Origin: Mariniphaga sediminis
Lineage (GTDB): Bacteria; Bacteroidota; Bacteroidia; Bacteroidales; Prolixibacteraceae
Reading direction: 5' to 3'
Assembly: GCF_003573545.1 (NCBI RefSeq)
Contig: NZ_QWET01000008.1
Location: 186,001-250,000 of the forward strand
Length of the DNA: 64,000 nucleotides
In this document: in pieces, positions 1-64,000 of the stretch
Layout of the letters: each line of letters opens with the position of its first letter
How positions within the stretch are numbered: position 1 is the first letter of the stretch
Translations under genes and position numbers: made by a program
The notes under the pieces: model-generated
Database searches by the model: none
Told to the model about the DNA's origin: nothing
The model's input: the letters and a program-made list of their open reading frames with translations, nothing else

Positions 1-1503
1 TATTTTTAAAGAAACAAGTTCTCCATTCACTTCCCTGGTATGACCTAAGGCAGGTTTATTTAGAACTTCTTCGGCAATTCGCCACCTGATGATATCGGCA
101 TATCGTAATCCTTCGGCGGCAAACTCAATACGGCGCTCATTCCGTATTAAATCAATCCAATTCTGCTGACTATATGCATCGTATTCCGGCAAAGTGACGT
201 CAGCTACGGTCATATCCAAACCGGCCCGTTCCCTAACCTGGTTGATACAGCTTTTAGCCAGGGCATCAACATTATTCAGCATAATTTTTGCCTCGGCATA
301 GGTAAGCAATACCTCGGCATAACGTAAAAAAGCAAATTCAAAATTTCCACTGCTTTTAAAAGCATCCGACTCGGACACATATTTTTTGAACCAATATCCC
401 GATTTACTGGCACGCTGGTTCTCATAGTACATCGGGTTATTTTCATTATAGATATCGATTGGCTCACCATAAAAGTCATCTCCATGCCCCATTATGCTTG
501 CGCTGTAACGTGGGTCACGGTTAAGTGAAGGAGCCAATTCATACTCTTTTTTAGTATGAAGCGGGCACTCATCAATAGGCCTTCCCTGCAGGGTCCAGTA
601 TGAATCTATCAACGATTTCAACGGGACAAGATATGACTGTCCGGGACCTGTACGGTAATGCGGCCCCAAATCCCTGAAAGTGTATGTAGCCCTGTTTCCA
701 TTGCTTTCTCTGTTCATATGCATAATGAACTCGTTATTATCCGAGCAGGCATCATATTGAAACAGGTCACCATAAACAGGATGCAATGAATAATTGCCGC
801 TATCCATTATTTCTTTGGCCAGCCTGGCCGCCATTTCGTACCGGCCGTTATAAAGTGCATACCGCATGGTTAAGGCTTTTAATGAATACCGGTTGAACAT
901 GTACTTGTCGGTGGTATATTCATCAGCCGGTAGCCGGCTGGCTATTTCCTCTGCAAGTGGGAATAGTTGATCCAGTATCTCCTCTTTGGAAGTTGCCGGC
1001 TGAATAGCATCAGTCAAGTCGGCAGGTTCCAGGTGAAACGGAACATTACCCCAGCGAAATGTTAACTTAAAGTAATGCCATACACGCATGGCCTCCAGTA
1101 TACTTTTGTATTTTTGCCTGACTGCTTCATCTTCCACGTAAGGGATATCGGCATTGGCAATAAAAGTATTCAAACGGCCGAGGTGTTTCATTTGTAATTC
1201 GTAGTAATATAAAAATGCAGTGGTGTTACTGTTAAAGTTACCGTTCGCGATACGCTGGTGGTGATCGTCCTCAATCCGGCTATATGCATTGTCCGATTTC
1301 CCATCAGACATATATAATAGCGTTTTCCTATTAGTGGCATGTGTAAAAACATCCAGATAGCTACTGTAAATCACCCGGCGCAAATCTTCTTCGTCGTTGA
1401 AAAACTCAACGAAAGAAGTTGCTGTAGGATCCCTTTTATCTAAAAAACTATCACATCCAACAAATGTAACTGCAAGTATAATAATATAGATAAGCTTTTT
1501 CAT
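1..1503 (-). CDS. SusD/RagB-family outer-membrane glycan-binding lipoprotein, 3' end cut by the window
   Basis: The frame is open for 501 codons from the ATG at 1501-1503 to the window edge, so the C-terminus is missing. The N-terminus is a lipoprotein signal, MKKLIYIIILAVTFVGC, with lipobox cysteine at residue 17. SusD-type features follow: an N-terminal region aligned to SusD_N, TPR-like helices, and C-terminal text such as LRYAEVLLTYAEA and VRERAGLD, typical of the RagB/SusD domain. SusD proteins sit on the cell surface and hand glycans to the SusC porin. The gene lies 21 bp downstream of susC (1525-4803) in the same orientation, so the two form the usual pair. The substrate cannot be read from the sequence, and any hydrolases of this locus would lie to the left of the window. 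Confidence 0.93.
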   Translation of the reverse strand, partial: MKKLIYIIILAVTFVGCDSFLDKRDPTATSFVEFFNDEEDLRRVIYSSYLDVFTHATNRKTLLYMSDGKSDNAYSRIEDDHHQRIANGNFNSNTTAFLYYYELQMKHLGRLNTFIANADIPYVEDEAVRQKYKSILEAMRVWHYFKLTFRWGNVPFHLEPADLTDAIQPATSKEEILDQLFPLAEEIASRLPADEYTTDKYMFNRYSLKALTMRYALYNGRYEMAARLAKEIMDSGNYSLHPVYGDLFQYDACSDNNEFIMHMNRESNGNRATYTFRDLGPHYRTGPGQSYLVPLKSLIDSYWTLQGRPIDECPLHTKKEYELAPSLNRDPRYSASIMGHGDDFYGEPIDIYNENNPMYYENQRASKSGYWFKKYVSESDAFKSSGNFEFAFLRYAEVLLTYAEAKIMLNNVDALAKSCINQVRERAGLDMTVADVTLPEYDAYSQQNWIDLIRNERRIEFAAEGLRYADIIRWRIAEEVLNKPALGHTREVNGELVSLKI

Positions 1504-1524
1504 TCTATAATAATTTTTTAAATT

Positions 1525-4500
1525 TTAAAAAATAGTTGCTTTTATACCCATACTATAGGTAGCCATCCTCGGATAATTACCATCTCCACCATCCCTTTCA
1601 GGTTCGAGACCTTCCCATTTAGTAAAGGTGATAGCGTCCTGGGCATTTAGATAGATGCGGACATTTCTGATATTTTTCCCAATTTTAGGAATGGAATAAC
1701 CTAACTGAATGGTTTTAAATCGAAAAAACGCAGCTTCACTTAACCACACGTCACTCAGAACGGCATTGGTACTTGAGCCTGTCCAAACCCTTGGGAAGCG
1801 ACTGTTTTGATTATCCGGCGTCCAGCGGTTTTCCATATAATACTTTCGCGGGGCCCCAAGATTGTTGCTTGAGCCATCCATTAATACCGGATAACCTTCC
1901 ATTCCGTTTAACCTGCCGGTACGTTTGCCAACTCCTTGTCCTAATACAGAGAAATCCCAGCGCTTATATTTCAAATCTACACTTACAGAGTAGTTGTAGT
2001 GAGGAAAAGGATCGCCAAGATTCACCTTATCTTTATCGTTAATTATTCCATCATTGTTCTGATCTACATATTTGATATCACCAGGGAGTGTATTCGGTAA
2101 CTTGGCTTCAGTTGCTTCCACCTCTGCCTCATCATCAAAATAACCATCACTTTCATAGCCATAATAGTTATTAACGGCAATTCCTCTATACCAAATTTTA
2201 TCGTTATTATCCTTAAATATCAGTGTATCAGAGTCAGAATAACCTGCTTTCAACACCTTGTTTCTATTGTCGAAAAGCATGGCACCAATGCTGTAAGAGA
2301 AATCTCCAATTTTATCTGACCACTTTGCTGAAACCTCCCATCCTTTATTCTCTACTTCACCAATATTCACTGATGATGTAAGGTAATATGATCCGGTGAG
2401 TGGAGGTACCGGGAAGTCAGAATAAATCAGGTCGTAAGAATGTTTACGATAGGTATCAAAGGTGATATTCAATTTATTTTGAAGCGTTGTAATATCTACC
2501 CCCACGTTAATCTGTTTTTGCTTTTCCCATGAGAAATCGGGATTGGGAACACGCATGGTCCATCCCCATCTGTTCACGATTTCCTGCCACAAATAGGGGG
2601 CTACATTCTCATTTCCAATTAAACCGTAAGAAGCACGAATTTTGAAATTATTTAATACCCCGTCATCTTTCAGAGAGGCCATAAAGCTCTCATTATGGAG
2701 ATTCCATCCTAATGATGCTGAAGGGAAAAAACCCCACTGATTTCCGGGAGCAAACTTACTGCTACCATCTGTCCTGACCGTTGCTTCCAGCAAGTACCTG
2801 TTGTCAAAAGAATAATTCAGCTTGGAAAAGAACGAAGCCTTTGATATTTCCCGGTAATCCGTATATGTATAATTCATTACTTCGGTTCCAAGAACCAGGT
2901 AAATCTTATCCTTCTTTTCGCGCAACTCTTTTTCATAATTGATAAGACCGCGGGCCGTAATTTGACTAACGCTGACTCCCTGAGATGAACCGACATCATT
3001 ATCCCAAACATCTACAGGTTTTCCGTCGCCGTCGTAAAATTTAAAAGTTTCCCTTTTATATTTATTGGCTGATTTGTTAATCATATACGACACATTCCCG
3101 GAAATGTGAAGATTATCATTGATATAGTATCGGGGCCTCAGATTAATGGTACTTCTGTCGTACAAATAATTTTTTGTACCTCCATACTTAATTCTGGCCA
3201 GCGGATTCAGGTTATTGTGCAAAATATAATGGTCGGGTAGTTCCGATTCATAAAAGATATCCTGTGTTGGATTCATCCGCCATGCAATCTCATAAAGGCC
3301 ATGTCCATCGTCATTGGCCATTAAACGATCCACCTGCAGACGGTGTGCATAAAAATCAGCCAATAAAAGAAAGCGATCGGCAATATTAATATTCGTATTA
3401 AATCTGGCGCTGAACTTCTGGGTACCTTCCAGTTCGTTCAAACCATTCTCTTCAACATATCCCAACATTAAATTGAATGTTCCAACTCCACCACCACCTG
3501 AAATATTTGCAGCGGTATTATGTGAGTATGCTGTCTGTTCCATGATAGCATTTAGCCAATCGGTATTGCTATATTCTCCGTTATCAGCCAGATTGATATC
3601 ATCTGTGGTAAATAAAGGTTCCTGTCCCTGCATTGTTCTGGCCTCATTGTTCAGCCGCATATAATTGGCTGAGTTTACAAAATCCGGCAGATCGATTGGG
3701 GACTGCATGGCCACCCAGCTATGCAAATCGACTTTAAATTCTCCGGTGCTTCCACGTTCTGTTTCAATAATAATTACACCATTGGCTCCACGAGAACCAT
3801 ACATCGAAGCCGATGCGGCATCTTTTAAAATACTGATACTTTTAATCTGGTTTGGATCAATATCTGTTAAAGATTGTTCCATCCCATCAACAATAACCAG
3901 TGGTTCAGCATCCTGGAGGGTACTTAGCCCTCTGATGGAAATGGTACCCGGTACGCTACCAGGAAGATTACTCCCTTGCAAAATTGTAGCCCCGGCCACC
4001 GTGCCACTAAATGCCTCCTGGAGTTTAAATATCGGACGGTTCTCTACTTTATCCATGTCAACTGACTCAACCGATGAAGCAAGGTGTCTCCTTTCCACCG
4101 TATTGTAGCCCATTACCACCACTTCAGCCACATCAATATTGTCTTCCACCAATACAACATTAATCTTTTCTTTTCCGGCAGTATTTATTTCATAATCCTT
4201 GAATCCCAAACTACTAAAAATGAGGGTTACGTCGTCTTTCACGGATAATCTGTATTCGCCAAGCTCATTGGTAGCTGTCCCAATTGCCGCGCCTTTAATA
4301 ACCACATTTACAAACGGGATGGGTTCTCCCTTTGTATTGGTTACAATACCAATAATCTCTTTTTGTTGTGTTTGTTTCCGGGTTTCCTTAAGAGTTGCCG
4401 ATGAAAGTTCATTTCGAAAATTTACCGTTGATTTAGACTTGTCACCTTCCAGAATTACAATTTGACGATCGTAAATGTGGTATAGATTCCAGGTATCTTC

Positions 4501-4803
4501 AAACGTTTGATCAAGAATCTTTTCTACTGTTTCATTTTTTACATCAATATCCACCCGGCGGGTTATGTCCACCCACTTTTCGTTGTACAACAAAATGAAC
4601 TCACTATTTTCCTCGATGTGTTCGAATACCTCCTTAACGGTCACATCTCTCAGTTTTAAACTGAACTTTGCAGACTGTGAATAACTGTCTGCCGCAGAAA
4701 CAACCATTGCTGTAAAAACAAAAAAGGTTAACAGCTTCATTCTCAAAAAAAATTTAAACATGCTTCTCCTCGAGAAGCATCGCAATTCTCGTTTTTTCTT
4801 CAT
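1525..4803 (-). CDS. SusC/RagA-family TonB-dependent transporter with STN domain
   Basis: The protein has 1092 aa, a normal SusC length. After an extended N-terminus and a hydrophobic signal (MKLLTFFVFTAMVVSA, beginning at residue 22) comes an STN domain (about 47-105), then a carboxypeptidase-regulatory-like beta-sandwich (about 149-222, EIIGIVTNTKGEPIPFVNV), the plug (about 230-350, with YGSRGANGVIIIE) and a long beta-barrel ending in the aromatic residue of IKATIF. STN domains mark receptors that signal through a FecR anti-sigma factor, and a FecR gene lies just upstream (4933-6168). The protein imports glycan or other ligands across the outer membrane using TonB energy, capped by the SusD encoded next. 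A 9-bp stem-loop sits in the gap to fecR. Confidence 0.95.
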   Translation of the reverse strand: MKKKRELRCFSRRSMFKFFLRMKLLTFFVFTAMVVSAADSYSQSAKFSLKLRDVTVKEVFEHIEENSEFILLYNEKWVDITRRVDIDVKNETVEKILDQTFEDTWNLYHIYDRQIVILEGDKSKSTVNFRNELSSATLKETRKQTQQKEIIGIVTNTKGEPIPFVNVVIKGAAIGTATNELGEYRLSVKDDVTLIFSSLGFKDYEINTAGKEKINVVLVEDNIDVAEVVVMGYNTVERRHLASSVESVDMDKVENRPIFKLQEAFSGTVAGATILQGSNLPGSVPGTISIRGLSTLQDAEPLVIVDGMEQSLTDIDPNQIKSISILKDAASASMYGSRGANGVIIIETERGSTGEFKVDLHSWVAMQSPIDLPDFVNSANYMRLNNEARTMQGQEPLFTTDDINLADNGEYSNTDWLNAIMEQTAYSHNTAANISGGGGVGTFNLMLGYVEENGLNELEGTQKFSARFNTNINIADRFLLLADFYAHRLQVDRLMANDDGHGLYEIAWRMNPTQDIFYESELPDHYILHNNLNPLARIKYGGTKNYLYDRSTINLRPRYYINDNLHISGNVSYMINKSANKYKRETFKFYDGDGKPVDVWDNDVGSSQGVSVSQITARGLINYEKELREKKDKIYLVLGTEVMNYTYTDYREISKASFFSKLNYSFDNRYLLEATVRTDGSSKFAPGNQWGFFPSASLGWNLHNESFMASLKDDGVLNNFKIRASYGLIGNENVAPYLWQEIVNRWGWTMRVPNPDFSWEKQKQINVGVDITTLQNKLNITFDTYRKHSYDLIYSDFPVPPLTGSYYLTSSVNIGEVENKGWEVSAKWSDKIGDFSYSIGAMLFDNRNKVLKAGYSDSDTLIFKDNNDKIWYRGIAVNNYYGYESDGYFDDEAEVEATEAKLPNTLPGDIKYVDQNNDGIINDKDKVNLGDPFPHYNYSVSVDLKYKRWDFSVLGQGVGKRTGRLNGMEGYPVLMDGSSNNLGAPRKYYMENRWTPDNQNSRFPRVWTGSSTNAVLSDVWLSEAAFFRFKTIQLGYSIPKIGKNIRNVRIYLNAQDAITFTKWEGLEPERDGGDGNYPRMATYSMGIKATIF

Positions 4804-4863
4804 ACTTTTACACTGTTTAGATTAAACACCATTTAAATCTATTCGAAGACCGGAGGGCCTGTT

Positions 4864-4896
4864 CTGTGAAATAATAAGGCCAATTAAATTTCACAG
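4864..4896 (-). promoter_or_regulatory. Stem-loop between fecR and susC
   Basis: CTGTGAAAT (4864-4872) and ATTTCACAG (4888-4896) form a perfect 9-bp inverted repeat with a 15-nt loop in the 129-bp fecR-susC gap. It could act as an attenuator, a partial terminator or an mRNA-processing site separating low-level anti-sigma from high-level receptor expression. The second PUL has a comparable hairpin at the same place (15641-15672). The role is inferred. Confidence 0.45.
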
Positions 4897-4932
4897 GGTT
4901 AGTACGCTCACCGGTTTTCTTTTTTTATTCTA

Positions 4933-6168
4933 TCATTTTTGCATAGGCAATTCTTTCATTTTCTTTTCAATTAATACTTTATCCCCACTAATGCGGAACT
5001 CAAAACCGGAAGCATCTGACAATACCACCATCACTGCTTCGAGTGAATCTTTCAAATCAAGCTTCCCGCTAATTCTATCGCCGCCCGGGTAATTATCGGG
5101 CAAATGGATTTCTACATTGTAGTACCTCTCCACTTTTTGCAATACAGACAAAAGACTTTCTCGGTAATATTCTAGCCAGCCGTATGTCCATGCTATAAAT
5201 AAATCGGCATGAGGCTCATTGGCCACATTCAATTTACTGCTTTCTTTAAAAAAACTTGCCTTTTGCCTGGGGGTTAAAACTACATCCGTTTTTCCCAGGC
5301 CAAAAGTTTTTGGTTTGCTCACAATCACACTCCCTTCCAGCAATACCGTTTCAATGGTTTCATCATTTGAGTAGGCTGAAACATTAAAATGGGTACCCAA
5401 AACCTTCACATCCAAATTTCCGGCTTTTACAATAAAAGGATGTTTTTCATTACGGGTAACCTGGAAACAAGCCTCGCCTTCGAGGTAAACTTCCCTTGTA
5501 TCGTCCGTAAACCTGGAAGGAAAAGCCAATCGGCTACCGGCATTAAGCCACACTTTAGTACCATCTGCCAGCAACAGTTCCGATTTTTTCCCATATGGAA
5601 TCACCACTTCGTTCATTGAAACGGTTTGCTGCCCGGTACCCGTTTTTTCCTTTAAATCAATAATGCTGTCGTTTACGGTTACCTGATCGGCTACATCGTT
5701 CAGTGTAATGGTGGAGTTGTCTTTTTTCAGGGCAATTTCCTCTCCAGTTGAAAGCACCATGCGGGCGTCACCGGCTTTGGGAGAATCAGGTGAAACGAAC
5801 TGGTATCCGTTGTTCCTTTCATTTAGATAAAGGTATCCGAATGTTCCCATGGAAATAAGGATAAGAATAGAAGCCGCCCAACTAAACCTCCTCCTGAAGT
5901 TCAGATTTCTCACCTTTTGCTTGTACTGCTGATCGTATTTGTCAATATTCTTCCATACCTCCAGTACAGAATCTTCATCCAGCACATCGTACTTTTCGCG
6001 AAGAAAAAGAATAATTTCGCGGGCTTTGTTGACCTTCGGACGAAAACCGGAGTTAGCTCCCAGAAATCTTTCCCATTCTATCTCATTTTCATGATGTAAT
6101 ACCCAGGCAATGAAAGATTTTTCTTCCAGAAGTTGCTCCAAACTATATGCTAAAAATTCTTGTTTCAT
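4933..6168 (-). CDS. FecR-family anti-sigma factor
   Basis: This is a single-pass inner-membrane regulator that normally holds an ECF sigma factor and releases it when the STN domain of the partner SusC reports ligand. A cytoplasmic N-terminal part with SFIAWVLHHENEIEWERF is followed by a membrane segment (SWAASILILISMGTFGYLYL), the periplasmic FecR domain (VVIPYGKKSELLLADGTKVW to about LLEGSVIV) and a C-terminal DUF4974 STN-like domain. I chose the ATG at 6166-6168 because it gives the same spacing to the N-terminal motif as the FecR at 14511-15602. The frame extends upstream to 6246, adding 26 basic residues. Unusually, no sigma factor gene lies upstream: the next gene is divergent. Its cognate sigma may be encoded elsewhere. 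Confidence 0.9.
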   Translation of the reverse strand: MKQEFLAYSLEQLLEEKSFIAWVLHHENEIEWERFLGANSGFRPKVNKAREIILFLREKYDVLDEDSVLEVWKNIDKYDQQYKQKVRNLNFRRRFSWAASILILISMGTFGYLYLNERNNGYQFVSPDSPKAGDARMVLSTGEEIALKKDNSTITLNDVADQVTVNDSIIDLKEKTGTGQQTVSMNEVVIPYGKKSELLLADGTKVWLNAGSRLAFPSRFTDDTREVYLEGEACFQVTRNEKHPFIVKAGNLDVKVLGTHFNVSAYSNDETIETVLLEGSVIVSKPKTFGLGKTDVVLTPRQKASFFKESSKLNVANEPHADLFIAWTYGWLEYYRESLLSVLQKVERYYNVEIHLPDNYPGGDRISGKLDLKDSLEAVMVVLSDASGFEFRISGDKVLIEKKMKELPMQK

Positions 6169-6548
6169 TCGATTATTGGCCGTTAATATTTTAAGAAAGT
6201 CACATTTTCGGTTTTTGTGGACATTTTTTTCAAGATTTTTTTTCAAAACTAAATTTCAAGTTTTCAATCCCCTCACTACAAGACTGTTTAAATTTCATTT
6301 CTCGATATTATATTGAACTGTAAATTTCAATAAAGCTAAAAATTGATCAAGGCACAACGACCTTGTATTATGCAATGAATTTTTCAGGATTCCGCATTGG
6401 AGTAAGTGGTAAGGACAGGGTTTACAGAACCTGGTAAGTCTGAAAAATGGGAAATAAAAATTTTCCGATTTGTTCAAAACTTCTCCTGCCGCCAGAACAA
6501 ACAATCCAAAAATGATCTACATTTGATTTGTTTTTCTTAACACAAACA
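6169..6548. promoter_or_regulatory. Divergent intergenic region with a candidate -7 box for the GNAT/ATP-grasp gene
   Basis: About 380 bp separate fecR (minus) from the GNAT/ATP-grasp gene (plus). On the plus strand TACATTTG at 6518-6525 matches the Bacteroidota -7 consensus TAnnTTTG, 24 nt before the chosen ATG. I found no TTTG at the right -33 distance. The short open frames here show no protein-like composition, and no sigma-factor remnant is visible. Confidence 0.35.
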
Positions 6549-8504
6549 ATGAAGACAATTATCAGAAAATCAGAACCAAACGATTTAAATTTTCTCGAAG
6601 AACTGGAAAAAAGCTGCTTCCCAAAATTTCAGCAAAACACCCGACGCGCCATCCGTTACAGCATGTCAAGCCCTTTTCAGCAACTCATTATTGCAGAAGT
6701 ACAGGACGGGAAAGAAAAACGGCCTGCCGGGTCGGCTACCCTGTACCTTTATACCAAAAGCCTGCGCATATTTTCCATTGCCGTTTTACCGGCTTACCGG
6801 GAACAGGGAATCGGCAAACAGCTTATGGAATATATTATGGCCTTTGCCCGTGCAAAAAAAATGAGGCGTATATCACTGGAAGTCCGGCGGACAGACGAAA
6901 AAGTGATTCAGTTTTACAAAAATGCCGGGTTTAGTTTTTTTGAAGAACTACCCGATTATTACATGAAAGGTGAACACGGATTGCGCATGGTTTTACAACT
7001 CGATGAAAATCCTGAAAAACAAAGCATTTCCAATATTATCATTGTACGAAATCCAAAAAGCTGGAACCTTCCTATTGAGGGTGTCAAAGTTATTTCCTCG
7101 CGCAGTTACATCACCAGTCCGGAGTTTCAGTCGTTAAAAAACGTGCGGATATTTAACCTGAGTAACTCATATCAGTACCAGAAAATGGGATATTATGTAT
7201 CGCTGCTGGCATCGGCCCGGGACCACCGCGTAATTCCCAATGTGACAACCCTGCGCGATTTCAGCAGTCTTTCGCTCATACGATCGCTTTCAGGCTACAT
7301 TGATGAAGATATCCAAAAAACACTTAAACCAGTGGAGGGAAGCAGAATAAGCATTTTTGTCTATTTCAGCCAGTCGGTAAATCCAAAGTTCAAACAACTT
7401 GCCCAAAAGCTGTATCACCTGTTCGAGGCGCCTCTGTTGCAAATCGACTTCGTCAAAAATGAAAAATGGATGATACAGAAAGTAACCCCGCTGAGCATGA
7501 AAAAGGTAAATCCTGACCATTTGGAGAAAGTGCAGGAGTTTGCCCGTGACTACTTCTCAAAAAAACGATTTACCCGTCCCCGGTTTAAAAATTACAAATA
7601 CGACTTGGCTATATTGGTGAACCCGGATGAAAAAAATCCGCCATCATGTCCGGTGGCTCTGCAAAACTTTAAAAAGGCCGCGGAAAAAGAAGGCTTCTAC
7701 ACCGAATTTATCACAAAAGACGACTTCAGTCAGCTTTCGGAATTCGACGCGCTATTCATCAGGGAAACCACCAGCGTGAACAATCATACATACCATTTTT
7801 CGCGGGCTGCCTATGCCGAAGGGTTGGTGGTCATTGACGACCCCTGGTCTATTATGCGCTGCTCGAACAAAATCTTCCAAAATGAGCGACTGAAGCAAAA
7901 TAAAATAAAAACCCCTGTTACCGTGGTATTGTCCAAATCAACTTACCGCAAACTGGAAACTGCCCATCTTGCTTTCCCTCTGGTACTAAAACAACCCGAC
8001 AGCGCCTTTTCCCTTGGCGTGGAAAAGGTAACTACGCCGGAAGAACTGGATGTCTCACTGAAAAAACTTTTCCAGCTGTCCGATTTGGTTATCGTGCAGG
8101 AGTTTATGCCCTCGGAATTCGACTGGCGCATCGGGGTTCTCGACCAGGCTCCGCTTTACGCCTGCAAATACTACATGGCAAAAGACCACTGGCAAATTTA
8201 TAACTGGAACAGCAACAATAAAAACAACTGGGGCAATTCGGAAACAGTACCTCTGGATCAGGTCCCCGAACCGGTCATAAAAACAGCGGTTAAAGCGGCC
8301 TCACTCATTGGTGACGGGCTTTACGGAGTGGACCTCAAATTGGTGAATAACGAAGTTTATGTGATTGAGGTAAATGATAATCCCAATGTTGATGCAGGCA
8401 TTGAAGATTACGTATTAAAAGATGAATTGTACACCAAAATTGTGCGTTCGCTCTTTAACCGCATCGAAATAAACCGCAACATTGCCCAGTTTGTGACGGT
8501 CTGA
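6549..8504 (+). CDS. GNAT acetyltransferase - RLAN - RimK-type ATP-grasp ligase fusion
   Basis: This is a 651-aa cytoplasmic three-part protein. Residues about 1-150 form a GNAT domain, with the acetyl-CoA loop motif YREQGIGKQLMEYI and the late motif IQFYKNAGFSFFEEL. Residues about 160-320 resemble the RLAN domain (RimK-like ATP-grasp N-terminal). Residues about 350-645 are an ATP-grasp domain of the RimK/glutathione-synthetase type, ending with the metal-binding strand EVNDNPN (E607, N609). ATP-grasp ligases of this type join a carboxylate to an amine through an acyl-phosphate, so the protein could build and acetylate a small peptide-like metabolite. The substrate is unknown. The ATG at 6549 is preferred over one at 6528 because the GNAT domain starts immediately. 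An SLC13-type transporter follows in the same direction. Confidence 0.85.
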   Translation: MKTIIRKSEPNDLNFLEELEKSCFPKFQQNTRRAIRYSMSSPFQQLIIAEVQDGKEKRPAGSATLYLYTKSLRIFSIAVLPAYREQGIGKQLMEYIMAFARAKKMRRISLEVRRTDEKVIQFYKNAGFSFFEELPDYYMKGEHGLRMVLQLDENPEKQSISNIIIVRNPKSWNLPIEGVKVISSRSYITSPEFQSLKNVRIFNLSNSYQYQKMGYYVSLLASARDHRVIPNVTTLRDFSSLSLIRSLSGYIDEDIQKTLKPVEGSRISIFVYFSQSVNPKFKQLAQKLYHLFEAPLLQIDFVKNEKWMIQKVTPLSMKKVNPDHLEKVQEFARDYFSKKRFTRPRFKNYKYDLAILVNPDEKNPPSCPVALQNFKKAAEKEGFYTEFITKDDFSQLSEFDALFIRETTSVNNHTYHFSRAAYAEGLVVIDDPWSIMRCSNKIFQNERLKQNKIKTPVTVVLSKSTYRKLETAHLAFPLVLKQPDSAFSLGVEKVTTPEELDVSLKKLFQLSDLVIVQEFMPSEFDWRIGVLDQAPLYACKYYMAKDHWQIYNWNSNNKNNWGNSETVPLDQVPEPVIKTAVKAASLIGDGLYGVDLKLVNNEVYVIEVNDNPNVDAGIEDYVLKDELYTKIVRSLFNRIEINRNIAQFVTV

Positions 8505-8610
8505 AGAATCATATTTTTTTTGAAGTTACCCGTTTTATATATAGTTTTGACTCGACACTAAAAGCAGCGCAAAAAAGAATGAGGAGCCTAAAAATACCAT
8601 TTACAATTTG

Positions 8611-10416
8611 ATGACCCTCGAAGGATATATTGTGGTGGCCGTGATTATTCTTACCATCGTGGCGCTTGCCAAAGAGGTGATGCGTCCTGGTCTGGTCTTT
8701 TTCTCCGCCGCTGTTGTTCTGATGTCAACCGGTATCATTAGTGACAAAGAGTTGCTGGCCGGTTTTTCCAACAAAGGAATGATCACCGTGGGTGTACTTT
8801 TCCTGGTGAGTGAAGGTGTTCGGCAGTCAGGGGTACTGAACCGCCTGGCCCAAACCTACCTGCCGCGCAAAAGAGGAAGGATGGTTTTTCTGATTCCGCG
8901 CATTATGTTGCCCGTTTCAGTTTTATCGGCTTTTTTGAATAATACACCCGTTGTGGTTATCTTTGCGCCCATCATCAAAAAATGGTCAGAAACCCTGAAC
9001 CTTTCCCATAAAAAATTTCTCATTCCGCTGTCGTTTGCCACAATCCTTGGCGGTATGTGTACCCTTATCGGAACCTCCACCAACCTCGTTGTGCATGGTT
9101 TGATTCTCGAAAACGGATATCCCGGATTCGGTATGTTCGAATTAGGAAAAGTAGGACTTTTAATTGCCATTATCGGAACTATTTACATTGCCATTGCCGG
9201 AAACAAATTACTCCCCGGGAAAAAAATTCTGTTCAATACCCGCAGCTCTGCAGGATCAAAAGATTATTACTATGATGTTTTGATACCGGAAAACAGTACT
9301 CTCATCGGGCTGGAAGCCACAAATGGCAGGTTGAGAGAACTGAGCAAGCTGTCGATACGTTGTATTGAACGCGAAGGAAATATCATCGAAACCAAACGGG
9401 GCACATTCAAAATACTGCCCAACGATAAACTGATGCTGGCCGGCAAATCGGATCGGCTTAACTATATTTTGGCCAACGACAACATCCGCCTCAGCGGATT
9501 AGACCACATAAAAAATGTGCCGAAAGATAAACTGAAACAGTATGAGGCTGTGATTTCGCCCCGTTTTCCGGGTATTGGAGAAACCATACCGGAGTTCAAC
9601 TTTTACGAACATTACCAGGCCGTGGTGCTGGCCATTCATCGAAACGGAGAGCGTATTACCTCGAATATGAACAACCTGAAACTAAAACCCGGCGATAACC
9701 TCGTTTTACTCACCACCGACAATTTTATCCAAAACTGGGGCGATTCCAGGATATTTTATATGACCTCCTACATTCGCGATTATCGTGCTACCGGTACTTT
9801 CTGGACAAAATGGCTGGCCTTTATCATTCTCCTGGCTATGATTATTGGCGCTACAGTAGGGCGCTATTTTGAATCGCCGGCGGGGCTTACTTTTGATATG
9901 TTCTTCTTTTCGGTACTGGCAGCCGTTTTGCTTGTATGGCTGAAAATTATGCCCCACCAGAAATATACCAGAGCCATCAGTTGGGATGTGCTGATCACCA
10001 TTGCCTGCGCGTTTGCCATCAGTAAGGCGATGCAAAACTCGGGAGCGGCCGAATCGCTGGCACGAACCACCATTAATTTTTCAAAGGCATTTGGCCCTGT
10101 TGGTATATTGGCAGCGCTTTACATCGTTACAGCCATTGCCACCGAAATTGTCACCAACAATGCAGCGGCGGCCCTCACCTTCCCCATTGCCTTGTCCGCA
10201 GCCCAGCAACTAAACCTCGACCCAAAACCATTTTTTGTGGCCATTGCCATTGCCGCCTCGGCCAGTTTCTCTACGCCCATCGGCTACCAAACCAACCTGA
10301 TTGTTCAGGCCATTGGCAACTATAAATTTACCGACTATGTAAAAATCGGCCTTCCCCTGAATATCATTGCATTCATCCTTTCCCTGCTGCTCATTCCCGT
10401 TTTTTGGGAATTTTGA
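8611..10416 (+). CDS. SLC13/DASS-type (ArsB/NhaD superfamily) anion transporter with two RCK_C domains
   Basis: This is a 601-aa inner-membrane protein. Several membrane helices form residues about 1-200, two soluble TrkA_C/RCK_C domains follow (about 210-295 and 310-385, including FKILPNDKLMLAGKSDR and LKLKPGDNLVLLTT), and helices resume from about 390 to the end. The repeated re-entrant signatures TLIGTSTNLVVHG and SFSTPIGYQTNLIVQ are those of divalent-anion/Na+ symporters (sulfate or di/tricarboxylate). The family cannot be narrowed to a substrate by eye. I use the ATG at 8611; a TTG directly before it is less likely. It lies 106 bp after the GNAT/ATP-grasp gene in the same direction, so joint transcription is possible. 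A link between ligase and transporter is inference only. Confidence 0.88.
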   Translation: MTLEGYIVVAVIILTIVALAKEVMRPGLVFFSAAVVLMSTGIISDKELLAGFSNKGMITVGVLFLVSEGVRQSGVLNRLAQTYLPRKRGRMVFLIPRIMLPVSVLSAFLNNTPVVVIFAPIIKKWSETLNLSHKKFLIPLSFATILGGMCTLIGTSTNLVVHGLILENGYPGFGMFELGKVGLLIAIIGTIYIAIAGNKLLPGKKILFNTRSSAGSKDYYYDVLIPENSTLIGLEATNGRLRELSKLSIRCIEREGNIIETKRGTFKILPNDKLMLAGKSDRLNYILANDNIRLSGLDHIKNVPKDKLKQYEAVISPRFPGIGETIPEFNFYEHYQAVVLAIHRNGERITSNMNNLKLKPGDNLVLLTTDNFIQNWGDSRIFYMTSYIRDYRATGTFWTKWLAFIILLAMIIGATVGRYFESPAGLTFDMFFFSVLAAVLLVWLKIMPHQKYTRAISWDVLITIACAFAISKAMQNSGAAESLARTTINFSKAFGPVGILAALYIVTAIATEIVTNNAAAALTFPIALSAAQQLNLDPKPFFVAIAIAASASFSTPIGYQTNLIVQAIGNYKFTDYVKIGLPLNIIAFILSLLLIPVFWEF

Positions 10417-10512
10417 AAGGAAGTAACACGAAAAATTATTTTCTGTTTACGGGCTATGCTTTTGTTTTTCGCATTAGGCTGTCTGATATTACTGGACATA
10501 CCAAGTACTGAT

Positions 10513-11445
10513 TTAAAAATTGTAGCCAAAATCAATATCGTATAAAACGGTAAACCCCTGATCGCCTGTTGTCCATTTTGCAGCGCCTAGTCCCAGGTTA
10601 AAATACCAGTGTTTATTTATCACTCTTTGCCATCCGTATTCCATTCCGGTCAGGCTCGCCCCGGTGTCAAAAAAATAAGCATTTACGAGGCATACATAAT
10701 TCCCGGAATACTTATAGGTTCTTTTATTCTCCGCTTTCCTTTTGTTTATATTATGATAATACCGTAACTGGGTGTCCAGAAACGGGTTCACTATCCAGCC
10801 AACGGAACTGCCATATCCAAATTCATTCTTTAGCATGGTGCTAAGAGAGACCTTTTCACTCAATCCAAACTCAATACCTGCTCCCGGAAGCAGAAAACTC
10901 AGCTTGAAATTAACAAGTGGTTTACTATGAATATTATTTTCAAAGTATGATTTACTGCCCGGGTTGTTTGCTTTCCAGGCATTGTATTTCACAACGAACT
11001 CATCAACGTTCTTTTTATTAATGTATTGAAGAGTATCCTCCAATCCCGGATAATCATCGCAATAAAATTTAATAGCGGGAATCAGGCGTCCAAAATTAAT
11101 ATCGGAATCAAATCCCCCGAGCCTTTTCTTTCTTTTGAATGTGTATACATTTACATTTCCCGAAACCTCTTTTTTAAAAAATGCATGCTCCCATAACCCC
11201 ATATCGCTTTTCACATACCTGTCTGCATGAATGTATATTTCGGCTATTGCCTGTTTGGGATATCTTATTTTCTTATCCTCCCGGAACAATTTAACACCAC
11301 CTGCTGAATAATATTTTTTGTTTTTCAGCATCCCGCAAATCGTATCGTTGTTTTCCAAAACAACACATCCTTTTTTTTAATCTTTTTGCGCAACTGCCAC
11401 CAACGAACAGAATATTAAAATGAGAGGTAAAATTTTCTTAGTCAT
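10513..11445 (-). pseudogene. Bacteroidota outer-membrane protein interrupted by an in-frame stop after the signal peptide
   Basis: The ATG at 11443-11445 starts a clear signal peptide, MTKKILPLILIFCSLVAVAQ. Codon 23 is TAA (11377-11379), then the same frame continues without a break to 10513. The text directly after the stop, GCVVLENNDTICGMLKN, fits the start of many mature Bacteroidota surface proteins (a beta-hairpin like GYIxxxxGDTIxGxI). The C-terminal half alternates like a beta-barrel and ends in an aromatic residue (DIDFGYNF). The simplest reading is a nonsense mutation separating export signal from body. An internal TTG at 11358 could give a 281-aa product, but it would lack a signal peptide. 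Function unknown. The flanks are AT-rich and hold a decayed insertion sequence. Confidence 0.65.
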
Positions 11446-11583
11446 TCTTTCCTTTTTTATATGCTTGTATGATATATATTTAATCTGTTTGATTCATGAA
11501 GGTTTCAGGGAATTTTATCATGCTGAAAGCGATATGTTTGAGTAGGGCCCACACCTTAATTTTTACGCTTTTCCGGTTATAAT

Positions 11584-12210
11584 TTACACCGCACCGGTGC
11601 CGTCTCTTTTCATCTTTTGGTATACATAATAATTTTCATTATCAATATACTCAAACCCTTTATCTCTTTGTCTTAATTTTGAATGTGTCTCTTTAGATGA
11701 CTTCATTTTATAATCAATATGGTATGTAAAATTTTTACATTGAATCAATCCCAGAAGTTTAAAATCATTTCTGTTTTTTATCGAATCATTATCTGAGAAC
11801 AAACTGTTTGTCAGTACAAAGCCTCTGAATTTTATATATTTCTCACAATAGTTTATCAGCTTTCCGCTAAACAAAGAAAGCAACAAGTCGAACGAACTGG
11901 TTCTCAATCCCAAATCGAACCGAAAATCCTTTGGAAGAAAATTCCAGTAAGACGACTCCGGGAAAGTTTTATTTTCATTAATAATACCTGATACATCATT
12001 TTTATTTGCGAAGAAATCAATTGATAATTGACTTGTATCAACGTACACAACATGGTTAAAATAAAAGGATGGAGTGACGTGAATTGAACAGCCAGGATAT
12101 AGCACTGTGGCCGGATTAAATTCATCTTTAATCAATTCAAAAAGTCCCAGGCGCTCGAATCCTATTGATTTGTAAAACTGAGAATATTTATCGCTCACCC
12201 TTTTTTTCAT
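11584..12210 (-). CDS. Hypothetical protein, possibly methyltransferase-like
   Basis: This is a 208-aa protein without signal peptide or membrane segment. The stretch VLYPGCSIHVTPSFYFNHVV followed by YVD resembles the first strand, loop and second strand of a Rossmann fold, and the motif order is like that of small SAM-dependent methyltransferase-like proteins. However, the canonical GxGxG loop is not present. The rest contains many aromatic and basic residues. Base composition is clearly AT-rich compared with the metabolic genes around it, and it sits between a broken outer-membrane gene and an IS remnant, so recent acquisition is plausible. I cannot assign a function. Confidence 0.6.
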   Translation of the reverse strand: MKKRVSDKYSQFYKSIGFERLGLFELIKDEFNPATVLYPGCSIHVTPSFYFNHVVYVDTSQLSIDFFANKNDVSGIINENKTFPESSYWNFLPKDFRFDLGLRTSSFDLLLSLFSGKLINYCEKYIKFRGFVLTNSLFSDNDSIKNRNDFKLLGLIQCKNFTYHIDYKMKSSKETHSKLRQRDKGFEYIDNENYYVYQKMKRDGTGAV

Positions 12211-12514
12211 ACCGGCAATATAAGCTTACACTATTCAGCTTACTTTATGCAAGGCTGAATGATTTTTGGTTTTATCCGGATAAATCTAAAGAACTTTCCT
12301 AAAATAAACAACAGCGGGAGTAAACCTGGCTCAAATAGGAATATTTGCTGAAGTAAAGTATTCAATGACGGACCAAAGGAGCTCGTCGCGGTTGATGCGG
12401 ATTTCGAAGAGCGTTTACGTCCGCACAAACTGAACGGCAATGCGAGAATTCACCCCTGAATGATGCACCGAAACCGGTCTAAATATGTGCTTTTTTGTGT
12501 TTTTTTACCTTTTC
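12211..12514. other. Intergenic region with a possible gene remnant
   Basis: No convincing intact gene is present. On the plus strand around 12361-12459 the codons read FNDGPKELVAVDADFEERL and continue for 13 more residues to a TGA, which looks like a genuine protein C-terminus. The preceding 60 nt look coding in a neighbouring frame (GVNLAQIGIFAEVKYSM). This segment is also more GC-rich than its flanks. It may be the tail of a decayed gene with one frameshift. I did not recognise the family. Confidence 0.25.
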
Positions 12515-12856
12515 TTATCCTTCATTTTTTTGACAATCTTCAATACAATCGATAATAACAGTTTGTCCAACTTGGTAAATACTCATTTCTGGCTTTCCCT
12601 GATATTGAACATAAACACTTTTGTTTTCTTCCAATTCAATATCAAAATCACTCAAATCTATGGGCTCAAGCCTTGTTGAATCTGATAATTGAATAGCCCG
12701 GCCACAACCATCAAAACCTATCAAATTTTTAAGTATTCCAATTTGAAAATTTTCACAATTGTTTTCTTTCTCGCATGAAAGTTGAGTTATTGAGAAAACT
12801 ATAACAAAAATGACCATTAAAATAGTCCATTGAGTTCTAACAGTTTTTTCTTTCAT
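12515..12856 (-). CDS. Small lipoprotein of unknown function
   Basis: This is a 113-aa protein with a long hydrophobic N-terminus ending in the lipobox ITQLSC (cysteine 28), so it is likely an exported lipoprotein. The mature part of about 85 residues is acidic, contains four more cysteines (ENNCENF, DGCGRA, IDCIEDC) that could form disulfides in the periplasm, and has strand-like text such as SVYVQYQGKPEMSIYQVGQTV. I do not recognise a named family. It stands alone, AT-rich, between a possible gene remnant and the IS200-like element. Confidence 0.6.
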   Translation of the reverse strand: MKEKTVRTQWTILMVIFVIVFSITQLSCEKENNCENFQIGILKNLIGFDGCGRAIQLSDSTRLEPIDLSDFDIELEENKSVYVQYQGKPEMSIYQVGQTVIIDCIEDCQKNEG

Positions 12857-13050
12857 TTTTCTTTTTGATTAAATTTCAATCAAGAGATACTAAGTTTATT
12901 AATTTATGTTAGATGTTTTTTCATGATAGGTTTTCTTTATTGATTGATTTTATGTCACTAAGGTCTTCTTTCACTTAAAGCTAAACACAATATACCTGGA
13001 AATTGAGTGTTGGATACTTATTCTTTTTGAATTAGCTGCTTAGTAAACAA

Positions 13051-13069
13051 CCACGCCCGGAGGACGTGG
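13051..13069 (-). repeat. Right-end hairpin of the IS200-like element
   Basis: CCACGCCCGGAGGACGTGG folds into a hairpin (CCACG with CGTGG, then one mismatch, then CC with GG). It lies 37 nt beyond the tnpA stop, where the RE recognition hairpin bound by TnpA is expected. Confidence 0.6.
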
Positions 13070-13105
13070 CTTTGATTTTCAATTTCCCCTAAAAGGGGGA
13101 AAACG

Positions 13106-13541
13106 TTAACGCCAGTTCTTCTTACGTTCTTCTTTTTCTTGATGTCGGACATACCTTCGAATCATTTCTTCATCCAGACCAATGGTGCTAATGAAGTAAC
13201 CTTTTGCCCAAAAGTGATTGCCCCAAAGGCTTTTGCTTCAAAGGCTTTTGCTTCAAATCCGGATAAGATTGAAAAATGCACATTGCCAACTTTCCCTTCA
13301 ACAATCCCATAAAATGAGATACTGAAATCTTCGGAGGGATGGAACAAACCATGTGAACATGATCCGATTGGACACTTTGTTCCAATACTTCTACTTCTTT
13401 CCATTGACTGATTGAAACAAGGTCTTGTTCTACTTGTACTTTCAAGGTTCCTGCTAGTATCCGAAAACGATACTTCGGAACAAAAACTACATGGTACTCA
13501 CATTTGTAGTACACATGTGATAATTGTCTAAATTTACCCAT
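13106..13541 (-). pseudogene. tnpA: IS200/IS605-family transposase TnpA, frameshifted
   Basis: The first 85 or so residues read as a Y1-type HUH transposase: YYKCEYHVVFVPKYRFR, the metal-binding pair in SDHVHMV (H61, H63), then ISVSHFMGLLKGK. The frame then enters a 15-bp tandem duplication (unit AGGCTTTTGCTTCAA on the plus strand, about 13225-13254) and shifts. In the third frame the normal C-terminus is intact down to the TAA at 13106-13108: WGNHFWAKGYFISTIGLDEE, then MIRRYVRHQEKEERKKNWR, carrying the catalytic tyrosine helix. The total of 436 nt is 2 short of a multiple of three, consistent with two bases lost near 13225-13235. The unshifted frame ends early at 13188. The gene is almost certainly inactive unless frameshifting restores it. 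Confidence 0.85.
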
Positions 13542-13594
13542 GTTTTTTATCTTTAATCATGGGCAAGATAAAATGACTTAGCCAATTGTCCATT

Positions 13595-13615
13595 ACCACC
13601 GTCTAAGACGGTGGT
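13595..13615 (-). repeat. Left-end hairpin of the IS200-like element
   Basis: ACCACCGTCT (13595-13604) and AGACGGTGGT (13606-13615) are perfect complements, forming a very stable hairpin about 54 nt upstream of the tnpA start. This is the typical position of the LE palindrome. It could also shield tnpA from outside transcription. Confidence 0.6.
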
Positions 13616-13749
13616 TTTTCAAATTTTAATAAACAGGATCAGGTACCGGAGGTATCAAATGTTACAGAGACTGTCTAATTTTATTTTTTGAACAGCCTCC
13701 TTGTTTTGTTCTGATTGAATTTTGGGACGAGAATTATCTTGTTGAGAAA

Positions 13750-13757
13750 TAATTTTG
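13750..13757 (+). promoter_or_regulatory. Candidate -7 box for the ECF sigma / PUL operon
   Basis: TAATTTTG matches the Bacteroidota -7 consensus TAnnTTTG. A TTTG lies upstream at 13721-13724, but the 25-nt spacer is longer than the usual 19-21. Transcription would start near 13764, ahead of the sigma-factor gene. Confidence 0.3.
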
Positions 13758-13854
13758 GGACATCGCCTGAATGCAATAATGCCTGTTTAAACCCACTCTA
13801 AGTATGACAGAATATTTATATTTGTTGCCAGTCAGAGGAAACCAAAGCAACGAA

Positions 13855-14514
13855 ATGGAACAAATTGAACTGTCATATTGGGTTCGGTTTAAAAGAGGAG
13901 ACCAGGAAGCCCTGGGGATAATATTTCAAACTTATTTTAACGAAATGTATTACTACGGCATGAAGATTATACCCATGCCCGACCTGGTGAAGGATGTAAT
14001 ACAGGAGATGTTCGTACACTTGTGGGAAAGAAGAAAACAGATTGGCGAAGTCACAAAAGTGAAGCCTTACCTCTTGGTTACCTTGCGAAACGAATTAATT
14101 CACAGAACAAAAAATAACCGTTTTTCTGAAATGGAAAAGGCGTTAAAAACAGAAGCCTTTACCCTCGGAGCGGAGGATTTTATTATTGGAGAGGAGAATT
14201 CGAAGGAATTAAACAAACGTTTGGTCGACAGTTTAAATCAGCTCTCGGAACGCCAGCGCGAGGTAATCATGCTGCGATTTTTTCATAATTTCGGCTTCGA
14301 CGAACTGGCAGAGATACTTGACATGAATGTTCAGTCCGTTCGGAATTTGTTGTTCCGGGCCCTGGAGAAAATCAGGAAAGACCTGAAAGACACCGGATTT
14401 CACAGCGCAGATAATATTGAAATTATTTTATTCAATCTTTTTCAAAAAAAACTAAGTTTAAGTGAGTATAAAACGGCTGAATTTCCTCCTTTAAGTAGAA
14501 AGAAGCAAAAATGA
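13855..14514 (+). CDS. ECF-family RNA polymerase sigma-70 factor of the PUL
   Basis: The protein is 219 aa from the chosen ATG. Region 2 covers residues about 8-80 (FKRGDQEALGIIFQTYFNEM, then VIQEMFVHLWERR). Region 4 covers about 125-180 (LSERQREVIMLRFFHNFGFD and the HTH LAEILDMNVQSVRNLLFRAL). It directs RNA polymerase to the SusCD operon once freed from FecR. A longer frame starts at 13804 but adds 17 residues not seen in the family. The C-terminus extends about 35 residues past region 4. The stop codon overlaps the start of fecR (ATGA at 14511-14514), so sigma and anti-sigma are translationally coupled. Confidence 0.93.
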   Translation: MEQIELSYWVRFKRGDQEALGIIFQTYFNEMYYYGMKIIPMPDLVKDVIQEMFVHLWERRKQIGEVTKVKPYLLVTLRNELIHRTKNNRFSEMEKALKTEAFTLGAEDFIIGEENSKELNKRLVDSLNQLSERQREVIMLRFFHNFGFDELAEILDMNVQSVRNLLFRALEKIRKDLKDTGFHSADNIEIILFNLFQKKLSLSEYKTAEFPPLSRKKQK

Positions 14515-15602
14515 GCCGTTTTCAAAAAGAAATATACGAAAATTTAATTGCCGATAACCGTTTTGTTCACTGGGCGTCAGGACGCGATAATACAGAAGCC
14601 GGATATTGGAAAGATTGGAGGATGAATCATCCGGAATGGGAGGCTGAATTTTCAGAAGCCTTAAAAACTGTACGTCTTTTTCGTTTTGAAACACCTAAGA
14701 TTTCCGATTCTGAAATACATTATTTCTGGCAAAAAACCCGCAGGCAGATTAATGCCCGAAATAGAGGGAAGCAGATTGGCCGGTTTACGCTTTGGGCCGG
14801 CAGGGTGGCAGCCGTTTTACTTATTCCATTACTGGTAACTGTGGTTTGGTTATACCTGCAAAATATGTCGGTAAAATCGGACTACGAGCAAATTGCTCAG
14901 TACAACAATTCAAATCCGGTTACGGTGAAAGCTCCCATAGGAGGAATTGTAGATTTAAAACTGCCTGACGGATCAAAAGTCTGGTTGAATGCAGGGTCGG
15001 AACTGAAATACCCGGCCAGTTTCAGTGGGGCACAACGCGAGGTCAGCATCGTAGGGGAAGCATTTTTTGACGTAGAAAAAGCAGACGCACCCTTTGTGGT
15101 AAATAATCTCGGTCCGCAGGTGACGGTTTACGGCACGCAATTTAACGTGAACGCTTACCACAACGAAGAGGATGTTGTTGTGGCGCTTGCAAAAGGGAAG
15201 GTGTCGTTAACAGTAAATAATGAAGAACAATTTCTGGAACCCGGTGAAATTTCAGTGTTTAACAAGGATAAACGTACATTGACGATTAAACAAATGCCGA
15301 TAGATCAGTTTGTAAACTGGCGTTCCGGCGAACTCATATTCCGGGATGCCACGTTGGCTTCCATTGCCCGCACGCTTGAACGGCGTTACAATGCCCGCAT
15401 TAAAATTGTGGATGCAACAGTGGCTAATTATACCTACAATGTTATAGTAAGGGTAGAGACTTTTGAACAGATACTGGAATTGCTTACACTTACTGCACCC
15501 ATAAAATATACCTATATAAAACCGGAACAAAATGCTGATTCTTCCTATTCGCAGGCCGAAGTAATTATATCGAAAGATAAAAAACGAAGTATAAAACAAT
15601 AA
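14511..15602 (+). CDS. FecR-family anti-sigma factor of the PUL
   Basis: This 363-aa protein has a cytoplasmic sigma-binding N-terminus (NLIADNRFVHWASG), one membrane helix (about 93-113, AGRVAAVLLIPLLVTVVWLY), a periplasmic FecR domain (about 140-245, starting VKAPIGGIVDLKLPDGSKVW) and a C-terminal DUF4974 domain (about 270-345). It inhibits the sigma factor encoded just upstream, with which it overlaps by 4 bp. It is expected to contact the STN domain of the SusC encoded next. It is about 50 residues shorter than the other FecR in this window, mainly between the membrane helix and the FecR domain. Confidence 0.93.
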   Translation: MSRFQKEIYENLIADNRFVHWASGRDNTEAGYWKDWRMNHPEWEAEFSEALKTVRLFRFETPKISDSEIHYFWQKTRRQINARNRGKQIGRFTLWAGRVAAVLLIPLLVTVVWLYLQNMSVKSDYEQIAQYNNSNPVTVKAPIGGIVDLKLPDGSKVWLNAGSELKYPASFSGAQREVSIVGEAFFDVEKADAPFVVNNLGPQVTVYGTQFNVNAYHNEEDVVVALAKGKVSLTVNNEEQFLEPGEISVFNKDKRTLTIKQMPIDQFVNWRSGELIFRDATLASIARTLERRYNARIKIVDATVANYTYNVIVRVETFEQILELLTLTAPIKYTYIKPEQNADSSYSQAEVIISKDKKRSIKQ

Positions 15603-15640
15603 ATTTATTTTGCCTATGTAGAATGTCTTACAACAAAAAA

Positions 15641-15672
15641 ATGTGGGTACTGCGCCAACACCACCCACATTA
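15641..15672 (+). promoter_or_regulatory. Stem-loop between fecR and susC of the PUL
   Basis: AATGTGGGT (15641-15649) and ACCCACATT (15664-15672) form a 9-bp perfect stem with a 14-nt loop, followed by AAAAGAGTTTTTAATTAAT. It may be a weak terminator or attenuator after fecR, so susC may need its own sigma-dependent promoter in the 45 nt that follow. The equivalent gap of the first SusC locus also holds a 9-bp hairpin. Confidence 0.45.
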
Positions 15673-15716
15673 AAAGAGTTTTTAATTAATCGTTTAAATT
15701 AATCAGTTACAAATTT

Positions 15717-18700
15717 ATGAAAAAAAAATTAACGAGAGGTGGGATATGTTCTCCCAGCCTTCGGCATCTAATTTTAAAAATGAAATTATCCGCTTTTATA
15801 TTCTTTTTTGTTATTTACCAATCGATGGCCGGTTCATTACTGGCTCAGGGAAAGTTTTCGCTGGAACTTAAAAATACAACGGTGGAACAGATACTCCTGA
15901 AATTGGAAAAACAAAGTAAACTGGGTTTTATCTACAACAAAGATCTTGTTGATGTAGGAATGAAAATAGATATTGATGTTCAGGAAGCAACGGTCGATGA
16001 AATATTAAAGCTGTTGTTCCCGAACGATAATGTAACCTTCTACCGTGTAAATAACCAGATTGTAATCAGCCCGAAGTTTATTGTAGATCAGCAGCAAAAA
16101 TCCGTTTCGGGTAAAGTCACCGACTCCGGTGGCCAGCCCCTGCCCGGTGTAACCGTAGTGGTAAAAGGCACTACACAAGGTACCGTTACCAATGCCGATG
16201 GAGAGTACTCCTTAGCCAGTATTTCAGAGGAAGATATACTGCAATTTTCGTTTGTGGGTATGAAAACACAGGAAATACCTGTTGGTAACAGGACTACCAT
16301 TAATACGAAAATGGAAGAAGATGCCATTGGGATTGAGGAAGTAATTGCCGTTGGCTATGGTACGCAGAAAAAATCGGATTTGACCGGTTCAATTGCTTCT
16401 GTAAAGATATCAGATCTGCAGGAAAGACCAGCAGTGAGTCTGATAGAAAAAATGCAGGGAAAGGCGACTGGTGTTGACATCGTACAAAACAGCGGAACTC
16501 CGGGTTCAATTCCAACCATAAGAATTCGGGGAAATCGTTCTTTTAGTGCATCAAACGATCCACTTTACGTTGTAGATGGTATTCCACTGGAAGGAGGGAT
16601 TAACGATATCAACCCTAATGATATAGTTTCAATTGAAATTCTTAAAGATGCCGCATCTTGTGCAATTTACGGTTCACGTGGTGCCAACGGGGTAATTCTT
16701 GTTACTACAAAAAGAGGAAGTGCTTCCAAAGCCACTATCTCCTACAATACATATTATGGGTTTACTCAGATCAGCCGCATGGTAGATATGATGAATGCAG
16801 AAGAATTTGCCGAATACCGTCGGGAAGCCTACCGGGCCACCAATTCATACATTGACGACGAACACCTTTTCGAAACGGTCCAGTTGGAAAACCTTAGGAA
16901 TGGAATATCCTATGATTATCCCGATATGATTTTCAGCCAGGGCTATAAAACCGACCAACAACTGAGTTTTTCCGGAGGAAACGAAAAAACACAGTTTGCC
17001 CTTTCTGCAGGATATTATGATGAAAAAGGGACCATTAAAAACATGTATTACAAACGGTACACTCTTCGACTTAACCTGGATCATCGCTTTAACAAGTGGT
17101 TTAAGGTGGGAACCTCAACTCTGCTAACCCGGAGTCTAAATGATGTAGGGACAACTGCCGCCATTGAAAGCGCATTGCTCAATTCGCCAATCGGACAAGC
17201 CTTTGACCCGGAAACAGGGGAACCGTTTTTCCTGCCAACTACTGACGGACAATTATCTAACCCACTGTTTGACATTGAATCGGAAAACTTCACGGATGAA
17301 TACAAAATTAACCGTGTCTTCTCATCTGTTTATGCTGAAATTGACTTCCTGAAATATCTAAACTACCGCCTGAATTTCGGAGTCGATAACCGCGACCAGC
17401 GGCGTGGACTTTTCCGTGGAACATATACAGACTCTAACCTGGGAGGTGCTTCTGATGCCACAGTGGAAAACATGGGCAAATTCACCTATACATTGGAAAA
17501 CATCCTGAAATTCAGTAAAAACTTCGATCAGAATCATCAGGTAGATTTTACCTTGATGCAATCGCTTCAAAGTTTTTCAGAAGAGTATTATGGTTTTTCT
17601 GTAAATGACTTGCCATACGAGACCCAAAAGTTTTACAATATGAATACAGGAAGCACTGTTCTTGGAGTTGATAGTCAGTTGGAAGAATGGAAAATGGCGT
17701 CGTTCATGGGAAGGATCAACTACGATTATAATGGAAAATACCTCATTCAGGCCACCCTTCGTGCTGACGGCTCCTCCCGGTTATCAAAAGGAAAAAAATG
17801 GGGATATTTCCCTTCAGGGGCTCTTGGCTGGAGAATTATCAACGAACCCTGGATGCAGGATTTACCCTTTATTTCCAATCTGAAACTTCGTGCCAGTTAT
17901 GGCGTTACGGGGAATACGGCCATTAATCCTTATCAAACCCAGGGAGCACTTGCTCAAACCGTTTATGACTGGGATGGTTCTCCGGGATACGGATATGCAC
18001 TGAATGATATTCCTAACCCCGATCTGAGATGGGAAAGCACAGCAACAATTGATGCAGGTATCGATTTTGGAATCCTGAAAGGCCGGATTAACGGCTCCGT
18101 AGACTACTATAACGCCAAAACTTCTGATTTATTAATGCTACGTCAGTTGCCCATAACCTCAGGATATTCCAGTGTACTTGAAAATGTTGGCTCCACAAGA
18201 AACAAAGGAATTGAAATAAATTTAAACACTATAATTCTTGAAAATCCGAAAGGGATTAACTGGAAAATGGATATCAACTGGTTTGCCAATAAAGAAGAGA
18301 TACTAGAGCTTTATGACGGAAAGAAAGACGACGTGGGTAACAATTGGTTCATTGGTCATCCACTTTCTGTTTTTTATGATTATAAAAAAATAGGTATCTG
18401 GCAGAGCCATGAGGAAGAAGAAGCTACTTCCTATGGATTTTATCCGGGCGAAATCAAAATTAAAGATCAGGAACCGAATGGGGTAATTGACTCCGATGAC
18501 AGGGTAATCCGTGGCTCGTCGGTGCCTAAGTGGAACGCAGGAATCACCAATCGATTTGAATTCAAAGGATTAGACCTCTCATGTTTCGTTTTTATCCGCC
18601 ATGGTTCCACCATTTACAGCAGATTTCATCACGAATTCAATTCTCTTGCCGGAAGATACAATAACCTTGATGTGGACTACTGGACACCCGATAACCCAAC

Positions 18701-18992
18701 AAATGCTTATCCGCGTCCAAACCAAAATCAAAACTACGCACGGTACGACTCGTCAAACAATTATTTTGATGGCTCTTTTGTGAAAATCAGGAATATTACC
18801 CTTGGTTATACCCTTTCGAAAAAGCTAATTGAGGCAGTTAAAATGAGTAATGCCAGGATATATATTACGGCCGACAATCCTTTTATGTTTACCAAATATG
18901 AAGGATGGGATCCGGAAAATGATAAAGGCATTCTCTACTACGATGTCCCCAACAGTAAAGCAATTGTTTTTGGTCTTAACGTAAACTTCTAA
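15717..18992 (+). CDS. SusC/RagA-family TonB-dependent transporter with STN domain
   Basis: The protein has 1091 aa. The N-terminus carries the extended start seen in SusC proteins of sigma/anti-sigma loci (GGICSPSLRHLILKMKLSAF), then a signal peptide ending near SLLAQG. The STN domain (about 45-100, FSLELKNTTVEQILLKLE) is followed by the carboxypeptidase-regulatory-like domain (about 128-205, GKVTDSGGQPLPGVTVVVKG), the plug (about 210-330, VIAVGYGTQKKSDLTGSIAS and YGSRGANGVILVTT) and the barrel ending GLNVNF. It imports the glycan fragment bound by the SusD encoded 10 bp downstream and signals to FecR through STN. Confidence 0.96.
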   Translation: MKKKLTRGGICSPSLRHLILKMKLSAFIFFFVIYQSMAGSLLAQGKFSLELKNTTVEQILLKLEKQSKLGFIYNKDLVDVGMKIDIDVQEATVDEILKLLFPNDNVTFYRVNNQIVISPKFIVDQQQKSVSGKVTDSGGQPLPGVTVVVKGTTQGTVTNADGEYSLASISEEDILQFSFVGMKTQEIPVGNRTTINTKMEEDAIGIEEVIAVGYGTQKKSDLTGSIASVKISDLQERPAVSLIEKMQGKATGVDIVQNSGTPGSIPTIRIRGNRSFSASNDPLYVVDGIPLEGGINDINPNDIVSIEILKDAASCAIYGSRGANGVILVTTKRGSASKATISYNTYYGFTQISRMVDMMNAEEFAEYRREAYRATNSYIDDEHLFETVQLENLRNGISYDYPDMIFSQGYKTDQQLSFSGGNEKTQFALSAGYYDEKGTIKNMYYKRYTLRLNLDHRFNKWFKVGTSTLLTRSLNDVGTTAAIESALLNSPIGQAFDPETGEPFFLPTTDGQLSNPLFDIESENFTDEYKINRVFSSVYAEIDFLKYLNYRLNFGVDNRDQRRGLFRGTYTDSNLGGASDATVENMGKFTYTLENILKFSKNFDQNHQVDFTLMQSLQSFSEEYYGFSVNDLPYETQKFYNMNTGSTVLGVDSQLEEWKMASFMGRINYDYNGKYLIQATLRADGSSRLSKGKKWGYFPSGALGWRIINEPWMQDLPFISNLKLRASYGVTGNTAINPYQTQGALAQTVYDWDGSPGYGYALNDIPNPDLRWESTATIDAGIDFGILKGRINGSVDYYNAKTSDLLMLRQLPITSGYSSVLENVGSTRNKGIEINLNTIILENPKGINWKMDINWFANKEEILELYDGKKDDVGNNWFIGHPLSVFYDYKKIGIWQSHEEEEATSYGFYPGEIKIKDQEPNGVIDSDDRVIRGSSVPKWNAGITNRFEFKGLDLSCFVFIRHGSTIYSRFHHEFNSLAGRYNNLDVDYWTPDNPTNAYPRPNQNQNYARYDSSNNYFDGSFVKIRNITLGYTLSKKLIEAVKMSNARIYITADNPFMFTKYEGWDPENDKGILYYDVPNSKAIVFGLNVNF

Positions 18993-19002
18993 AATTAAAG
19001 TT

Positions 19003-20715
19003 ATGAACAAAATAAAACAAATCACGCGTATTTTATTTATTCTGATATTCGCCTCCTCCATACAGTCCTGTAATGAATACCTGAAAGAAGAAATGGTTTC
19101 CGATGTAAGTGCGGAATCCTATTATACAACCGAAGCCGGATTGAATGATGCTGTCGAAGCTGCGTATTCCTATCTGAAAGTCATGTATTTTGGTCAGGAG
19201 GATGGAATGAGTATGACTGTTTACGGCACCGACCTTCATGCCAATGGTTCCGACGGTAGAAAAGTACTTGGGCAATATCGTTTTGATTCATCCGAAGGTA
19301 ACAGCTGGAATGTTTGGAGAACCATGTACCAGGGAATCAATCAGTGCAACGCGGTGGTAGGCCGTACTTCAGTAAATGAAAAAATAAGAGAAGACATCAA
19401 GAGTGGGTTAATCGCTCAGACTCGTTTCTTAAGAGCACTATACTATTTTGTTTTGGTTCGTCAGTTTGGTGATGTCCATCTTTCTCTCGAAGAAACGGTA
19501 GGGGTTGAAACGGAAGCCAACAGAACCTCTGCGAAAACCATCTATTCCACGGCAATTATCCCTGACCTTGAATATGCTATTGAGAACCTACCCGAAACTC
19601 AAAGTGAATACGGAAGGGCAACTAAGGTTGCAGCCCAGTTTTTATTATCGAAAGTATACTTAACCTATGGCTGGCTGACCGGCAAGACGGAAGATTTTGA
19701 CAAATCTATTGAACTGGCACAAGCAGTTATAGACAACGAAAATTATTCGCTACTGTCGGATTATGCTGATTTATGGGACATTAACAATCAAAAAAACAGC
19801 GAAGTAATCTGGAGTATACAAAACTCAACCGACCCACTTACCCGTGGAACAGGTAATCGTTCCCATCTCTTTTTTCTTATGGGATATGATAAACTTCCCG
19901 GGATGAAACGTTCCATTGATTATGGACGGCCTTATATCCGTTTTTCTCCTACGCCATATGCCCTGTCTCTTTGGGATCGAAAATACGATGCCCGTTACTA
20001 CAAAAGTTATCAGCATGTTTGGTATGCAAACAATACGGCGAACCTGCTTCCTAATCAGGAAATAGGAGATACTGCCATTTTCCTCCCCGGTGTTAATGTT
20101 GGCGAAAAGTATTATGTAGCCGACGAAAACGGGAACCGGATTGAAAGAACCCTTACACAGGAATATGTAAACGAAAGGCACAATAAATCGGCGGTTATTT
20201 ATACACCTGACGAAAGAAATAATGAAGCCGGAACCGGTTATTCAGAACGGGTTTATGCCTCGTTGTGGAAATTTATCGATCCCACGCGAGAGTCAATAAA
20301 TCTCAAAGAAGGCACCCGCGACTTCTTCGTGATGCGTTTAGCCGAGGCCTATCTGATTGCTGCCGAAGCGTATTTCAAAACAGACGATCTTGACAAAGCT
20401 GCCGAAATGCTAAGCATTGTTCGGAAACGTGCTGCCTGGCCAGGCTTTGAACAAGAAATGAATATTTCTGCAAACGACGTTACTTTGGAGTTAATACTTG
20501 ATGAACGTGGGCGCGAGTTATTGGGAGAAATGCAAAGATGGTATGATTTAACCCGTATGGGATTTCTTATTGATCGGGTAAAAGCATATTGCAACGCAAC
20601 CAACAGCCCGAACTATGCAGTCGATAATATCAGTGAAAAACATCTGTTAAGGCCAATACCTCAGAATCAGATCGACAGATGTTCAAATGACTACGGGCAA
20701 AATCCGGGATATTAA
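19003..20715 (+). CDS. SusD/RagB-family surface glycan-binding lipoprotein
   Basis: The protein has 570 aa. The lipoprotein signal MNKIKQITRILFILIFASS ends at cysteine 23 (SIQSC). SusD_N features (YYTTEAGLNDAVEAAYSYLK) are followed by TPR-like helices (FLRALYYFVLVRQFGDVHL) and the C-terminal RagB domain (MRLAEAYLIAAEAYFKT, DERGRELLGEMQRWYDLTRM). It caps the SusC pore and selects the ligand. It starts 10 bp after susC. Downstream, a long inverted repeat (20764-20885) separates it from the next genes. Confidence 0.96.
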   Translation: MNKIKQITRILFILIFASSIQSCNEYLKEEMVSDVSAESYYTTEAGLNDAVEAAYSYLKVMYFGQEDGMSMTVYGTDLHANGSDGRKVLGQYRFDSSEGNSWNVWRTMYQGINQCNAVVGRTSVNEKIREDIKSGLIAQTRFLRALYYFVLVRQFGDVHLSLEETVGVETEANRTSAKTIYSTAIIPDLEYAIENLPETQSEYGRATKVAAQFLLSKVYLTYGWLTGKTEDFDKSIELAQAVIDNENYSLLSDYADLWDINNQKNSEVIWSIQNSTDPLTRGTGNRSHLFFLMGYDKLPGMKRSIDYGRPYIRFSPTPYALSLWDRKYDARYYKSYQHVWYANNTANLLPNQEIGDTAIFLPGVNVGEKYYVADENGNRIERTLTQEYVNERHNKSAVIYTPDERNNEAGTGYSERVYASLWKFIDPTRESINLKEGTRDFFVMRLAEAYLIAAEAYFKTDDLDKAAEMLSIVRKRAAWPGFEQEMNISANDVTLELILDERGRELLGEMQRWYDLTRMGFLIDRVKAYCNATNSPNYAVDNISEKHLLRPIPQNQIDRCSNDYGQNPGY

Positions 20716-20763
20716 TATTGCTAATCCGTAATGAATGAAAATTAATTAATAATTGGCGATTTT

Positions 20764-20885
20764 AAGGACGTTTTATTTTCAGATCCGGAAATAGGCAGAT
20801 TTTGAACTATACAGGGACAATCGGAAAAGAATCTTATGCCTTTTCCATAAAATTTGCTGCTTTTCCCTGAAAATAAAGCGTCCTT
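20764..20885 (+). promoter_or_regulatory. Long-range inverted repeat between susD and the VCBS gene
   Basis: AAGGACGTTTTATTTTCAG (20764-20782) pairs with CTGAAAATAAAGCGTCCTT (20867-20885) over 19 bp with a single G-T wobble. The 84-nt interior holds a smaller hairpin, GGAAAAG (20823-20829) with CTTTTCC (20840-20846). It lies 15 bp before the next start codon. Such a structure could protect the 3' end of susCD mRNA, or partly terminate it and lower expression of the downstream enzymes. Confidence 0.5.
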
Positions 20886-20900
20886 TTTTATTTTTAAGCT

Positions 20901-22919
20901 ATGAATAAAGTAAAAAACAGAAGTATAAATCTACTCTTACTCATTGCCCTTTTCCTGGCAATGGGGTGTACTCCAAATCAACCAACCCGTTCAGAACAAC
21001 CAATTCAAAATAAAGGCGTACAAAAAATGGAGTACAACAATCCCGGACTACTGGTGGATTTGGATGTTGGTTTTAAATCGGTTCCCATGCCCATGGACTT
21101 TGATGGCGACGGCGATCTTGATTTGCTCATTTCCGAATCGGGAAGCTATGCCGAATCTGGTGTTTTTTATTTTGAAAATATTAGTGGGAATGTTGATTTA
21201 CCCGTTTACCGGTATGGAATGCGGGTTAACTCCGAGCGGTTTCGATTGGGGTACGATGGAAAGTTTTTCGAAGCGTCTGATGTTAATGGGCATATTCACG
21301 TGCTTACTCCCGACCGCACGAATGAAACGCTGCTTATTTACGAAGATGTGCCGCAAAATGTATTTTGGAAAAGAATGAATATGCCCGCACAGTTAAATGA
21401 ATATGTTCGGAATACGAACGCAAATACCTGGAAAATAATTGATTTTGATGGTGATTCTAAATATGATCTTGTGGCTGGGATTATGTCACGCCAGGGCAAT
21501 TCACTCCTGTTTTTCAAAAATAGCGGTACAAATGAAAAGCCTGTTTATGAAAAGCCCGAAAACATTCTGACAGGAAAGGGAAAACCTTTTAAAAATGGTT
21601 TGAACCTCGAAGTAGCGCTGGCAGACTATGATAATGACGGAGATGTGGATTATGTTGTAACCGGCAGGTTTACGCACCTGGTTTATTTCGAGAATAAAGG
21701 CACTCCCCAAAAACATCTGTTTTCTGAAGGGGACACCATACGTTATAACGGAAAAAAAATACAATTGGTTTCCCGCTCCGGAAGTAATACAAAGCTAAAA
21801 GCAATTGATTTTAACCGTGATGGCTTTGTGGATATTATTGCCGGTGATGAGGATGGCAAGGTTTCATTCCTTAAAAATACAGGAAAAATAATCAATGGTG
21901 TTACCGAATTTCTGCCTCCGGTTTTTCTTCAACAGGAAGCAAAATTCCTCGATTTGGGGGCATTGGCTGCACCCCGGGTATTTGACTGGGATGGTGATGG
22001 ACTGGACGATATAGTAGGAGGAAATGGCGTGGGAAATGTATACTTTGTAAAAAACCTCGGAGGAGACATTTCCAAATGGGCTGCCCCAAAAATATTGGAA
22101 GTTGATGGAACTCCCATAAGGATTATTCCCACAGAAGTGCTACCCAACACGGAAGACCCGCACTGGGGATATACCACTGTTGATGTAGGAGACTGGGATA
22201 TGGACGGGTTACCCGATATTCTGGTGAATGAACACAATGGCAACATTGTATGGTTAAGAAATAAAGGGACACGGACAAAACCTGAACTATCAAAACCTCA
22301 GCCTATTGAAGTAGAATGGAAAGGTGAGCCCCTAAAACCAGCCTGGACACCTGGTGTTTCAAAAGGAAAAGAGTTACTGGCTCCCTGGCGTACTTCGCCG
22401 TTTATTATGGATTTTAACAACGACGGGCTAAATGATTTGGTTATGCTAGACTACGAAGGTTATTTAGCTGTTTATCTTCGGTTTAAAAAAGATGGAAAAT
22501 TACTGCTTGCCCATCCGCAACGCAATTTTATTTACCCTGACGGGGAACCCATACTCCTGAATCAGCGAACAGGCTCCAGTCACGGACGTTTGAAAATCAC
22601 GTTTGCCGACTGGGATGGCGACGGTTTGGAAGATCTCGTTTTTTCTTCGAAACCTGCTGTGGATTGGATGAAAAACATGGGAATGGAAGATGGAAAAATG
22701 GTTTTACAGTATATGGGACGTATCGTTTCCCGCACGCTGATGGGGCATACAGATGGTCCGGTGGTTTCTGATCTCAACAAAGATGGTATTCCCGACCTGC
22801 TGGTAGGTACTGAAACAGGGGTACTGTATTACTGGGAGCGTCCTTCAATTGAAATTACCACAACTATGACTACCACCGGGAAACAGACTCCAGCAACCTA
22901 TAAATATTTCAAAAGATGA
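20901..22919 (+). CDS. VCBS/FG-GAP repeat lipoprotein
   Basis: This is a 672-aa surface or periplasmic lipoprotein (lipobox LAMGC, cysteine 23). I count nine calcium-binding-type D-x-D-x-DG motifs, e.g. DFDGDGDLD, DYDNDGDVD, DFNRDGFVD, DWDGDGLDD, DWDMDGLPD and DLNKDGIPD, spread over the length as expected for a beta-propeller of FG-GAP/VCBS repeats. No catalytic domain is visible. Such proteins accompany PULs and may bind glycans or have lyase-like activities in related families; its role here is inferred from position only. It lies between susD and the hydrolase genes in the same direction. Confidence 0.85.
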   Translation: MNKVKNRSINLLLLIALFLAMGCTPNQPTRSEQPIQNKGVQKMEYNNPGLLVDLDVGFKSVPMPMDFDGDGDLDLLISESGSYAESGVFYFENISGNVDLPVYRYGMRVNSERFRLGYDGKFFEASDVNGHIHVLTPDRTNETLLIYEDVPQNVFWKRMNMPAQLNEYVRNTNANTWKIIDFDGDSKYDLVAGIMSRQGNSLLFFKNSGTNEKPVYEKPENILTGKGKPFKNGLNLEVALADYDNDGDVDYVVTGRFTHLVYFENKGTPQKHLFSEGDTIRYNGKKIQLVSRSGSNTKLKAIDFNRDGFVDIIAGDEDGKVSFLKNTGKIINGVTEFLPPVFLQQEAKFLDLGALAAPRVFDWDGDGLDDIVGGNGVGNVYFVKNLGGDISKWAAPKILEVDGTPIRIIPTEVLPNTEDPHWGYTTVDVGDWDMDGLPDILVNEHNGNIVWLRNKGTRTKPELSKPQPIEVEWKGEPLKPAWTPGVSKGKELLAPWRTSPFIMDFNNDGLNDLVMLDYEGYLAVYLRFKKDGKLLLAHPQRNFIYPDGEPILLNQRTGSSHGRLKITFADWDGDGLEDLVFSSKPAVDWMKNMGMEDGKMVLQYMGRIVSRTLMGHTDGPVVSDLNKDGIPDLLVGTETGVLYYWERPSIEITTTMTTTGKQTPATYKYFKR

Positions 22920-23001
22920 AGTCTAAAAAAGCTTAGACAAAAAGATAACCTAAAATAATATGCATAGAACTAAACAGTTTTATATCCTGCAAATTATTAT
23001 A

Positions 23002-23865
23002 ATGAACAAAATCATCTTATATCTGCTTTTCCCTGCGATGCTCTGGCAAGGCTCAGAGATTTATGCACAAAAAAGAAATACAGATTTGGGAATTGCGGTC
23101 ATGTCGTTTAATATTCGGAATTCGAATGCAAAAGATGACCTGAATAGTTGGGAAAACCGCAGAAATTGGGTTGGAGATTTAATCCATTTTTATCAGCCTG
23201 ACCTCATTGGCCTTCAGGAGGTTTTGCATCTGCAACTGGGCGATCTTTTAGAAAGACTTCCTGAATACGGCTATATTGGTGTAGCTCGTAACGATGGGAA
23301 GACCGAAGGCGAATACAGTCCCATTTTCTACAATAAAAAACGTTTCGAACTGATAAAAAGCGCGACCTTCTGGCTGGCTGAAGATACTGAGAAACCGAAT
23401 AAAAGCTGGGGGGCTACCTATCGTATTGTAACCTGGGGACAGCTGAAAGATAAAAATACGGGGGACTATTTTTTCCTGTTTAATACGCATTTCGACAATC
23501 GGGAAAAGGCTCGCGAAGAAAGCGCCAGACTTCTGCTTGAAAAGGTAGGCCAAATTGCAGGTTCCCAACCGGCAATTATAACAGGAGACTTTAATTCCAA
23601 TTCGCAATCAATTCCTTATCAAATCCTGACTGAAAGAAAAGGGAAGAAAGGGTTTTGGGATACAAGACTATTGGCAAAAAGTTGGTACGGTCCCCTATGG
23701 ACATTTCACAGTTTTGGCAAAGTACCGGTAGAAAGCCGTGAACAGATTGATTATATTTTTAGCAATCGAAAAGTAACCGTAGAACAATATGTTAGTATCT
23801 CTGAGCAAAGAGGCGAAGTTTTCCCATCAGATCATCTGCCAATTCTTGTCCGAATTCAGTTCTAA
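23002..23865 (+). CDS. Secreted endonuclease/exonuclease/phosphatase-family protein
   Basis: The protein is 287 aa from the preferred ATG at 23002, which gives a signal peptide directly (MNKIILYLLFPAMLWQGSEI, cleaved near YAQ). A longer frame from 22960 adds 14 residues. The DNase I/exonuclease III fold is shown by VMSFNIRNSNAKD, the metal ligand in IGLQEVL, NTHFDNREKAREESA, TGDFNSN and the C-terminal SDHLPILV. The superfamily hydrolyses phosphodiester or phosphomonoester bonds. In PULs such exported members may remove phosphate or phosphodiester decorations from glycans, but its substrate here is unknown. It sits between the VCBS protein and the GH2 enzyme. Confidence 0.88.
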   Translation: MNKIILYLLFPAMLWQGSEIYAQKRNTDLGIAVMSFNIRNSNAKDDLNSWENRRNWVGDLIHFYQPDLIGLQEVLHLQLGDLLERLPEYGYIGVARNDGKTEGEYSPIFYNKKRFELIKSATFWLAEDTEKPNKSWGATYRIVTWGQLKDKNTGDYFFLFNTHFDNREKAREESARLLLEKVGQIAGSQPAIITGDFNSNSQSIPYQILTERKGKKGFWDTRLLAKSWYGPLWTFHSFGKVPVESREQIDYIFSNRKVTVEQYVSISEQRGEVFPSDHLPILVRIQF

Positions 23866-23950
23866 TGGATAAAGTAATTAATTTTACTGAAAAGATTGAG
23901 CACGGTTTTATCAAATAAAGGTTTTTATTAAAAATTAAATTCACAAGATA

Positions 23951-26758
23951 ATGATGACAGTTCGGGCCTTAATTTTTGTTTTTTGTATTTTATTTTCAAA
24001 TTCTATTTTTTCTCAGAATACACAAATTGTTTATCTCTCGGGTACCGATGCCGCCCATACCGTTGACTGGGATTTTTACTGTACCGATGGACAAAATAGC
24101 GGAGAATGGACAAAAATTCCGGTTCCCTCCAATTGGGAATTGCAGGGCTTTGGAACTTACAATTATGGACACGATTGGAAAAAAGCAAACATTAAATTGG
24201 GTAAGGAACATGGTCTGTACAAACATGAATTTGAAATTCCGGCTTCATGGAAAGGTAAGACTGTAAATATTGTTTTTGATGGCTCGATGACGGATACTGA
24301 AGTGAAAATCAACGGAAAATTGGCAGGTGAAATTCATCAGGGTGCATTTTATCGGTTTAAGTACGATATTTCCAAATTGCTGAAATACGGAAAGATAAAT
24401 CTTTTGGAAGTTGATGTGGCAAAACATTCTTCTAATGAGTCAGTCAACCAGGCCGAGCGCCAGGCCGATTTCTGGATTTTCGGTGGTATTTTTCGCCCGG
24501 TTTTTCTTGAAGTACTTCCTGGCTCTCATATAAAACGCGCAGCCATTGACGCAAAAGCCGATGGCTCCTTCAAATCATTTATTGAGCTGAACGGACCAGG
24601 CTTAGGTTACTCCGTAGCAGTTCAATTATTCGACCTGGAAGGAAACCAAATGGGCCAAACAATCCGGGATAAAATAGAAGATGGAAATGTGGAAAAATGG
24701 ATTTCCGGGAAATTTGAAAACGTGAAATCCTGGAATCCCGAATGGCCCAACCTTTATGACATGAAAATCAGCCTGAAAAAAGGAGAGGAGGTGTTACATG
24801 AAACCACCGAACGGATTGGCTTTCGCACAGTGGAACTGCGGGAACATGACGGGTTTTATGTAAACGGCGAAAAAGTGGTTTTCAAAGGGGTGAACCGCCA
24901 CTCCTTCTGGCCGGAAACCGGCCGCTGTCTCAGCGAAGAGCATCATCTTACCGACATCAGGCTAATAAAGGAAATGAATATGAATGCTGTTCGCTGTTCA
25001 CACTATGTTCCGGATAAACGGTTCCTGGAATTATGCGATTCTTTGGGTCTATTCGTGCTGGATGAAGTAACCGGATGGCAGAATAGTTATGATACAATTG
25101 TGGGGCCCAAACGGGTAAAAGAAACCATCCTGAAAGATGAGAACCACCCCAGTGTTGTAATTTGGAACCACGGAAACGAAGGTGGCTGGGACTTTGCCAA
25201 CGAAAAAGGCTTTCATGAATATGACATTCAAAAACGACCGGTAATTTACCCGTGGTTATTGCGCAATGGAGCAGATACACACCATTATCCCGCTTACAAT
25301 TATGCCATCGGACGATATATTAATGGAAATGATCCATTCATGGCTGCGGAGCTGCTGCATGGGCTATACGATGGCGGGCTTGGCGCCGGCCTTGAAGAAT
25401 ACTGGAAAAAATACCAGTCATCGCCGCTCCACGCAGGAGGTTTCCTCTGGGTACTGGCCGATGAAGCAGTTTTGCGTACCGATTTGGAAGGCACGGTTTA
25501 CGACGGTGATGGGAATCATGCACCTGACGGAATTCTGGGGCCACACCGGGAAAAGGAAGGTAGCTTTTACACCGTCAAAGAAATCTGGTCGCCTGTGCAG
25601 GTGAAGCCGGTTACCATTAACCGCCGGTGGAACGGCAAACTATTCCTCGAAAATAAATTCATTTTTACCAACCTAAAGGATTGTTCTTTTGAATGGAAAG
25701 CAATTAAAACGGGGTTTGATAAGACAGAAAATGAAATTACAGGGAAAGGGACTTGCCAAAGTCCTTTTACAGAGCCAGGTGAAACGGCTGCTATAAAAGT
25801 TAATTTTGGGAAAGCGTTGCAAAAAGCGGATTTGTTATTGTTTACCGCCAATGATCCCCACGGGAATGAACTTTACACATGGAGTTGGCCGGTAATACAA
25901 ACAGATGAAAAGGCTGCCGAATTAATAAAAATGATTGCCGGTAACCCATCAGAAATAGAAGTTAGTGAAAGCGAGAAAGCTGTTACTGTTTCAATTCCCG
26001 GTCTTGAAGTCTCACTCTCGAAAATGAATGGAACCCTTCTTTCCGTGAAAAACAGAAAAGGCGTGGTTTCCTTTACTGGTGGCCCGGTACCGGCAGGAGG
26101 GAATACTGAAATTACAGATCTACAATGGAGCAAAGAGCCTGGCAAAAATTTTACGTTTGAAATTACAACAAACAATTATCCCGAAAAAATAAAATGGACG
26201 TTGGAGAAAAACGGATTGTTACTACTCGAAGCCAGTCCCCTTCAAAATGAATTGCGGGATATCGATTTTTTCGGAATTTCCTTCAACTACCCCGAAGAAA
26301 AATGTAAAGGGATAAAATGGATGGGCCGCGGACCATACCGTGTGTGGAAAAACCGGATAAAAGGGAGTAATATGGGAGTATGGGACAAGACATACAACAA
26401 CACCGTTACCGGTGAAAGCTTCAACAATTTGGTTTATCCCGAATTTAAAGGTTACCACGGGGACCTTTACTGGGCAATAATGCAAACTACCGAATCGGAT
26501 TTTACAATTATTTCGGAAACGCCCCATTTATATTTCCAGCTGTTTAAGCCGGAAAAACCCAAGCATTTGGCAGGAGGAACACACCCGCCATTTCCCGAAG
26601 GTGATATTTCCTTTTTGTACGAAATTCCAGCTATCGGTACCAAATTCAAGCAACCCGAAGCATTGGGTCCCGGAAGCAGTAAAGGGTATTTCAGAGGGCA
26701 TAAAGGAGATGAGGGCTACCCTATAAAGGTGTGGTTTGACTTTCGGAGCAAGGAGTAA
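23951..26758 (+). CDS. Glycoside hydrolase family 2 enzyme (beta-galactosidase/glucuronidase type)
   Basis: The protein is 935 aa with a signal peptide (MMTVRALIFVFCILFSNSIF). An N-terminal jelly-roll sugar-binding domain (about 25-200) is followed by an Ig-like domain (about 205-305), a TIM barrel (about 305-560) and a long C-terminal beta-rich region. The acid/base motif reads IWNHGNEGG (E410) and the nucleophile region AAELLHGLYDGG (E467), equivalent to the lacZ WSLGNESG and CEYAHAMGNS motifs. The active-site text GGFLWVLADEAVLRTD departs from the usual GGFIWDWVDQ of beta-galactosidases, so the sugar removed may not be plain beta-galactose. It acts with the GH78 enzyme of the same locus on imported or surface glycans. 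Confidence 0.9.
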   Translation: MMTVRALIFVFCILFSNSIFSQNTQIVYLSGTDAAHTVDWDFYCTDGQNSGEWTKIPVPSNWELQGFGTYNYGHDWKKANIKLGKEHGLYKHEFEIPASWKGKTVNIVFDGSMTDTEVKINGKLAGEIHQGAFYRFKYDISKLLKYGKINLLEVDVAKHSSNESVNQAERQADFWIFGGIFRPVFLEVLPGSHIKRAAIDAKADGSFKSFIELNGPGLGYSVAVQLFDLEGNQMGQTIRDKIEDGNVEKWISGKFENVKSWNPEWPNLYDMKISLKKGEEVLHETTERIGFRTVELREHDGFYVNGEKVVFKGVNRHSFWPETGRCLSEEHHLTDIRLIKEMNMNAVRCSHYVPDKRFLELCDSLGLFVLDEVTGWQNSYDTIVGPKRVKETILKDENHPSVVIWNHGNEGGWDFANEKGFHEYDIQKRPVIYPWLLRNGADTHHYPAYNYAIGRYINGNDPFMAAELLHGLYDGGLGAGLEEYWKKYQSSPLHAGGFLWVLADEAVLRTDLEGTVYDGDGNHAPDGILGPHREKEGSFYTVKEIWSPVQVKPVTINRRWNGKLFLENKFIFTNLKDCSFEWKAIKTGFDKTENEITGKGTCQSPFTEPGETAAIKVNFGKALQKADLLLFTANDPHGNELYTWSWPVIQTDEKAAELIKMIAGNPSEIEVSESEKAVTVSIPGLEVSLSKMNGTLLSVKNRKGVVSFTGGPVPAGGNTEITDLQWSKEPGKNFTFEITTNNYPEKIKWTLEKNGLLLLEASPLQNELRDIDFFGISFNYPEEKCKGIKWMGRGPYRVWKNRIKGSNMGVWDKTYNNTVTGESFNNLVYPEFKGYHGDLYWAIMQTTESDFTIISETPHLYFQLFKPEKPKHLAGGTHPPFPEGDISFLYEIPAIGTKFKQPEALGPGSSKGYFRGHKGDEGYPIKVWFDFRSKE

Positions 26759-26800
26759 TAAGCTTGGAAGAGGAGTAAAATCTTTCTATCTTTCATGCGG

Positions 26801-26856
26801 TTCACTGTGTCTTCTCTGTGCTTTAACCAAAGAGGGCACAGAGAAGACACAGTGAA
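26801..26856. repeat. 21-bp perfect inverted repeat
   Basis: Arms at 26801-26821 and 26836-26856 are exact reverse complements (outer bases TTCACTGTGTCT... and ...AGACACAGTGAA) around a 14-nt loop. It starts 43 bp after the GH2 stop. It could act as a strong terminator-like structure, although no T-run follows, or be a palindromic mobile repeat. Confidence 0.75.
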
Positions 26857-26927
26857 AGCACAAAAGGTCATGAAGAAAGGATTAAAGTATTACTTTTCGT
26901 TTTAGAAAATTTCTAATGCAGAATATC

Positions 26928-26981
26928 CAATACTCAATTTCCAAATAGTAATTTCCTTTGATTATTGGGAATTGAATATTG
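26928..26981. repeat. Degenerate inverted repeat
   Basis: CAATACTCAATTTCCAA (26928-26944) and TTGGGAATTGAATATTG (26965-26981) are complementary at 15 of 17 positions. A further related fragment (ACCCAACATTCAATCC) lies near 27017-27032. The pattern suggests an old palindromic intergenic repeat. Confidence 0.45.
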
Positions 26982-27281
26982 ATTCTTGGAAATTTTGTTT
27001 CCTCCTTCAGAAATACCCAACATTCAATCCAAAAGAAACATTTATGTTGCAATACTACTCTACGGCTCTCTGTGTCTTCTCTGCACTCTCTGCGGTTAAA
27101 GTAAATCTTCCCCGGATTATGTAAAAAATGTATCTGTATCTATTCCATTTTATGGATCTTGTATCGAAAAAGAGTATTTTTAGCAAGGTAAATTTTTTGA
27201 CTTAAAAATTAAAAGCGAACAAGTCTGAAACCGGTTTACTACTAATTCTGATTTTAACTATTTCAATAAACTACTAAAAAC

Positions 27282-29954
27282 ATGATATCTATAAAGAATG
27301 GCATCCTGCTTTTTTTACTCTCTGTTTCTATTTTGGCGTGCACTCAAGCAAAAAAAACTTTTTATGCAGAAGAGTTAAAATGTGAAAACCTTCACAATCC
27401 GTTGGGAATAGACAAAACAGCACCCCGGTTTAGCTGGAAAATAAAAAGTACAAAAAACGGCACTACCCAGTCGGCATTTCAGGTTCTTGTTGCCAGCGAC
27501 AAGGAACAGCTAAAAAAGAACGAGGCCGATTTATGGGACTCCGGTAAAATCGCATCAGCATCATCGTTATGGATTAAATACGAAGGAGAACCGCTGAAGC
27601 CCGGAAGCCATGCTTACTGGAAGATCCGTGTTTGGGATGAAGCAGATAATATCTCAGACTGGAGCCAGCCGGCAGAGTTTGGAATCGGCCTTTTGGGAGA
27701 AAACGACTGGCGGGCCGATTATATCGGTTTTAACACAGACGGAGGTTACATCGAATGCCCACAGGTATATAGCTCTTTTGAGGTAAAAGAAACCGATTCG
27801 AAACGATTGTTACATGTAAATTCCCTGGGGTACCATGAAGTTTATCTGAACGGACAAAAAGTAGGCAACGGGGTGCTTGCGCCGGCTATTTCGCAGTTTG
27901 GTAAACGTTCGCTGATAAATACCTACGATGTTTCACTGTATGTAAAAACCGGAAAGAACGACTTGTTGATTTGGTTGGGAAGCGGCTGGTACACCGACGG
28001 ACATCCCGGTGTTGCCAACAACGGGCCGGTGGTAAAAGCGCAACTGGAAAAGATTGGGAATAAAAAAAGAGAAGTTATCCTGGCAACCAATTCAACCTGG
28101 AAAGGACGGGAAAGCAGCTATATCAGGCATGGCAGCTGGAAACCAGACCGTTTTGGTGGGGAAATTTTAAACGGGGAATTAACAAAAAGTGATTTAACAC
28201 TGGATGATACACCGGGGAGAAACTGGCAACCGGTTTCCGTGATAGAGATTCCCTCTCACAGTGTAAGCCCGCAAATGGTTGAACAGAGCCGGATACAGGA
28301 TACCATACTTCCACTGAAAATAAGTGAATTTGGGAAAGACACCTTCCTGATTGACATGGGAAAAAACCTCACCGGATGGGTAGAGATGCATTTTTCCGGA
28401 TTAGAAAAAGCGCAGGAAATTAAGCTGGACTATTGCGACCATCTTTCGGAGGACGGAAAATTTACCGATCGAAATTACTACGATAAATACATTGCATCCG
28501 GAACCGGGCCGGAAGTATTTAAAAATAAATTTAATTATCATGCTTTCAGGTACATTCGTGTTTCCGGGTTACAAGAAATGCCCCAACTCAAAACGGTTAA
28601 GGCATACCTTATTCATACTGATTATGAAGCGACTTCAGGCTTTGAATGTTCCGACCCGGACCTAAATCAGATTCACGACATGTTGCTTTACACTTTTCGC
28701 TGTTTGAGTATTAGCGGTAACCTGGTAGATTGCCCGCATATTGAAAGGTTAGGTTATGGGGGTGATGGAAATGCTTCTACCGTAACTGCGCAGACGATGT
28801 ACAACCTGGGACCGCTTTATACCAACTGGCTGCAGGCCTGGGCTGATGTCATCCGCGAAGATGGAGGAATGCCACATACAGCACCGAACCCGTATGCTGC
28901 CGGGGGTGGTCCTTATTGGTGTGGTTTTATCATTACGGCAACGTGGAACACCTTCCTGAATTATGGCGATACCTTACTTCTCAACAAGCATTATCCTGCT
29001 ATGCAAAAATGGCTGGAATATGTGGATAAATACAGTATTGACGGATTGTTAAAGCGCTGGCCCGACACTGATTACCGTGCCTGGTACCTGGGTGACTGGG
29101 CCACACCGGACGGGATTGACCAAACCGCAGAGGCGTCGGTTGATGTGGTAAACAATTCGTTTTTAGCTGTTTGCCTCGACAACATGAAGAGAATTGCCCG
29201 GGTTTTAGAAAAACCGGAGGATGAAAAAATGTACGCAAAAAAAATGGAACAGCTGCAAAAGAAAATTCATGAAGTATTTTTTGAGGAACAGGATAATACA
29301 TATGGAACAGGAACACAGATTGATTTGGCCTACCCGATAATTGCAGGTGTAGTTCCCGAAAACCTTCAGGAGAAAGTAACAGAATCATTTTATAATGAAA
29401 CAAACAACAACCGGAAAGGACACCTGGCGTGCGGGTTGGTTGGACTCCCGGTAATCACGGAATGGGCTGTAAAAAACCAGGCCGCCGAGCTAATGTATTC
29501 GATGTTAAAAAAGCGGGAGTATCCCGGATTCCTTTACATGATAGACAACGGGGCTACAACAACCTGGGAACACTGGAACGGGCATCGCAGCAGGATTCAT
29601 AATTGTTATAATGGAATTGGTTCGTGGTTCTATCAGGCAGTTGGAGGGATACGACCTGTTGAGGATGTTCCGGCATATCAAAAAGTACACATACAGCCAC
29701 AAATACCGGAAGGAGTAACCTGGGCAAAAACATTTCTGGAAACGCCTAACGGGAAACTGGCTGTAAACTGGGAGCTGGGTGAAAATACCCTGCAAATGGA
29801 TATTGAAATTCCGGTGGGAACTGAAGCCGGTATTGCCCTTCCTTCAGGAGTAAAAGAATATACACTTGAGAATACGGATTATCAACTCAAAGAAAACGAA
29901 ACAAACGTGGTGCCCCTAAAAAGCGGTCGGTACAAAATCAGTTATAAAATGTAG
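27282..29954 (+). CDS. Alpha-L-rhamnosidase, glycoside hydrolase family 78
   Basis: The 890-aa lipoprotein has its lipobox at SILAC (cysteine 20). The domain order is that of GH78: an N-terminal fibronectin-like domain (ENLHNPLGIDKTAPRFSWK), the Bac_rhamnosid N beta-domain, the (alpha/alpha)6 catalytic barrel and a C-terminal beta-domain. The signature DCPHIERLGYGGD supplies D483, E488 and D495 with the spacing of the three acidic active-site residues in characterised GH78 enzymes. E763 in TTWEHWNG is the likely base. It removes terminal alpha-L-rhamnose by inversion. It is the last gene of the PUL, separated from GH2 by 523 bp of repeats, so it may have its own promoter. Confidence 0.94.
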   Translation: MISIKNGILLFLLSVSILACTQAKKTFYAEELKCENLHNPLGIDKTAPRFSWKIKSTKNGTTQSAFQVLVASDKEQLKKNEADLWDSGKIASASSLWIKYEGEPLKPGSHAYWKIRVWDEADNISDWSQPAEFGIGLLGENDWRADYIGFNTDGGYIECPQVYSSFEVKETDSKRLLHVNSLGYHEVYLNGQKVGNGVLAPAISQFGKRSLINTYDVSLYVKTGKNDLLIWLGSGWYTDGHPGVANNGPVVKAQLEKIGNKKREVILATNSTWKGRESSYIRHGSWKPDRFGGEILNGELTKSDLTLDDTPGRNWQPVSVIEIPSHSVSPQMVEQSRIQDTILPLKISEFGKDTFLIDMGKNLTGWVEMHFSGLEKAQEIKLDYCDHLSEDGKFTDRNYYDKYIASGTGPEVFKNKFNYHAFRYIRVSGLQEMPQLKTVKAYLIHTDYEATSGFECSDPDLNQIHDMLLYTFRCLSISGNLVDCPHIERLGYGGDGNASTVTAQTMYNLGPLYTNWLQAWADVIREDGGMPHTAPNPYAAGGGPYWCGFIITATWNTFLNYGDTLLLNKHYPAMQKWLEYVDKYSIDGLLKRWPDTDYRAWYLGDWATPDGIDQTAEASVDVVNNSFLAVCLDNMKRIARVLEKPEDEKMYAKKMEQLQKKIHEVFFEEQDNTYGTGTQIDLAYPIIAGVVPENLQEKVTESFYNETNNNRKGHLACGLVGLPVITEWAVKNQAAELMYSMLKKREYPGFLYMIDNGATTTWEHWNGHRSRIHNCYNGIGSWFYQAVGGIRPVEDVPAYQKVHIQPQIPEGVTWAKTFLETPNGKLAVNWELGENTLQMDIEIPVGTEAGIALPSGVKEYTLENTDYQLKENETNVVPLKSGRYKISYKM

Positions 29955-30053
29955 TTTAAGGCGACACGTTTCACTGTTCTCCGGGACTTTACAGAGACGC
30001 AACAGCCTGATATCATTCCAGGCAAGTCACTTAAAAAATATATATTTGACACA

Positions 30054-31157
30054 ATGCTGAAAGTTCAAAGCAAAACAGGCAACTATATTACTATACATGG
30101 CGAACATTATTCCTACTTTGCCGGGAATGATTACCTCGGTCTTGCCCACCATCCTGATGTCATTCAGGCTGCTACCCTGGCATTGGAAAAATATGGCATT
30201 AGTTTTTCGGCATCGCGGCAAACCACAGGTACTTCTGAAATTCATCTGGAATTGGAGCAGTTGCTGGCCCGGTTCAAGACCCGGCAGGATGCGGTTGTAT
30301 TTGCCACCGGGTACCTGGGAAACAGGTTGTTGTTCCATGCTCTTAAAGGGCAATATTCCACTGTATTTGCCGATGCACAGGCACATCCCAGCATCTCTGA
30401 CGGAGTTCCCGGCGGAATACCTTCCCGCATTTACGAACATTGCAACCCCAACCATTTGGAAGACCTTCTCAAAAAAAATAAAAAACACCGGCCGCTGATT
30501 ATTACCGACGGCATTTTTGCCCTTACTGGAAAAATTGCCCCGGTGGATGAAATATATTCTTTGGCCGAAAAATACAATGCCCTGCTTATTGTGGACGATG
30601 CACATGCAACAGGGGTACTGGGGAAAAACGGTACGGGAACACCGGAGCATTTTAACCTGCAAAATGCAAAAAACCTCTACCAGTCAGAAACCATGAGCAA
30701 AGCGCTTGGAGCCTACGGTGGGTTTATTGCGGCAGACGAAACACTCATTCAAAGCATCCGGTCGAAATCCACCTTTTACGGAGCATCCACTGCCCTGCCC
30801 CCTCCCCTGGTGGCGGCCGGCTGTGCTTCATTGAGCCTGATTCAGCAACAACCGGAACTGCGCGAAAAGTTGAAAAAGAATGCTGAACTAATCCGAAAAG
30901 GCATCCAAAACATGGAATTTCACACCACCGGAGAAGGCACCCCCATTATCCCCATTCTATTTCAAAGCAGGCAAAAAACAAAAGCCCTGTCGGAATACCT
31001 GAAAGAGAATCATATTGTTGCCCCTGCTGTGGACTATCCTGTAAAAACGGATAATTTTATCATCCGAATAACGGCTTCCACAAACCACACCACAGAACAA
31101 ATTGAGAACCTGTTATTCATTCTAAAAAAATGGAGAGAAAAATATGGAACCCACTAA
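30054..31157 (+). CDS. Alpha-oxoamine synthase-like PLP enzyme (AONS/KBL family)
   Basis: This 367-aa cytoplasmic fold-type I PLP enzyme has family text in order: YFAGNDYLGLAHHPDVI, GTSEIHLELEQLLARF, GYLGNRLLFHALKG, IVDDAHATGVLGKNGTG and the PLP lysine loop ETMSKALGAYGG (K216). Relatives condense an acyl-CoA with glycine, alanine or serine (e.g. BioF, KBL). It is slightly short for BioF (about 385 aa). The 3' end overlaps the dipeptide epimerase start by 14 bp, implying linked expression. That partner suggests a role in alanine or peptide metabolism rather than classic biotin synthesis, but a bioF role cannot be excluded. Confidence 0.8.
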   Translation: MLKVQSKTGNYITIHGEHYSYFAGNDYLGLAHHPDVIQAATLALEKYGISFSASRQTTGTSEIHLELEQLLARFKTRQDAVVFATGYLGNRLLFHALKGQYSTVFADAQAHPSISDGVPGGIPSRIYEHCNPNHLEDLLKKNKKHRPLIITDGIFALTGKIAPVDEIYSLAEKYNALLIVDDAHATGVLGKNGTGTPEHFNLQNAKNLYQSETMSKALGAYGGFIAADETLIQSIRSKSTFYGASTALPPPLVAAGCASLSLIQQQPELREKLKKNAELIRKGIQNMEFHTTGEGTPIIPILFQSRQKTKALSEYLKENHIVAPAVDYPVKTDNFIIRITASTNHTTEQIENLLFILKKWREKYGTH

Positions 31158-32217
31158 AATTAAAGCTGTTTTTATAGAACCAATCAATATTCCGCTGGAT
31201 GAACCGTTTACCATTGCCATCGGGGTAAAGCACCAGATTGAAAATGTGTTGGTTACCGTCTTGCTGGAAAACGGAATAAAAGGTTATGGTGAAGCGGCAC
31301 CGCTGGAACCGATCAATGGAGAAAATCAGGCGACGGTACTGGCTACGTTAAAAAGTTGCAAAGATTTTCTGGTTGGGAAAGACGCCGCTGATTTCAGGCA
31401 GATATCCAAACACCTGAAAAGCGTATTTTGGGCACAAATTACCGCACGTTGCGCTGTTGAAATGGCGCTGATAGATGCATATACAAAATCGCTGGGAATC
31501 CCGCTTTATAAATTTCTGGGAGGAGCAGAAAATAAAATCGAAACAGATTACACCATTGATATTGTACCTCCCGACACGGCCAGGATAAATGCGGAAAAGC
31601 TCAGCGGGAAAGGCTACCAAACATTAAAAACCAAGGTTGGGAAAAAACTCACAGACGATATCGACCGTATTCTGGCCATCAAAGAAGGCGCCCCGGATTG
31701 CAGGCTCATGCTTGACGCCAACCAGGGGTATTCTCCTGTCCAGGCTGTTCACTTTTTGGAAGAACTGGAAAAGAACGGCATCCGGCCCGAGCTGTTCGAG
31801 CAGCCGGTTGAGAAACACGATCTGCAAGGGATGAAATTTGTAAAAGAACACACTTCCGTGCCGGTTGCTGCCGACGAGTCTGTTTTTACCGCCGCCGATG
31901 CCATTCAGGTCGTTCGGACGGGATGCGCTGATCTGATAAACATCAAACTGATGAAATCCGGGATAGTGGAAGCACTGGATATTGCTGCCATTGCCCGCAG
32001 TGCAAACATGGGACTTATGATTGGCTGCATGCTGGAAACGAGTTTGGGATTGGGAGCTTCGGTTCACTTTGCTGCCGGACTGGGTAACTTCGCATTTATC
32101 GATCTTGACCCGCACCTCTCTCCGGAACAGGATCCATTTTCTGGGGAGCCGCAGTTCAAGGAGCCATTTTATTTTCTTTCAGATGTAGAAGCCGGAATCG
32201 GAAAAACATTAGATTGA
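31144..32217 (+). CDS. Dipeptide epimerase (L-Ala-D/L-Glu epimerase type), enolase superfamily
   Basis: This 357-aa enzyme of the muconate-lactonizing subgroup has all catalytic residues: K162 and K164 in LKTKVGKK, metal ligands D191 (LDANQGYS), E219 (LFEQPVE) and D244 (VAADESVF), and the second acid/base K268 (INIKLMKSG). The late motif FIDLDPHL provides the D-x-D (D320, D322) that binds the dipeptide ammonium group in Ala-Glu epimerases. It converts L-Ala-D-Glu from peptidoglycan into L-Ala-L-Glu for hydrolysis and reuse. Coupling with a PLP enzyme by a 14-bp overlap is unusual; the more common partner is an NlpC/P60 peptidase, which is absent here. Confidence 0.9.
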   Translation: MEPTKIKAVFIEPINIPLDEPFTIAIGVKHQIENVLVTVLLENGIKGYGEAAPLEPINGENQATVLATLKSCKDFLVGKDAADFRQISKHLKSVFWAQITARCAVEMALIDAYTKSLGIPLYKFLGGAENKIETDYTIDIVPPDTARINAEKLSGKGYQTLKTKVGKKLTDDIDRILAIKEGAPDCRLMLDANQGYSPVQAVHFLEELEKNGIRPELFEQPVEKHDLQGMKFVKEHTSVPVAADESVFTAADAIQVVRTGCADLINIKLMKSGIVEALDIAAIARSANMGLMIGCMLETSLGLGASVHFAAGLGNFAFIDLDPHLSPEQDPFSGEPQFKEPFYFLSDVEAGIGKTLD

Positions 32218-32319
32218 TATACTGAGTTTTCCCCGGAAAGAACGATCTGGCATAAAAAACAAAAGCAAGCACAAACTTATTTTGCAAAAAGTAATTTGCA
32301 GGATCTTTGAGTTTTGTTT

Positions 32320-33084
32320 TTAAGTTTTCAGCTTTGCTTTTACCACCAGCGGCAAATGCTTCCCGCCAAACGATGCCTCTTTGAAGTTGGAAAACAATTC
32401 AACATCCTGAAAACCGGCCAGGTGTAACAGGCTTGTCAACTCATTGCTTTTTAACGCCAGAAGCAGGGTTTCATTGGAAATTACTTTCCCCTCTTTTTTC
32501 AGGTGCAGGTCTGTCTGAAACCGGACATACGGACTGTCTTTCTCAAAAACATAATGCCGGATAAACTTTATATTTTCGGTTTCGATGAGTGGCAATTCCG
32601 AAACCTGCTCCTTCAGAATATAATCGTAGTTGAGAATTTGTCCCAGAAAATACCCACCGGGCTTCAACACCGTAGAAACGCCTTTCAACATTTCTCCAAT
32701 GAGTTCAGGCGAAGGCAGGTGTACCAGCGTATTCCCAAAACAAACCACCGCATCAAACTGTTGCTGGGGAAAGTCATTTCCCAGTTCCAGCATGTTCCCT
32801 TTTATAAATTTGCACCGGACGGTTTGGCCGGCTCCCTCATCCATAATTTTCAACTGTGCCTTGCGCAGCAGATCTTCATTCAAATCGATACCGGTAACGC
32901 GAGCCCCTGCTTTACATAATTGAAAGGCCAGTTCGCCGGTAGCACATCCAATATCCAAAACTTCCTTATCCGCCAGCAAACCTGTACTTTTTATTACATA
33001 CTGAAGTTGTGCAGGATTATAAGGGAATATTTCGGTATAGTATTTTGAAATCGAAGAGTAAAATTCATTCTGTTTGGTTGTCAT
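32320..33084 (-). CDS. Class I SAM-dependent methyltransferase
   Basis: This is a 254-aa soluble protein. Motif I, VLDIGCATGELAFQL, and the acidic end of strand 2, VTGIDLNEDLL, define the SAM pocket. Motif IV-like FDAVVCFGNTLVHL and post-motif VLKPGGYFLGQIL complete a Methyltransf_11/25 fold. The substrate is unknown. It is preceded on the same strand by the ADP-forming acyl-CoA synthetase, with a 30-bp gap, so the two are probably co-transcribed. It converges with the dipeptide epimerase, 102 bp apart. Confidence 0.88.
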   Translation of the reverse strand: MTTKQNEFYSSISKYYTEIFPYNPAQLQYVIKSTGLLADKEVLDIGCATGELAFQLCKAGARVTGIDLNEDLLRKAQLKIMDEGAGQTVRCKFIKGNMLELGNDFPQQQFDAVVCFGNTLVHLPSPELIGEMLKGVSTVLKPGGYFLGQILNYDYILKEQVSELPLIETENIKFIRHYVFEKDSPYVRFQTDLHLKKEGKVISNETLLLALKSNELTSLLHLAGFQDVELFSNFKEASFGGKHLPLVVKAKLKT

Positions 33085-33114
33085 ACCTTTTTAATTTTAA
33101 GTAATACACACTAT

Positions 33115-35190
33115 TTACGAATACTCATTGCTGCTCTTCCCCACCCTCACCCGTGCATCCACGGCCAAAATTTCAGTTTCATTTCCCAGCAACGGATTGA
33201 TGTCTATTTCCTTAATTTCAGTCGCATGGCGCAGGAGGTTAGAAAGCCGTACAATAATTTCTGCAAACTGCGGAATATTTACCCCTTCCTGTTTACGGTA
33301 GCCTTTCAAAATTTTATATGATTTTAACTGCCGCAACATCGAACCCGCTTCTTCCAGCGAAAGCGGTGCCAGTCCTGAAGCGACATCTTTCAGTACCTCC
33401 ACGTAAATACCACCCAATCCGCACAGCACCACATGCCCAAAATCCTGTTCATATTTTGCGCCCAGAAAAAGCTCAGTTCCCGACGCCATTTGTGCTACCA
33501 TTACCCCTTCAGCACCCTTAATTTCTTTCAGGTGATGAAACTCTTTGCGTACCTGCGCCACATTCCGGATATTCAAAATTACTCCCCCCACATCGGTCTT
33601 ATGTACCGGTCCGACTACCTTCATCACGACCGGAAAACCGATATTAAGGGAAGACAACACCGCTTCTGTTTCACTGGTAACTACAATTTCCTTCACCCTC
33701 GGAATGCCGGCAGCATCAAACAACTGGTGGATAATTCCAGGTGGCTGGTAACCCTCTTTCGCCTGTTCAATAATGGCCCGAATAGCTTTCAAATCGATTC
33801 CTTCCATAAAACTCCCGGAGGTTGCAGGAGCCGGAGTATGTATAACCTTGGTGAGCGCCCGGCCAAGCAAAACCTCATCAGGAAAGTTTACATTTCCGTG
33901 CGACAGAAAGTAGGAAACATCCTCTTTTACATTGATAATGGATGGCAAAATAGGATATACTGGCTTCCGGCAGCTTTTCATTTTTTCGTTCAGTAATTCA
34001 TATACATCGCGAATAGGAAAAAGTCCGGGACTACCAAAAATCACAGCCATACCATCCACATCGAAATCGTTCTCGCAGGCATCCACAATATCTCCCAGTT
34101 GTTCAGCAGTACCGGTCGCCAAAAAGTCGATCGGATTTTCAACGGAGGATCCCTCAAATAATTTCTCTTTCAGGGATTGTTTGGCCGGAGAATCGGGAAT
34201 CTGCGGAATATGCAAACCACCATCTTCCAATGCATCGGTAAGCATTACGCCCGGTCCGCCCGCATGAGTAATGATGGCCAGATTTTTTCCTTTCAACTCT
34301 TTGCACATAAATACGCCGGCCACAGTGGTCAGCTCCTCCCGCCCGTAGCAACGTACAATCCCTGCTTTCCGGAACAGCGCTTCCACAGCAGCATCGGAAC
34401 TGGTAAGCGCTCCGGTGTGTGACGAGGCCGCCCGGCTGCCCGCAGAAGAACTGCCTGCTTTAATAGCTGCTATTTTACACCCCTTACGAACCAGTGATGA
34501 AGCATGAAAAAGCAATTTATCGGGGTTGTCAATATTCTCAATATAAAGCAATTTTACCCGGGAACTGACACCTGGCTTATACGTTTCATCAAGGTAAGCC
34601 AGCACATCTTCAACCCCGGTTTGTGCACTGTTACCCACAGAAAATACGTTGGCAAACCGTATTCCTTTGGGGATGCCTGATTCCATAATAAATACCGCTG
34701 TTGCCCCGGAACCGGAGATAAAATCACACCCGCCCGGTACAAGTGGGGGAATCGGAGTAGTAAAAACGCTGGCATGATGTGGAGTCATAACTCCAATACA
34801 ATTTGGACCGATTAGACAAGCCCCGAAACGATTAGCCACCTGTGCAATCTGCTGCTCCAGTTTTTTGCCTTCTTCGCTGGTTTCCCCAAACCCGGCAGAA
34901 ATGATAATAACTGCTTTTGTATTTTTTTGTGCAACCAGTACTTCTACTGCATGCAAACAAAATGGTGCCGGAATGGCCAGGATAGCCAAATCGACAGAGG
35001 GCAAATCCTCCACTGTTGAAAAGGCAGGAATCCCCTGAATTTCTTTGCTCTTCGGATTGACAACGTAAAGTTTTCCCCTGAACGGGTGATCTACCAGGTT
35101 TTTCACCAATTTCCCTCCGGGTTTCATGGTATTGTTCGATGCTCCTATTACAGCGATACTTTCCGGATGTAGCAATTTGTCATTGACCAT
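33115..35190 (-). CDS. ADP-forming acetate/acyl-CoA ligase (fused alpha-beta subunits)
   Basis: This 691-aa cytoplasmic enzyme combines an N-terminal CoA-binding Rossmann domain (SIAVIGASNNTMKPGGKLVKN), succinyl-CoA-synthetase-like domains with the phospho-histidine loop ASSHTGAL (H258), and a C-terminal ATP-grasp domain (GFPVVMKVVGPVHKTDVGGV, ending EIDINPLL). It interconverts acyl-CoA plus ADP and phosphate with acid plus CoA and ATP, giving ATP from acetyl-CoA or branched acyl-CoA during fermentation. The length and domain order match the single-chain form (alpha followed by beta). It is probably co-transcribed with the methyltransferase downstream. Confidence 0.93.
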   Translation of the reverse strand: MVNDKLLHPESIAVIGASNNTMKPGGKLVKNLVDHPFRGKLYVVNPKSKEIQGIPAFSTVEDLPSVDLAILAIPAPFCLHAVEVLVAQKNTKAVIIISAGFGETSEEGKKLEQQIAQVANRFGACLIGPNCIGVMTPHHASVFTTPIPPLVPGGCDFISGSGATAVFIMESGIPKGIRFANVFSVGNSAQTGVEDVLAYLDETYKPGVSSRVKLLYIENIDNPDKLLFHASSLVRKGCKIAAIKAGSSSAGSRAASSHTGALTSSDAAVEALFRKAGIVRCYGREELTTVAGVFMCKELKGKNLAIITHAGGPGVMLTDALEDGGLHIPQIPDSPAKQSLKEKLFEGSSVENPIDFLATGTAEQLGDIVDACENDFDVDGMAVIFGSPGLFPIRDVYELLNEKMKSCRKPVYPILPSIINVKEDVSYFLSHGNVNFPDEVLLGRALTKVIHTPAPATSGSFMEGIDLKAIRAIIEQAKEGYQPPGIIHQLFDAAGIPRVKEIVVTSETEAVLSSLNIGFPVVMKVVGPVHKTDVGGVILNIRNVAQVRKEFHHLKEIKGAEGVMVAQMASGTELFLGAKYEQDFGHVVLCGLGGIYVEVLKDVASGLAPLSLEEAGSMLRQLKSYKILKGYRKQEGVNIPQFAEIIVRLSNLLRHATEIKEIDINPLLGNETEILAVDARVRVGKSSNEYS

Positions 35191-35307
35191 GCGGCACTAT
35201 GAATTTTGCATAAAAATAGGCAATTTTACTGCACCTCTTCCTGATTTTTTTCAAGTCCCCGGTTTTCTTTCCTGTTAGGAATTCTCTATTTTTATCCATT
35301 TTTAGAA

Positions 35308-36120
35308 ATGGGCGAAAAGAAGGAACAAAAGATTATCGTATTTACAACCCTTTCCCCGTCAGACAAAGGTCTTATTTTAAGCGGAGTAAAAATCGCTTCG
35401 ATATTCAAAAAAGAACTTTGCCTGGCATACCGCATGCATAAGAAAGAAGTAAAAAACCACCGTGCATACAAACAAAGACTGATTGACTACACAGTTCCCC
35501 TAAAAAAAGAAATTCCCGATCTCAAAACTTCTGTACTGCTTTTGCAGGAGCCGCTCAGAAGTTTACCGGAGATTCTGGCAGACGACTACGAAGCGATTCT
35601 GCTGATTGCCGATTCTTCAAGGTTTAAAAGTTATTCTAAAGCAGTAACCGAAAGCCCGGTCCCGTTTCTTTTTATAAATACACAGGCTCCGCTATCCCCA
35701 TTCCGGGAAATTGTATTACCTGTTGATTTACGCAAGGAGAACAGCGACACGGCACTCTGGTGCTCGTGGTTTGGCCGGTTTAACCAGTCCAACATAATAG
35801 CTGTGGCCGCAAACGAGAAGAGAAAGGAGTCGCAGGGGCAAGTGGCACGTAATATTATGCTGACTAAAAAATTGTTTCGGAAATTCGATATCAGCCATAA
35901 AATTTTTAAGGGGAACAAAACAAGTTTGCAAAATAGTTTCGAGGCCATGGATTTTGCTCTTACGTCAAATACCGACCTCCTTGTGCTACTCGGTAGTTCG
36001 GTCATTACACCACTTGACTGGCTGGTGGGCCTCCCTGAAAGAAAAATCATCCGTAATGCAGGGAATCTTCCGGTTTTGCTTGTTAATCCCCGTCGGGATA
36101 ACTATATACTGTGCGATTAA
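35308..36120 (+). CDS. Universal stress protein-like protein
   Basis: This 270-aa soluble protein shows two UspA-like halves. The first begins KIIVFTTLSPSDKGLILSGV. The second begins PFREIVLPVDLRKENSDTAL and ends with SNTDLLVLLGSSVITPLDWLVG and NLPVLLVNP, which mimics the USP C-terminal GSV..v....PVLVV pattern. The classic nucleotide-binding GxxG-S/T motif is only partly kept. USPs bind nucleotides and modulate stress tolerance; no specific partner can be named. The gene is divergent from the acyl-CoA ligase (117 bp) and ahead of the UpxY-like gene. Confidence 0.75.
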   Translation: MGEKKEQKIIVFTTLSPSDKGLILSGVKIASIFKKELCLAYRMHKKEVKNHRAYKQRLIDYTVPLKKEIPDLKTSVLLLQEPLRSLPEILADDYEAILLIADSSRFKSYSKAVTESPVPFLFINTQAPLSPFREIVLPVDLRKENSDTALWCSWFGRFNQSNIIAVAANEKRKESQGQVARNIMLTKKLFRKFDISHKIFKGNKTSLQNSFEAMDFALTSNTDLLVLLGSSVITPLDWLVGLPERKIIRNAGNLPVLLVNPRRDNYILCD

Positions 36121-36268
36121 TATCCTGTGTGATTAATCATAATTCTCGTTAGAATGAACCCTTCTAATTATTATAAAAAAAATCCGGGAATCGTTGCCAA
36201 CAAAAAAAATGAAATTCCTATTTTTGAATCCACCAGACAATGTAGTCCGGCGCAACCATACATAAAAA

Positions 36269-36799
36269 ATGACAAATAGCCACCCAAAAAAACAGAAAGT
36301 ATGGCGTGTAGTTTATACCCGCTCACGGGCTGAAAAAAAAGTACATGCCGATCTGACGTCACAAAACATCGAATGCTTTTTGCCTCTGCAAAAAAAGCTT
36401 CGGCAATGGAAAGATCGTAAAAAATGGGTAGAAATGCCTCTTATCTCGGGCTACTGTTTTATAAACATTGAGCCTTCAGAATACGAAAAGGTACTGCAAA
36501 CCGACAACGTGGTGTGCTATGTTACCTTTGAAGGAAAACCTGCCCGTATTCCACATCAACAAATTGATTTTCTGAAACAAATGCTCCGGCAATCCGACTT
36601 TGAGGTGGAAATTTGCAGGGAAACATTCGAGCCGGGAAAACGCGCAGAGATTATTTCAGGGCCACTCATTGGATTGCAGGGAGAATTGCTAAGCTGCCGG
36701 GGAAATGACCGTTTTGTTTTGCGCATCGAACAAATCAATACCGTTTTCTCGGTTGAAGTTCCTGCCAGCCAATTGACCGCGCTGCCGGAACTGGTATAA
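36269..36799 (+). CDS. UpxY/NusG-like transcription antiterminator (orphan)
   Basis: The protein is 176 aa. The NGN domain covers residues about 10-115 (VWRVVYTRSRAEKKVHADLT, ECFLPLQKKLRQWKDRKK, PLISGYCFINI) and a KOW-type domain follows from about 120 (FEPGKRAEIISGPLIGLQGE). In Bacteroidota such NusG paralogs usually sit first in capsule or exopolysaccharide operons and prevent early termination there. Here the next gene, rpoD, is convergent and no polysaccharide operon follows. It may therefore act in trans or be left over from a lost locus. Confidence 0.88.
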   Translation: MTNSHPKKQKVWRVVYTRSRAEKKVHADLTSQNIECFLPLQKKLRQWKDRKKWVEMPLISGYCFINIEPSEYEKVLQTDNVVCYVTFEGKPARIPHQQIDFLKQMLRQSDFEVEICRETFEPGKRAEIISGPLIGLQGELLSCRGNDRFVLRIEQINTVFSVEVPASQLTALPELV

Positions 36800-36835
36800 T
36801 ATTGCCGCTCCTGAATGAATGCTACAAAATAAAAA

Positions 36836-36864
36836 CGCCGCCCTTGCTAAATACAAAGGCGGCG
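36836..36864 (-). terminator. Rho-independent terminator of rpoD
   Basis: CGCCGCC (36836-36842) pairs with GGCGGCG (36858-36864), with further pairing inside (CTTG/CAAA). Read on the minus strand, the GC-rich hairpin is followed by TTTTTATTTTG, and it lies about 20 nt beyond the rpoD stop. It may also serve the convergent UpxY-like gene. Confidence 0.75.
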
Positions 36865-36884
36865 GCTCTATATTGCTAAAAAAC

Positions 36885-37745
36885 TTATCCTAAATACGTT
36901 TTTAGTAACTTACTTCTGGAAGTGTGCCTCAATCTCCTAATGGCTTTTTCTTTAATTTGACGCACCCTTTCGCGGGTAAGTCCAAACCGTTCACCAATCT
37001 CTTCCAGTGTCATTTCCTGACAGCCAATTCCAAAAAACAAGCGGATAATGTCAGCTTCTCTTTCGGTAAGCGTTGCAAGGGCCCGGTGTATTTCACGGGC
37101 GAGTGATTCCTGAATAAGTGTCCGGTCGGCATTGGGAGAATCGTTATTCACCAGCACATCCAAAAGGCTGTTGTCTTCCCCGTCTACAAACGGAGCATCA
37201 ACAGAAACATGCCTTCCTGAAACCCTGAGTGTATCTGCCACTTTATCAGCCGGCAACTCCAACGAATCGGCCAACTCTTCTGGTGAAGGCTTCCGTTCGT
37301 GTTCCTGTTCAAATTTTGAATAGGCTTTATTTATCTTGTTCAACGAACCCACCTGGTTCAGGGGGAGTCGTACAATTCTTGATTGCTCGGCCAGCGCCTG
37401 CAAAATAGATTGCCGAATCCACCACACTGCATAGGAAATAAACTTAAACCCCCTGGTTTCATCAAATTTTTCCGCTGCCTTTATCAGCCCAAGATTCCCT
37501 TCGTTGATCAAATCAGGAAGACTGAGTCCCTGGTTCTGATACTGCTTGGCAACAGAAACTACAAATCGCAGGTTTGCCCTTGTTAATTTCTCCAAAGCAG
37601 CCTGATCACCCTTTTTAATACGCTGGGCTAATTCAACTTCTTCCTCAACGGTAATAAGCTCCTCCTTGCCAATTTCCTGTAAATACTTATCCAACGAGGC
37701 ACTTTCACGATTCGTGATGGACTTTGTGATCTTAAGCTGTCTCAT
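36885..37745 (-). CDS. rpoD: Primary RNA polymerase sigma factor
   Basis: This 286-aa protein is the short Bacteroidota form of the housekeeping sigma factor, lacking region 1.1 and the large non-conserved domain. It has region 1.2 ([20 protein letters not shown]), region 2 ([40 protein letters not shown]), region 3, and region 4 with the -35-binding HTH ([20 protein letters not shown]). It recognises the -33/-7 promoters of the phylum. The ATG at 37743-37745 is preceded by an AAGGAG Shine-Dalgarno-like stretch and by a clear promoter (37774-37804). Confidence 0.97.
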
Positions 37746-37773
37746 ATTCTCTTACTCTCCTTAAAAAAACGTG

Positions 37774-37804
37774 CAAATATAGAACATTAATAATTAGCGA
37801 TAAA
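37774..37804 (-). promoter_or_regulatory. Bacteroidota-type promoter of rpoD
   Basis: On the minus strand TATATTTG (plus coordinates 37774-37781) matches the -7 consensus TAnnTTTG. Exactly 19 nt upstream is TTTA (37801-37804), a 3-of-4 match to the -33 TTTG. Start codon distance is about 30 nt from the -7 box. Confidence 0.6.
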
Positions 37805-37862
37805 GGAGCGGCTTCACAAAAAAAAGATTATTAATAGTTTGTTAAAGGTATTCCGTGCATTT

Positions 37863-39302
37863 TTAACCGTCAACACCAAAAACAAAATATGCCAACTCGC
37901 CATTGGGGTAAACACCCTCTACTAAAATTCCCCCCTTCGCATTTCCAATCTCTCTCTTTAAATCATTTACCTCATATATAGGCTTTTTGTTCACATGGGT
38001 TATAATAAACCCTTCACTTAAGCCTGCATCTTTGAGTTTACCCTTATCTAAATCTTTAATTTTTATTCCGTACTCAATATTTAATTTTCTTTTATCATTC
38101 ATGCCAATCACTTCAAAACCAGCACCCAAAACAGTAACATTGTCACGTACAATTTGCGTGTCACCATGTTTATTACGTAAGGTTACTGTAAATTGTTTCC
38201 TGTCACCGTTTCTTTTCACAACAATTTTTACATCATCGCCCGGACGGTAAAGGCTCACCTTCTCCTGGAGCTCCGCCGAAGAATTTACCGGCTGCCCTGC
38301 CACGCTAATAATAACGTCTCCCTCTTTTATTCCGGCATCTTTAGCTGCGCCGGTTTCTTGAACCGCAGCAACAAATACGCCTTCCGCAACATCAAGCCCT
38401 TCTTCTTTAACGAGTGTGGCATCAACGTCTCTGATATTTACGCCAAGCAAGGCACGTTGTACTTCTCCAAATTCCTTTAAATCTTCTACTACTTTTTGAA
38501 CAATGGAAACCGGTACGGCAAATGAGTAGCCGGCATACGAACCGGTACGCGAAGCAATGGCAGTATTTATACCAACCAGTTTACCTGACTGGTTTACCAG
38601 AGCGCCCCCACTATTTCCAGGATTCACCGCAGCATCGGTCTGAATGAATGATTCAATAGAATACTGATCGGCATTAATTCCCAGGTTACGGGCCCTGGCA
38701 CTGATAATACCTGCTGTTACCGTTGAAGTCAGGTTAAACGGGTTACCCACTGCCAGTACCCATTCTCCCAATCTCAACTCATCTGAATTTCCATAGGTAA
38801 GGTACGGCAGGTTATCTGCCTCAACTTTCAACAGGGCCAGGTCGGTGGAAGGATCGGCTCCTACCAGGCGCGCATCGTATTCCTGCTTATTGTTTAAAAT
38901 TACTTTAATATTTTGTGCCCTTTCGATTACATGATTGTTGGTAACAATGTATCCATCTTCCGACAAAATAACACCGGAACCAAACCCTCTGGCAATCTGA
39001 GGTTCCTGCTGCCGCAACCCAAAAAACTCGTCAAAAAACGGATTTCCGCTGCTCCATCCTCCTCCCCGCATCGACTGGGTGGCGATATGAACAACAGCGT
39101 GAATTGAATTTTCTGCCGCAAAAGTTAAATCCGGAAGTTGCTCCCCACTATTGGACGGCAGGTTTACATACCGCATCGGTTGTTGTTCGGTAACGGTTAC
39201 TACCTGTGATTTTGCAAAAAAGGCGTTATACATCCACACTCCCAAAAAAGCACTGGCCAAAACCAGCAAAAAAGTCAGCGTATATTTTTTCGTATTTTTC
39301 AT
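37863..39302 (-). CDS. DegP/HtrA-family periplasmic serine protease
   Basis: The protein is 479 aa from the ATG at 39300-39302, chosen because it begins the membrane/signal segment (MKNTKKYTLTFLLVLASAFL). A longer frame adds 14 residues. The trypsin-like domain shows the triad histidine in VTNNHVIERA, aspartate in DPSTDLALLKVE and serine in NPGNSGGALVNQ. Two PDZ domains follow (about 290-375, with IKEGDVIISVAGQPVNSSAE, and about 385-470, with LSEGFIITHVNKKPIYEV). It degrades or chaperones misfolded envelope proteins. No catalytic residue is missing. Confidence 0.93.
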   Translation of the reverse strand: MKNTKKYTLTFLLVLASAFLGVWMYNAFFAKSQVVTVTEQQPMRYVNLPSNSGEQLPDLTFAAENSIHAVVHIATQSMRGGGWSSGNPFFDEFFGLRQQEPQIARGFGSGVILSEDGYIVTNNHVIERAQNIKVILNNKQEYDARLVGADPSTDLALLKVEADNLPYLTYGNSDELRLGEWVLAVGNPFNLTSTVTAGIISARARNLGINADQYSIESFIQTDAAVNPGNSGGALVNQSGKLVGINTAIASRTGSYAGYSFAVPVSIVQKVVEDLKEFGEVQRALLGVNIRDVDATLVKEEGLDVAEGVFVAAVQETGAAKDAGIKEGDVIISVAGQPVNSSAELQEKVSLYRPGDDVKIVVKRNGDRKQFTVTLRNKHGDTQIVRDNVTVLGAGFEVIGMNDKRKLNIEYGIKIKDLDKGKLKDAGLSEGFIITHVNKKPIYEVNDLKREIGNAKGGILVEGVYPNGELAYFVFGVDG

Positions 39303-39473
39303 GGTATAAAACTTTAATTTTACAAAGTGCTGTAAGTAACGCAAATTATCTGCCAGTGTTTTTTAAACTTTCAAACAATACCTTCTATTTTGGAATTTTT
39401 AACACACTAAGCATTCATTTGTTAAAAAGTTACATTGGCTAATGTGCTGCATGCAAGTTTGTCAGTATAATCG

Positions 39474-40055
39474 CTACTTATTAGGAACAACAAACCATTT
39501 TGAATCCGGTTCAACAGGTTTGTAAGCAGTAATGTATTCCATGGCCTGTTCAGCATTACCAGCTGAGAAATACAATTTACGGAAACTTTCCTTTACAAAT
39601 TTTTCAGAAAAAGACGCTTCAAACTGTTTAAATAAGTGCTCATAGAAATCATGGGTGTTAACGAAAACTATCGGTTTATTGTGATAAGAAAGCTGGCGAA
39701 GGGTTAGTACTTCCAGAATCTCTTCCAGTGTCCCAAACCCACCGGGCAGAGCAATAAATGCGTCTGCCATTTCTCTCATTTTTGCTTTTCTTTCTTGCAT
39801 ATCTGCGGTGCTAATCACTTCATGTAAGTTATCTGAAGCAAGGGATCTCCTGACAAACCGTTCCGGAATAATTCCGATGGTTTTCGCCCCGGCATTAGAT
39901 GCAGCGATAGTAACCGCCTCCATTAATCCCACATTGGCGCCGCCGTTTACTAATGTATGCCCCTTTTCTCCAATAAGTTGCCCCAGCTTTTGAGCTTCAC
40001 TAAAATAGACTTCCGGAATAGCATTACTGGAGGAACAAAAAACACAGATATTCAT
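39474..40055 (-). CDS. LOG-family nucleotide phosphoribohydrolase (TIGR00730)
   Basis: This is a 193-aa Rossmann-like protein, once misnamed lysine decarboxylase. The N-terminus MNICVFCSSSNAIPE is standard for the family, so the ATG at 40055 is preferred over one three codons upstream. The signature PGGFGTLEEILEVLTLRQLS (PGGxGTxxE) carries the catalytic glutamate. Family members release the base from nucleoside 5'-monophosphates, such as cytokinin ribotides or AMP/IMP. It lies downstream of gyrB on the same strand, but a hairpin between them suggests separate transcription. Confidence 0.92.
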   Translation of the reverse strand: MNICVFCSSSNAIPEVYFSEAQKLGQLIGEKGHTLVNGGANVGLMEAVTIAASNAGAKTIGIIPERFVRRSLASDNLHEVISTADMQERKAKMREMADAFIALPGGFGTLEEILEVLTLRQLSYHNKPIVFVNTHDFYEHLFKQFEASFSEKFVKESFRKLYFSAGNAEQAMEYITAYKPVEPDSKWFVVPNK

Positions 40056-40071
40056 AACTATCAAATAGGAA

Positions 40072-40095
40072 AATCCGGACTTTACAGCCCGGATT
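40072..40095 (-). terminator. Probable terminator of gyrB
   Basis: AATCCGG (40072-40078) and CCGGATT (40089-40095) form a 7-bp stem with a 10-nt loop, 24 nt beyond the gyrB stop. On the minus strand it is followed by TTCCTATTTG, so the T-tract is weak. Confidence 0.5.
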
Positions 40096-40118
40096 CATAT
40101 TATTATTGTAATCATCAA

Positions 40119-42149
<2,031 letters not shown>

Positions 42150-42177
42150 TCACCAAAAGAAAACAACGTAGAAAACA

Positions 42178-42226
42178 GACACTTTTCCAATTATTATCCT
42201 CCTTTGGGAAGTGTCGCGCAAATATA
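42178..42226 (-). promoter_or_regulatory. Candidate gyrB promoter -7 box and leader hairpin
   Basis: On the minus strand TATATTTG (plus 42219-42226) fits the -7 consensus TAnnTTTG; no -33 TTTG is seen at the right distance. Directly downstream GACACTT (42178-42184) pairs with AAGTGTC (42209-42215), a 7-bp stem near the mRNA 5' end. The leader to the ATG is about 125 nt. Confidence 0.4.
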
Positions 42227-42377
42227 ATAAAATTACCTGAAGGAGCAGGTGCTTTCAAGGCTTTTTAACCCCAATTTTTCAACAAGTTATAAAACTGAAA
42301 ATGAGTACAAAAAACCAGCCGAAAAAGGTCTTAAAAAGTACTTTCTACTCCCAGGTATCGGCACGTCCGGGGAGAGA

Positions 42378-44183
42378 CTAAAATGCGTAGCTCAGCCCTC
42401 CCAGCACATTAAAACTCTGCACCGGGTACCCTAACCATTGCTGGTACTTCTGAAAGCCAAAATTATTCAGTTGCGCAAACACGGAGAACCGGTTTGTAAT
42501 TTTATAATTTGCATTCAGGTTCAAATCGAAAACAGTAGGGAGGTTGTACGAATTAAATTGCAAATCTTCAAGTTGCAGCAACTCCGCATTTGTTAAAGCT
42601 TCCGGTTTTCTCGGGTCCTCGCCCGGCACGCTCATTATAAGCGCTTTTCTTTGCCCGGTAAAAAACAAGTCTGTCGTCAGGCTCAACTGCTCAGACACCT
42701 CGTATCCCAACGACAATTTGGCATCCCAATCGGGAAGATGCCAGGGTTCTTCCATGGTATCCATTTTATACACATAATAATTCCCGGAAAGCAGCAGATT
42801 CACCTTCTCAAAGTAGGCATGAAATATTTCGACATTGAACTTAAGACGACTCAGGTTGTCATAAATCACATCAAAATCGTTGTCCACAACCGGAGTTGCA
42901 GTCCCCTCATCATCATATTCGTACCCAAACTGGTAATACAAGGGTTGTTCTTTCAACTTGGAATAGTCCACCGAAATTTTAAAATTTGTTTTGGCAGCCA
43001 GCTTCCCGTCGAAACCTCCATAAACATGAAATTGTTCGAATGTATTTTTTACATGATGTTCGGGATCTACAAACGGATTTTCGTAAGCGATTTTCGAATA
43101 GTGATTATTGATGTAATTCCCATCGATACCGGCAAAAATGTTGATTATCTCCTCAACAGGGGCAAAGTTTGCACGGATATTCGGAGCCAGTTTGGCCATC
43201 ATGTCGGTACTACTGTCCATAACAAACCAGGCATTTACCCCCAACCGAATGTTGGCCATATCGCCACCCAGCAGATAAGAAGGCTTGGCGGTAATCCAGG
43301 TTTGCTGACTTTTCCCCAGCGCCATCTGGTTCCGGTTAAAAACTTCCTCGGCGCGCACAAATGTAATACCGGCCTCCAAAAAACCGGTTCCCTTGTCATA
43401 GGGCTTTTTCAAATCAACCATAAACTCGCCGAAGTGTTCGCGCTGACCGGTTTTTGCGCCAAAATAGTGATACAGAAAATCGAAGTCAAAAGTAATATCA
43501 TTCCGGCCGGCTGTCGCATTTTCGAGCCCGATATTAAAACTACCTTTTGTAAACGTTTGCCTCTTCCCCTGGTAGTTTATCTCCTGATCTTCCTCCTTCA
43601 GAAAATCAGGGATTGATTCAAGCGGATAACCGTAAAAATCAAATCCTTTATGATCAAATCCCAAATTGATTGACAAAACCGAAGAACGGTAAAAATGCTT
43701 CAGGAACATTTCTGCCTCATTTTCAGAAAATGGGGCATCTACTTTGTCGCCACCTTCAAGTTTCAGCTTTCCGTGCGAGGAAAGATGCTTCCCATGTAAC
43801 CCGAACAGTGTATTTCGGATATTCTGACTATTAAAAAACACTTCCCCGTAAGGGCGGTTATAATTGCCAACCCCGGCACGTACCAGTCCAAAACCAGTGT
43901 CTTCAGCGGGCTCCGATGAAAAAGTAGCCGCCTTCAGCTGGTTCACAGAAAAAGTATTATAAATGGGCTGACTGAAAATGTTGTAGTTAAAACTGGGTTT
44001 TTCGTGTTCAGCATCTTCAATCCGGGGCATGCTGCTGATTTTGTTGGCATCAGAAATGGTGGGCCGGTAAGACTTTACAACTTCCACCTCCTGTGTGAGC
44101 GACGTATCGCGTTGCGCAAGGGCAGTACCTGAGGCGCCTGTCAAAACGAATAAAAAGATATATCGGGTTATTTTAGCGAACAT
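42378..44183 (-). CDS. Outer-membrane beta-barrel protein (TonB-receptor-like, no plug)
   Basis: The 601-aa protein has a signal peptide (MFAKITRYIFLFVLTGASGTALA). After a short TonB-box-like stretch (QEVEVVKSYRPTISDA) it consists of alternating amphipathic strands typical of a large barrel, ending in the aromatic-terminated LSYAF. There is no plug or carboxypeptidase-like domain, unlike the SusC proteins here. The substrate or role is unknown. It lies 12 bp after a 1021-aa TPR protein on the same strand, so the pair probably works together at the envelope. Confidence 0.82.
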   Translation of the reverse strand: MFAKITRYIFLFVLTGASGTALAQRDTSLTQEVEVVKSYRPTISDANKISSMPRIEDAEHEKPSFNYNIFSQPIYNTFSVNQLKAATFSSEPAEDTGFGLVRAGVGNYNRPYGEVFFNSQNIRNTLFGLHGKHLSSHGKLKLEGGDKVDAPFSENEAEMFLKHFYRSSVLSINLGFDHKGFDFYGYPLESIPDFLKEEDQEINYQGKRQTFTKGSFNIGLENATAGRNDITFDFDFLYHYFGAKTGQREHFGEFMVDLKKPYDKGTGFLEAGITFVRAEEVFNRNQMALGKSQQTWITAKPSYLLGGDMANIRLGVNAWFVMDSSTDMMAKLAPNIRANFAPVEEIINIFAGIDGNYINNHYSKIAYENPFVDPEHHVKNTFEQFHVYGGFDGKLAAKTNFKISVDYSKLKEQPLYYQFGYEYDDEGTATPVVDNDFDVIYDNLSRLKFNVEIFHAYFEKVNLLLSGNYYVYKMDTMEEPWHLPDWDAKLSLGYEVSEQLSLTTDLFFTGQRKALIMSVPGEDPRKPEALTNAELLQLEDLQFNSYNLPTVFDLNLNANYKITNRFSVFAQLNNFGFQKYQQWLGYPVQSFNVLGGLSYAF

Positions 44184-44195
44184 ATTTTTTGCTTT

Positions 44196-47100
44196 TTAGT
44201 TGTCATTTATTTTTAACTGAAAAGAACTGTCTCTGGCATTCTGCTGGTCGGTTTGCTCCCTGGCCTCAATAGCTGCCAACCTGCGGGAAGCCTCCTCCCT
44301 CACGCCGTCATTGTCGGCGCCATAGTTTTCAACCACACTTCGCAGGGTATGCTTGGCCTGAAAATCATCCCCCCTGTCCTGGTAAATGTCGGCAAGCAAA
44401 AGAAAAGCTTTTCCCAGCCAAAACTGAAAGGGTGTTCCTTTGGCAATAAAATCCATAATTTCTTCTTCGGCCTGTTTCTTTTGGTTTTGTTTGTAGTGAA
44501 TTTCAGAAACGAGGTATTTGGCTTCGGCCCCCTGCTCCAGCTTGGTATCTTCCGACACAGCTTTTAAGGGCTCCAGCGCTGCACTTTGATTTCCGGAAAG
44601 ATAATGGGATTTCCCTAAAACGTAGTTGGCCTCCCTGACCCACGTATCATTGGTTACTTCCGATTTTTTTACCTTGCCGGCTGCTTCAATTGCTGCTGGG
44701 TAACGATCAAGTTCAAAATTGCACCGCATCTGGCCGGTATAGGATTTTAGCAGGTTCCACTTGCTTCCGGCCACCCGTTCAAGCTTATTAAACAACTCCA
44801 GCGCCTGTTCATAATCTTCTGCATTGAATGTTAACTCCGACGCACGCGACAATGCCTGCTCACTAAAAAGATTATTGGGCTGCCGGGCAACATAGGAATA
44901 GTGTTCATTTGCTTCCGAAAAATTACCCTCCTTGTAAAGCAGTTCGGCAAGGTAAAAATGGGCATTGGTGGCAAAAATACCGTTTGGAAACTGTTGCAGG
45001 TACCGCTGCAACTGACTGGTCGCCTGCGCATCGCCCGACATATACTGACGTTCGGCAGCCGAATAAATAAGCGAATCCTGTTCTGATGCCGTCACATTTA
45101 TTCCCCCTCCCAAAGAACGGGTGTACGCAAAATAGGCATCTACATTATTCATTTCCACGTAGCTGTTTTTTATACCCAGCAAGGCTGCCTGTGCTTCCGG
45201 TGTTCCCGAAAAGTTTTCGGCCACCTGCTTGTAATATGTTAATGCCTGATTATAATCGCCACCATTATAATTCATCAGCCCCAGCTGTAACAAAGCCCTG
45301 GGGAAATAGGCGCTTTCAGAAAAACTTTCCGTAATCCGGCGGTAATTCCGGGAAGCCTCCGCATACTGACCAATCCGTTCGTGAGCCCTCCCCAGTTCAT
45401 ACAACGCATCGTCTACATAATCAGAGTCGGGAAATCCTTCCTGCAACCTTTCAAGAGAATTGATTTTTGCCTGCTGATTATGCTGCAATCCCTGGCAGGA
45501 TGCAATTTGATACAAGGCATAATCTGCATCGAACAGTTTCATATCAAAAGCCTTCTGATAATTTTGTACCGCCTGGCCATAATCTGAATTCAGATAGAAA
45601 TAATCTCCTAAACGATTGTATGCATCCGCGAGTTTTTCAGTCCGTTGCCCCTGCATGGAATGAATAAAATTCCTGAAATGCGAAGCGGACTGGCTGTAAT
45701 CCTCCAATTTAAAATATGCGTAAGCCAGATTGTATTCGGCCTCTTTAAACTCCGGGAGAGAAAAGGCACCGGCAGTGCGCAGAAACCGGGTGTAAGTTTC
45801 GGCAGCCCCGGAGTAATCACTTATCCGGTAAAGAGCTTCTGCTTTCCAGAAAAGCGCCCGGGCATTTAACTCCCTGCTGTGGCTCCCGTTTTCGAGCGAC
45901 AGGTTAAAATAATCGATAGCCTGGTTGTAGGCCAGATTATTAAATAACTCGAGCCCTCTAAAAAAGGTTACCCGCTGGTAAGCCCGGAGGATATCCGGGG
46001 ATTTTACCTCGATTTTGTCGATGGAGTTGATGGCGTCTTTGTAATTCCGGGTCACCATAAACACTTCCGTTAAATAGCGGTAAGCTTCTGAATTTCTTTC
46101 GGAGTTGGGATAAAGCGAGATGTAACGATCAAACGCTTTTATGGTCTCATTAAAAGGAGAATAAGAAAGCTCGTAGGTAAGTTTGGCATAACTAAAAAGC
46201 GCATCCTCCTGAATTTTTTCATTAAAATCAAATTCGGAAGCCGCCTCGAAGGCTACCCGTGCTTTTTCTTTTTCGTCGAGCCTGATATAACAATCGGCCA
46301 GATGATAATATGCATTTTGCGCCATCTCGTCCTTACCTTTCGAGGCATTTTCGAGCAGGGGTGCCGCTTTGTCATACTGTTTCGTATTGTAATAACAGTA
46401 TCCAAGCAGGTAATTGTCTTCCCTGGTTTTTGGCCCCGATGTCTCGTAGTACGCTTCGAGATAAGGAATAGCTTTTTCATATTCCCGAAGGTGGAAATAG
46501 GAATCGCCGACTATTTTCGACAGTTCACTTTTGTGCTCTTCTTCCACCTTGTCGATTATGGAAACAGTATAATTGACCACATCGCTGTACCGTTCCTGCT
46601 TGTAGTATATATGACTCACATAAAGCGGGATAACCCGGTTATAGGATGGGTCATTCTCGAGTTTTGAAAAACCGTCGAGGGCAGACTGGTATTTCCCCTG
46701 CAAATACATAATGTGCGCCCAGTAGTAAGTAGCAGGCCGGCTGTAAATATTGTTACGGTCTTTTATATCATAAAACTCTGCCAAAGCCTGTTCGGTATTG
46801 TCCATCATGAGGTTGGAATACCCGTTTTGGTATTTCAGTTTCACCTGTTCATCTTCTCCGAGCGTATTACGATCAACCTCCTCGTAGGTGCGGATAACTG
46901 CGGCATAATGTTTCTTCCCGAACTGGTAATCCGCCAGGTTGAACAACGCACTGTTCATGTACGGACTGTCCGGATAGTCATCGATAAACCTTTCGAGCAG
47001 CTTGTACCCGGTAGTATGTCCGGCTTTCAGGGCAGAAACAGCCTTAAAATACATGGCTTCCGAAAAAAGCTCCGACTTTGGTTCTACCTGTTTCTGTATT

Positions 47101-47261
47101 TTCTCAAATTGCCTGTAAGCCGCATTGTATTTCCCCTGCCGGTAAAGCTCACGACCGAGTTGCACTTCTTCACCAATATCATCAAAATACGTGGTTTGTT
47201 GTGCATTAAGCGAAAAACAGATAAAAAGTGAAAAAATAAAAAGAATCCCTATTTTTTTCAT
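44196..47261 (-). CDS. Large periplasmic TPR-repeat protein
   Basis: The protein is 1021 aa from the ATG at 47261, which begins a signal peptide (MKKIGILFIFSLFICFSLNA); the frame extends 11 residues upstream. Nearly the whole length is TPR-like helix pairs, e.g. ELYRQGKYNAAYRQFEKI, LGYCYYNTKQYDKAAPLLEN, YNRLGDYFYLNSDYGQAVQN and LAELLYKEGNFSEANEHYSY, many in the YbgF/Tol-Pal-like subtype. TPRs scaffold protein complexes. The downstream gene encodes an outer-membrane barrel, suggesting an envelope assembly or gating complex. No enzymatic domain is visible. Confidence 0.9.
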   Translation of the reverse strand: MKKIGILFIFSLFICFSLNAQQTTYFDDIGEEVQLGRELYRQGKYNAAYRQFEKIQKQVEPKSELFSEAMYFKAVSALKAGHTTGYKLLERFIDDYPDSPYMNSALFNLADYQFGKKHYAAVIRTYEEVDRNTLGEDEQVKLKYQNGYSNLMMDNTEQALAEFYDIKDRNNIYSRPATYYWAHIMYLQGKYQSALDGFSKLENDPSYNRVIPLYVSHIYYKQERYSDVVNYTVSIIDKVEEEHKSELSKIVGDSYFHLREYEKAIPYLEAYYETSGPKTREDNYLLGYCYYNTKQYDKAAPLLENASKGKDEMAQNAYYHLADCYIRLDEKEKARVAFEAASEFDFNEKIQEDALFSYAKLTYELSYSPFNETIKAFDRYISLYPNSERNSEAYRYLTEVFMVTRNYKDAINSIDKIEVKSPDILRAYQRVTFFRGLELFNNLAYNQAIDYFNLSLENGSHSRELNARALFWKAEALYRISDYSGAAETYTRFLRTAGAFSLPEFKEAEYNLAYAYFKLEDYSQSASHFRNFIHSMQGQRTEKLADAYNRLGDYFYLNSDYGQAVQNYQKAFDMKLFDADYALYQIASCQGLQHNQQAKINSLERLQEGFPDSDYVDDALYELGRAHERIGQYAEASRNYRRITESFSESAYFPRALLQLGLMNYNGGDYNQALTYYKQVAENFSGTPEAQAALLGIKNSYVEMNNVDAYFAYTRSLGGGINVTASEQDSLIYSAAERQYMSGDAQATSQLQRYLQQFPNGIFATNAHFYLAELLYKEGNFSEANEHYSYVARQPNNLFSEQALSRASELTFNAEDYEQALELFNKLERVAGSKWNLLKSYTGQMRCNFELDRYPAAIEAAGKVKKSEVTNDTWVREANYVLGKSHYLSGNQSAALEPLKAVSEDTKLEQGAEAKYLVSEIHYKQNQKKQAEEEIMDFIAKGTPFQFWLGKAFLLLADIYQDRGDDFQAKHTLRSVVENYGADNDGVREEASRRLAAIEAREQTDQQNARDSSFQLKINDN

Positions 47262-47734
47262 GTGTCTATAATTGTATATTTTTAATGGAAACACAAGGAA
47301 CTTGCCATACAGATATTTTTCTGTTTGTAAAAAATTTGCTCATGGCTCGTTTCATCTCATTGTAATTGTCAATTTTTAAAGTGCTTTATTCTACCAAATC
47401 TTTTTAATTGCATTCGATAGAACCGGTGAGTTCATTCCGACAAAACTCATCATACAGAAAGTTTTCGGGATAACGATTTTTATATGTGTTTATATTGTTT
47501 GACATAGTCTGTTTCATGTTCCTGTTATTTCGTCAACCTTCAATAACGATTTTGAAAATCTGATACTAATAAAATTGATTGGTAAACTGAACCAAAATCG
47601 AAAATAGATAATATCATTGTCATTCATGGCTTAAAATCGTGTCATTTTCTTAACATGAAACTGTTCATTTCTTTTCTTTATTATATGAACGGGTAAAAAA
47701 ATTAGATTTATATTCGGCATGAATTAACTGAAAA
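47262..47734. other. 473-bp intergenic region between divergent TPR and ftsE genes
   Basis: The region is strongly AT-rich and has no open frame of protein-like composition. I found no convincing -33/-7 pair, strong hairpin or repeat. Promoters for both divergent genes presumably lie here. TATATTCG at about 47710-47717 on the plus strand is a near match to the -7 consensus before ftsE. Confidence 0.4.
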
Positions 47735-48460
47735 ATGGAGAAGAAAAGGGTAATTGAACTCATGGCAGCTGACATTTATCAACGGGAGGCGTTGATTCTT
47801 TCGGATGTCAGTTTAACGGTAAATGCAGGCGAATTTGTTTACGTAACCGGAAAAGTAGGTACCGGAAAAAGCAGCTTGATTAAAACGCTGAATGCGGAAT
47901 TGCCCCTCATTAAAGGTAGCGGAGAAGTGGCCGGTTTTCCCCTTCAGGGAATCAGGCACAGGGAAGTGTCCCGTTTGCGACGGAAGCTGGGGGTTGTTTT
48001 CCAGGATTTCAGGCTGTTGCCCGACCGCGATGTATTCGGGAACCTTGCTTTTGTATTAAAAGCCACCGGCTGGAAAAACAAAGTGGAAATCTCAACCCGT
48101 ATTGAGGAGGTGCTGAAAAGAGTGGGGATGCTTGAAAAAAAACATAAAATGCCTCATCAGCTTAGCGGCGGGGAGCAACAAAGGGTCGTTATTGCACGGG
48201 CCATTCTGAACGATCCGCTGATAATATTAGCCGACGAGCCTACCGGAAATCTCGACCCCGAAACCTCATCCGAAATTCTTCAGCTTTTTAACGAACTAAA
48301 CAAAGAGGGAAAAACGGTGATGATGGCGACACACGACTTTGCCGCTATCGCAAGTAAACCGGCCAGAACGCTGGTTTGTGCCAATGGGTTCATCTCCGAT
48401 TCGGATGCAGAAAGTATCCTGCTTGACTTTGAAAGCTTACTGGATAAAAACAGCGGGTGA
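47735..48460 (+). CDS. ftsE: Cell-division ABC transporter ATPase FtsE
   Basis: This 241-aa ATPase has Walker [10 protein letters not shown], the Q-loop [20 protein letters not shown], signature [16 protein letters not shown], Walker [14 protein letters not shown] and the switch histidine in [14 protein letters not shown]. The Q-loop text [14 protein letters not shown] is characteristic of FtsE. With FtsX it activates peptidoglycan hydrolases at the division site. No ftsX follows; the next gene is a convergent glycosyltransferase only 7 bp away. A stand-alone ftsE is usual in Bacteroidota. A LolD-type lipoprotein exporter ATPase is the alternative. Confidence 0.9.
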
Positions 48461-48467
48461 GCCAACC

Positions 48468-49670
48468 TTATACAAAAACTGAAAATATTTCCTGTATTAT
48501 TTTTTCTTCGTTCTCCCAGGTAAGTTCAGCGGCAGCTTTTTCCAGGTTTTGTTGCCATGTTATTCGTTTTTCAGTATCGGTCAGCATGGCAGAAAACAGG
48601 CCGGCAAGTATTTCCGGATTTAAGGAAGGCGTGACCTCCCCCACTCCGTATTTCCTGACGATAGCAGTTGTTTCGGGAAGGTTGGTTACCAATACCGGCA
48701 CCCTGGACTGAATGTAATCGAATAATTTGTTGGGCAACGAATACCGGTAATTCAATCCCAGATCTTCTTCTATGGACAAACCAATATCTGCCTGCGGAGT
48801 GAGCAGGGCCAGTTCCGCGATTGGCAGCCGTCCGAGAAACTGAACTTTATCCCGAAGTTTCTCCGTTTCCACCAGTTTTTCCAATTCTGTCCTGATATCT
48901 CCGTCGCCTGCAATCACCAGCCGGGCGCCCTCAATAAACTTCATGGCCCGGATGGCTTGTATCAGCCCGCGGCCCATGTTTACCGCCCCCTGGTACAAAA
49001 TCATCTTTTGCTCCATCCCACGGTTGCTTTCCTTCTCTTTTTTAAAGTTGGCCGCAACCGGTACATTACGAACAACCCGGAAATGCACGCCGTATTTTTC
49101 TGTATAAATATTGGCAATGGAATCGCAAACAGTGTAAGCATATTTTAGTTTGGGCACCATTTTTCGTTCAAGCCATTCCCATATTCTCCTGATTCGGGGC
49201 CGATGAACCAACTCCGGCACCTCGGTAAAATATTCGTGGCTGTCGTAAACCAATGGTTTCCCTTTTATTTTGGAAGCCAGAAAATTGGCCGGTAGCGTAT
49301 CCAGGTCGTTGCTCAGCAGCAAATCAAACTTCCCAAACAATAAAAAAAGAAACAACCTGCAGTTAAAGCAGGCGTAAAACAGTACCCCTTTATTAAAAAG
49401 TAAATTAAAACGATGGATTGAATAGGTCCGTTGAGTTACGGCCACACTGTTTTGCAATTTACGCCCCACCAGCAAAACATCAAACCCCATGGCAACAAGG
49501 GTTGTACATACCTTATGCACCCTGTTGTCTGAAACAAGATCGTTGGTTACCGAGACAATAATTCGTTTTTTGGCTTCCGGATTCACATTGCTGTTTCTTA
49601 AAATCAACTGTAAAAGTCGGAAAAAATTTTGAAGCCTTGCCCATTGGCAAAAAAAAACCAAATCGAACAC
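48468..49670 (-). CDS. Family 4 (GT-B) glycosyltransferase
   Basis: The protein is 400 aa. The N-terminal GT-B half holds IIVSVTNDLVSDNRVHKVCT and FDVLLVGRKLQ. The C-terminal half carries ILYQGAVNMGRGLIQAIRAM, ARLVIAGDGDIRTELEKL, VQFLGRLPIAEL and the nucleotide-sugar region ADIGLSIEEDLGLNYRYSLP. The final helix follows TNLPETTAIVRKYGVGE. It transfers a sugar from a nucleotide donor to an unknown cell-surface acceptor. The first 35 or so residues are untypical, so the true start may be further in. It is convergent with ftsE (7-bp gap) and not in a visible polysaccharide operon. Confidence 0.87.
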   Translation of the reverse strand: MFDLVFFCQWARLQNFFRLLQLILRNSNVNPEAKKRIIVSVTNDLVSDNRVHKVCTTLVAMGFDVLLVGRKLQNSVAVTQRTYSIHRFNLLFNKGVLFYACFNCRLFLFLLFGKFDLLLSNDLDTLPANFLASKIKGKPLVYDSHEYFTEVPELVHRPRIRRIWEWLERKMVPKLKYAYTVCDSIANIYTEKYGVHFRVVRNVPVAANFKKEKESNRGMEQKMILYQGAVNMGRGLIQAIRAMKFIEGARLVIAGDGDIRTELEKLVETEKLRDKVQFLGRLPIAELALLTPQADIGLSIEEDLGLNYRYSLPNKLFDYIQSRVPVLVTNLPETTAIVRKYGVGEVTPSLNPEILAGLFSAMLTDTEKRITWQQNLEKAAAELTWENEEKIIQEIFSVFV

Positions 49671-49781
49671 GGTTACTTCTCATTTGTTAGATATGTGAGA
49701 GAACAAAAAACCCCCTTTTATGGGGAGAAGAAGAATGAATTAAATTTTGTTATTTTGCTGGTTTTTAATTCTGAATGAGAA

Positions 49782-50672
49782 ATGGCGCACACGCACGAAC
49801 ATACACATCAAATCTCGCATGGTAAGGCATTTGCCCTTGGCATTGGGTTGAACATTGTTTTTGTAGTGGTAGAGATTGTCTACGGCCTGTTGGCCAACTC
49901 CTCGGCCCTGCTGGCCGATGCCGGCCATAACGCAAGCGATGTTTTGGGGCTTGCTTTTGCCTGGACTGCGGCCTGGCTGGCAACACTCCGGCCCCGCGGG
50001 AAATACACCTACGGGCTGCGCAAAACAACCATTCTGGTTTCGATTCTCAATGCGCTATTTTTATTTGGAGCCGTTGTTGCCATTGGCTGGGATGCAGTTG
50101 GCAAACTGCAAAATCCGCAACCGGTGGGCGGGAAGCAGGTAATGATAGTGGCCGGGATTGGTGTTGTTATCAACTCGTTAACAGCCCTGCTTTTCATCAG
50201 AGGGCAAAAAGAGGATCTGAACATCCGGGGGGCATTCCTTCATATGGCTGCCGATGCCGGAGTTTCGCTGGGGGTAGTGCTGGCCGGACTGCTTATTAGC
50301 CTTACCGGCAAGACGTGGATCGACCCCATGGTAAGCTTCGTTATTATTGCCGTCATTTTATGGGGAACCTGGCGCCTGTTTTCCGACTCTGTAAATCTGG
50401 CACTGGATGCAGTACCCAAAAATATTGACATTGAAAAAGTTCGCCTGTATATTGAAAGCAAAAACGGGGTACAAAACCTGCATGACCTGCATGTTTGGGC
50501 CATAAGTACCACTCAGGTGGCACTTACAGCTCACCTTGTAATGCCCGGGGGGAACGACGATGATTTTATCTCGCAGCTTCAGGATGATCTGAAAAAGAAA
50601 TTTAATATCAGGCATACCACGTTTCAGATTGAAAACGAAAATCTGCAGCAGGTGTGCGATACCGATTGCTGA
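49782..50672 (+). CDS. Cation diffusion facilitator (CDF) metal efflux protein
   Basis: This 296-aa protein has a His-rich N-terminus (MAHTHEHTHQISHGK), six membrane helices and a cytoplasmic C-terminal metallochaperone-like domain (LDAVPKNIDIEKVRLYIESK, HDLHVWAISTTQVALTAHLV). The transport-site ligands are DAGHNASD (D-x3-D) in helix 2 and HMAADAG (H-x3-D) in helix 5, the DD-HD set of the Zn2+-transporting CzcD/ZitB branch. It exports Zn2+ or related ions in exchange for protons. It is followed after 18 bp by the di-iron protein gene, suggesting an operon linked to metal or redox stress. Confidence 0.94.
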   Translation: MAHTHEHTHQISHGKAFALGIGLNIVFVVVEIVYGLLANSSALLADAGHNASDVLGLAFAWTAAWLATLRPRGKYTYGLRKTTILVSILNALFLFGAVVAIGWDAVGKLQNPQPVGGKQVMIVAGIGVVINSLTALLFIRGQKEDLNIRGAFLHMAADAGVSLGVVLAGLLISLTGKTWIDPMVSFVIIAVILWGTWRLFSDSVNLALDAVPKNIDIEKVRLYIESKNGVQNLHDLHVWAISTTQVALTAHLVMPGGNDDDFISQLQDDLKKKFNIRHTTFQIENENLQQVCDTDC

Positions 50673-50690
50673 GACCGAAATTAAAACACT

Positions 50691-51386
50691 ATGGAAATTT
50701 TTAAAAAAGACGACAAACTGTTTTACATGATTGACCAAAACTACCACCTGTTGCCGGTTTTAAACAGGTTTGGTATACGACTTGGCTTCAGGGATAAAAC
50801 AATTGAGGACATTTGTCATGACAAAGAAATTAATCCCGGATTTTTTCTCGCCATGGTGAACACTTTCCATAACGTGGAGTACTTTCCGGAGGAGGAACTT
50901 CTCTCATTCTCTCCCCTTGAAATAGTGCACTACCTGCGTAAAACACATCAGTATTATTTTCAGCATGTTGTTCCCAAACTGGACTACCAGCTGGCGAAAC
51001 TGATTGCAAGCGCACAAAACGATTGCAAGGGATTGCAAATGGTAGATGCCTTTTACAAAAAATATAAAAAGGAACTCAGACAACATATCGATTACGAAGA
51101 AGAAAAAGTGTTCCCTTATGTTATTGAACTCGTAAAGAACCACAAACGCGACGATAAATATACCATCCGCTCATTTGAAAAGGAACATTCGGATATCGAC
51201 GAAAAGTTAAATGACCTGAAACAGTTGCTCATAAAATATATAACACCTGATTATGATGATAATATCTGCAACGATTTTTTAATCACCCTCTCCCTGTTTG
51301 AAAAAGACCTTGAAGATCATGCGCGGATGGAAAATAAAATTCTTCTGCCATTAACCACTGAAATTGAAAACAGACTGGGCAGATGA
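50691..51386 (+). CDS. Hemerythrin-like di-iron protein related to RIC/ScdA/YtfE, with degenerate DUF542 domain
   Basis: This is a 231-aa soluble protein. Residues about 18-60 align by eye to the ScdA_N (DUF542) domain, but the usual CCGG is replaced (GIRLGFRDKTIEDIC), so the redox cysteines are lost. The four-helix part supplies the RIC-type ligand set: histidines in KTHQYYFQHVV, HIDYEEEK (H-x3-E), KEHSDIDE and DHARMENK (H-x3-E). RIC proteins repair Fe-S centres damaged by nitric oxide or oxidants. The stop codon overlaps the start of the next gene (ATGA at 51383-51386), so this protein and the LuxR regulator are made together. It may act as a gas or redox sensor for that regulator. Confidence 0.88.
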   Translation: MEIFKKDDKLFYMIDQNYHLLPVLNRFGIRLGFRDKTIEDICHDKEINPGFFLAMVNTFHNVEYFPEEELLSFSPLEIVHYLRKTHQYYFQHVVPKLDYQLAKLIASAQNDCKGLQMVDAFYKKYKKELRQHIDYEEEKVFPYVIELVKNHKRDDKYTIRSFEKEHSDIDEKLNDLKQLLIKYITPDYDDNICNDFLITLSLFEKDLEDHARMENKILLPLTTEIENRLGR

Positions 51387-51985
51387 ACAGAAAAATATTT
51401 ATAATCCATTCTTCCGAAATAATCCGAAAAGGTATCAATACGATTCTCCGTAATTATTTCAATGTAGAAATTGTTCTGCTTGAAAAAATTGAAGAATTAA
51501 AGGCCTTTTACGAATTAAACGGTCAGGAAATTATTATTATTTACGAAAACCTTTCCGGGAAAAAGCCTGTCAATTTTAAACCCCTTCTGGATAAAAACCA
51601 GATTAACTGGATTATTTTTCAGAATGACAAGGAAATGTCGGACGAACCACTCCCCCTGTGCAAATTTTACATCACCTTAGCAACACAGGCCCGGGACATA
51701 GAACGGATGGTATCCCGCTGCTGGGACAAAAGCAAAAAACAGCCCAGAACAGAAGAAAACGAGGAGCTTACCATCCGTGAAAAGGAGGTGCTTCAACTGG
51801 TGGCATTGGGACATTCCAACAAAGCCATAGCCGAAAAACTGTTTATCAGCATTCACACCGTCATCTCACATAGGAAGAATATCACCGAAAAAACCGGCAT
51901 CAAATCCATATCAGGATTAACGGTTTACGCCATCCTCAACAATTTAATTGACACAGAAACCATTAATCCCGAAGACTTAATCTGA
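51383..51985 (+). CDS. LuxR-family transcriptional regulator with degenerate receiver domain
   Basis: The protein is 200 aa. The C-terminal HTH is canonical: ELTIREKEVLQLVALGHSNK, then IAEKLFISIHTVISHRKNI. The N-terminal 120 residues look like a response-regulator receiver (KIFIIHSSEIIRKGINTIL), but the acidic pair after strand 1 and the phospho-accepting aspartate after strand 3 are missing (EIIIIYENLSG). It is therefore a pseudo-receiver unlikely to be phosphorylated, and the signal may come through a protein partner. The 4-bp overlap with the di-iron protein gene makes that protein the obvious candidate. The likely targets are the porin and FMN-protein genes just downstream. Confidence 0.9.
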   Translation: MNRKIFIIHSSEIIRKGINTILRNYFNVEIVLLEKIEELKAFYELNGQEIIIIYENLSGKKPVNFKPLLDKNQINWIIFQNDKEMSDEPLPLCKFYITLATQARDIERMVSRCWDKSKKQPRTEENEELTIREKEVLQLVALGHSNKAIAEKLFISIHTVISHRKNITEKTGIKSISGLTVYAILNNLIDTETINPEDLI

Positions 51986-51989
51986 CAAA

Positions 51990-52048
51990 AAAATCCCTAC
52001 ATCTTGGGATTTTACAAACGAATAGCTTCGTGTAGTTTTGTCGCGACA
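51990..52048 (+). promoter_or_regulatory. Promoter region of the porin gene with hairpin and palindrome
   Basis: TAGTTTTG (52033-52040) fits the -7 consensus TAnnTTTG, and TTTT (52010-52013) lies 19 nt upstream in the -33 place. The -33 element is the right arm of an 8-bp inverted repeat, AAAATCCC (51990-51997) and GGGATTTT (52006-52013). A perfect palindrome TGTCGCGACA (52039-52048) covers the expected start site. The first could be a terminator for the LuxR gene or an operator, the second an operator. Confidence 0.5.
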
Positions 52049-52076
52049 TTAATTTTAAAATTTTAATAGACACAAC

Positions 52077-53279
52077 ATGAAGCGAAATTTTCTTTTTATC
52101 TTCTTCATTATAATTTCCGGCTTGCTAAAAGCTCAGACCCCAGATAGCTTACCCGGCAATCTTTATTTTAATATAGCCGATCGGCTTCTTCATACTGACG
52201 GCAATCTCAAAATTGGCGGATACGGAGGCGTTCATTATAACCAGCCTTTGGATTCGGAAGTTCGTCAAAACGGCAAGATGGATGTTCACCGGTTTATCAT
52301 GCTTTTGGGATACAGCTTCAGTAACCGCACCCAGTTTATTTCTGAAATTGAATTCGAACACGTAAAAGAAGTGTACATCGAACAGGCCTTTTTACAGCAC
52401 AAAATCAATAATTACATTAATTTCAGGGCTGGTCTGTTGCTCACTCCCATGGGAATTACCAATGAATACCATGAACCAACCATGTTCAGGGGAGTGGAGC
52501 GCCCTTTAATCGACAACCAGATTACCCCCACCACCTGGCGCGAAATCGGGGCCGGTTTTATGGGCTACGTGCTGCCTGCTTCTATTAAATACCAGGCTTA
52601 CCTGATGAATGGATTTAAAAGTTACGACGGAGGCCCGATACTCAGCGGAAGCGGTTTACGCAGTGGCCGTCAAAAAGGGGCAGAAAGTATTTTCAGCTCA
52701 CCCAATTTTGCCGGTAAAGTAGAATACTTTGGCATCAGGGGGTTGAATTTGGGTGCTTCCTTCTACGCCGGAAAAACCCAAAGTTCGTTGTACAACGGCA
52801 TGAATAAAAATGACCAGGCCGCCATAGCTGCCGCAGATTCCTCAGTGGTTGGAATCACCATGCTTGGGCTCGATGCACGTTACTCATTAAAAGGGTTTCA
52901 GCTTAAAGGACAATATTACTATGCCGGCCTTTCCAACACAGAACAATACAACCTGTTTACAGCACAGTCAGGAACACCTAACAACCTGGGCAGCTCGCTT
53001 ACAGGATATTATGTTGAAGCCGCATACAACGTATTCAGACACCTGCACAACGTACAATCGGAATTAACGCCCTTCGTACGGTACGAAAAATGGAATACGC
53101 AGAACTCGCTGGAGCAGGGGCAAACCAATCCGGCCTACGACAAAAAAGCCATCACCTGCGGGCTGGAATGGCAAATGGCTCCGGGAGCCATTCTTAAAAC
53201 CGATATGCAATTTATAAAAGCAGAAACTGACGACAAATTTTCCAGCGTTTTTAATGCCGGAGTTGGCATCATGTTTTAA
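52077..53279 (+). CDS. Outer-membrane porin-like beta-barrel (phosphate-selective porin O/P type)
   Basis: The 400-aa protein has a signal peptide (MKRNFLFIFFIIISGLLKAQ). Strand-rich text such as HRFIMLLGYSFSNRTQFISE, IEQAFLQHKINNYINFRAGL and LLTPMGITNEYHEPTMF is typical of OprP/OprO-like porins, and the chain ends in the aromatic residue of GVGIMF. It should form a channel in the outer membrane; the solute is unknown. It lies 12 bp ahead of an FMN-binding protein gene and behind a promoter that the LuxR regulator could control. Confidence 0.85.
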   Translation: MKRNFLFIFFIIISGLLKAQTPDSLPGNLYFNIADRLLHTDGNLKIGGYGGVHYNQPLDSEVRQNGKMDVHRFIMLLGYSFSNRTQFISEIEFEHVKEVYIEQAFLQHKINNYINFRAGLLLTPMGITNEYHEPTMFRGVERPLIDNQITPTTWREIGAGFMGYVLPASIKYQAYLMNGFKSYDGGPILSGSGLRSGRQKGAESIFSSPNFAGKVEYFGIRGLNLGASFYAGKTQSSLYNGMNKNDQAAIAAADSSVVGITMLGLDARYSLKGFQLKGQYYYAGLSNTEQYNLFTAQSGTPNNLGSSLTGYYVEAAYNVFRHLHNVQSELTPFVRYEKWNTQNSLEQGQTNPAYDKKAITCGLEWQMAPGAILKTDMQFIKAETDDKFSSVFNAGVGIMF

Positions 53280-53291
53280 AAATAGAATAAA

Positions 53292-53843
53292 ATGAGATAC
53301 TTCTTTTTTATCATCTTCTTATTCGCAACCTTTCATTCCTTTGGAGAGGGTACTTCGGATACCCTCCCCAAAGCCGTGACGAAAGCCCTGAAAAAACAAT
53401 TTGGGAAGGAAGAACTACACCTGATAGAAAAGAAAATAAACGACCAAATCTTCCACCACGACAAATTTTTCTCCATTCAAACCCGGAATGATTCCGGACT
53501 CAAAGGATACCTTCACTACGGAAGGGTAAAAACCTGCCGTGCCGGAGGATGCGATGCCCCCACTGCCGATCCTGCCAGCTTCGACAGCGAATACTTTGAT
53601 TACTTCATTATTTTTGATCCGGACCTTAGTGTACAAATGATAAAAGTATTCAACTACCAGGCAAGCTACGGACATGAAATTTCCGCGAACGGGTGGCTGA
53701 ACCAGTTCCGCGGTTTCACAGGCAAAAAGTCGCTGGAAGTAGGAAAAGACATTGATGCTATTTCCGGTGCAACGGTTTCGGTACATGCCATTACCGACGA
53801 TGTACAGTGGAAAACGAAATTGTTTCAGGAAATGGCCAGGTAA
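53292..53843 (+). CDS. Exported FMN-binding domain protein
   Basis: This 183-aa protein has a signal peptide (MRYFFFIIFLFATFHSFGEG). The C-terminal FMN_bind motif DAISGATVSVHAIT has T161 as the likely site of covalent FMN attachment by an ApbE-type transferase. A C-x4-C pair (CRAGGC) may form a disulfide. Related domains are found in RnfG, NqrC and periplasmic electron-transfer proteins, suggesting electron transfer in the periplasm. It follows the porin by 12 bp and is closed by a terminator at 53847-53896, so porin and flavoprotein form one unit. No ApbE gene is in the window. Confidence 0.87.
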   Translation: MRYFFFIIFLFATFHSFGEGTSDTLPKAVTKALKKQFGKEELHLIEKKINDQIFHHDKFFSIQTRNDSGLKGYLHYGRVKTCRAGGCDAPTADPASFDSEYFDYFIIFDPDLSVQMIKVFNYQASYGHEISANGWLNQFRGFTGKKSLEVGKDIDAISGATVSVHAITDDVQWKTKLFQEMAR

Positions 53844-53846
53844 ACT

Positions 53847-53896
53847 AAAAGGTCAAAGCTAACAGGTGCACGGCATACTGTCAGCTTTGACCTTTT
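53847..53896 (+). terminator. Rho-independent terminator after the FMN-binding protein
   Basis: AAAAGGTCAAAGCT (53847-53860) and AGCTTTGACCTTTT (53883-53896) form a perfect 14-bp stem, extended inside by CAG (53863-53865) with CTG (53879-53881). It starts 4 bp after the stop codon and ends in TTTT. Confidence 0.8.
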
Positions 53897-53957
53897 ATAT
53901 CAGACAAATACACTCCCCAAAAACAATAAGGGAATGTCCTTAATAATTTTAATGTAG

Positions 53958-54081
53958 TGTCATGTCAACTTCAGAATGTCATTTCGACCCCAGGGAGAAA
54001 TCTGCTACAATATTGAGATTTCTCATCTTCGTGCCTCAGATTCGAAATGACAGTACGAGACAATTTATCTTTGACATGACA
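53958..54081. repeat. Nested palindromic repeat (MITE-like), 124 bp
   Basis: Three nested inverted repeats are present. The outer arms are TGTCATGTCAA (53958-53968) with TTGACATGACA (54071-54081), the middle TGTCATTTCGA (53977-53987) with TCGAAATGACA (54042-54052), and the inner GAGAAATCT (53995-54003) with AGATTTCTC (54016-54024). The middle motif resembles the dispersed TGTCATTTCGACC...GAGAAATCT intergenic repeats I know from Bacteroidota genomes. It fills the gap between convergent operons and ends 6 bp from the fabD stop. Confidence 0.7.
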
Positions 54082-54086
54082 GTACG

Positions 54087-54974
54087 TTATTCTCCGAAAC
54101 GATCAATTCCGGAAGTTTCCATACTCCTGTCCACCTTTTTTACCAATCCCTGCAACACCTTTCCGGGACCTATTTCGGTAAAGGAGGTTGCTCCACCCGC
54201 GATCATGTTACGAACCGTTTGGGTCCATTTTACCGGTGCGGTAAGCTGGGCAACCAGGTTTTGTTTAATTTCCTCCGGATCGGATACAGCTTCCGCTGTT
54301 ACATTCTGGTAAACGGGACAAACGGGGGCGCTAAATTTTGTAGATTCGATAGCAGCAGCAAGTTCCTCACGTGCCGGTTCCATAAACGGAGAGTGGAAAG
54401 CACCACCAACAGGAAGTTTCAGGGCACGTTTGGCGCCTTTTTCAGCGAGCAACTGACAGGCCTTGTCCACGCCTTCCACTGAGCCGGAAATAACCAATTG
54501 CCCCGGACAATTGTAATTGGCAGCTACCACAACCTCGTCGATGGAACTGCAAACTTCCTCTACCACATTATCTTCAAGCCCTACAATGGCTGCCATAGTA
54601 GAAGGTTCCACCTCGCAGGCTTTCTGCATGGCTAAAGCACGCTTAAAAACCAGTGTTAAACCATCTTCAAAAGTGAGCGCTCCACTGGCTACCAATGCCG
54701 AAAACTCACCCAAAGAATGGCCGGCCACCATATCGGGACTGAACTCTTTCAACGTTTTCGCCAGCAGTACCGAATGCAGAAAAATGGCAGGCTGCGTTAC
54801 TTTCGTTTGTTTCAGATCGTCTGCCGATCCATCAAACATGATATCTGTAATAGCAAAGCCAAGAATTTCGTTGGCCTTTTCAAACAGCGCTTTGGCTTCG
54901 CTCGAACTTTCAAATAAATCTTTCCCCATTCCGGGGTATTGAGCTCCCTGTCCGGGAAAAACATAAGCTTTCAT
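54087..54974 (-). CDS. fabD: Malonyl-CoA:ACP transacylase
   Basis: The 295-aa cytoplasmic enzyme starts MKAYVFPGQGAQYPGMGKDL, the standard FabD N-terminus. The nucleophile serine is in VAGHSLGEFSALVASG and the catalytic histidine in GGAFHSPFMEPAREEL; the C-terminal FTEIGPGKVLQGLVKK is also conserved. It loads malonyl groups onto acyl carrier protein for fatty-acid synthesis. It stands alone, with a MITE-like repeat directly after its stop and a 137-bp gap to the gene behind. Confidence 0.96.
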   Translation of the reverse strand: MKAYVFPGQGAQYPGMGKDLFESSSEAKALFEKANEILGFAITDIMFDGSADDLKQTKVTQPAIFLHSVLLAKTLKEFSPDMVAGHSLGEFSALVASGALTFEDGLTLVFKRALAMQKACEVEPSTMAAIVGLEDNVVEEVCSSIDEVVVAANYNCPGQLVISGSVEGVDKACQLLAEKGAKRALKLPVGGAFHSPFMEPAREELAAAIESTKFSAPVCPVYQNVTAEAVSDPEEIKQNLVAQLTAPVKWTQTVRNMIAGGATSFTEIGPGKVLQGLVKKVDRSMETSGIDRFGE

Positions 54975-55111
54975 ATTTTTCGCTTTTAAAATTCCGGGGG
55001 CAAAGTTAATGGATTTTGGGTGCCCTTGCTAATTGCTGTTACTTTAAAAGTATAATTTGGGTTCGAAAGATTGTTGACAGAAGCAGTTTGAAACGTCTTA
55101 ATTGCAAGCTG

Positions 55112-55741
55112 TTACTTCAATGTAACATCAACACCATCATAATACAATTTAAACCTTTTTTGAACCAGAATGCCATCATCTGCAGAAACTGAAATAGTAA
55201 TATCATAATTTTGGGGTTTCAGTATTACCAGGATCTCCTGCCAGGATTTTGAGGATGGTATTTGGATTTGGTGATGATCAGAAAGTCTTATAAACCTGCA
55301 TACATCCAGTAAGCGAGACATTTGCGGATAAATTGTAATGGAGGAACGATTTCCTATTTCAGACCATGCTATTGGTTCCAATTCAATTTCCCGAAATAAC
55401 CCTTTTTTTAAATAAACAATTTCATCTTTTATTAATCCAAACTTTTCATATCCTTCATGAATATCTCTCGTAAACTTAAATTGAGAATCTGGCAAAATAT
55501 CATCAGGTTTCAAATTCTCAATTGTAATTGTCCCTATTGCATTTTTGGCTGGTCTCTTACCTAAATTAAAAATTCTCAGGCTCAAACATGAAAACTTTTC
55601 ACCCTTTTCAATACTCACACTTTTTATTTTCAGTTTCGGACGGAAATAATAGTATTTAAACAATACTAATCCGATGGAAGACATAAAACCAAATACAGCT
55701 CCCAAAAAAAAATTGAATACGTCTTTTGATATATCTATCAT
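55112..55741 (-). CDS. Membrane-anchored protein of unknown function
   Basis: The 209-aa protein has one N-terminal membrane helix (FNFFLGAVFGFMSSIGLVLF, residues about 9-30) followed by a soluble beta-rich domain. That domain begins RPKLKIKSVSIEKGEKFSCL with SLRIFNLGKRPAKNAIGTIT, reminiscent of an Ig-like or CARDB-type sandwich. No catalytic motif is visible. Codon and base use is AT-rich relative to fabD. It has no clear operon partner. Such N-anchored beta-domain proteins are often accessory; I cannot assign a role. Confidence 0.55.
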   Translation of the reverse strand: MIDISKDVFNFFLGAVFGFMSSIGLVLFKYYYFRPKLKIKSVSIEKGEKFSCLSLRIFNLGKRPAKNAIGTITIENLKPDDILPDSQFKFTRDIHEGYEKFGLIKDEIVYLKKGLFREIELEPIAWSEIGNRSSITIYPQMSRLLDVCRFIRLSDHHQIQIPSSKSWQEILVILKPQNYDITISVSADDGILVQKRFKLYYDGVDVTLK

Positions 55742-56093
55742 TCCAATTATAAAAAAAAGTGAAACACCATGTTAGTATCCATTCATCAAGGTGACAGAAT
55801 ATCTCAAATTTCCAAAAATTAATTTGAAAATCAAAGCGCTCTGTTCACCAATATATAATTCCCGTTTTTTCAAAATCATTTTCTACAAACAAATCAAAAA
55901 GCTACTCATGATTTCCAGGACTCCCCGAAGCCGACAAATACCTGCCTGCCAAAAACTTAAAAAGACAAGTAAACTCCTTAACATTTTGAATAATACTTAT
56001 ATTTCCGGCAAAAACAGAAGACATTCCATTTCAGCAATTAGTTCATTCAAAGCACCATAACAAATAAATATCCAAATAAAAATGTATGATACA
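55742..56093. other. Intergenic region without a recognisable gene
   Basis: The stretch is AT-rich. One 89-codon plus-strand frame (55791-56060) is dominated by lysine, isoleucine and serine, has no domain-like pattern and no promoter, and is not called as a gene. I see no repeat or RNA-like structure until the dps terminator at 56094. Confidence 0.5.
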
Positions 56094-56143
56094 AAAAAAG
56101 GTTCTGTGGATGCATTCGCTAATTCATCCGCTGAACCTTTTTT
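56094..56143 (-). terminator. Rho-independent terminator of dps
   Basis: AAAAAAGGTTC (56094-56104) and GAACCTTTTTT (56133-56143) pair over 11 bp, with an inner stem GGATG (56108-56112) and CATCC (56125-56129). On the minus strand the hairpin ends in a run of T, about 37 nt after the dps stop. Confidence 0.8.
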
Positions 56144-56179
56144 GAACCTGAAACCAGAATTCACTGGCCCCACTCACCA

Positions 56180-56620
56180 CTACCCAAGATATGCACTCAA
56201 CATCCAAATCCGTTTTTCTGCGGCGCCAATCAAATCGCTCACCAAAGCAGAAGTTCCTTCATCGCCATCGGCCAGCTCCAGGATTTCATTAAAATGCTCC
56301 AGCAACGAACGACTGTTGTCCAGAACAACCTCTACGCCCTGCTTACCATCCGAAACGCCGGCGACAACTTTTAACTGCGCTGTTTTCAAATAATCTTCAA
56401 ATGTGTGCAGCGGCTGACCTCCCACCATCAGGATACGCTCGGCAATTTCGTCAATCACCTCTGCGGCTTCATTGTACAACTCCTCATACTTCTCATGCAA
56501 CATAAAAAACTGGGGACCTTTCACATTCCAATGTAATCCTCTGAGATTTTGATAATAAATCTGGTAATCTGCCAGCAGCTGATTTAGCTTCTCTGTTAAT
56601 TTCTGATTTTTTATATTCAT
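56180..56620 (-). CDS. dps: Dps-family DNA-protection ferritin
   Basis: The protein is 146 aa from the ATG at 56618-56620 (MNIKNQKLTEKLNQLLADYQ). The frame extends 25 residues upstream, but that part overlaps the promoter and lacks Dps features. The ferroxidase helix LRGLHWNVKGPQFFMLHEKY with NEAAEVIDEIAERI gives the H, D and E ligands shared between subunits. Dps dodecamers store iron using hydrogen peroxide and shield DNA. The gene is divergent from oxyR, 93 bp apart, with a good -7 box between, fitting peroxide induction. Confidence 0.93.
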   Translation of the reverse strand: MNIKNQKLTEKLNQLLADYQIYYQNLRGLHWNVKGPQFFMLHEKYEELYNEAAEVIDEIAERILMVGGQPLHTFEDYLKTAQLKVVAGVSDGKQGVEVVLDNSRSLLEHFNEILELADGDEGTSALVSDLIGAAEKRIWMLSAYLG

Positions 56621-56657
56621 CACATTAATTTTTAAATGGTTATTATTTTTTCTTCCA

Positions 56658-56665
56658 CAAATGTA
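56658..56665 (-). promoter_or_regulatory. Candidate dps promoter -7 box
   Basis: On the minus strand TACATTTG (plus 56658-56665) matches TAnnTTTG, 37 nt before the dps ATG. No -33 TTTG is present, as expected for an activator-dependent promoter. Two ATAG tetrads upstream (minus strand, about 56681-56700) could belong to an OxyR site. Confidence 0.45.
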
Positions 56666-56713
56666 CCATAAGAAATATTTACTATTTTTATGCATCTATA
56701 ATTTTTATTAATA

Positions 56714-57661
56714 ATGAATATTGTTCAGCTGGAGTATTTAAAAGCGCTCGTACACCACGGTAGCTTTTCGCAGGCGGCCAAAAAACTACGCATAACACAA
56801 CCCGCTTTAAGCCTGCAAATAAGGAAACTGGAAGAGGAAGTTGAGTTTCAGTTGCTGGACAGGCGAAAACGGCCTATTCAGCTCACCCCTGAAGGGGAAA
56901 TATTTTTCCAGAAAGCCATTGAAATTATTAAAATGGTAAATGACCTGAAACAGGTTTCACTTGAAATGAGCGATGACATAAAAGGGTTCCTGAGAATCGG
57001 TATCATCCCAACCCTTGCACCATACCTGGTGCCACTGTTCATATACAACCTGAACAACAGCTATCCGCACCTTCAGCTTGAAATAACAGAACTGAAAACG
57101 GAAGAGATTATCCGTCAGGTGAAAATGGGTACGCTTGATTGTGGGGTGCTCTCCACCCCGGTGTTTGCTGTTGGCGTTTTGTTCGAACGTTTGTTTTATG
57201 AGCAATTTTTTGCTTATGTTTCTGAGAAGCACCCGCAATTCAACAGGGATTCCCTTGACATGGACGAACTTCAGGAATGTGATATCTGGTATTTGGAGGA
57301 AGGAAACTGTTTTCAGAACCAGGTAAACTCCATTTGTAAAATCAATTTCCAGAAAAAAAATGCTCAAAACCTCATCTATAAAAGTAACTCCATTGAATCG
57401 CTCCGAAGGATTGTAGAAAACAAACACGGCGTTACCTTTATCCCCGAACTGGCCACTATTAACATTCCTTCGGAACAGGAAGAACTGGTGAAAACAATAG
57501 GCGGCACCACTCCGGTACGCGAAATAAGCCTGGTTACCACCAAACTTACTCCCAAGGCAAAGCAGATTGCTGCCCTGAAAAAAGTTATCATTCAAAGTGT
57601 TCCCAAAAGAATGCGGCAAAAACCGCAGGGGTGGGTTGTGGACACAGACATACGGATATAA
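56714..57661 (+). CDS. oxyR: LysR-type peroxide sensor OxyR
   Basis: The 315-aa protein has an N-terminal winged HTH (MNIVQLEYLKALVHHGSFSQ, KKLRITQPALSLQIRKLEEE) and a C-terminal LysR substrate domain (about 90-300). The redox pair lies in GNCFQNQVNSICKI at C199 and C208, exactly the positions and spacing of E. coli OxyR. Hydrogen peroxide oxidises this pair to a disulfide and turns the protein into an activator. The gene faces dps across a 93-bp shared promoter region, so dps is the likely target and autoregulation is likely. Confidence 0.94.
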   Translation: MNIVQLEYLKALVHHGSFSQAAKKLRITQPALSLQIRKLEEEVEFQLLDRRKRPIQLTPEGEIFFQKAIEIIKMVNDLKQVSLEMSDDIKGFLRIGIIPTLAPYLVPLFIYNLNNSYPHLQLEITELKTEEIIRQVKMGTLDCGVLSTPVFAVGVLFERLFYEQFFAYVSEKHPQFNRDSLDMDELQECDIWYLEEGNCFQNQVNSICKINFQKKNAQNLIYKSNSIESLRRIVENKHGVTFIPELATINIPSEQEELVKTIGGTTPVREISLVTTKLTPKAKQIAALKKVIIQSVPKRMRQKPQGWVVDTDIRI

Positions 57662-57750
57662 GCGAGCTGATTACAAAAAACCAAAGAACAAAAAAAAATT
57701 AAACAATTAATAATCAATAGGTTTTAACTACACCAATAATCAGAAACAAT

Positions 57751-59589
57751 TTATTTAACCTTAACACCAAAGCTGGAATCAATCTTAATAAATGGCAAAA
57801 CAAAGAATATTGGCAGGGTGCATATCATTACCCAGACAAAAAAACTTTGGTAACCAATAATCTCTTGCAGCCAACCGCTTAACATTCCCGGGACCATCAT
57901 GCCCAATGCCATAAAACCGGTGGTTATTGCATAATGTGCTGTTTTGTGCTTCCCGTCAGAAATGTATATGGAGAAAAGCATATAAGCCGTAAAACCAAAG
58001 CCATAACCAAACTGCTCAATCACAACTGCGGCCGATATCCACCAAAGCGAGTGAGGAGTAAACCAAGATAGAAACAAGTAACATAAATTAGGAAGGTTAA
58101 TCGCCAAAGCCATCCACCAAAGCCAGTATTTTAAACCTTTGCGAGAGGCAACAATGCCGCCTAAAATTCCACCTGTTGTCAAAGATATCATCCCTGCCGT
58201 TCCGTAAACCAACCCCAGGTCGCCGGTAGTAATTCCAAGCCCTCCTGCTTCGCGGGCATCCAGCAAAAACGGAGATGCCATTTTTACCAACTGCGATTCA
58301 GCTAATCGGTATAATAACAAGAAAAGCATTATCGATAAAATGTTCTTTTTCCGGAAAAAAGCAGCAAAAGTTTCAAAGAATTCATCAAGTACACTTTTGC
58401 CTTTTGTTTTATTGGAAGTATCGGCAACAGGACGAGGTAAAAAAAAGCGGTGATACAAAAAGAACAACGCAAACATTCCTGCAATACAAACAAATACGAT
58501 TGACCAGGCAATTTTCAAATTTCCCGAACGCCCTACAAATGTTGTTTGTGTAACTTTTTTCAACTTCGAATCCAGTTGAACCAAAGCAAAAGCAGGTTTA
58601 TCCCAGTTACTTTTGTTAAACTCATAACGATAGGTTTTTACTAATTTTATACTTGCGTCTCCTTTGTCGTAACCAAAATTCAATACCACTTCCTCACCCC
58701 CTTCGGGCCGTTTTGAAAGTTGGATTGGAATAATAGCCATATTTCCGACTTGACTGCGACGCTGAGTTTCTTCTTTGTTAAATTTTTCTTTTAGAGTGGC
58801 TTTTAAAGGAGAAGCAACATTCTGGCTCCACCAGCCTGCTCCCTTTGTTGTAACAGGCATTTCGCCGGTATAAAACTTATTCAGGATATTCCAGTCATCT
58901 ACTTTCTTTAAAAGTTTAGCTGCTTCGTTTTGTGAGATTAGCCCAATAGGAACTTTTACCTCTTTTTCAGATATAAAATACATTTCTCCCGATTCATTCA
59001 ATTGCCTGTATTCTTCGGGATTAAATATAATTTCTTGTACCGGAATATTGTGAGAAGTTACCTCTACCTGCAGTGGTGCCAAACCTGTAGCTGTTTCCAA
59101 TGCTCCGGCAAGAATTACAAGTAACCCCTGACCGGTTAGCATTGCAACCCGATAAAAAGTGCTTCGAATGCCCACAAAAAAAGCCTGGTCCCCTTGTGAA
59201 AGCCCTAACATATAAAAACCATCCGCAGCAATATCGTGGGTAGCCGAGCTAAATGCCAGCAACCAAAAAAATGCTAACGTGTATTGGAAAAAGTTGTGAA
59301 CCGGAATTGTAAATGCCACTCCTGCCAAGCCAGCCCCAATCACCAACTGCATTATCACAATCCAAAATCGTTTTGTTTTAAAAATGTCAACAAGGGGGCT
59401 CCACAGCGGCTTTATTACCCAGGGCAAATACAACCAGCTGGTGTACAAAGCAATGTCGGTATTCGAAATTCCCAAACGTTTGTACATTATAACCGATAAT
59501 GTCATAACGATGATGTACGGGATTCCTTCAGCAAAATAAAGTGTAGGTACCCAAAACCAGGGATTGCGACTAGTCCTATTATTGTTCAT
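57751..59589 (-). CDS. MFS transporter with large inserted soluble domain (AmpG-like)
   Basis: This 612-aa inner-membrane protein has N-terminal helices (PWFWVPTLYFAEGIPYIIVM, YLPWVIKPLWSPLVDIF) that recall the AmpG/acetyl-CoA-transporter branch. Between the first and second halves lies an insertion of about 200 residues (about 175-375, TGLAPLQVEVTSHNIPVQEI to WSIVFVCIAG) that is soluble and strand-rich (EEVVLNFGYDKGDASIKLV). The second half (about 420-612) resumes transmembrane helices. AmpG proteins import muropeptides; this one could take up a sugar or muropeptide, but the substrate is unproven. It is the last gene of a five-gene operon. Confidence 0.82.
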   Translation of the reverse strand: MNNNRTSRNPWFWVPTLYFAEGIPYIIVMTLSVIMYKRLGISNTDIALYTSWLYLPWVIKPLWSPLVDIFKTKRFWIVIMQLVIGAGLAGVAFTIPVHNFFQYTLAFFWLLAFSSATHDIAADGFYMLGLSQGDQAFFVGIRSTFYRVAMLTGQGLLVILAGALETATGLAPLQVEVTSHNIPVQEIIFNPEEYRQLNESGEMYFISEKEVKVPIGLISQNEAAKLLKKVDDWNILNKFYTGEMPVTTKGAGWWSQNVASPLKATLKEKFNKEETQRRSQVGNMAIIPIQLSKRPEGGEEVVLNFGYDKGDASIKLVKTYRYEFNKSNWDKPAFALVQLDSKLKKVTQTTFVGRSGNLKIAWSIVFVCIAGMFALFFLYHRFFLPRPVADTSNKTKGKSVLDEFFETFAAFFRKKNILSIMLFLLLYRLAESQLVKMASPFLLDAREAGGLGITTGDLGLVYGTAGMISLTTGGILGGIVASRKGLKYWLWWMALAINLPNLCYLFLSWFTPHSLWWISAAVVIEQFGYGFGFTAYMLFSIYISDGKHKTAHYAITTGFMALGMMVPGMLSGWLQEIIGYQSFFVWVMICTLPIFFVLPFIKIDSSFGVKVK

Positions 59590-59620
59590 TTCTATCTGTT
59601 GGCTTGTTCTGTATTATTTT

Positions 59621-60604
59621 TTATGGTAGTCGTTCAAAAGCATATCCTTTATCCTTTAACCCTTCGATTATCTCCTTCAAGCGGAAATACAATTTGTCGG
59701 TTCTTGACTTTTCTGTTCCCATGTGCAATAATATAATTGCCCCGTTTAAACCTTTCTCCTTTTCGAAACGAAGCAAAGCATCAATCAATTCGTCTGATGA
59801 CATATAGTTTTCCATATCAGGAGTTGTATAATCGGCATTTGTTCGTACTCCTGAAGTAAAATTCACCACATATACCCCCAAGGCTTCAGACCATTCTACA
59901 ATCTTCTCGTTATACCATTCATACGGAGGCATAAACCAGACAGCATCTTGCCAACCAACACCCAACTCACTCAAGAGCAAATAGTTATTTTCAAGATCTT
60001 TTTTAAAGGTTTCACGACTCACCAATAATGAATCTCGTTTTTGCCAATCACAATAAAGAAGGTGTTTATCTGAATGAGGCCCAACATAATGACCTGCGGC
60101 AATGATCTTTCTGATACTCGGTTGAAACGTTGAATCTCTTAAAAAATCTCCGGTTAAAAAGAAAGATGCTTTTACCTCGTTTTCATTAAGTGTTTTAAGA
60201 ATATGGTCTGCTCCCTCAGCTTTATCATGAGCTGTGAATGCCAAATAAATATTTTTTTCTTCCGGATTTATTCGTTGAATTGCACCTTGTTTGTCTTTCT
60301 CAAACCTGTTTTCAGGAATTCTTTCTAACTTGTCCATGCCTGACAAATAAAAGATCGACCCAGTTGGTTCGTTGGCAGAAGAGTCTCCCAAATAAATGTG
60401 TTTCAAACCAGGTTTTATACAATCCGCAAAGGATTCATGTTCCTTTGCCCAACAGGCCTGTCCCGGATTTTCAAAAGGATAAAACGGATAACGAATGGCA
60501 AGACCTGTTGCTATCCGTAAGTTGACTTGAACTACACTATTTTGCGCAAATAAAACAGAATTCAGCAATAAAAACAGTATTGTGAAGATCAATTTGGTTT
60601 GCAT
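59621..60604 (-). CDS. Exported polysaccharide deacetylase (NodB-homology)
   Basis: The 327-aa protein has a signal peptide (MQTKLIFTILFLLLNSVLFA). After an N-terminal domain of about 110 residues (VNLRIATGLAIRYPFYPFEN) comes a NodB-like barrel. Motif 1 is a variant, YLAFTAHDKAEGADHIL, with a single aspartate instead of the usual TFDDG. The metal-binding motif 2 is normal, HSDKH (H177, H181). Later motifs are FMPPYEWYN and GAIILLHMG. It probably removes acetyl groups from N-acetylated sugars in the periplasm. Its place in the operon suggests the same glycan handled by the transferase and MFS proteins. Confidence 0.85.
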   Translation of the reverse strand: MQTKLIFTILFLLLNSVLFAQNSVVQVNLRIATGLAIRYPFYPFENPGQACWAKEHESFADCIKPGLKHIYLGDSSANEPTGSIFYLSGMDKLERIPENRFEKDKQGAIQRINPEEKNIYLAFTAHDKAEGADHILKTLNENEVKASFFLTGDFLRDSTFQPSIRKIIAAGHYVGPHSDKHLLYCDWQKRDSLLVSRETFKKDLENNYLLLSELGVGWQDAVWFMPPYEWYNEKIVEWSEALGVYVVNFTSGVRTNADYTTPDMENYMSSDELIDALLRFEKEKGLNGAIILLHMGTEKSRTDKLYFRLKEIIEGLKDKGYAFERLP

Positions 60605-60639
60605 ATTCGATTTCGTTTTATGAGGTTTATTCCTAATAT

Positions 60640-61560
60640 TTAAATTTTTGGCGTAGTTAATTTCTTTTCATATCTCCAAAATACACGTGCAACTTTTGCA
60701 TTAGCCTGGTGGGCATAAAATGGGATCGGCCCAACCCAGGGGATGATGGATTTTTCCAGTCCTTCATTTTTCATATCCTGTAAACAAAGCTTAAGTAAAA
60801 CGCCCCCGATTCCCTTGCCCCGCATATCGTTGTGTGTTAACATGGGGCCAAACCAGCCAGTCCCTTTGTTATTGGCATTATGTGCCGCAAAAGCCAGCAC
60901 CTTCCCGTTTAACCGCGCAATGTGCAGCGATGGAGGACTTGATTCTATTGCGCGGTCAACCTCGTATTGCCAAAGGTGCCAATCGGTGCCAAGTAGCTCG
61001 GTGATTTCAGCCCGGTCAGCTTCTGTTGCTCTTGAAACCTCAATTTGCTGTGCTTTTAACTCTTCAATTTTTGTTTGTTCTGACCAGTTTTGATGTTGCA
61101 GGTCTATATCAAGGTTGGAGGTATCTCCGTTTCGTACAAACCCCATCCTTTCGGCAAAACAAACTGCCGCCGTGTAGCGCGGGTCTATTCCGGGCATAAA
61201 ATAGTTAAGCGGGACATCGTAAATACGAACGGCATCAACTTTATTTCTTTCAAAATAGTCTTCAAGCTGCAAATACATTGCCCTGGCAATTCCCTGTTTC
61301 CGGCTTTCTTTTTCAACAGCCATCAGTTTAATGTATCCGTAACGTACGCCTCGCACATTGCGGTAAACACCTTGCATAAACCCTGCAACACGACCCTCCT
61401 TTTGTGTAACGAAAGTCGATTTCGGGTTCCAGCCCGGATCACCAGTGAGTTTTTCCTCAAGCACTTCCTCTGAAATGAAATCAAATTCCATATTGTTTTG
61501 AAGCAGCTTTAAGACTTGCTGAAAATCGTTACTTCGATAATTCCTTATTTCCACAACCAC
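60640..61560 (-). CDS. Tandem GNAT-domain acetyltransferase
   Basis: The 306-aa soluble protein contains two GNAT domains. The first (about 1-150) has MAVEKESRKQGIARAMYLQL. The second (about 165-300) has the acetyl-CoA loop NDMRGKGIGGVLLKLCLQDM. One half of such pairs is often inactive; both loops here keep the Q/R-x-x-G-x-G/A pattern reasonably well. The acceptor is unknown. An amino sugar is a reasonable guess because a glycosyltransferase, a GalT-like protein and a deacetylase are in the same operon (gaps of 25-35 bp). Confidence 0.82.
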   Translation of the reverse strand: MVVEIRNYRSNDFQQVLKLLQNNMEFDFISEEVLEEKLTGDPGWNPKSTFVTQKEGRVAGFMQGVYRNVRGVRYGYIKLMAVEKESRKQGIARAMYLQLEDYFERNKVDAVRIYDVPLNYFMPGIDPRYTAAVCFAERMGFVRNGDTSNLDIDLQHQNWSEQTKIEELKAQQIEVSRATEADRAEITELLGTDWHLWQYEVDRAIESSPPSLHIARLNGKVLAFAAHNANNKGTGWFGPMLTHNDMRGKGIGGVLLKLCLQDMKNEGLEKSIIPWVGPIPFYAHQANAKVARVFWRYEKKLTTPKI

Positions 61561-61592
61561 TTATATGTCAGCTCCTTTTACTGAAGAAAAAG

Positions 61593-62579
61593 TTATTTTA
61601 TTCTACTTACCAAATCATCAAACTTCTCGTCTGACCAAAGCACCTGTCTCAAAATATCCTCAATATCGTTTTTCCCGATTTTATTAAAATCCTTTTCAAG
61701 CGGAGTAACTAAAACACCGCCCATATCAACCGATGCAGGGCTTAAAAGAATGTTTGCCTCTCCTCCGGCTGAATATTGCCACGGACGATGCAATGCACGG
61801 GGAAAGATCAAAATCCGCCACTGTTTTTCTGCAAACCAGGCCAACATATTCATCATCGGTTCTTCTTTTACAACCGCCGGTTTATTCATTGCCTGGTAAA
61901 TTCCTTCAAAGCAGGTACTAAGAGCCGTTTTGTTGCTTGCTGTTAAAAACAGGAAATTCCTCAGTCCGTCTTTTATCGCTGAAACCTCGACATCGCCATT
62001 ACTGAATGTATCCCCGTATTGTCCTTTCAAGGTTTCTAGCTCATTCTCAACAGGCATAAAGCCATTGTTTCCGGCTTGAAAATGAAAGTGGTCGGGAGCA
62101 GAAGCGCCACACTTTGGCCCATTATAAAAAAGCGTAAATCCTTCCATTGCCTGCGCCAAAGCAAGCATGCTTTCAAAGTTCCCTTTTATACGTTGCGGGA
62201 TATGCGCAAAAGCCGCTACCGTAAAATGTTCAGGGAAAATCGGAAACGGATTAACAAGCACTCCATAATGGCCAAATTTTACACTGCGCTGTTCTTTCGG
62301 GCGGTTTTCTGTACAAAGAAAACATGGTCGCGCGTCAATGGACTTTTTATCTATGTTGGCAGCCGACGATACAATGCGCCCCGGATTAAACTGCACTTTT
62401 ATGGTAACCCGATCAAAAACGAACTCGCGAATTTTCACACTGGCCAGGCCAGCAAAATTCTTTCCGGCAAGTTCCCATTCTGATTTTTGTCTAGTTAAAA
62501 GTTCTTTTATTTCATCTGAAATTGAATTCATTAACCCGGTATATTTAAATAGTTCATCGCTTAACTCCGATCTCTCCAA
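61593..62579 (-). CDS. DUF4922 protein, GalT-like member of the HIT superfamily
   Basis: The 328-aa soluble protein shows FNPGRIVSSAANIDK, a C-x-x-C-like zinc knuckle element (RPCFLCTENRPKEQ) and VNPFPIFPEHFTVAAFAHIP. The catalytic loop APDHFHFQAG gives H164-x-H166-x-Q168, the form used by galactose-1-phosphate uridylyltransferase and by nucleotide-sugar phosphorylases such as VTC2, where the middle histidine is the nucleophile. It may therefore interconvert a nucleotide sugar and a sugar-1-phosphate. The natural substrate is not known. It lies 25 bp after the glycosyltransferase gene in the operon. Confidence 0.8.
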   Translation of the reverse strand: MERSELSDELFKYTGLMNSISDEIKELLTRQKSEWELAGKNFAGLASVKIREFVFDRVTIKVQFNPGRIVSSAANIDKKSIDARPCFLCTENRPKEQRSVKFGHYGVLVNPFPIFPEHFTVAAFAHIPQRIKGNFESMLALAQAMEGFTLFYNGPKCGASAPDHFHFQAGNNGFMPVENELETLKGQYGDTFSNGDVEVSAIKDGLRNFLFLTASNKTALSTCFEGIYQAMNKPAVVKEEPMMNMLAWFAEKQWRILIFPRALHRPWQYSAGGEANILLSPASVDMGGVLVTPLEKDFNKIGKNDIEDILRQVLWSDEKFDDLVSRIK

Positions 62580-62604
62580 ACGTCAGACTGGGCAAAGCGA
62601 AGGT

Positions 62605-64000
62605 TTATATCACCTGCTTATTCTGCTTCTGACGCACTTTCAATTCAATCGTTCGAATCCTGTCTTTATAGGTATTATGCGTATTCATTTTTACAATATC
62701 CAAAGCAGCATCGGAATTATCCGTCCACCGGCGACAGAGATAAATATTATCGTAAATACGGCCAATCTTATAGTTTCGCGAAATAGCCAAACCAACGGCA
62801 TAATCCTCGCCATAGCTGGTATTCGGAATTTTCACATCGCGAAGAACCGGGGTATAAAATGCACGGGGTGCTCCCAACCCATTAATGCGCAAGGCATTAT
62901 TTTTACCGTTACCGGGAGTCCATTCTTTGTGATCGATAATACCCGGAGGGATTTCCTGCAAATCAAAATTCACCAACTGGTAAGTTCCCACAACCATAGC
63001 ACATTTTTCCTTCTCGAAAACGTCAACCACTTTTTGTAAAGTAGTTTCGTCTTTGTAGATATCGTCGCTGTCTAACTGCATGCTAATCATTCCACAGCGT
63101 GAATCATGTATCGCCAAATTCCAGCACCCGCCAATTCCCAAATCCTGACGAATCGGAACAATATGTATAACCCGATCATCTTTTTCAACAATTGATTTTA
63201 TAATCCCGGTGGTTTTATCTGTAGAATGATTGTCGACCACAATCAGGTTAAAATCAAAATCTGTTTTCTGTATCAGCACCGATTCCATGGCATCGGCAAT
63301 TGTTTTTTCTCGGTTACGAACCGGAATTATTACTGAAAGTTTTTTATCAAAATCAGATGGCTTTAGTTCAACAGGAGTAAAATCCGGACTCAGCCAGGCA
63401 CCAACATCTTTTAAATGTTCGGTTACGGCCTGCTCCATTTCAACCTGCATCTGGCGTTTTTTGGGGTCAATGTAATCGAAAACTTTCTGCCCGGTTTTGC
63501 GGGTATCTGTTTCATCAACGGTGTACAGGTATTCGGGTATACGGAATAAATCGCCTTGTTGAGCTACTTTTAAACGCAGAGTATACAAACCGGCGTACTC
63601 AAAATCCAGTTTCATGTTTTTAACGGCTGCCCGAAGTGCCTCCGCCTTGTACAGCACCAGCGGACCAAAATCAAAATCATCGCGCAAACTGCCTTCCTGG
63701 TAATCAATTACCGGGTGTGTTGCCAATTTCCCTTCTTTAACCTCGTAATAATCGGTATAAACCTTCACTGCACCGGTTGACTCAGCAACTTCAAGCATGC
63801 GTTCCATGGCGAATTGGCCAAGTTTTACCGACGTAACTTTTGTTAGCAACAACACATAATCCACCTCTTCAGAAGCTTCTGCAATGCGCTTTACTACCGA
63901 TGTACCCGTTAATGTTTCAAACGAAAAAGCCCGGGCCTTTTCTCCTGCTTCAGCAACCAACTTTTTGGGAAGGAAAATATGCTCAACCGAAGAATTTGCC
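62605..64000 (-). CDS. Two-domain family 2 glycosyltransferase, 5' end cut by the window
   Basis: The frame is open to the window edge (the first visible residues are ANSSVEHIFLPKKLVAEAGE), so the N-terminus lies outside. The first, incomplete half (about 150-200 residues visible) has GT-A-like text (VDYVLLLTKVTSVKLGQFAM, DDFDFGPLVLYKAEALRAA). The second half is a clear GT2 domain: KLSVIIPVRNREKTIADAME, LIVVDNHSTDKT, the DxD-type metal site in ISMQLDSDDIYKDE, and GEDYAVGLAISR. It probably builds a glycan or glycolipid. It is the first visible gene of the operon whose next member is the GalT-like DUF4922 protein. Confidence 0.85.
   Translation of the reverse strand, partial: ANSSVEHIFLPKKLVAEAGEKARAFSFETLTGTSVVKRIAEASEEVDYVLLLTKVTSVKLGQFAMERMLEVAESTGAVKVYTDYYEVKEGKLATHPVIDYQEGSLRDDFDFGPLVLYKAEALRAAVKNMKLDFEYAGLYTLRLKVAQQGDLFRIPEYLYTVDETDTRKTGQKVFDYIDPKKRQMQVEMEQAVTEHLKDVGAWLSPDFTPVELKPSDFDKKLSVIIPVRNREKTIADAMESVLIQKTDFDFNLIVVDNHSTDKTTGIIKSIVEKDDRVIHIVPIRQDLGIGGCWNLAIHDSRCGMISMQLDSDDIYKDETTLQKVVDVFEKEKCAMVVGTYQLVNFDLQEIPPGIIDHKEWTPGNGKNNALRINGLGAPRAFYTPVLRDVKIPNTSYGEDYAVGLAISRNYKIGRIYDNIYLCRRWTDNSDAALDIVKMNTHNTYKDRIRTIELKVRQKQNKQVI

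Follow-up and report, generated by a model that had tools for sequence, protein, structure and literature searches.

Results

Gene content of the locus

At one end of the window, a 64,000-nucleotide stretch of Mariniphaga sediminis DNA, lies a minus-strand operon of five genes with intergenic gaps of 31, 35, 32 and 25 bp (in coordinate order), in agreement with the original prediction of five co-directional genes 25-35 bp apart; judged by this spacing, the genes are probably co-transcribed. The first gene encodes a tandem GT-A glycosyltransferase with a GT2-type second domain (hereafter GT; 62605..64000, running beyond the window; 488-512 aa; PF00535, E 1.4e-22), whose likely ATG start lies at window position 64071 (L003:10072), or else at 64143. 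It is followed, on the same strand, by the genes for a DUF4922 protein with a HIT/GalT-Apa fold (61593..62579; 328 aa; PF16269, E 6e-62), a tandem GNAT acetyltransferase with a GTG start (60640..61560; 306 aa; PF00583 in two stretches), a PdaB/PdaA-like polysaccharide deacetylase (59621..60604; 327 aa; PF01522, E 2.8e-14; TIGR02764, E 2.7e-20) and an AmpG-family MFS transporter (57751..59589; 612 aa; TIGR00901, E 1.3e-50). The DUF4922 gene has a TTG start; the only ATG within the first 90 bases of its open reading frame is codon 17, and its use would widen the gap to 73 bp. In a Pfam scan, DUF4922, GT2, GNAT, Polysacc_deac_1 and MFS_1 all scored above their cut-offs.

Extension of the sequence past base 64000, which the original prediction had recommended, revealed a divergent kinase-murQ-namZ operon about 0.37 kb beyond the GT start. 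After this finding, a biosynthetic amino-sugar cluster was no longer the first choice. MurQ scored 361 bits against PRK05441 (NF003915; cut-off 168) and fell slightly short of the stricter TIGR00274 (299.3 versus 302 bits), and both halves of NamZ exceeded their cut-offs (PF07075, 285 bits; PF20732, 137 bits). The kinase reached only 23 of the 370 bits required by the MurK/NagK model NF046058; its relative in locus L236 matches BcrAD_BadFG above the cut-off. The transporter scored 172 bits against TIGR00901 (AmpG; cut-off 350), in two stretches flanking an insert of about 180 residues (roughly 175-355) that has no strongly hydrophobic segments and separates two homologous halves. Given this low, split match, we refer to it as AmpG-family rather than AmpG; it is a predicted importer of GlcNAc-anhMurNAc, by analogy to its T. 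forsythia relative, the only one for which such transport is known. The deacetylase stayed below the equivalog cut-offs for PdaB (73 versus 237 bits) and PdaA (65.5 versus 298 bits) and is probably exported, as hydrophobic N-termini in 10 of 10 relatives suggest. A tandem GNAT gene directly follows DUF4922 in three further loci (L081, L094, L148). The AmpG-family transporter, MurQ and NamZ thus place the locus in a peptidoglycan-recycling setting and bear out the amino-sugar theme and transport function initially proposed.

Predicted folds of the DUF4922 protein and the glycosyltransferase

Across 40 DUF4922 sequences, C86, H126, H164 and H166 are invariant, and C89 and Q168 are conserved in at least 90 percent; the H-x-H-x-Q loop noticed in the original prediction corresponds to H164, H166 and Q168. 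The AlphaFold2 model (pLDDT 91.6) has yeast Ap4A phosphorylase Apa2 as its nearest solved fold (Z 21.8 over 268 residues), with Z 8-10 for GalT and ADP-glucose phosphorylase. Loop and fold assign the protein to the HIT/GalT-Apa superfamily, in which it shares the common fold and the HxHxQ motif with Apa1/Apa2, GalT and the GDP-hexose phosphorylases at a low identity of 11-16 percent in structural alignments. The Ap4A_phos_N model PF19327 (cut-off 23.1 bits) yields 15.5 bits in the window's protein and 25.8 bits in a GT-DUF4922 fusion protein. According to the available part of a paper on plant GGP, CDD superfamily cl14728 unites DUF4922 with GDP-L-galactose phosphorylase (PMC9871823). In our literature search, DUF4922 was named only in plant papers; the present analysis gives it a bacterial pathway context.

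The first half of GT has no Pfam match, whereas the second half scores 80.8 bits against PF00535 (cut-off 23.3). DSDD, GED and RRW motifs are invariant in 29 GT sequences, as are residues D335-D338, E423 and D424; these match the DXD-type motif and catalytic ED that we take to be hallmarks of GT2, and PF00535, DXD-type motif and catalytic ED together assign the second half to this family. In the AlphaFold2 model (pLDDT 90.1), the first and second halves alike align with K4CP, a chondroitin polymerase of two domains (Z 25.8 over 388 residues, rmsd 22), in support of the double glycosyltransferase originally proposed. The GT2 domain is also similar to TarP and TarS, two UDP-GlcNAc enzymes, and to heparosan synthase 2, in a list of structural matches (VIA-align) that mostly concerns the second domain and barely probes the first. 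GT thus shares a tandem GT-A architecture and an intact second domain with K4CP and heparosan synthase 2 but differs from them in domain placement. Judged by eye, the first domain appears not to conserve its catalytic-base position and may therefore be non-catalytic.

GT, DUF4922 and AmpG occur together across the phylum

Among 296 genomes of a phylum-wide set, DUF4922 was found in 41 and GT (threshold E 1e-60) in 40, with both in 40 and GT alone in none (Fisher 7e-49); the 41 include G156, which has no GT at this threshold. AmpG-family transporters (E 1e-20) were present in 41/41 DUF4922 genomes versus 49/255 others (Fisher 2e-25). One genome encodes a natural GT-DUF4922 fusion protein of 826 aa. 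In genome G230, a GT gene lies in an AmpG operon with no adjoining DUF4922, and the sole DUF4922 is fused to a second GT elsewhere. GT lies within 10 kb of DUF4922 in 30 of 40 phylum-wide loci, and nine of the ten genomes whose locus has no GT within this distance still hold one. No relative of AmpG, NamZ, the kinase or MurQ was seen within 10 kb in 28/40 loci, seven of which have a SpoIID cluster nearby; in some loci, GT4-like and RlpA-like genes adjoin GT/DUF4922, the neighbour clusters having been delimited with a simple ORF picker and named by eye.

In the named loci, which comprise the best 80 of 584 relatives, are biased to close kin and often stop at contig ends, GT was found in 76/80, AmpG in 62/80, SpoIID in 59/80, the kinase in 44/80, NamZ in 38/80, MurQ in 35/80, the deacetylase in 12/80 and tandem GNAT in 3/80. 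Scattering of the genes in relatives, which the original prediction had named as evidence against itself, is therefore seen for the deacetylase and tandem GNAT, whereas GT and DUF4922 stay together. Hydrophobic N-termini are rare in both (GT 1/51, DUF4922 1/61).

Classical recycling enzymes are often missing beside GT and DUF4922

AnmK is missing in 23/41 DUF4922 genomes versus 0/49 AmpG genomes without DUF4922. As none of 80 genomes exceeded the cut-off of the NagZ family model NF003740, NagZ-like GH3 proteins were defined by E at most 1e-20; they are wholly missing in 11/41 DUF4922 genomes versus 0/39 others, ten of the 49 AmpG genomes (all genus g7) being left out of the NagZ-like GH3 and MurQ counts. 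These losses are confined to genomes also without AnmK, a pattern that agrees with the classical route having been lost as a whole and is not specific to the NagZ step.

Cytosolic-type relatives of NagZ were found in 5/38 assessed DUF4922 genomes, and are thus missing in 33/38, versus at least 14 of 17 sampled others (Fisher 1e-6). A GH3 match is present in 30 DUF4922 genomes, and N-termini were read in 27 of them (all except G066, G200 and G243) and in 17/39 others, in which only chosen matches were assessed, making 14/17 a lower bound. The call of export relied on a simple hydrophobicity rule (12-residue window over 2.0) in place of signal-peptide software; an open frame upstream of the GH3 match led to G140 and G240 being scored as exported, and G074, with one unclear copy without an ATG, was scored as cytosolic. 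In G223, a cytosolic-type GH3 gene directly adjoins DUF4922. The window's genome contains AnmK and MurQ, and its single GH3 match has an export-type N-terminus.

MurQ, scored as absent if no match reached 290 bits (weaker SIS-domain matches occur in all 80 genomes), is missing in 8/41 versus 2/39 genomes, which is not significant (p 0.09). Four genomes have no NagZ-like GH3, AnmK or MurQ and have kept AmpG, GT, DUF4922 and a long SpoIID protein. MurU, a candidate sink for MurNAc, exceeded its model cut-off in 0/41 genomes, and as the control gave a signal in 14/14 well-known genomes, the outcome supports no more than a weak statement: each of the eight genomes without MurQ encodes a protein of 232-251 aa scoring at least 115 bits. 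The absences cluster by lineage. On a RecA tree, GT-DUF4922 shows just six changes; an independent-pairs test of AnmK against GT-DUF4922 gave p 1, and a branch-length test allowing regains gave p 0.02. The pairing across the phylum and these absences vindicate the original choice of DUF4922 as the part of interest.

A long SpoIID form in relatives

In the window's order (117 genomes), a long SpoIID form without a signal peptide almost never co-occurs with AnmK, and 12 genomes without AnmK are also without long SpoIID. SpoIID was ruled out as a member of the window's operon, since the genome has no SpoIID match (two candidates scored). The operon SpoIID of B. ihuae matches PDB 4rwr (E 7e-17). 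Like SpoIID lytic transglycosylases, the long form retains Glu119 (56/56 operon copies), but it nearly always lacks their hydrophobic N-terminus (present in 1/56 operon copies versus 16/19 short-type copies, whose N-termini were taken by position, with 19/20 readable). A literature search for cytosolic SpoIID gave no relevant paper among the matches listed.

Discussion

A candidate role in place of NagZ

Our best explanation is that the GT/DUF4922 operon represents a variant Bacteroidota peptidoglycan-recycling locus whose pair takes over the cytosolic NagZ step after AmpG, a reading that we consider evenly poised. It draws on gene content, co-occurrence, domain fusion, predicted folds, signal-peptide differences and complementary absences. 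A role of GT and DUF4922 downstream of AmpG is highly probable; their replacement of NagZ has about an even chance of being correct, and the exact phosphorolytic mechanism, reverse GT action combined with phosphorolysis by DUF4922, is tentative.

We infer the substrate, direction and nucleotide as follows. AmpG would import peptide-poor disaccharides, GlcNAc-anhMurNAc and GlcNAc-MurNAc, into the cytosol, where GT and DUF4922 would act on them as one two-enzyme unit at the position that NagZ occupies in E. coli. Running in reverse, the inverting GT2 domain would transfer beta-GlcNAc to a nucleoside diphosphate, and DUF4922 would phosphorolyse the NDP-GlcNAc via a nucleotidyl-histidine, producing GlcNAc-1-phosphate and returning the NDP. 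The remaining anhydro-sugar would pass to AnmK in the window's genome; many relatives appear to open or transfer the anhydro ring with a SpoIID-type enzyme that lacks a signal peptide. The adjoining kinase, MurQ and NamZ would complete MurNAc use, and the deacetylase and tandem GNAT may remove and restore, respectively, N-acetyl groups on the same fragments. We regard as doubtful the full version of this scheme, an undescribed cytosolic route of Bacteroidota and relatives that would substitute a split glycoside phosphorylase (reverse GT together with DUF4922 as NDP-sugar phosphorylase) for NagZ and a SpoIID-type transglycosylase of the cytosol for AnmK. If true, GlcNAc-anhMurNAc would be dismantled without glycosidic hydrolysis or ATP for the anhydro ring.

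The pair could instead work in the forward direction, with DUF4922 making or exchanging an NDP-sugar from recycled sugar-1-phosphate in a GalT-like manner and GT glycosylating a muropeptide fragment or other soluble acceptor, for instance to supply long SpoIID with its substrate. The GalT-type HxHxQ motif and conserved Cys/His residues, the intact GT2 motifs and the similarity of GT to polymerising two-domain transferases agree with such salvage-coupled synthesis, and the strict pairing and the fusion are compatible with either direction; nevertheless, we consider it unlikely, as synthesis alone leaves the frequent absence of NagZ-like proteins and AnmK beside GT/DUF4922 unexplained. The original idea that the genes build an amino-sugar compound thus persists as the weaker reading, given that presence of the pair accompanies absence of classical recycling enzymes. 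A glycoconjugate pathway for surface glycans or protein glycosylation, unrelated to recycling and merely sharing a promoter with ampG, would account for the loci without recycling genes nearby and for the GT4-like and RlpA-like neighbours. It is rendered rather improbable by the AmpG relatives in every DUF4922 genome, even at distant gene positions, and by the rarity of hydrophobic N-termini in both proteins.

It is improbable that DUF4922 is an Ap4A phosphorylase or cleans up stray NDP-sugars, aiding GT or the cell in general: Apa2 is by far its nearest solved fold and PF19327 exceeds its cut-off in the fusion protein, but a housekeeping enzyme would hardly be restricted to genomes with one GT (40/41). 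Finally, the association might stem from genes that a few lineages have inherited and be without functional meaning, as the independent-pairs result and the few changes on the RecA tree would allow; this is very improbable, considering that the pairing survives unlinking of the genes and that a fusion exists.

Several observations count against replacement of NagZ by the pair. Ordinary glycosyltransferases favour the synthesis direction, and the fold nearest to that of DUF4922 belongs to a dinucleotide phosphorylase rather than to an enzyme acting on NDP-sugars. Most phylum-wide loci (28/40) have no recycling-gene neighbours, the AmpG operon of G230 has a GT without adjoining DUF4922, and a cytosolic-type GH3 persists in five of the 38 assessed genomes. 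The absences are clustered along lineages, with p 1 in the independent-pairs test, a weak branch-length result and a non-significant one for MurQ. Moreover, the accessible text of a study on T. forsythia describes poor growth on free anhMurNAc (PMC7670621).

Relation to known recycling systems

In E. coli, recycling proceeds through AmpG, NagZ, AmpD, AnmK and MurQ. The window's genome resembles this route in having an AmpG-family importer, AnmK and MurQ but differs in that its only NagZ-like GH3 has an export-type N-terminus; we know of no counterpart of GT or DUF4922 in the E. coli route. GT/DUF4922 genes occur in common gut genera, including B. fragilis and other Bacteroides, and in the gut, released cell-wall fragments act as immune signals.

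The closest parallel is found in T. forsythia, whose AmpG, in the portion of the report at hand, imports mainly peptide-free disaccharides; the same portion declares anhMurNAc use in this AnmK-less organism unexplored (PMC7670621). GT, DUF4922 and long SpoIID provide three directly testable candidates for this function in AnmK-less species. As far as the text available to us describes it, the T. forsythia ampG-ybbC-murTKQ operon (Tanf_08345-08385), in the order xanthan lyase, gtf, gtf, lytB, ampG, ybbC, murT, murK and murQ, is a single transcript and its AmpG is functional (PMC5388701). This order, as given there, corresponds to that of B. ihuae locus L092 (metallophosphatase, GT, DUF4922, SpoIID, AmpG, NamZ, MurT-like, kinase, MurQ), suggesting by analogy that the two gtf genes may be GT and DUF4922. 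The window's locus deviates from it in the absence of SpoIID (lytB) and of any MurT-like gene seen at the locus, in the addition of tandem GNAT and deacetylase genes, and in the divergent orientation of kinase-murQ-namZ. Contrary to the original view that the genes match no named pathway, the AmpG-family transporter, MurQ and NamZ together with this corresponding order point to peptidoglycan recycling, and the conclusion is fairly well supported that the window contains a Bacteroidota peptidoglycan-recycling locus akin to the T. forsythia ampG-murTKQ operon rather than a biosynthesis cluster.

The operon belongs to a peptidoglycan-recycling cluster

As originally predicted, the five genes at window positions 57751-64000 (minus strand) share a single strand, separated by 31, 35, 32 and 25 bp, and a Pfam profile search bore out the domains assigned to them: a tandem-domain glycosyltransferase (GT), DUF4922, a tandem GNAT, a polysaccharide deacetylase and an MFS transporter. 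The GT gene, which is the first of the operon, is truncated by the window end and likely starts with an ATG at window position 64071. The MFS protein (57751-59589) is a member of the AmpG family (TIGR00901, E 1.3e-50, below the strict cut-off), and genes for a kinase, MurQ and NamZ follow on the opposite strand, about 0.37 kb further on and beyond base 64000. The locus therefore represents a peptidoglycan-recycling cluster that straddles the window end. Downstream of NamZ, a 433-residue protein (L003:13393-14694, on the continued locus) had no match in Pfam or NCBIfam.

The two halves of the AmpG-family protein are separated by a stretch of ~180 residues (about 175-355) without strongly hydrophobic segments, and a similar full-length match was seen in at least 12 other genomes. 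The deacetylase (59621-60604) retains the HSDKH motif and carries TAHD in place of the usual TFDD, possibly reflecting an unusual catalytic base. The 5.8-Mb host genome contains a second DUF4922 gene (L005:8177-9259; 38 percent identical to the first), adjoined by a gene for a GHL10 protein (PF02638; L005:6432-7979), GHL10 being the family to which E. coli DigH belongs. DigH is reported to act as a denuded-glycan hydrolase (PMC12288456). Among the best 80 of 584 DUF4922 relatives, the nearest named one comes from Draconibacterium, at 68 percent, followed by one from a Prolixibacteraceae MAG at 55 percent.

GT and DUF4922 form a conserved pair linked to AmpG

In 296 genomes drawn from across the phylum, DUF4922 was present in 41. 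The two-domain GT (E 1e-60) was detected in 40, every one of which also encodes DUF4922. The two genes are at most 10 kb apart in 30 of 40 phylum-wide loci, and in nine of the other ten the GT is encoded elsewhere in the genome. One genome has a natural GT-DUF4922 fusion of 826 residues (L074:8083-10563); its AmpG operon (L236) contains a second GT and no adjacent DUF4922. Among the 80 named loci, again the best 80 of 584 relatives, a GT is found in 76, lying on the same strand and at most 1.2 kb upstream of DUF4922 in 61 of the 71 with enough sequence, and the tandem GNAT (3/80) and deacetylase (12/80) are optional.

An AmpG-family transporter (E 1e-20) is encoded in all 41 DUF4922 genomes, as opposed to 49 of the 255 others. 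Of the 45 named loci flanked by 9 kb or more on both sides, 39 have one or more recycling genes nearby. In the phylum-wide loci, which are more distant, a relative of AmpG, NamZ, the kinase or MurQ lies within 10 kb in 12 of 40 cases; seven of the other 28 have a SpoIID cluster nearby. Thus, the link between the pair and AmpG is general at the genome level, but not at the operon level. At several of the remaining distant loci (e.g. L070-L072), the neighbours of the pair (names assigned by eye) are an RlpA-like gene and signalling genes, the latter for a histidine kinase, a STAS protein and a response regulator, in place of recycling genes.

For the DUF4922 model (pLDDT 91.6), the best match is Apa2, the Ap4A phosphorylase of yeast (Z 21.8, rmsd 3.4, 268 residues), followed by a group including GalT, ADP-glucose phosphorylase and a DUF4931 protein (Z 8-10). 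In an alignment of 40 sequences, C86, H126, H164 and H166 are invariant, and C89 and Q168 are conserved to at least 90 percent; C86, C89, H126 and H164 would correspond to a GalT-like zinc site. Both halves of the GT model (pLDDT 90.1) align with the chondroitin polymerase K4CP (Z 25.8), and the second half matches heparosan synthase 2, TarP and TarS (Z 19-23). The catalytic residues are invariant in the second domain, whereas the base position is variable in the first (by eye). A hydrophobic N-terminus is rare in both GT (1/51) and DUF4922 (1/61).

A long SpoIID form and complementary enzyme absences

SpoIID occurs in 39 of the 41 DUF4922 genomes, compared with 40 of the 255 others, and all 39 have a form with a longer domain, with a match span of at least 336 bases; in genomes lacking DUF4922 the span does not exceed 303. 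Only one of the 56 copies next to DUF4922 in the named loci (L092:10936-12250 of Bacteroides ihuae and the copies of 55 further loci) has a hydrophobic N-terminus, as against 51/52 NamZ proteins and 10/10 deacetylases by the same measure, and 16/19 short-type SpoIID proteins. These copies are therefore probably cytosolic, and the catalytic Glu is retained in all 56. Of the 41 DUF4922 genomes, only G223 and the window's own have no SpoIID match. The long subfamily, absent from the window's genome, is possibly a more striking finding than the GT-DUF4922 pair.

AnmK was detected in 207 of the 296 genomes. Among the 90 with AmpG, it is present in all 49 without DUF4922 and absent from 23 of the 41 with DUF4922. 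All of these 23 contain long SpoIID, both SpoIID-less genomes contain AnmK, and 16 carry both proteins. A second draw, restricted to the order that the window belongs to, comprised 117 genomes and had the window's genome and G230 in common with the first. Here, long SpoIID (span of at least 327 bases) and AnmK are nearly exclusive (Fisher 1e-13), with AnmK absent from 28 of 32 genomes with the long form, absent from 12 of 85 without it and present in 36 of 37 with short SpoIID only. The swap is seen even within a family, with G353 having long SpoIID and no AnmK, and the window's genome AnmK and no SpoIID.

NagZ-like GH3 proteins (E at most 1e-20) are absent from 11/41 DUF4922 genomes versus 0/39 others. 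Among 38 assessed DUF4922 genomes, 11 lack such proteins altogether, and in 22 every copy has an export-type N-terminus (by a simple hydrophobicity rule); the remaining five (G074, G148, G216, G223, G263) have a copy without one. A copy of this latter kind occurs in 14 of 17 sampled genomes without DUF4922, and in two of these (G182, G194) about 0.25-0.35 kb from AmpG. MurQ is absent from 8/41 versus 2/39, a difference that is not significant. Within the 41 DUF4922 genomes, neither NagZ-like GH3 nor MurQ is absent unless AnmK is absent too; four (G009, G019, G188, G294) lack all three and retain AmpG, GT, DUF4922 and long SpoIID.

Mapped onto a RecA tree for 80 genomes with AmpG, AnmK changed at least 13 times. 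If regain is disallowed, there are 14 losses, all on DUF4922 lineages, and these lineages account for 54 percent of the tree length (0.54 to the 14th power, or ~2e-4 by our own arithmetic); with regains allowed, there are six losses (p 0.02). An independent-pairs test of AnmK against the pair on this tree gave p 1, because the AnmK changes fall inside DUF4922 clades. At the family level, AnmK-less members occur in 7/9 families with the pair versus 0/11 without (p 0.0005; one family is in both groups). The phylogenetic support for the link is thus good, but not event-by-event.

Proposed mechanism and comparison with known systems

After import, two cytosolic steps are required, namely cleavage of the beta-GlcNAc bond and opening of the anhydro ring. 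For the latter, AnmK is available in the window's genome, which has no long SpoIID and only an export-type NagZ-like protein, leaving beta-GlcNAc cleavage as the step without an evident enzyme. We propose that GT and DUF4922, as what remains, mediate this cleavage. An inverting GT2 could transfer beta-GlcNAc onto NDP, and an Apa/GalT-type DUF4922 could phosphorolyse the resulting NDP-sugar and hand NDP back, such that the two together could complete a cycle whose net reaction is phosphorolysis. A precedent is sucrose synthase acting in reverse.

Peptidoglycan recycling, AmpG, MurQ and NamZ have been described before, as has the T. forsythia operon. In a literature search covering few subscription journals, whose negatives do not prove absence, DUF4922 was named in two plant papers only, Tanf_08350, 08355 and 08360 were not mentioned outside the operon-naming paper, and no paper was found that links a SpoIID lytic transglycosylase to the cytoplasm in Bacteroidetes. 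T. forsythia is reported to transcribe xanthan lyase, gtf, gtf, lytB, ampG, ybbC, murT, murK and murQ as a single transcript, with a functional AmpG (PMC5388701). A second study describes import of GlcNAc-MurNAc and GlcNAc-anhMurNAc, mostly peptide-free, in this AnmK-less species, in which GlcNAc-anhMurNAc supports growth and free anhMurNAc does so only poorly; its authors give AmgK/MurU or MurK/MurQ as the MurNAc route (PMC7670621). Several Bacteroides loci, among them L092 of B. ihuae, have the corresponding order metallophosphatase, GT, DUF4922, SpoIID, AmpG, NamZ, MurT-like, kinase and MurQ, and gene order suggests that the two T. forsythia gtf genes are the counterparts of GT and DUF4922. 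Locus L094 has the order GT, DUF4922, GNAT, SpoIID, deacetylase and AmpG, and the window's operon therefore looks like this arrangement after the loss of SpoIID.
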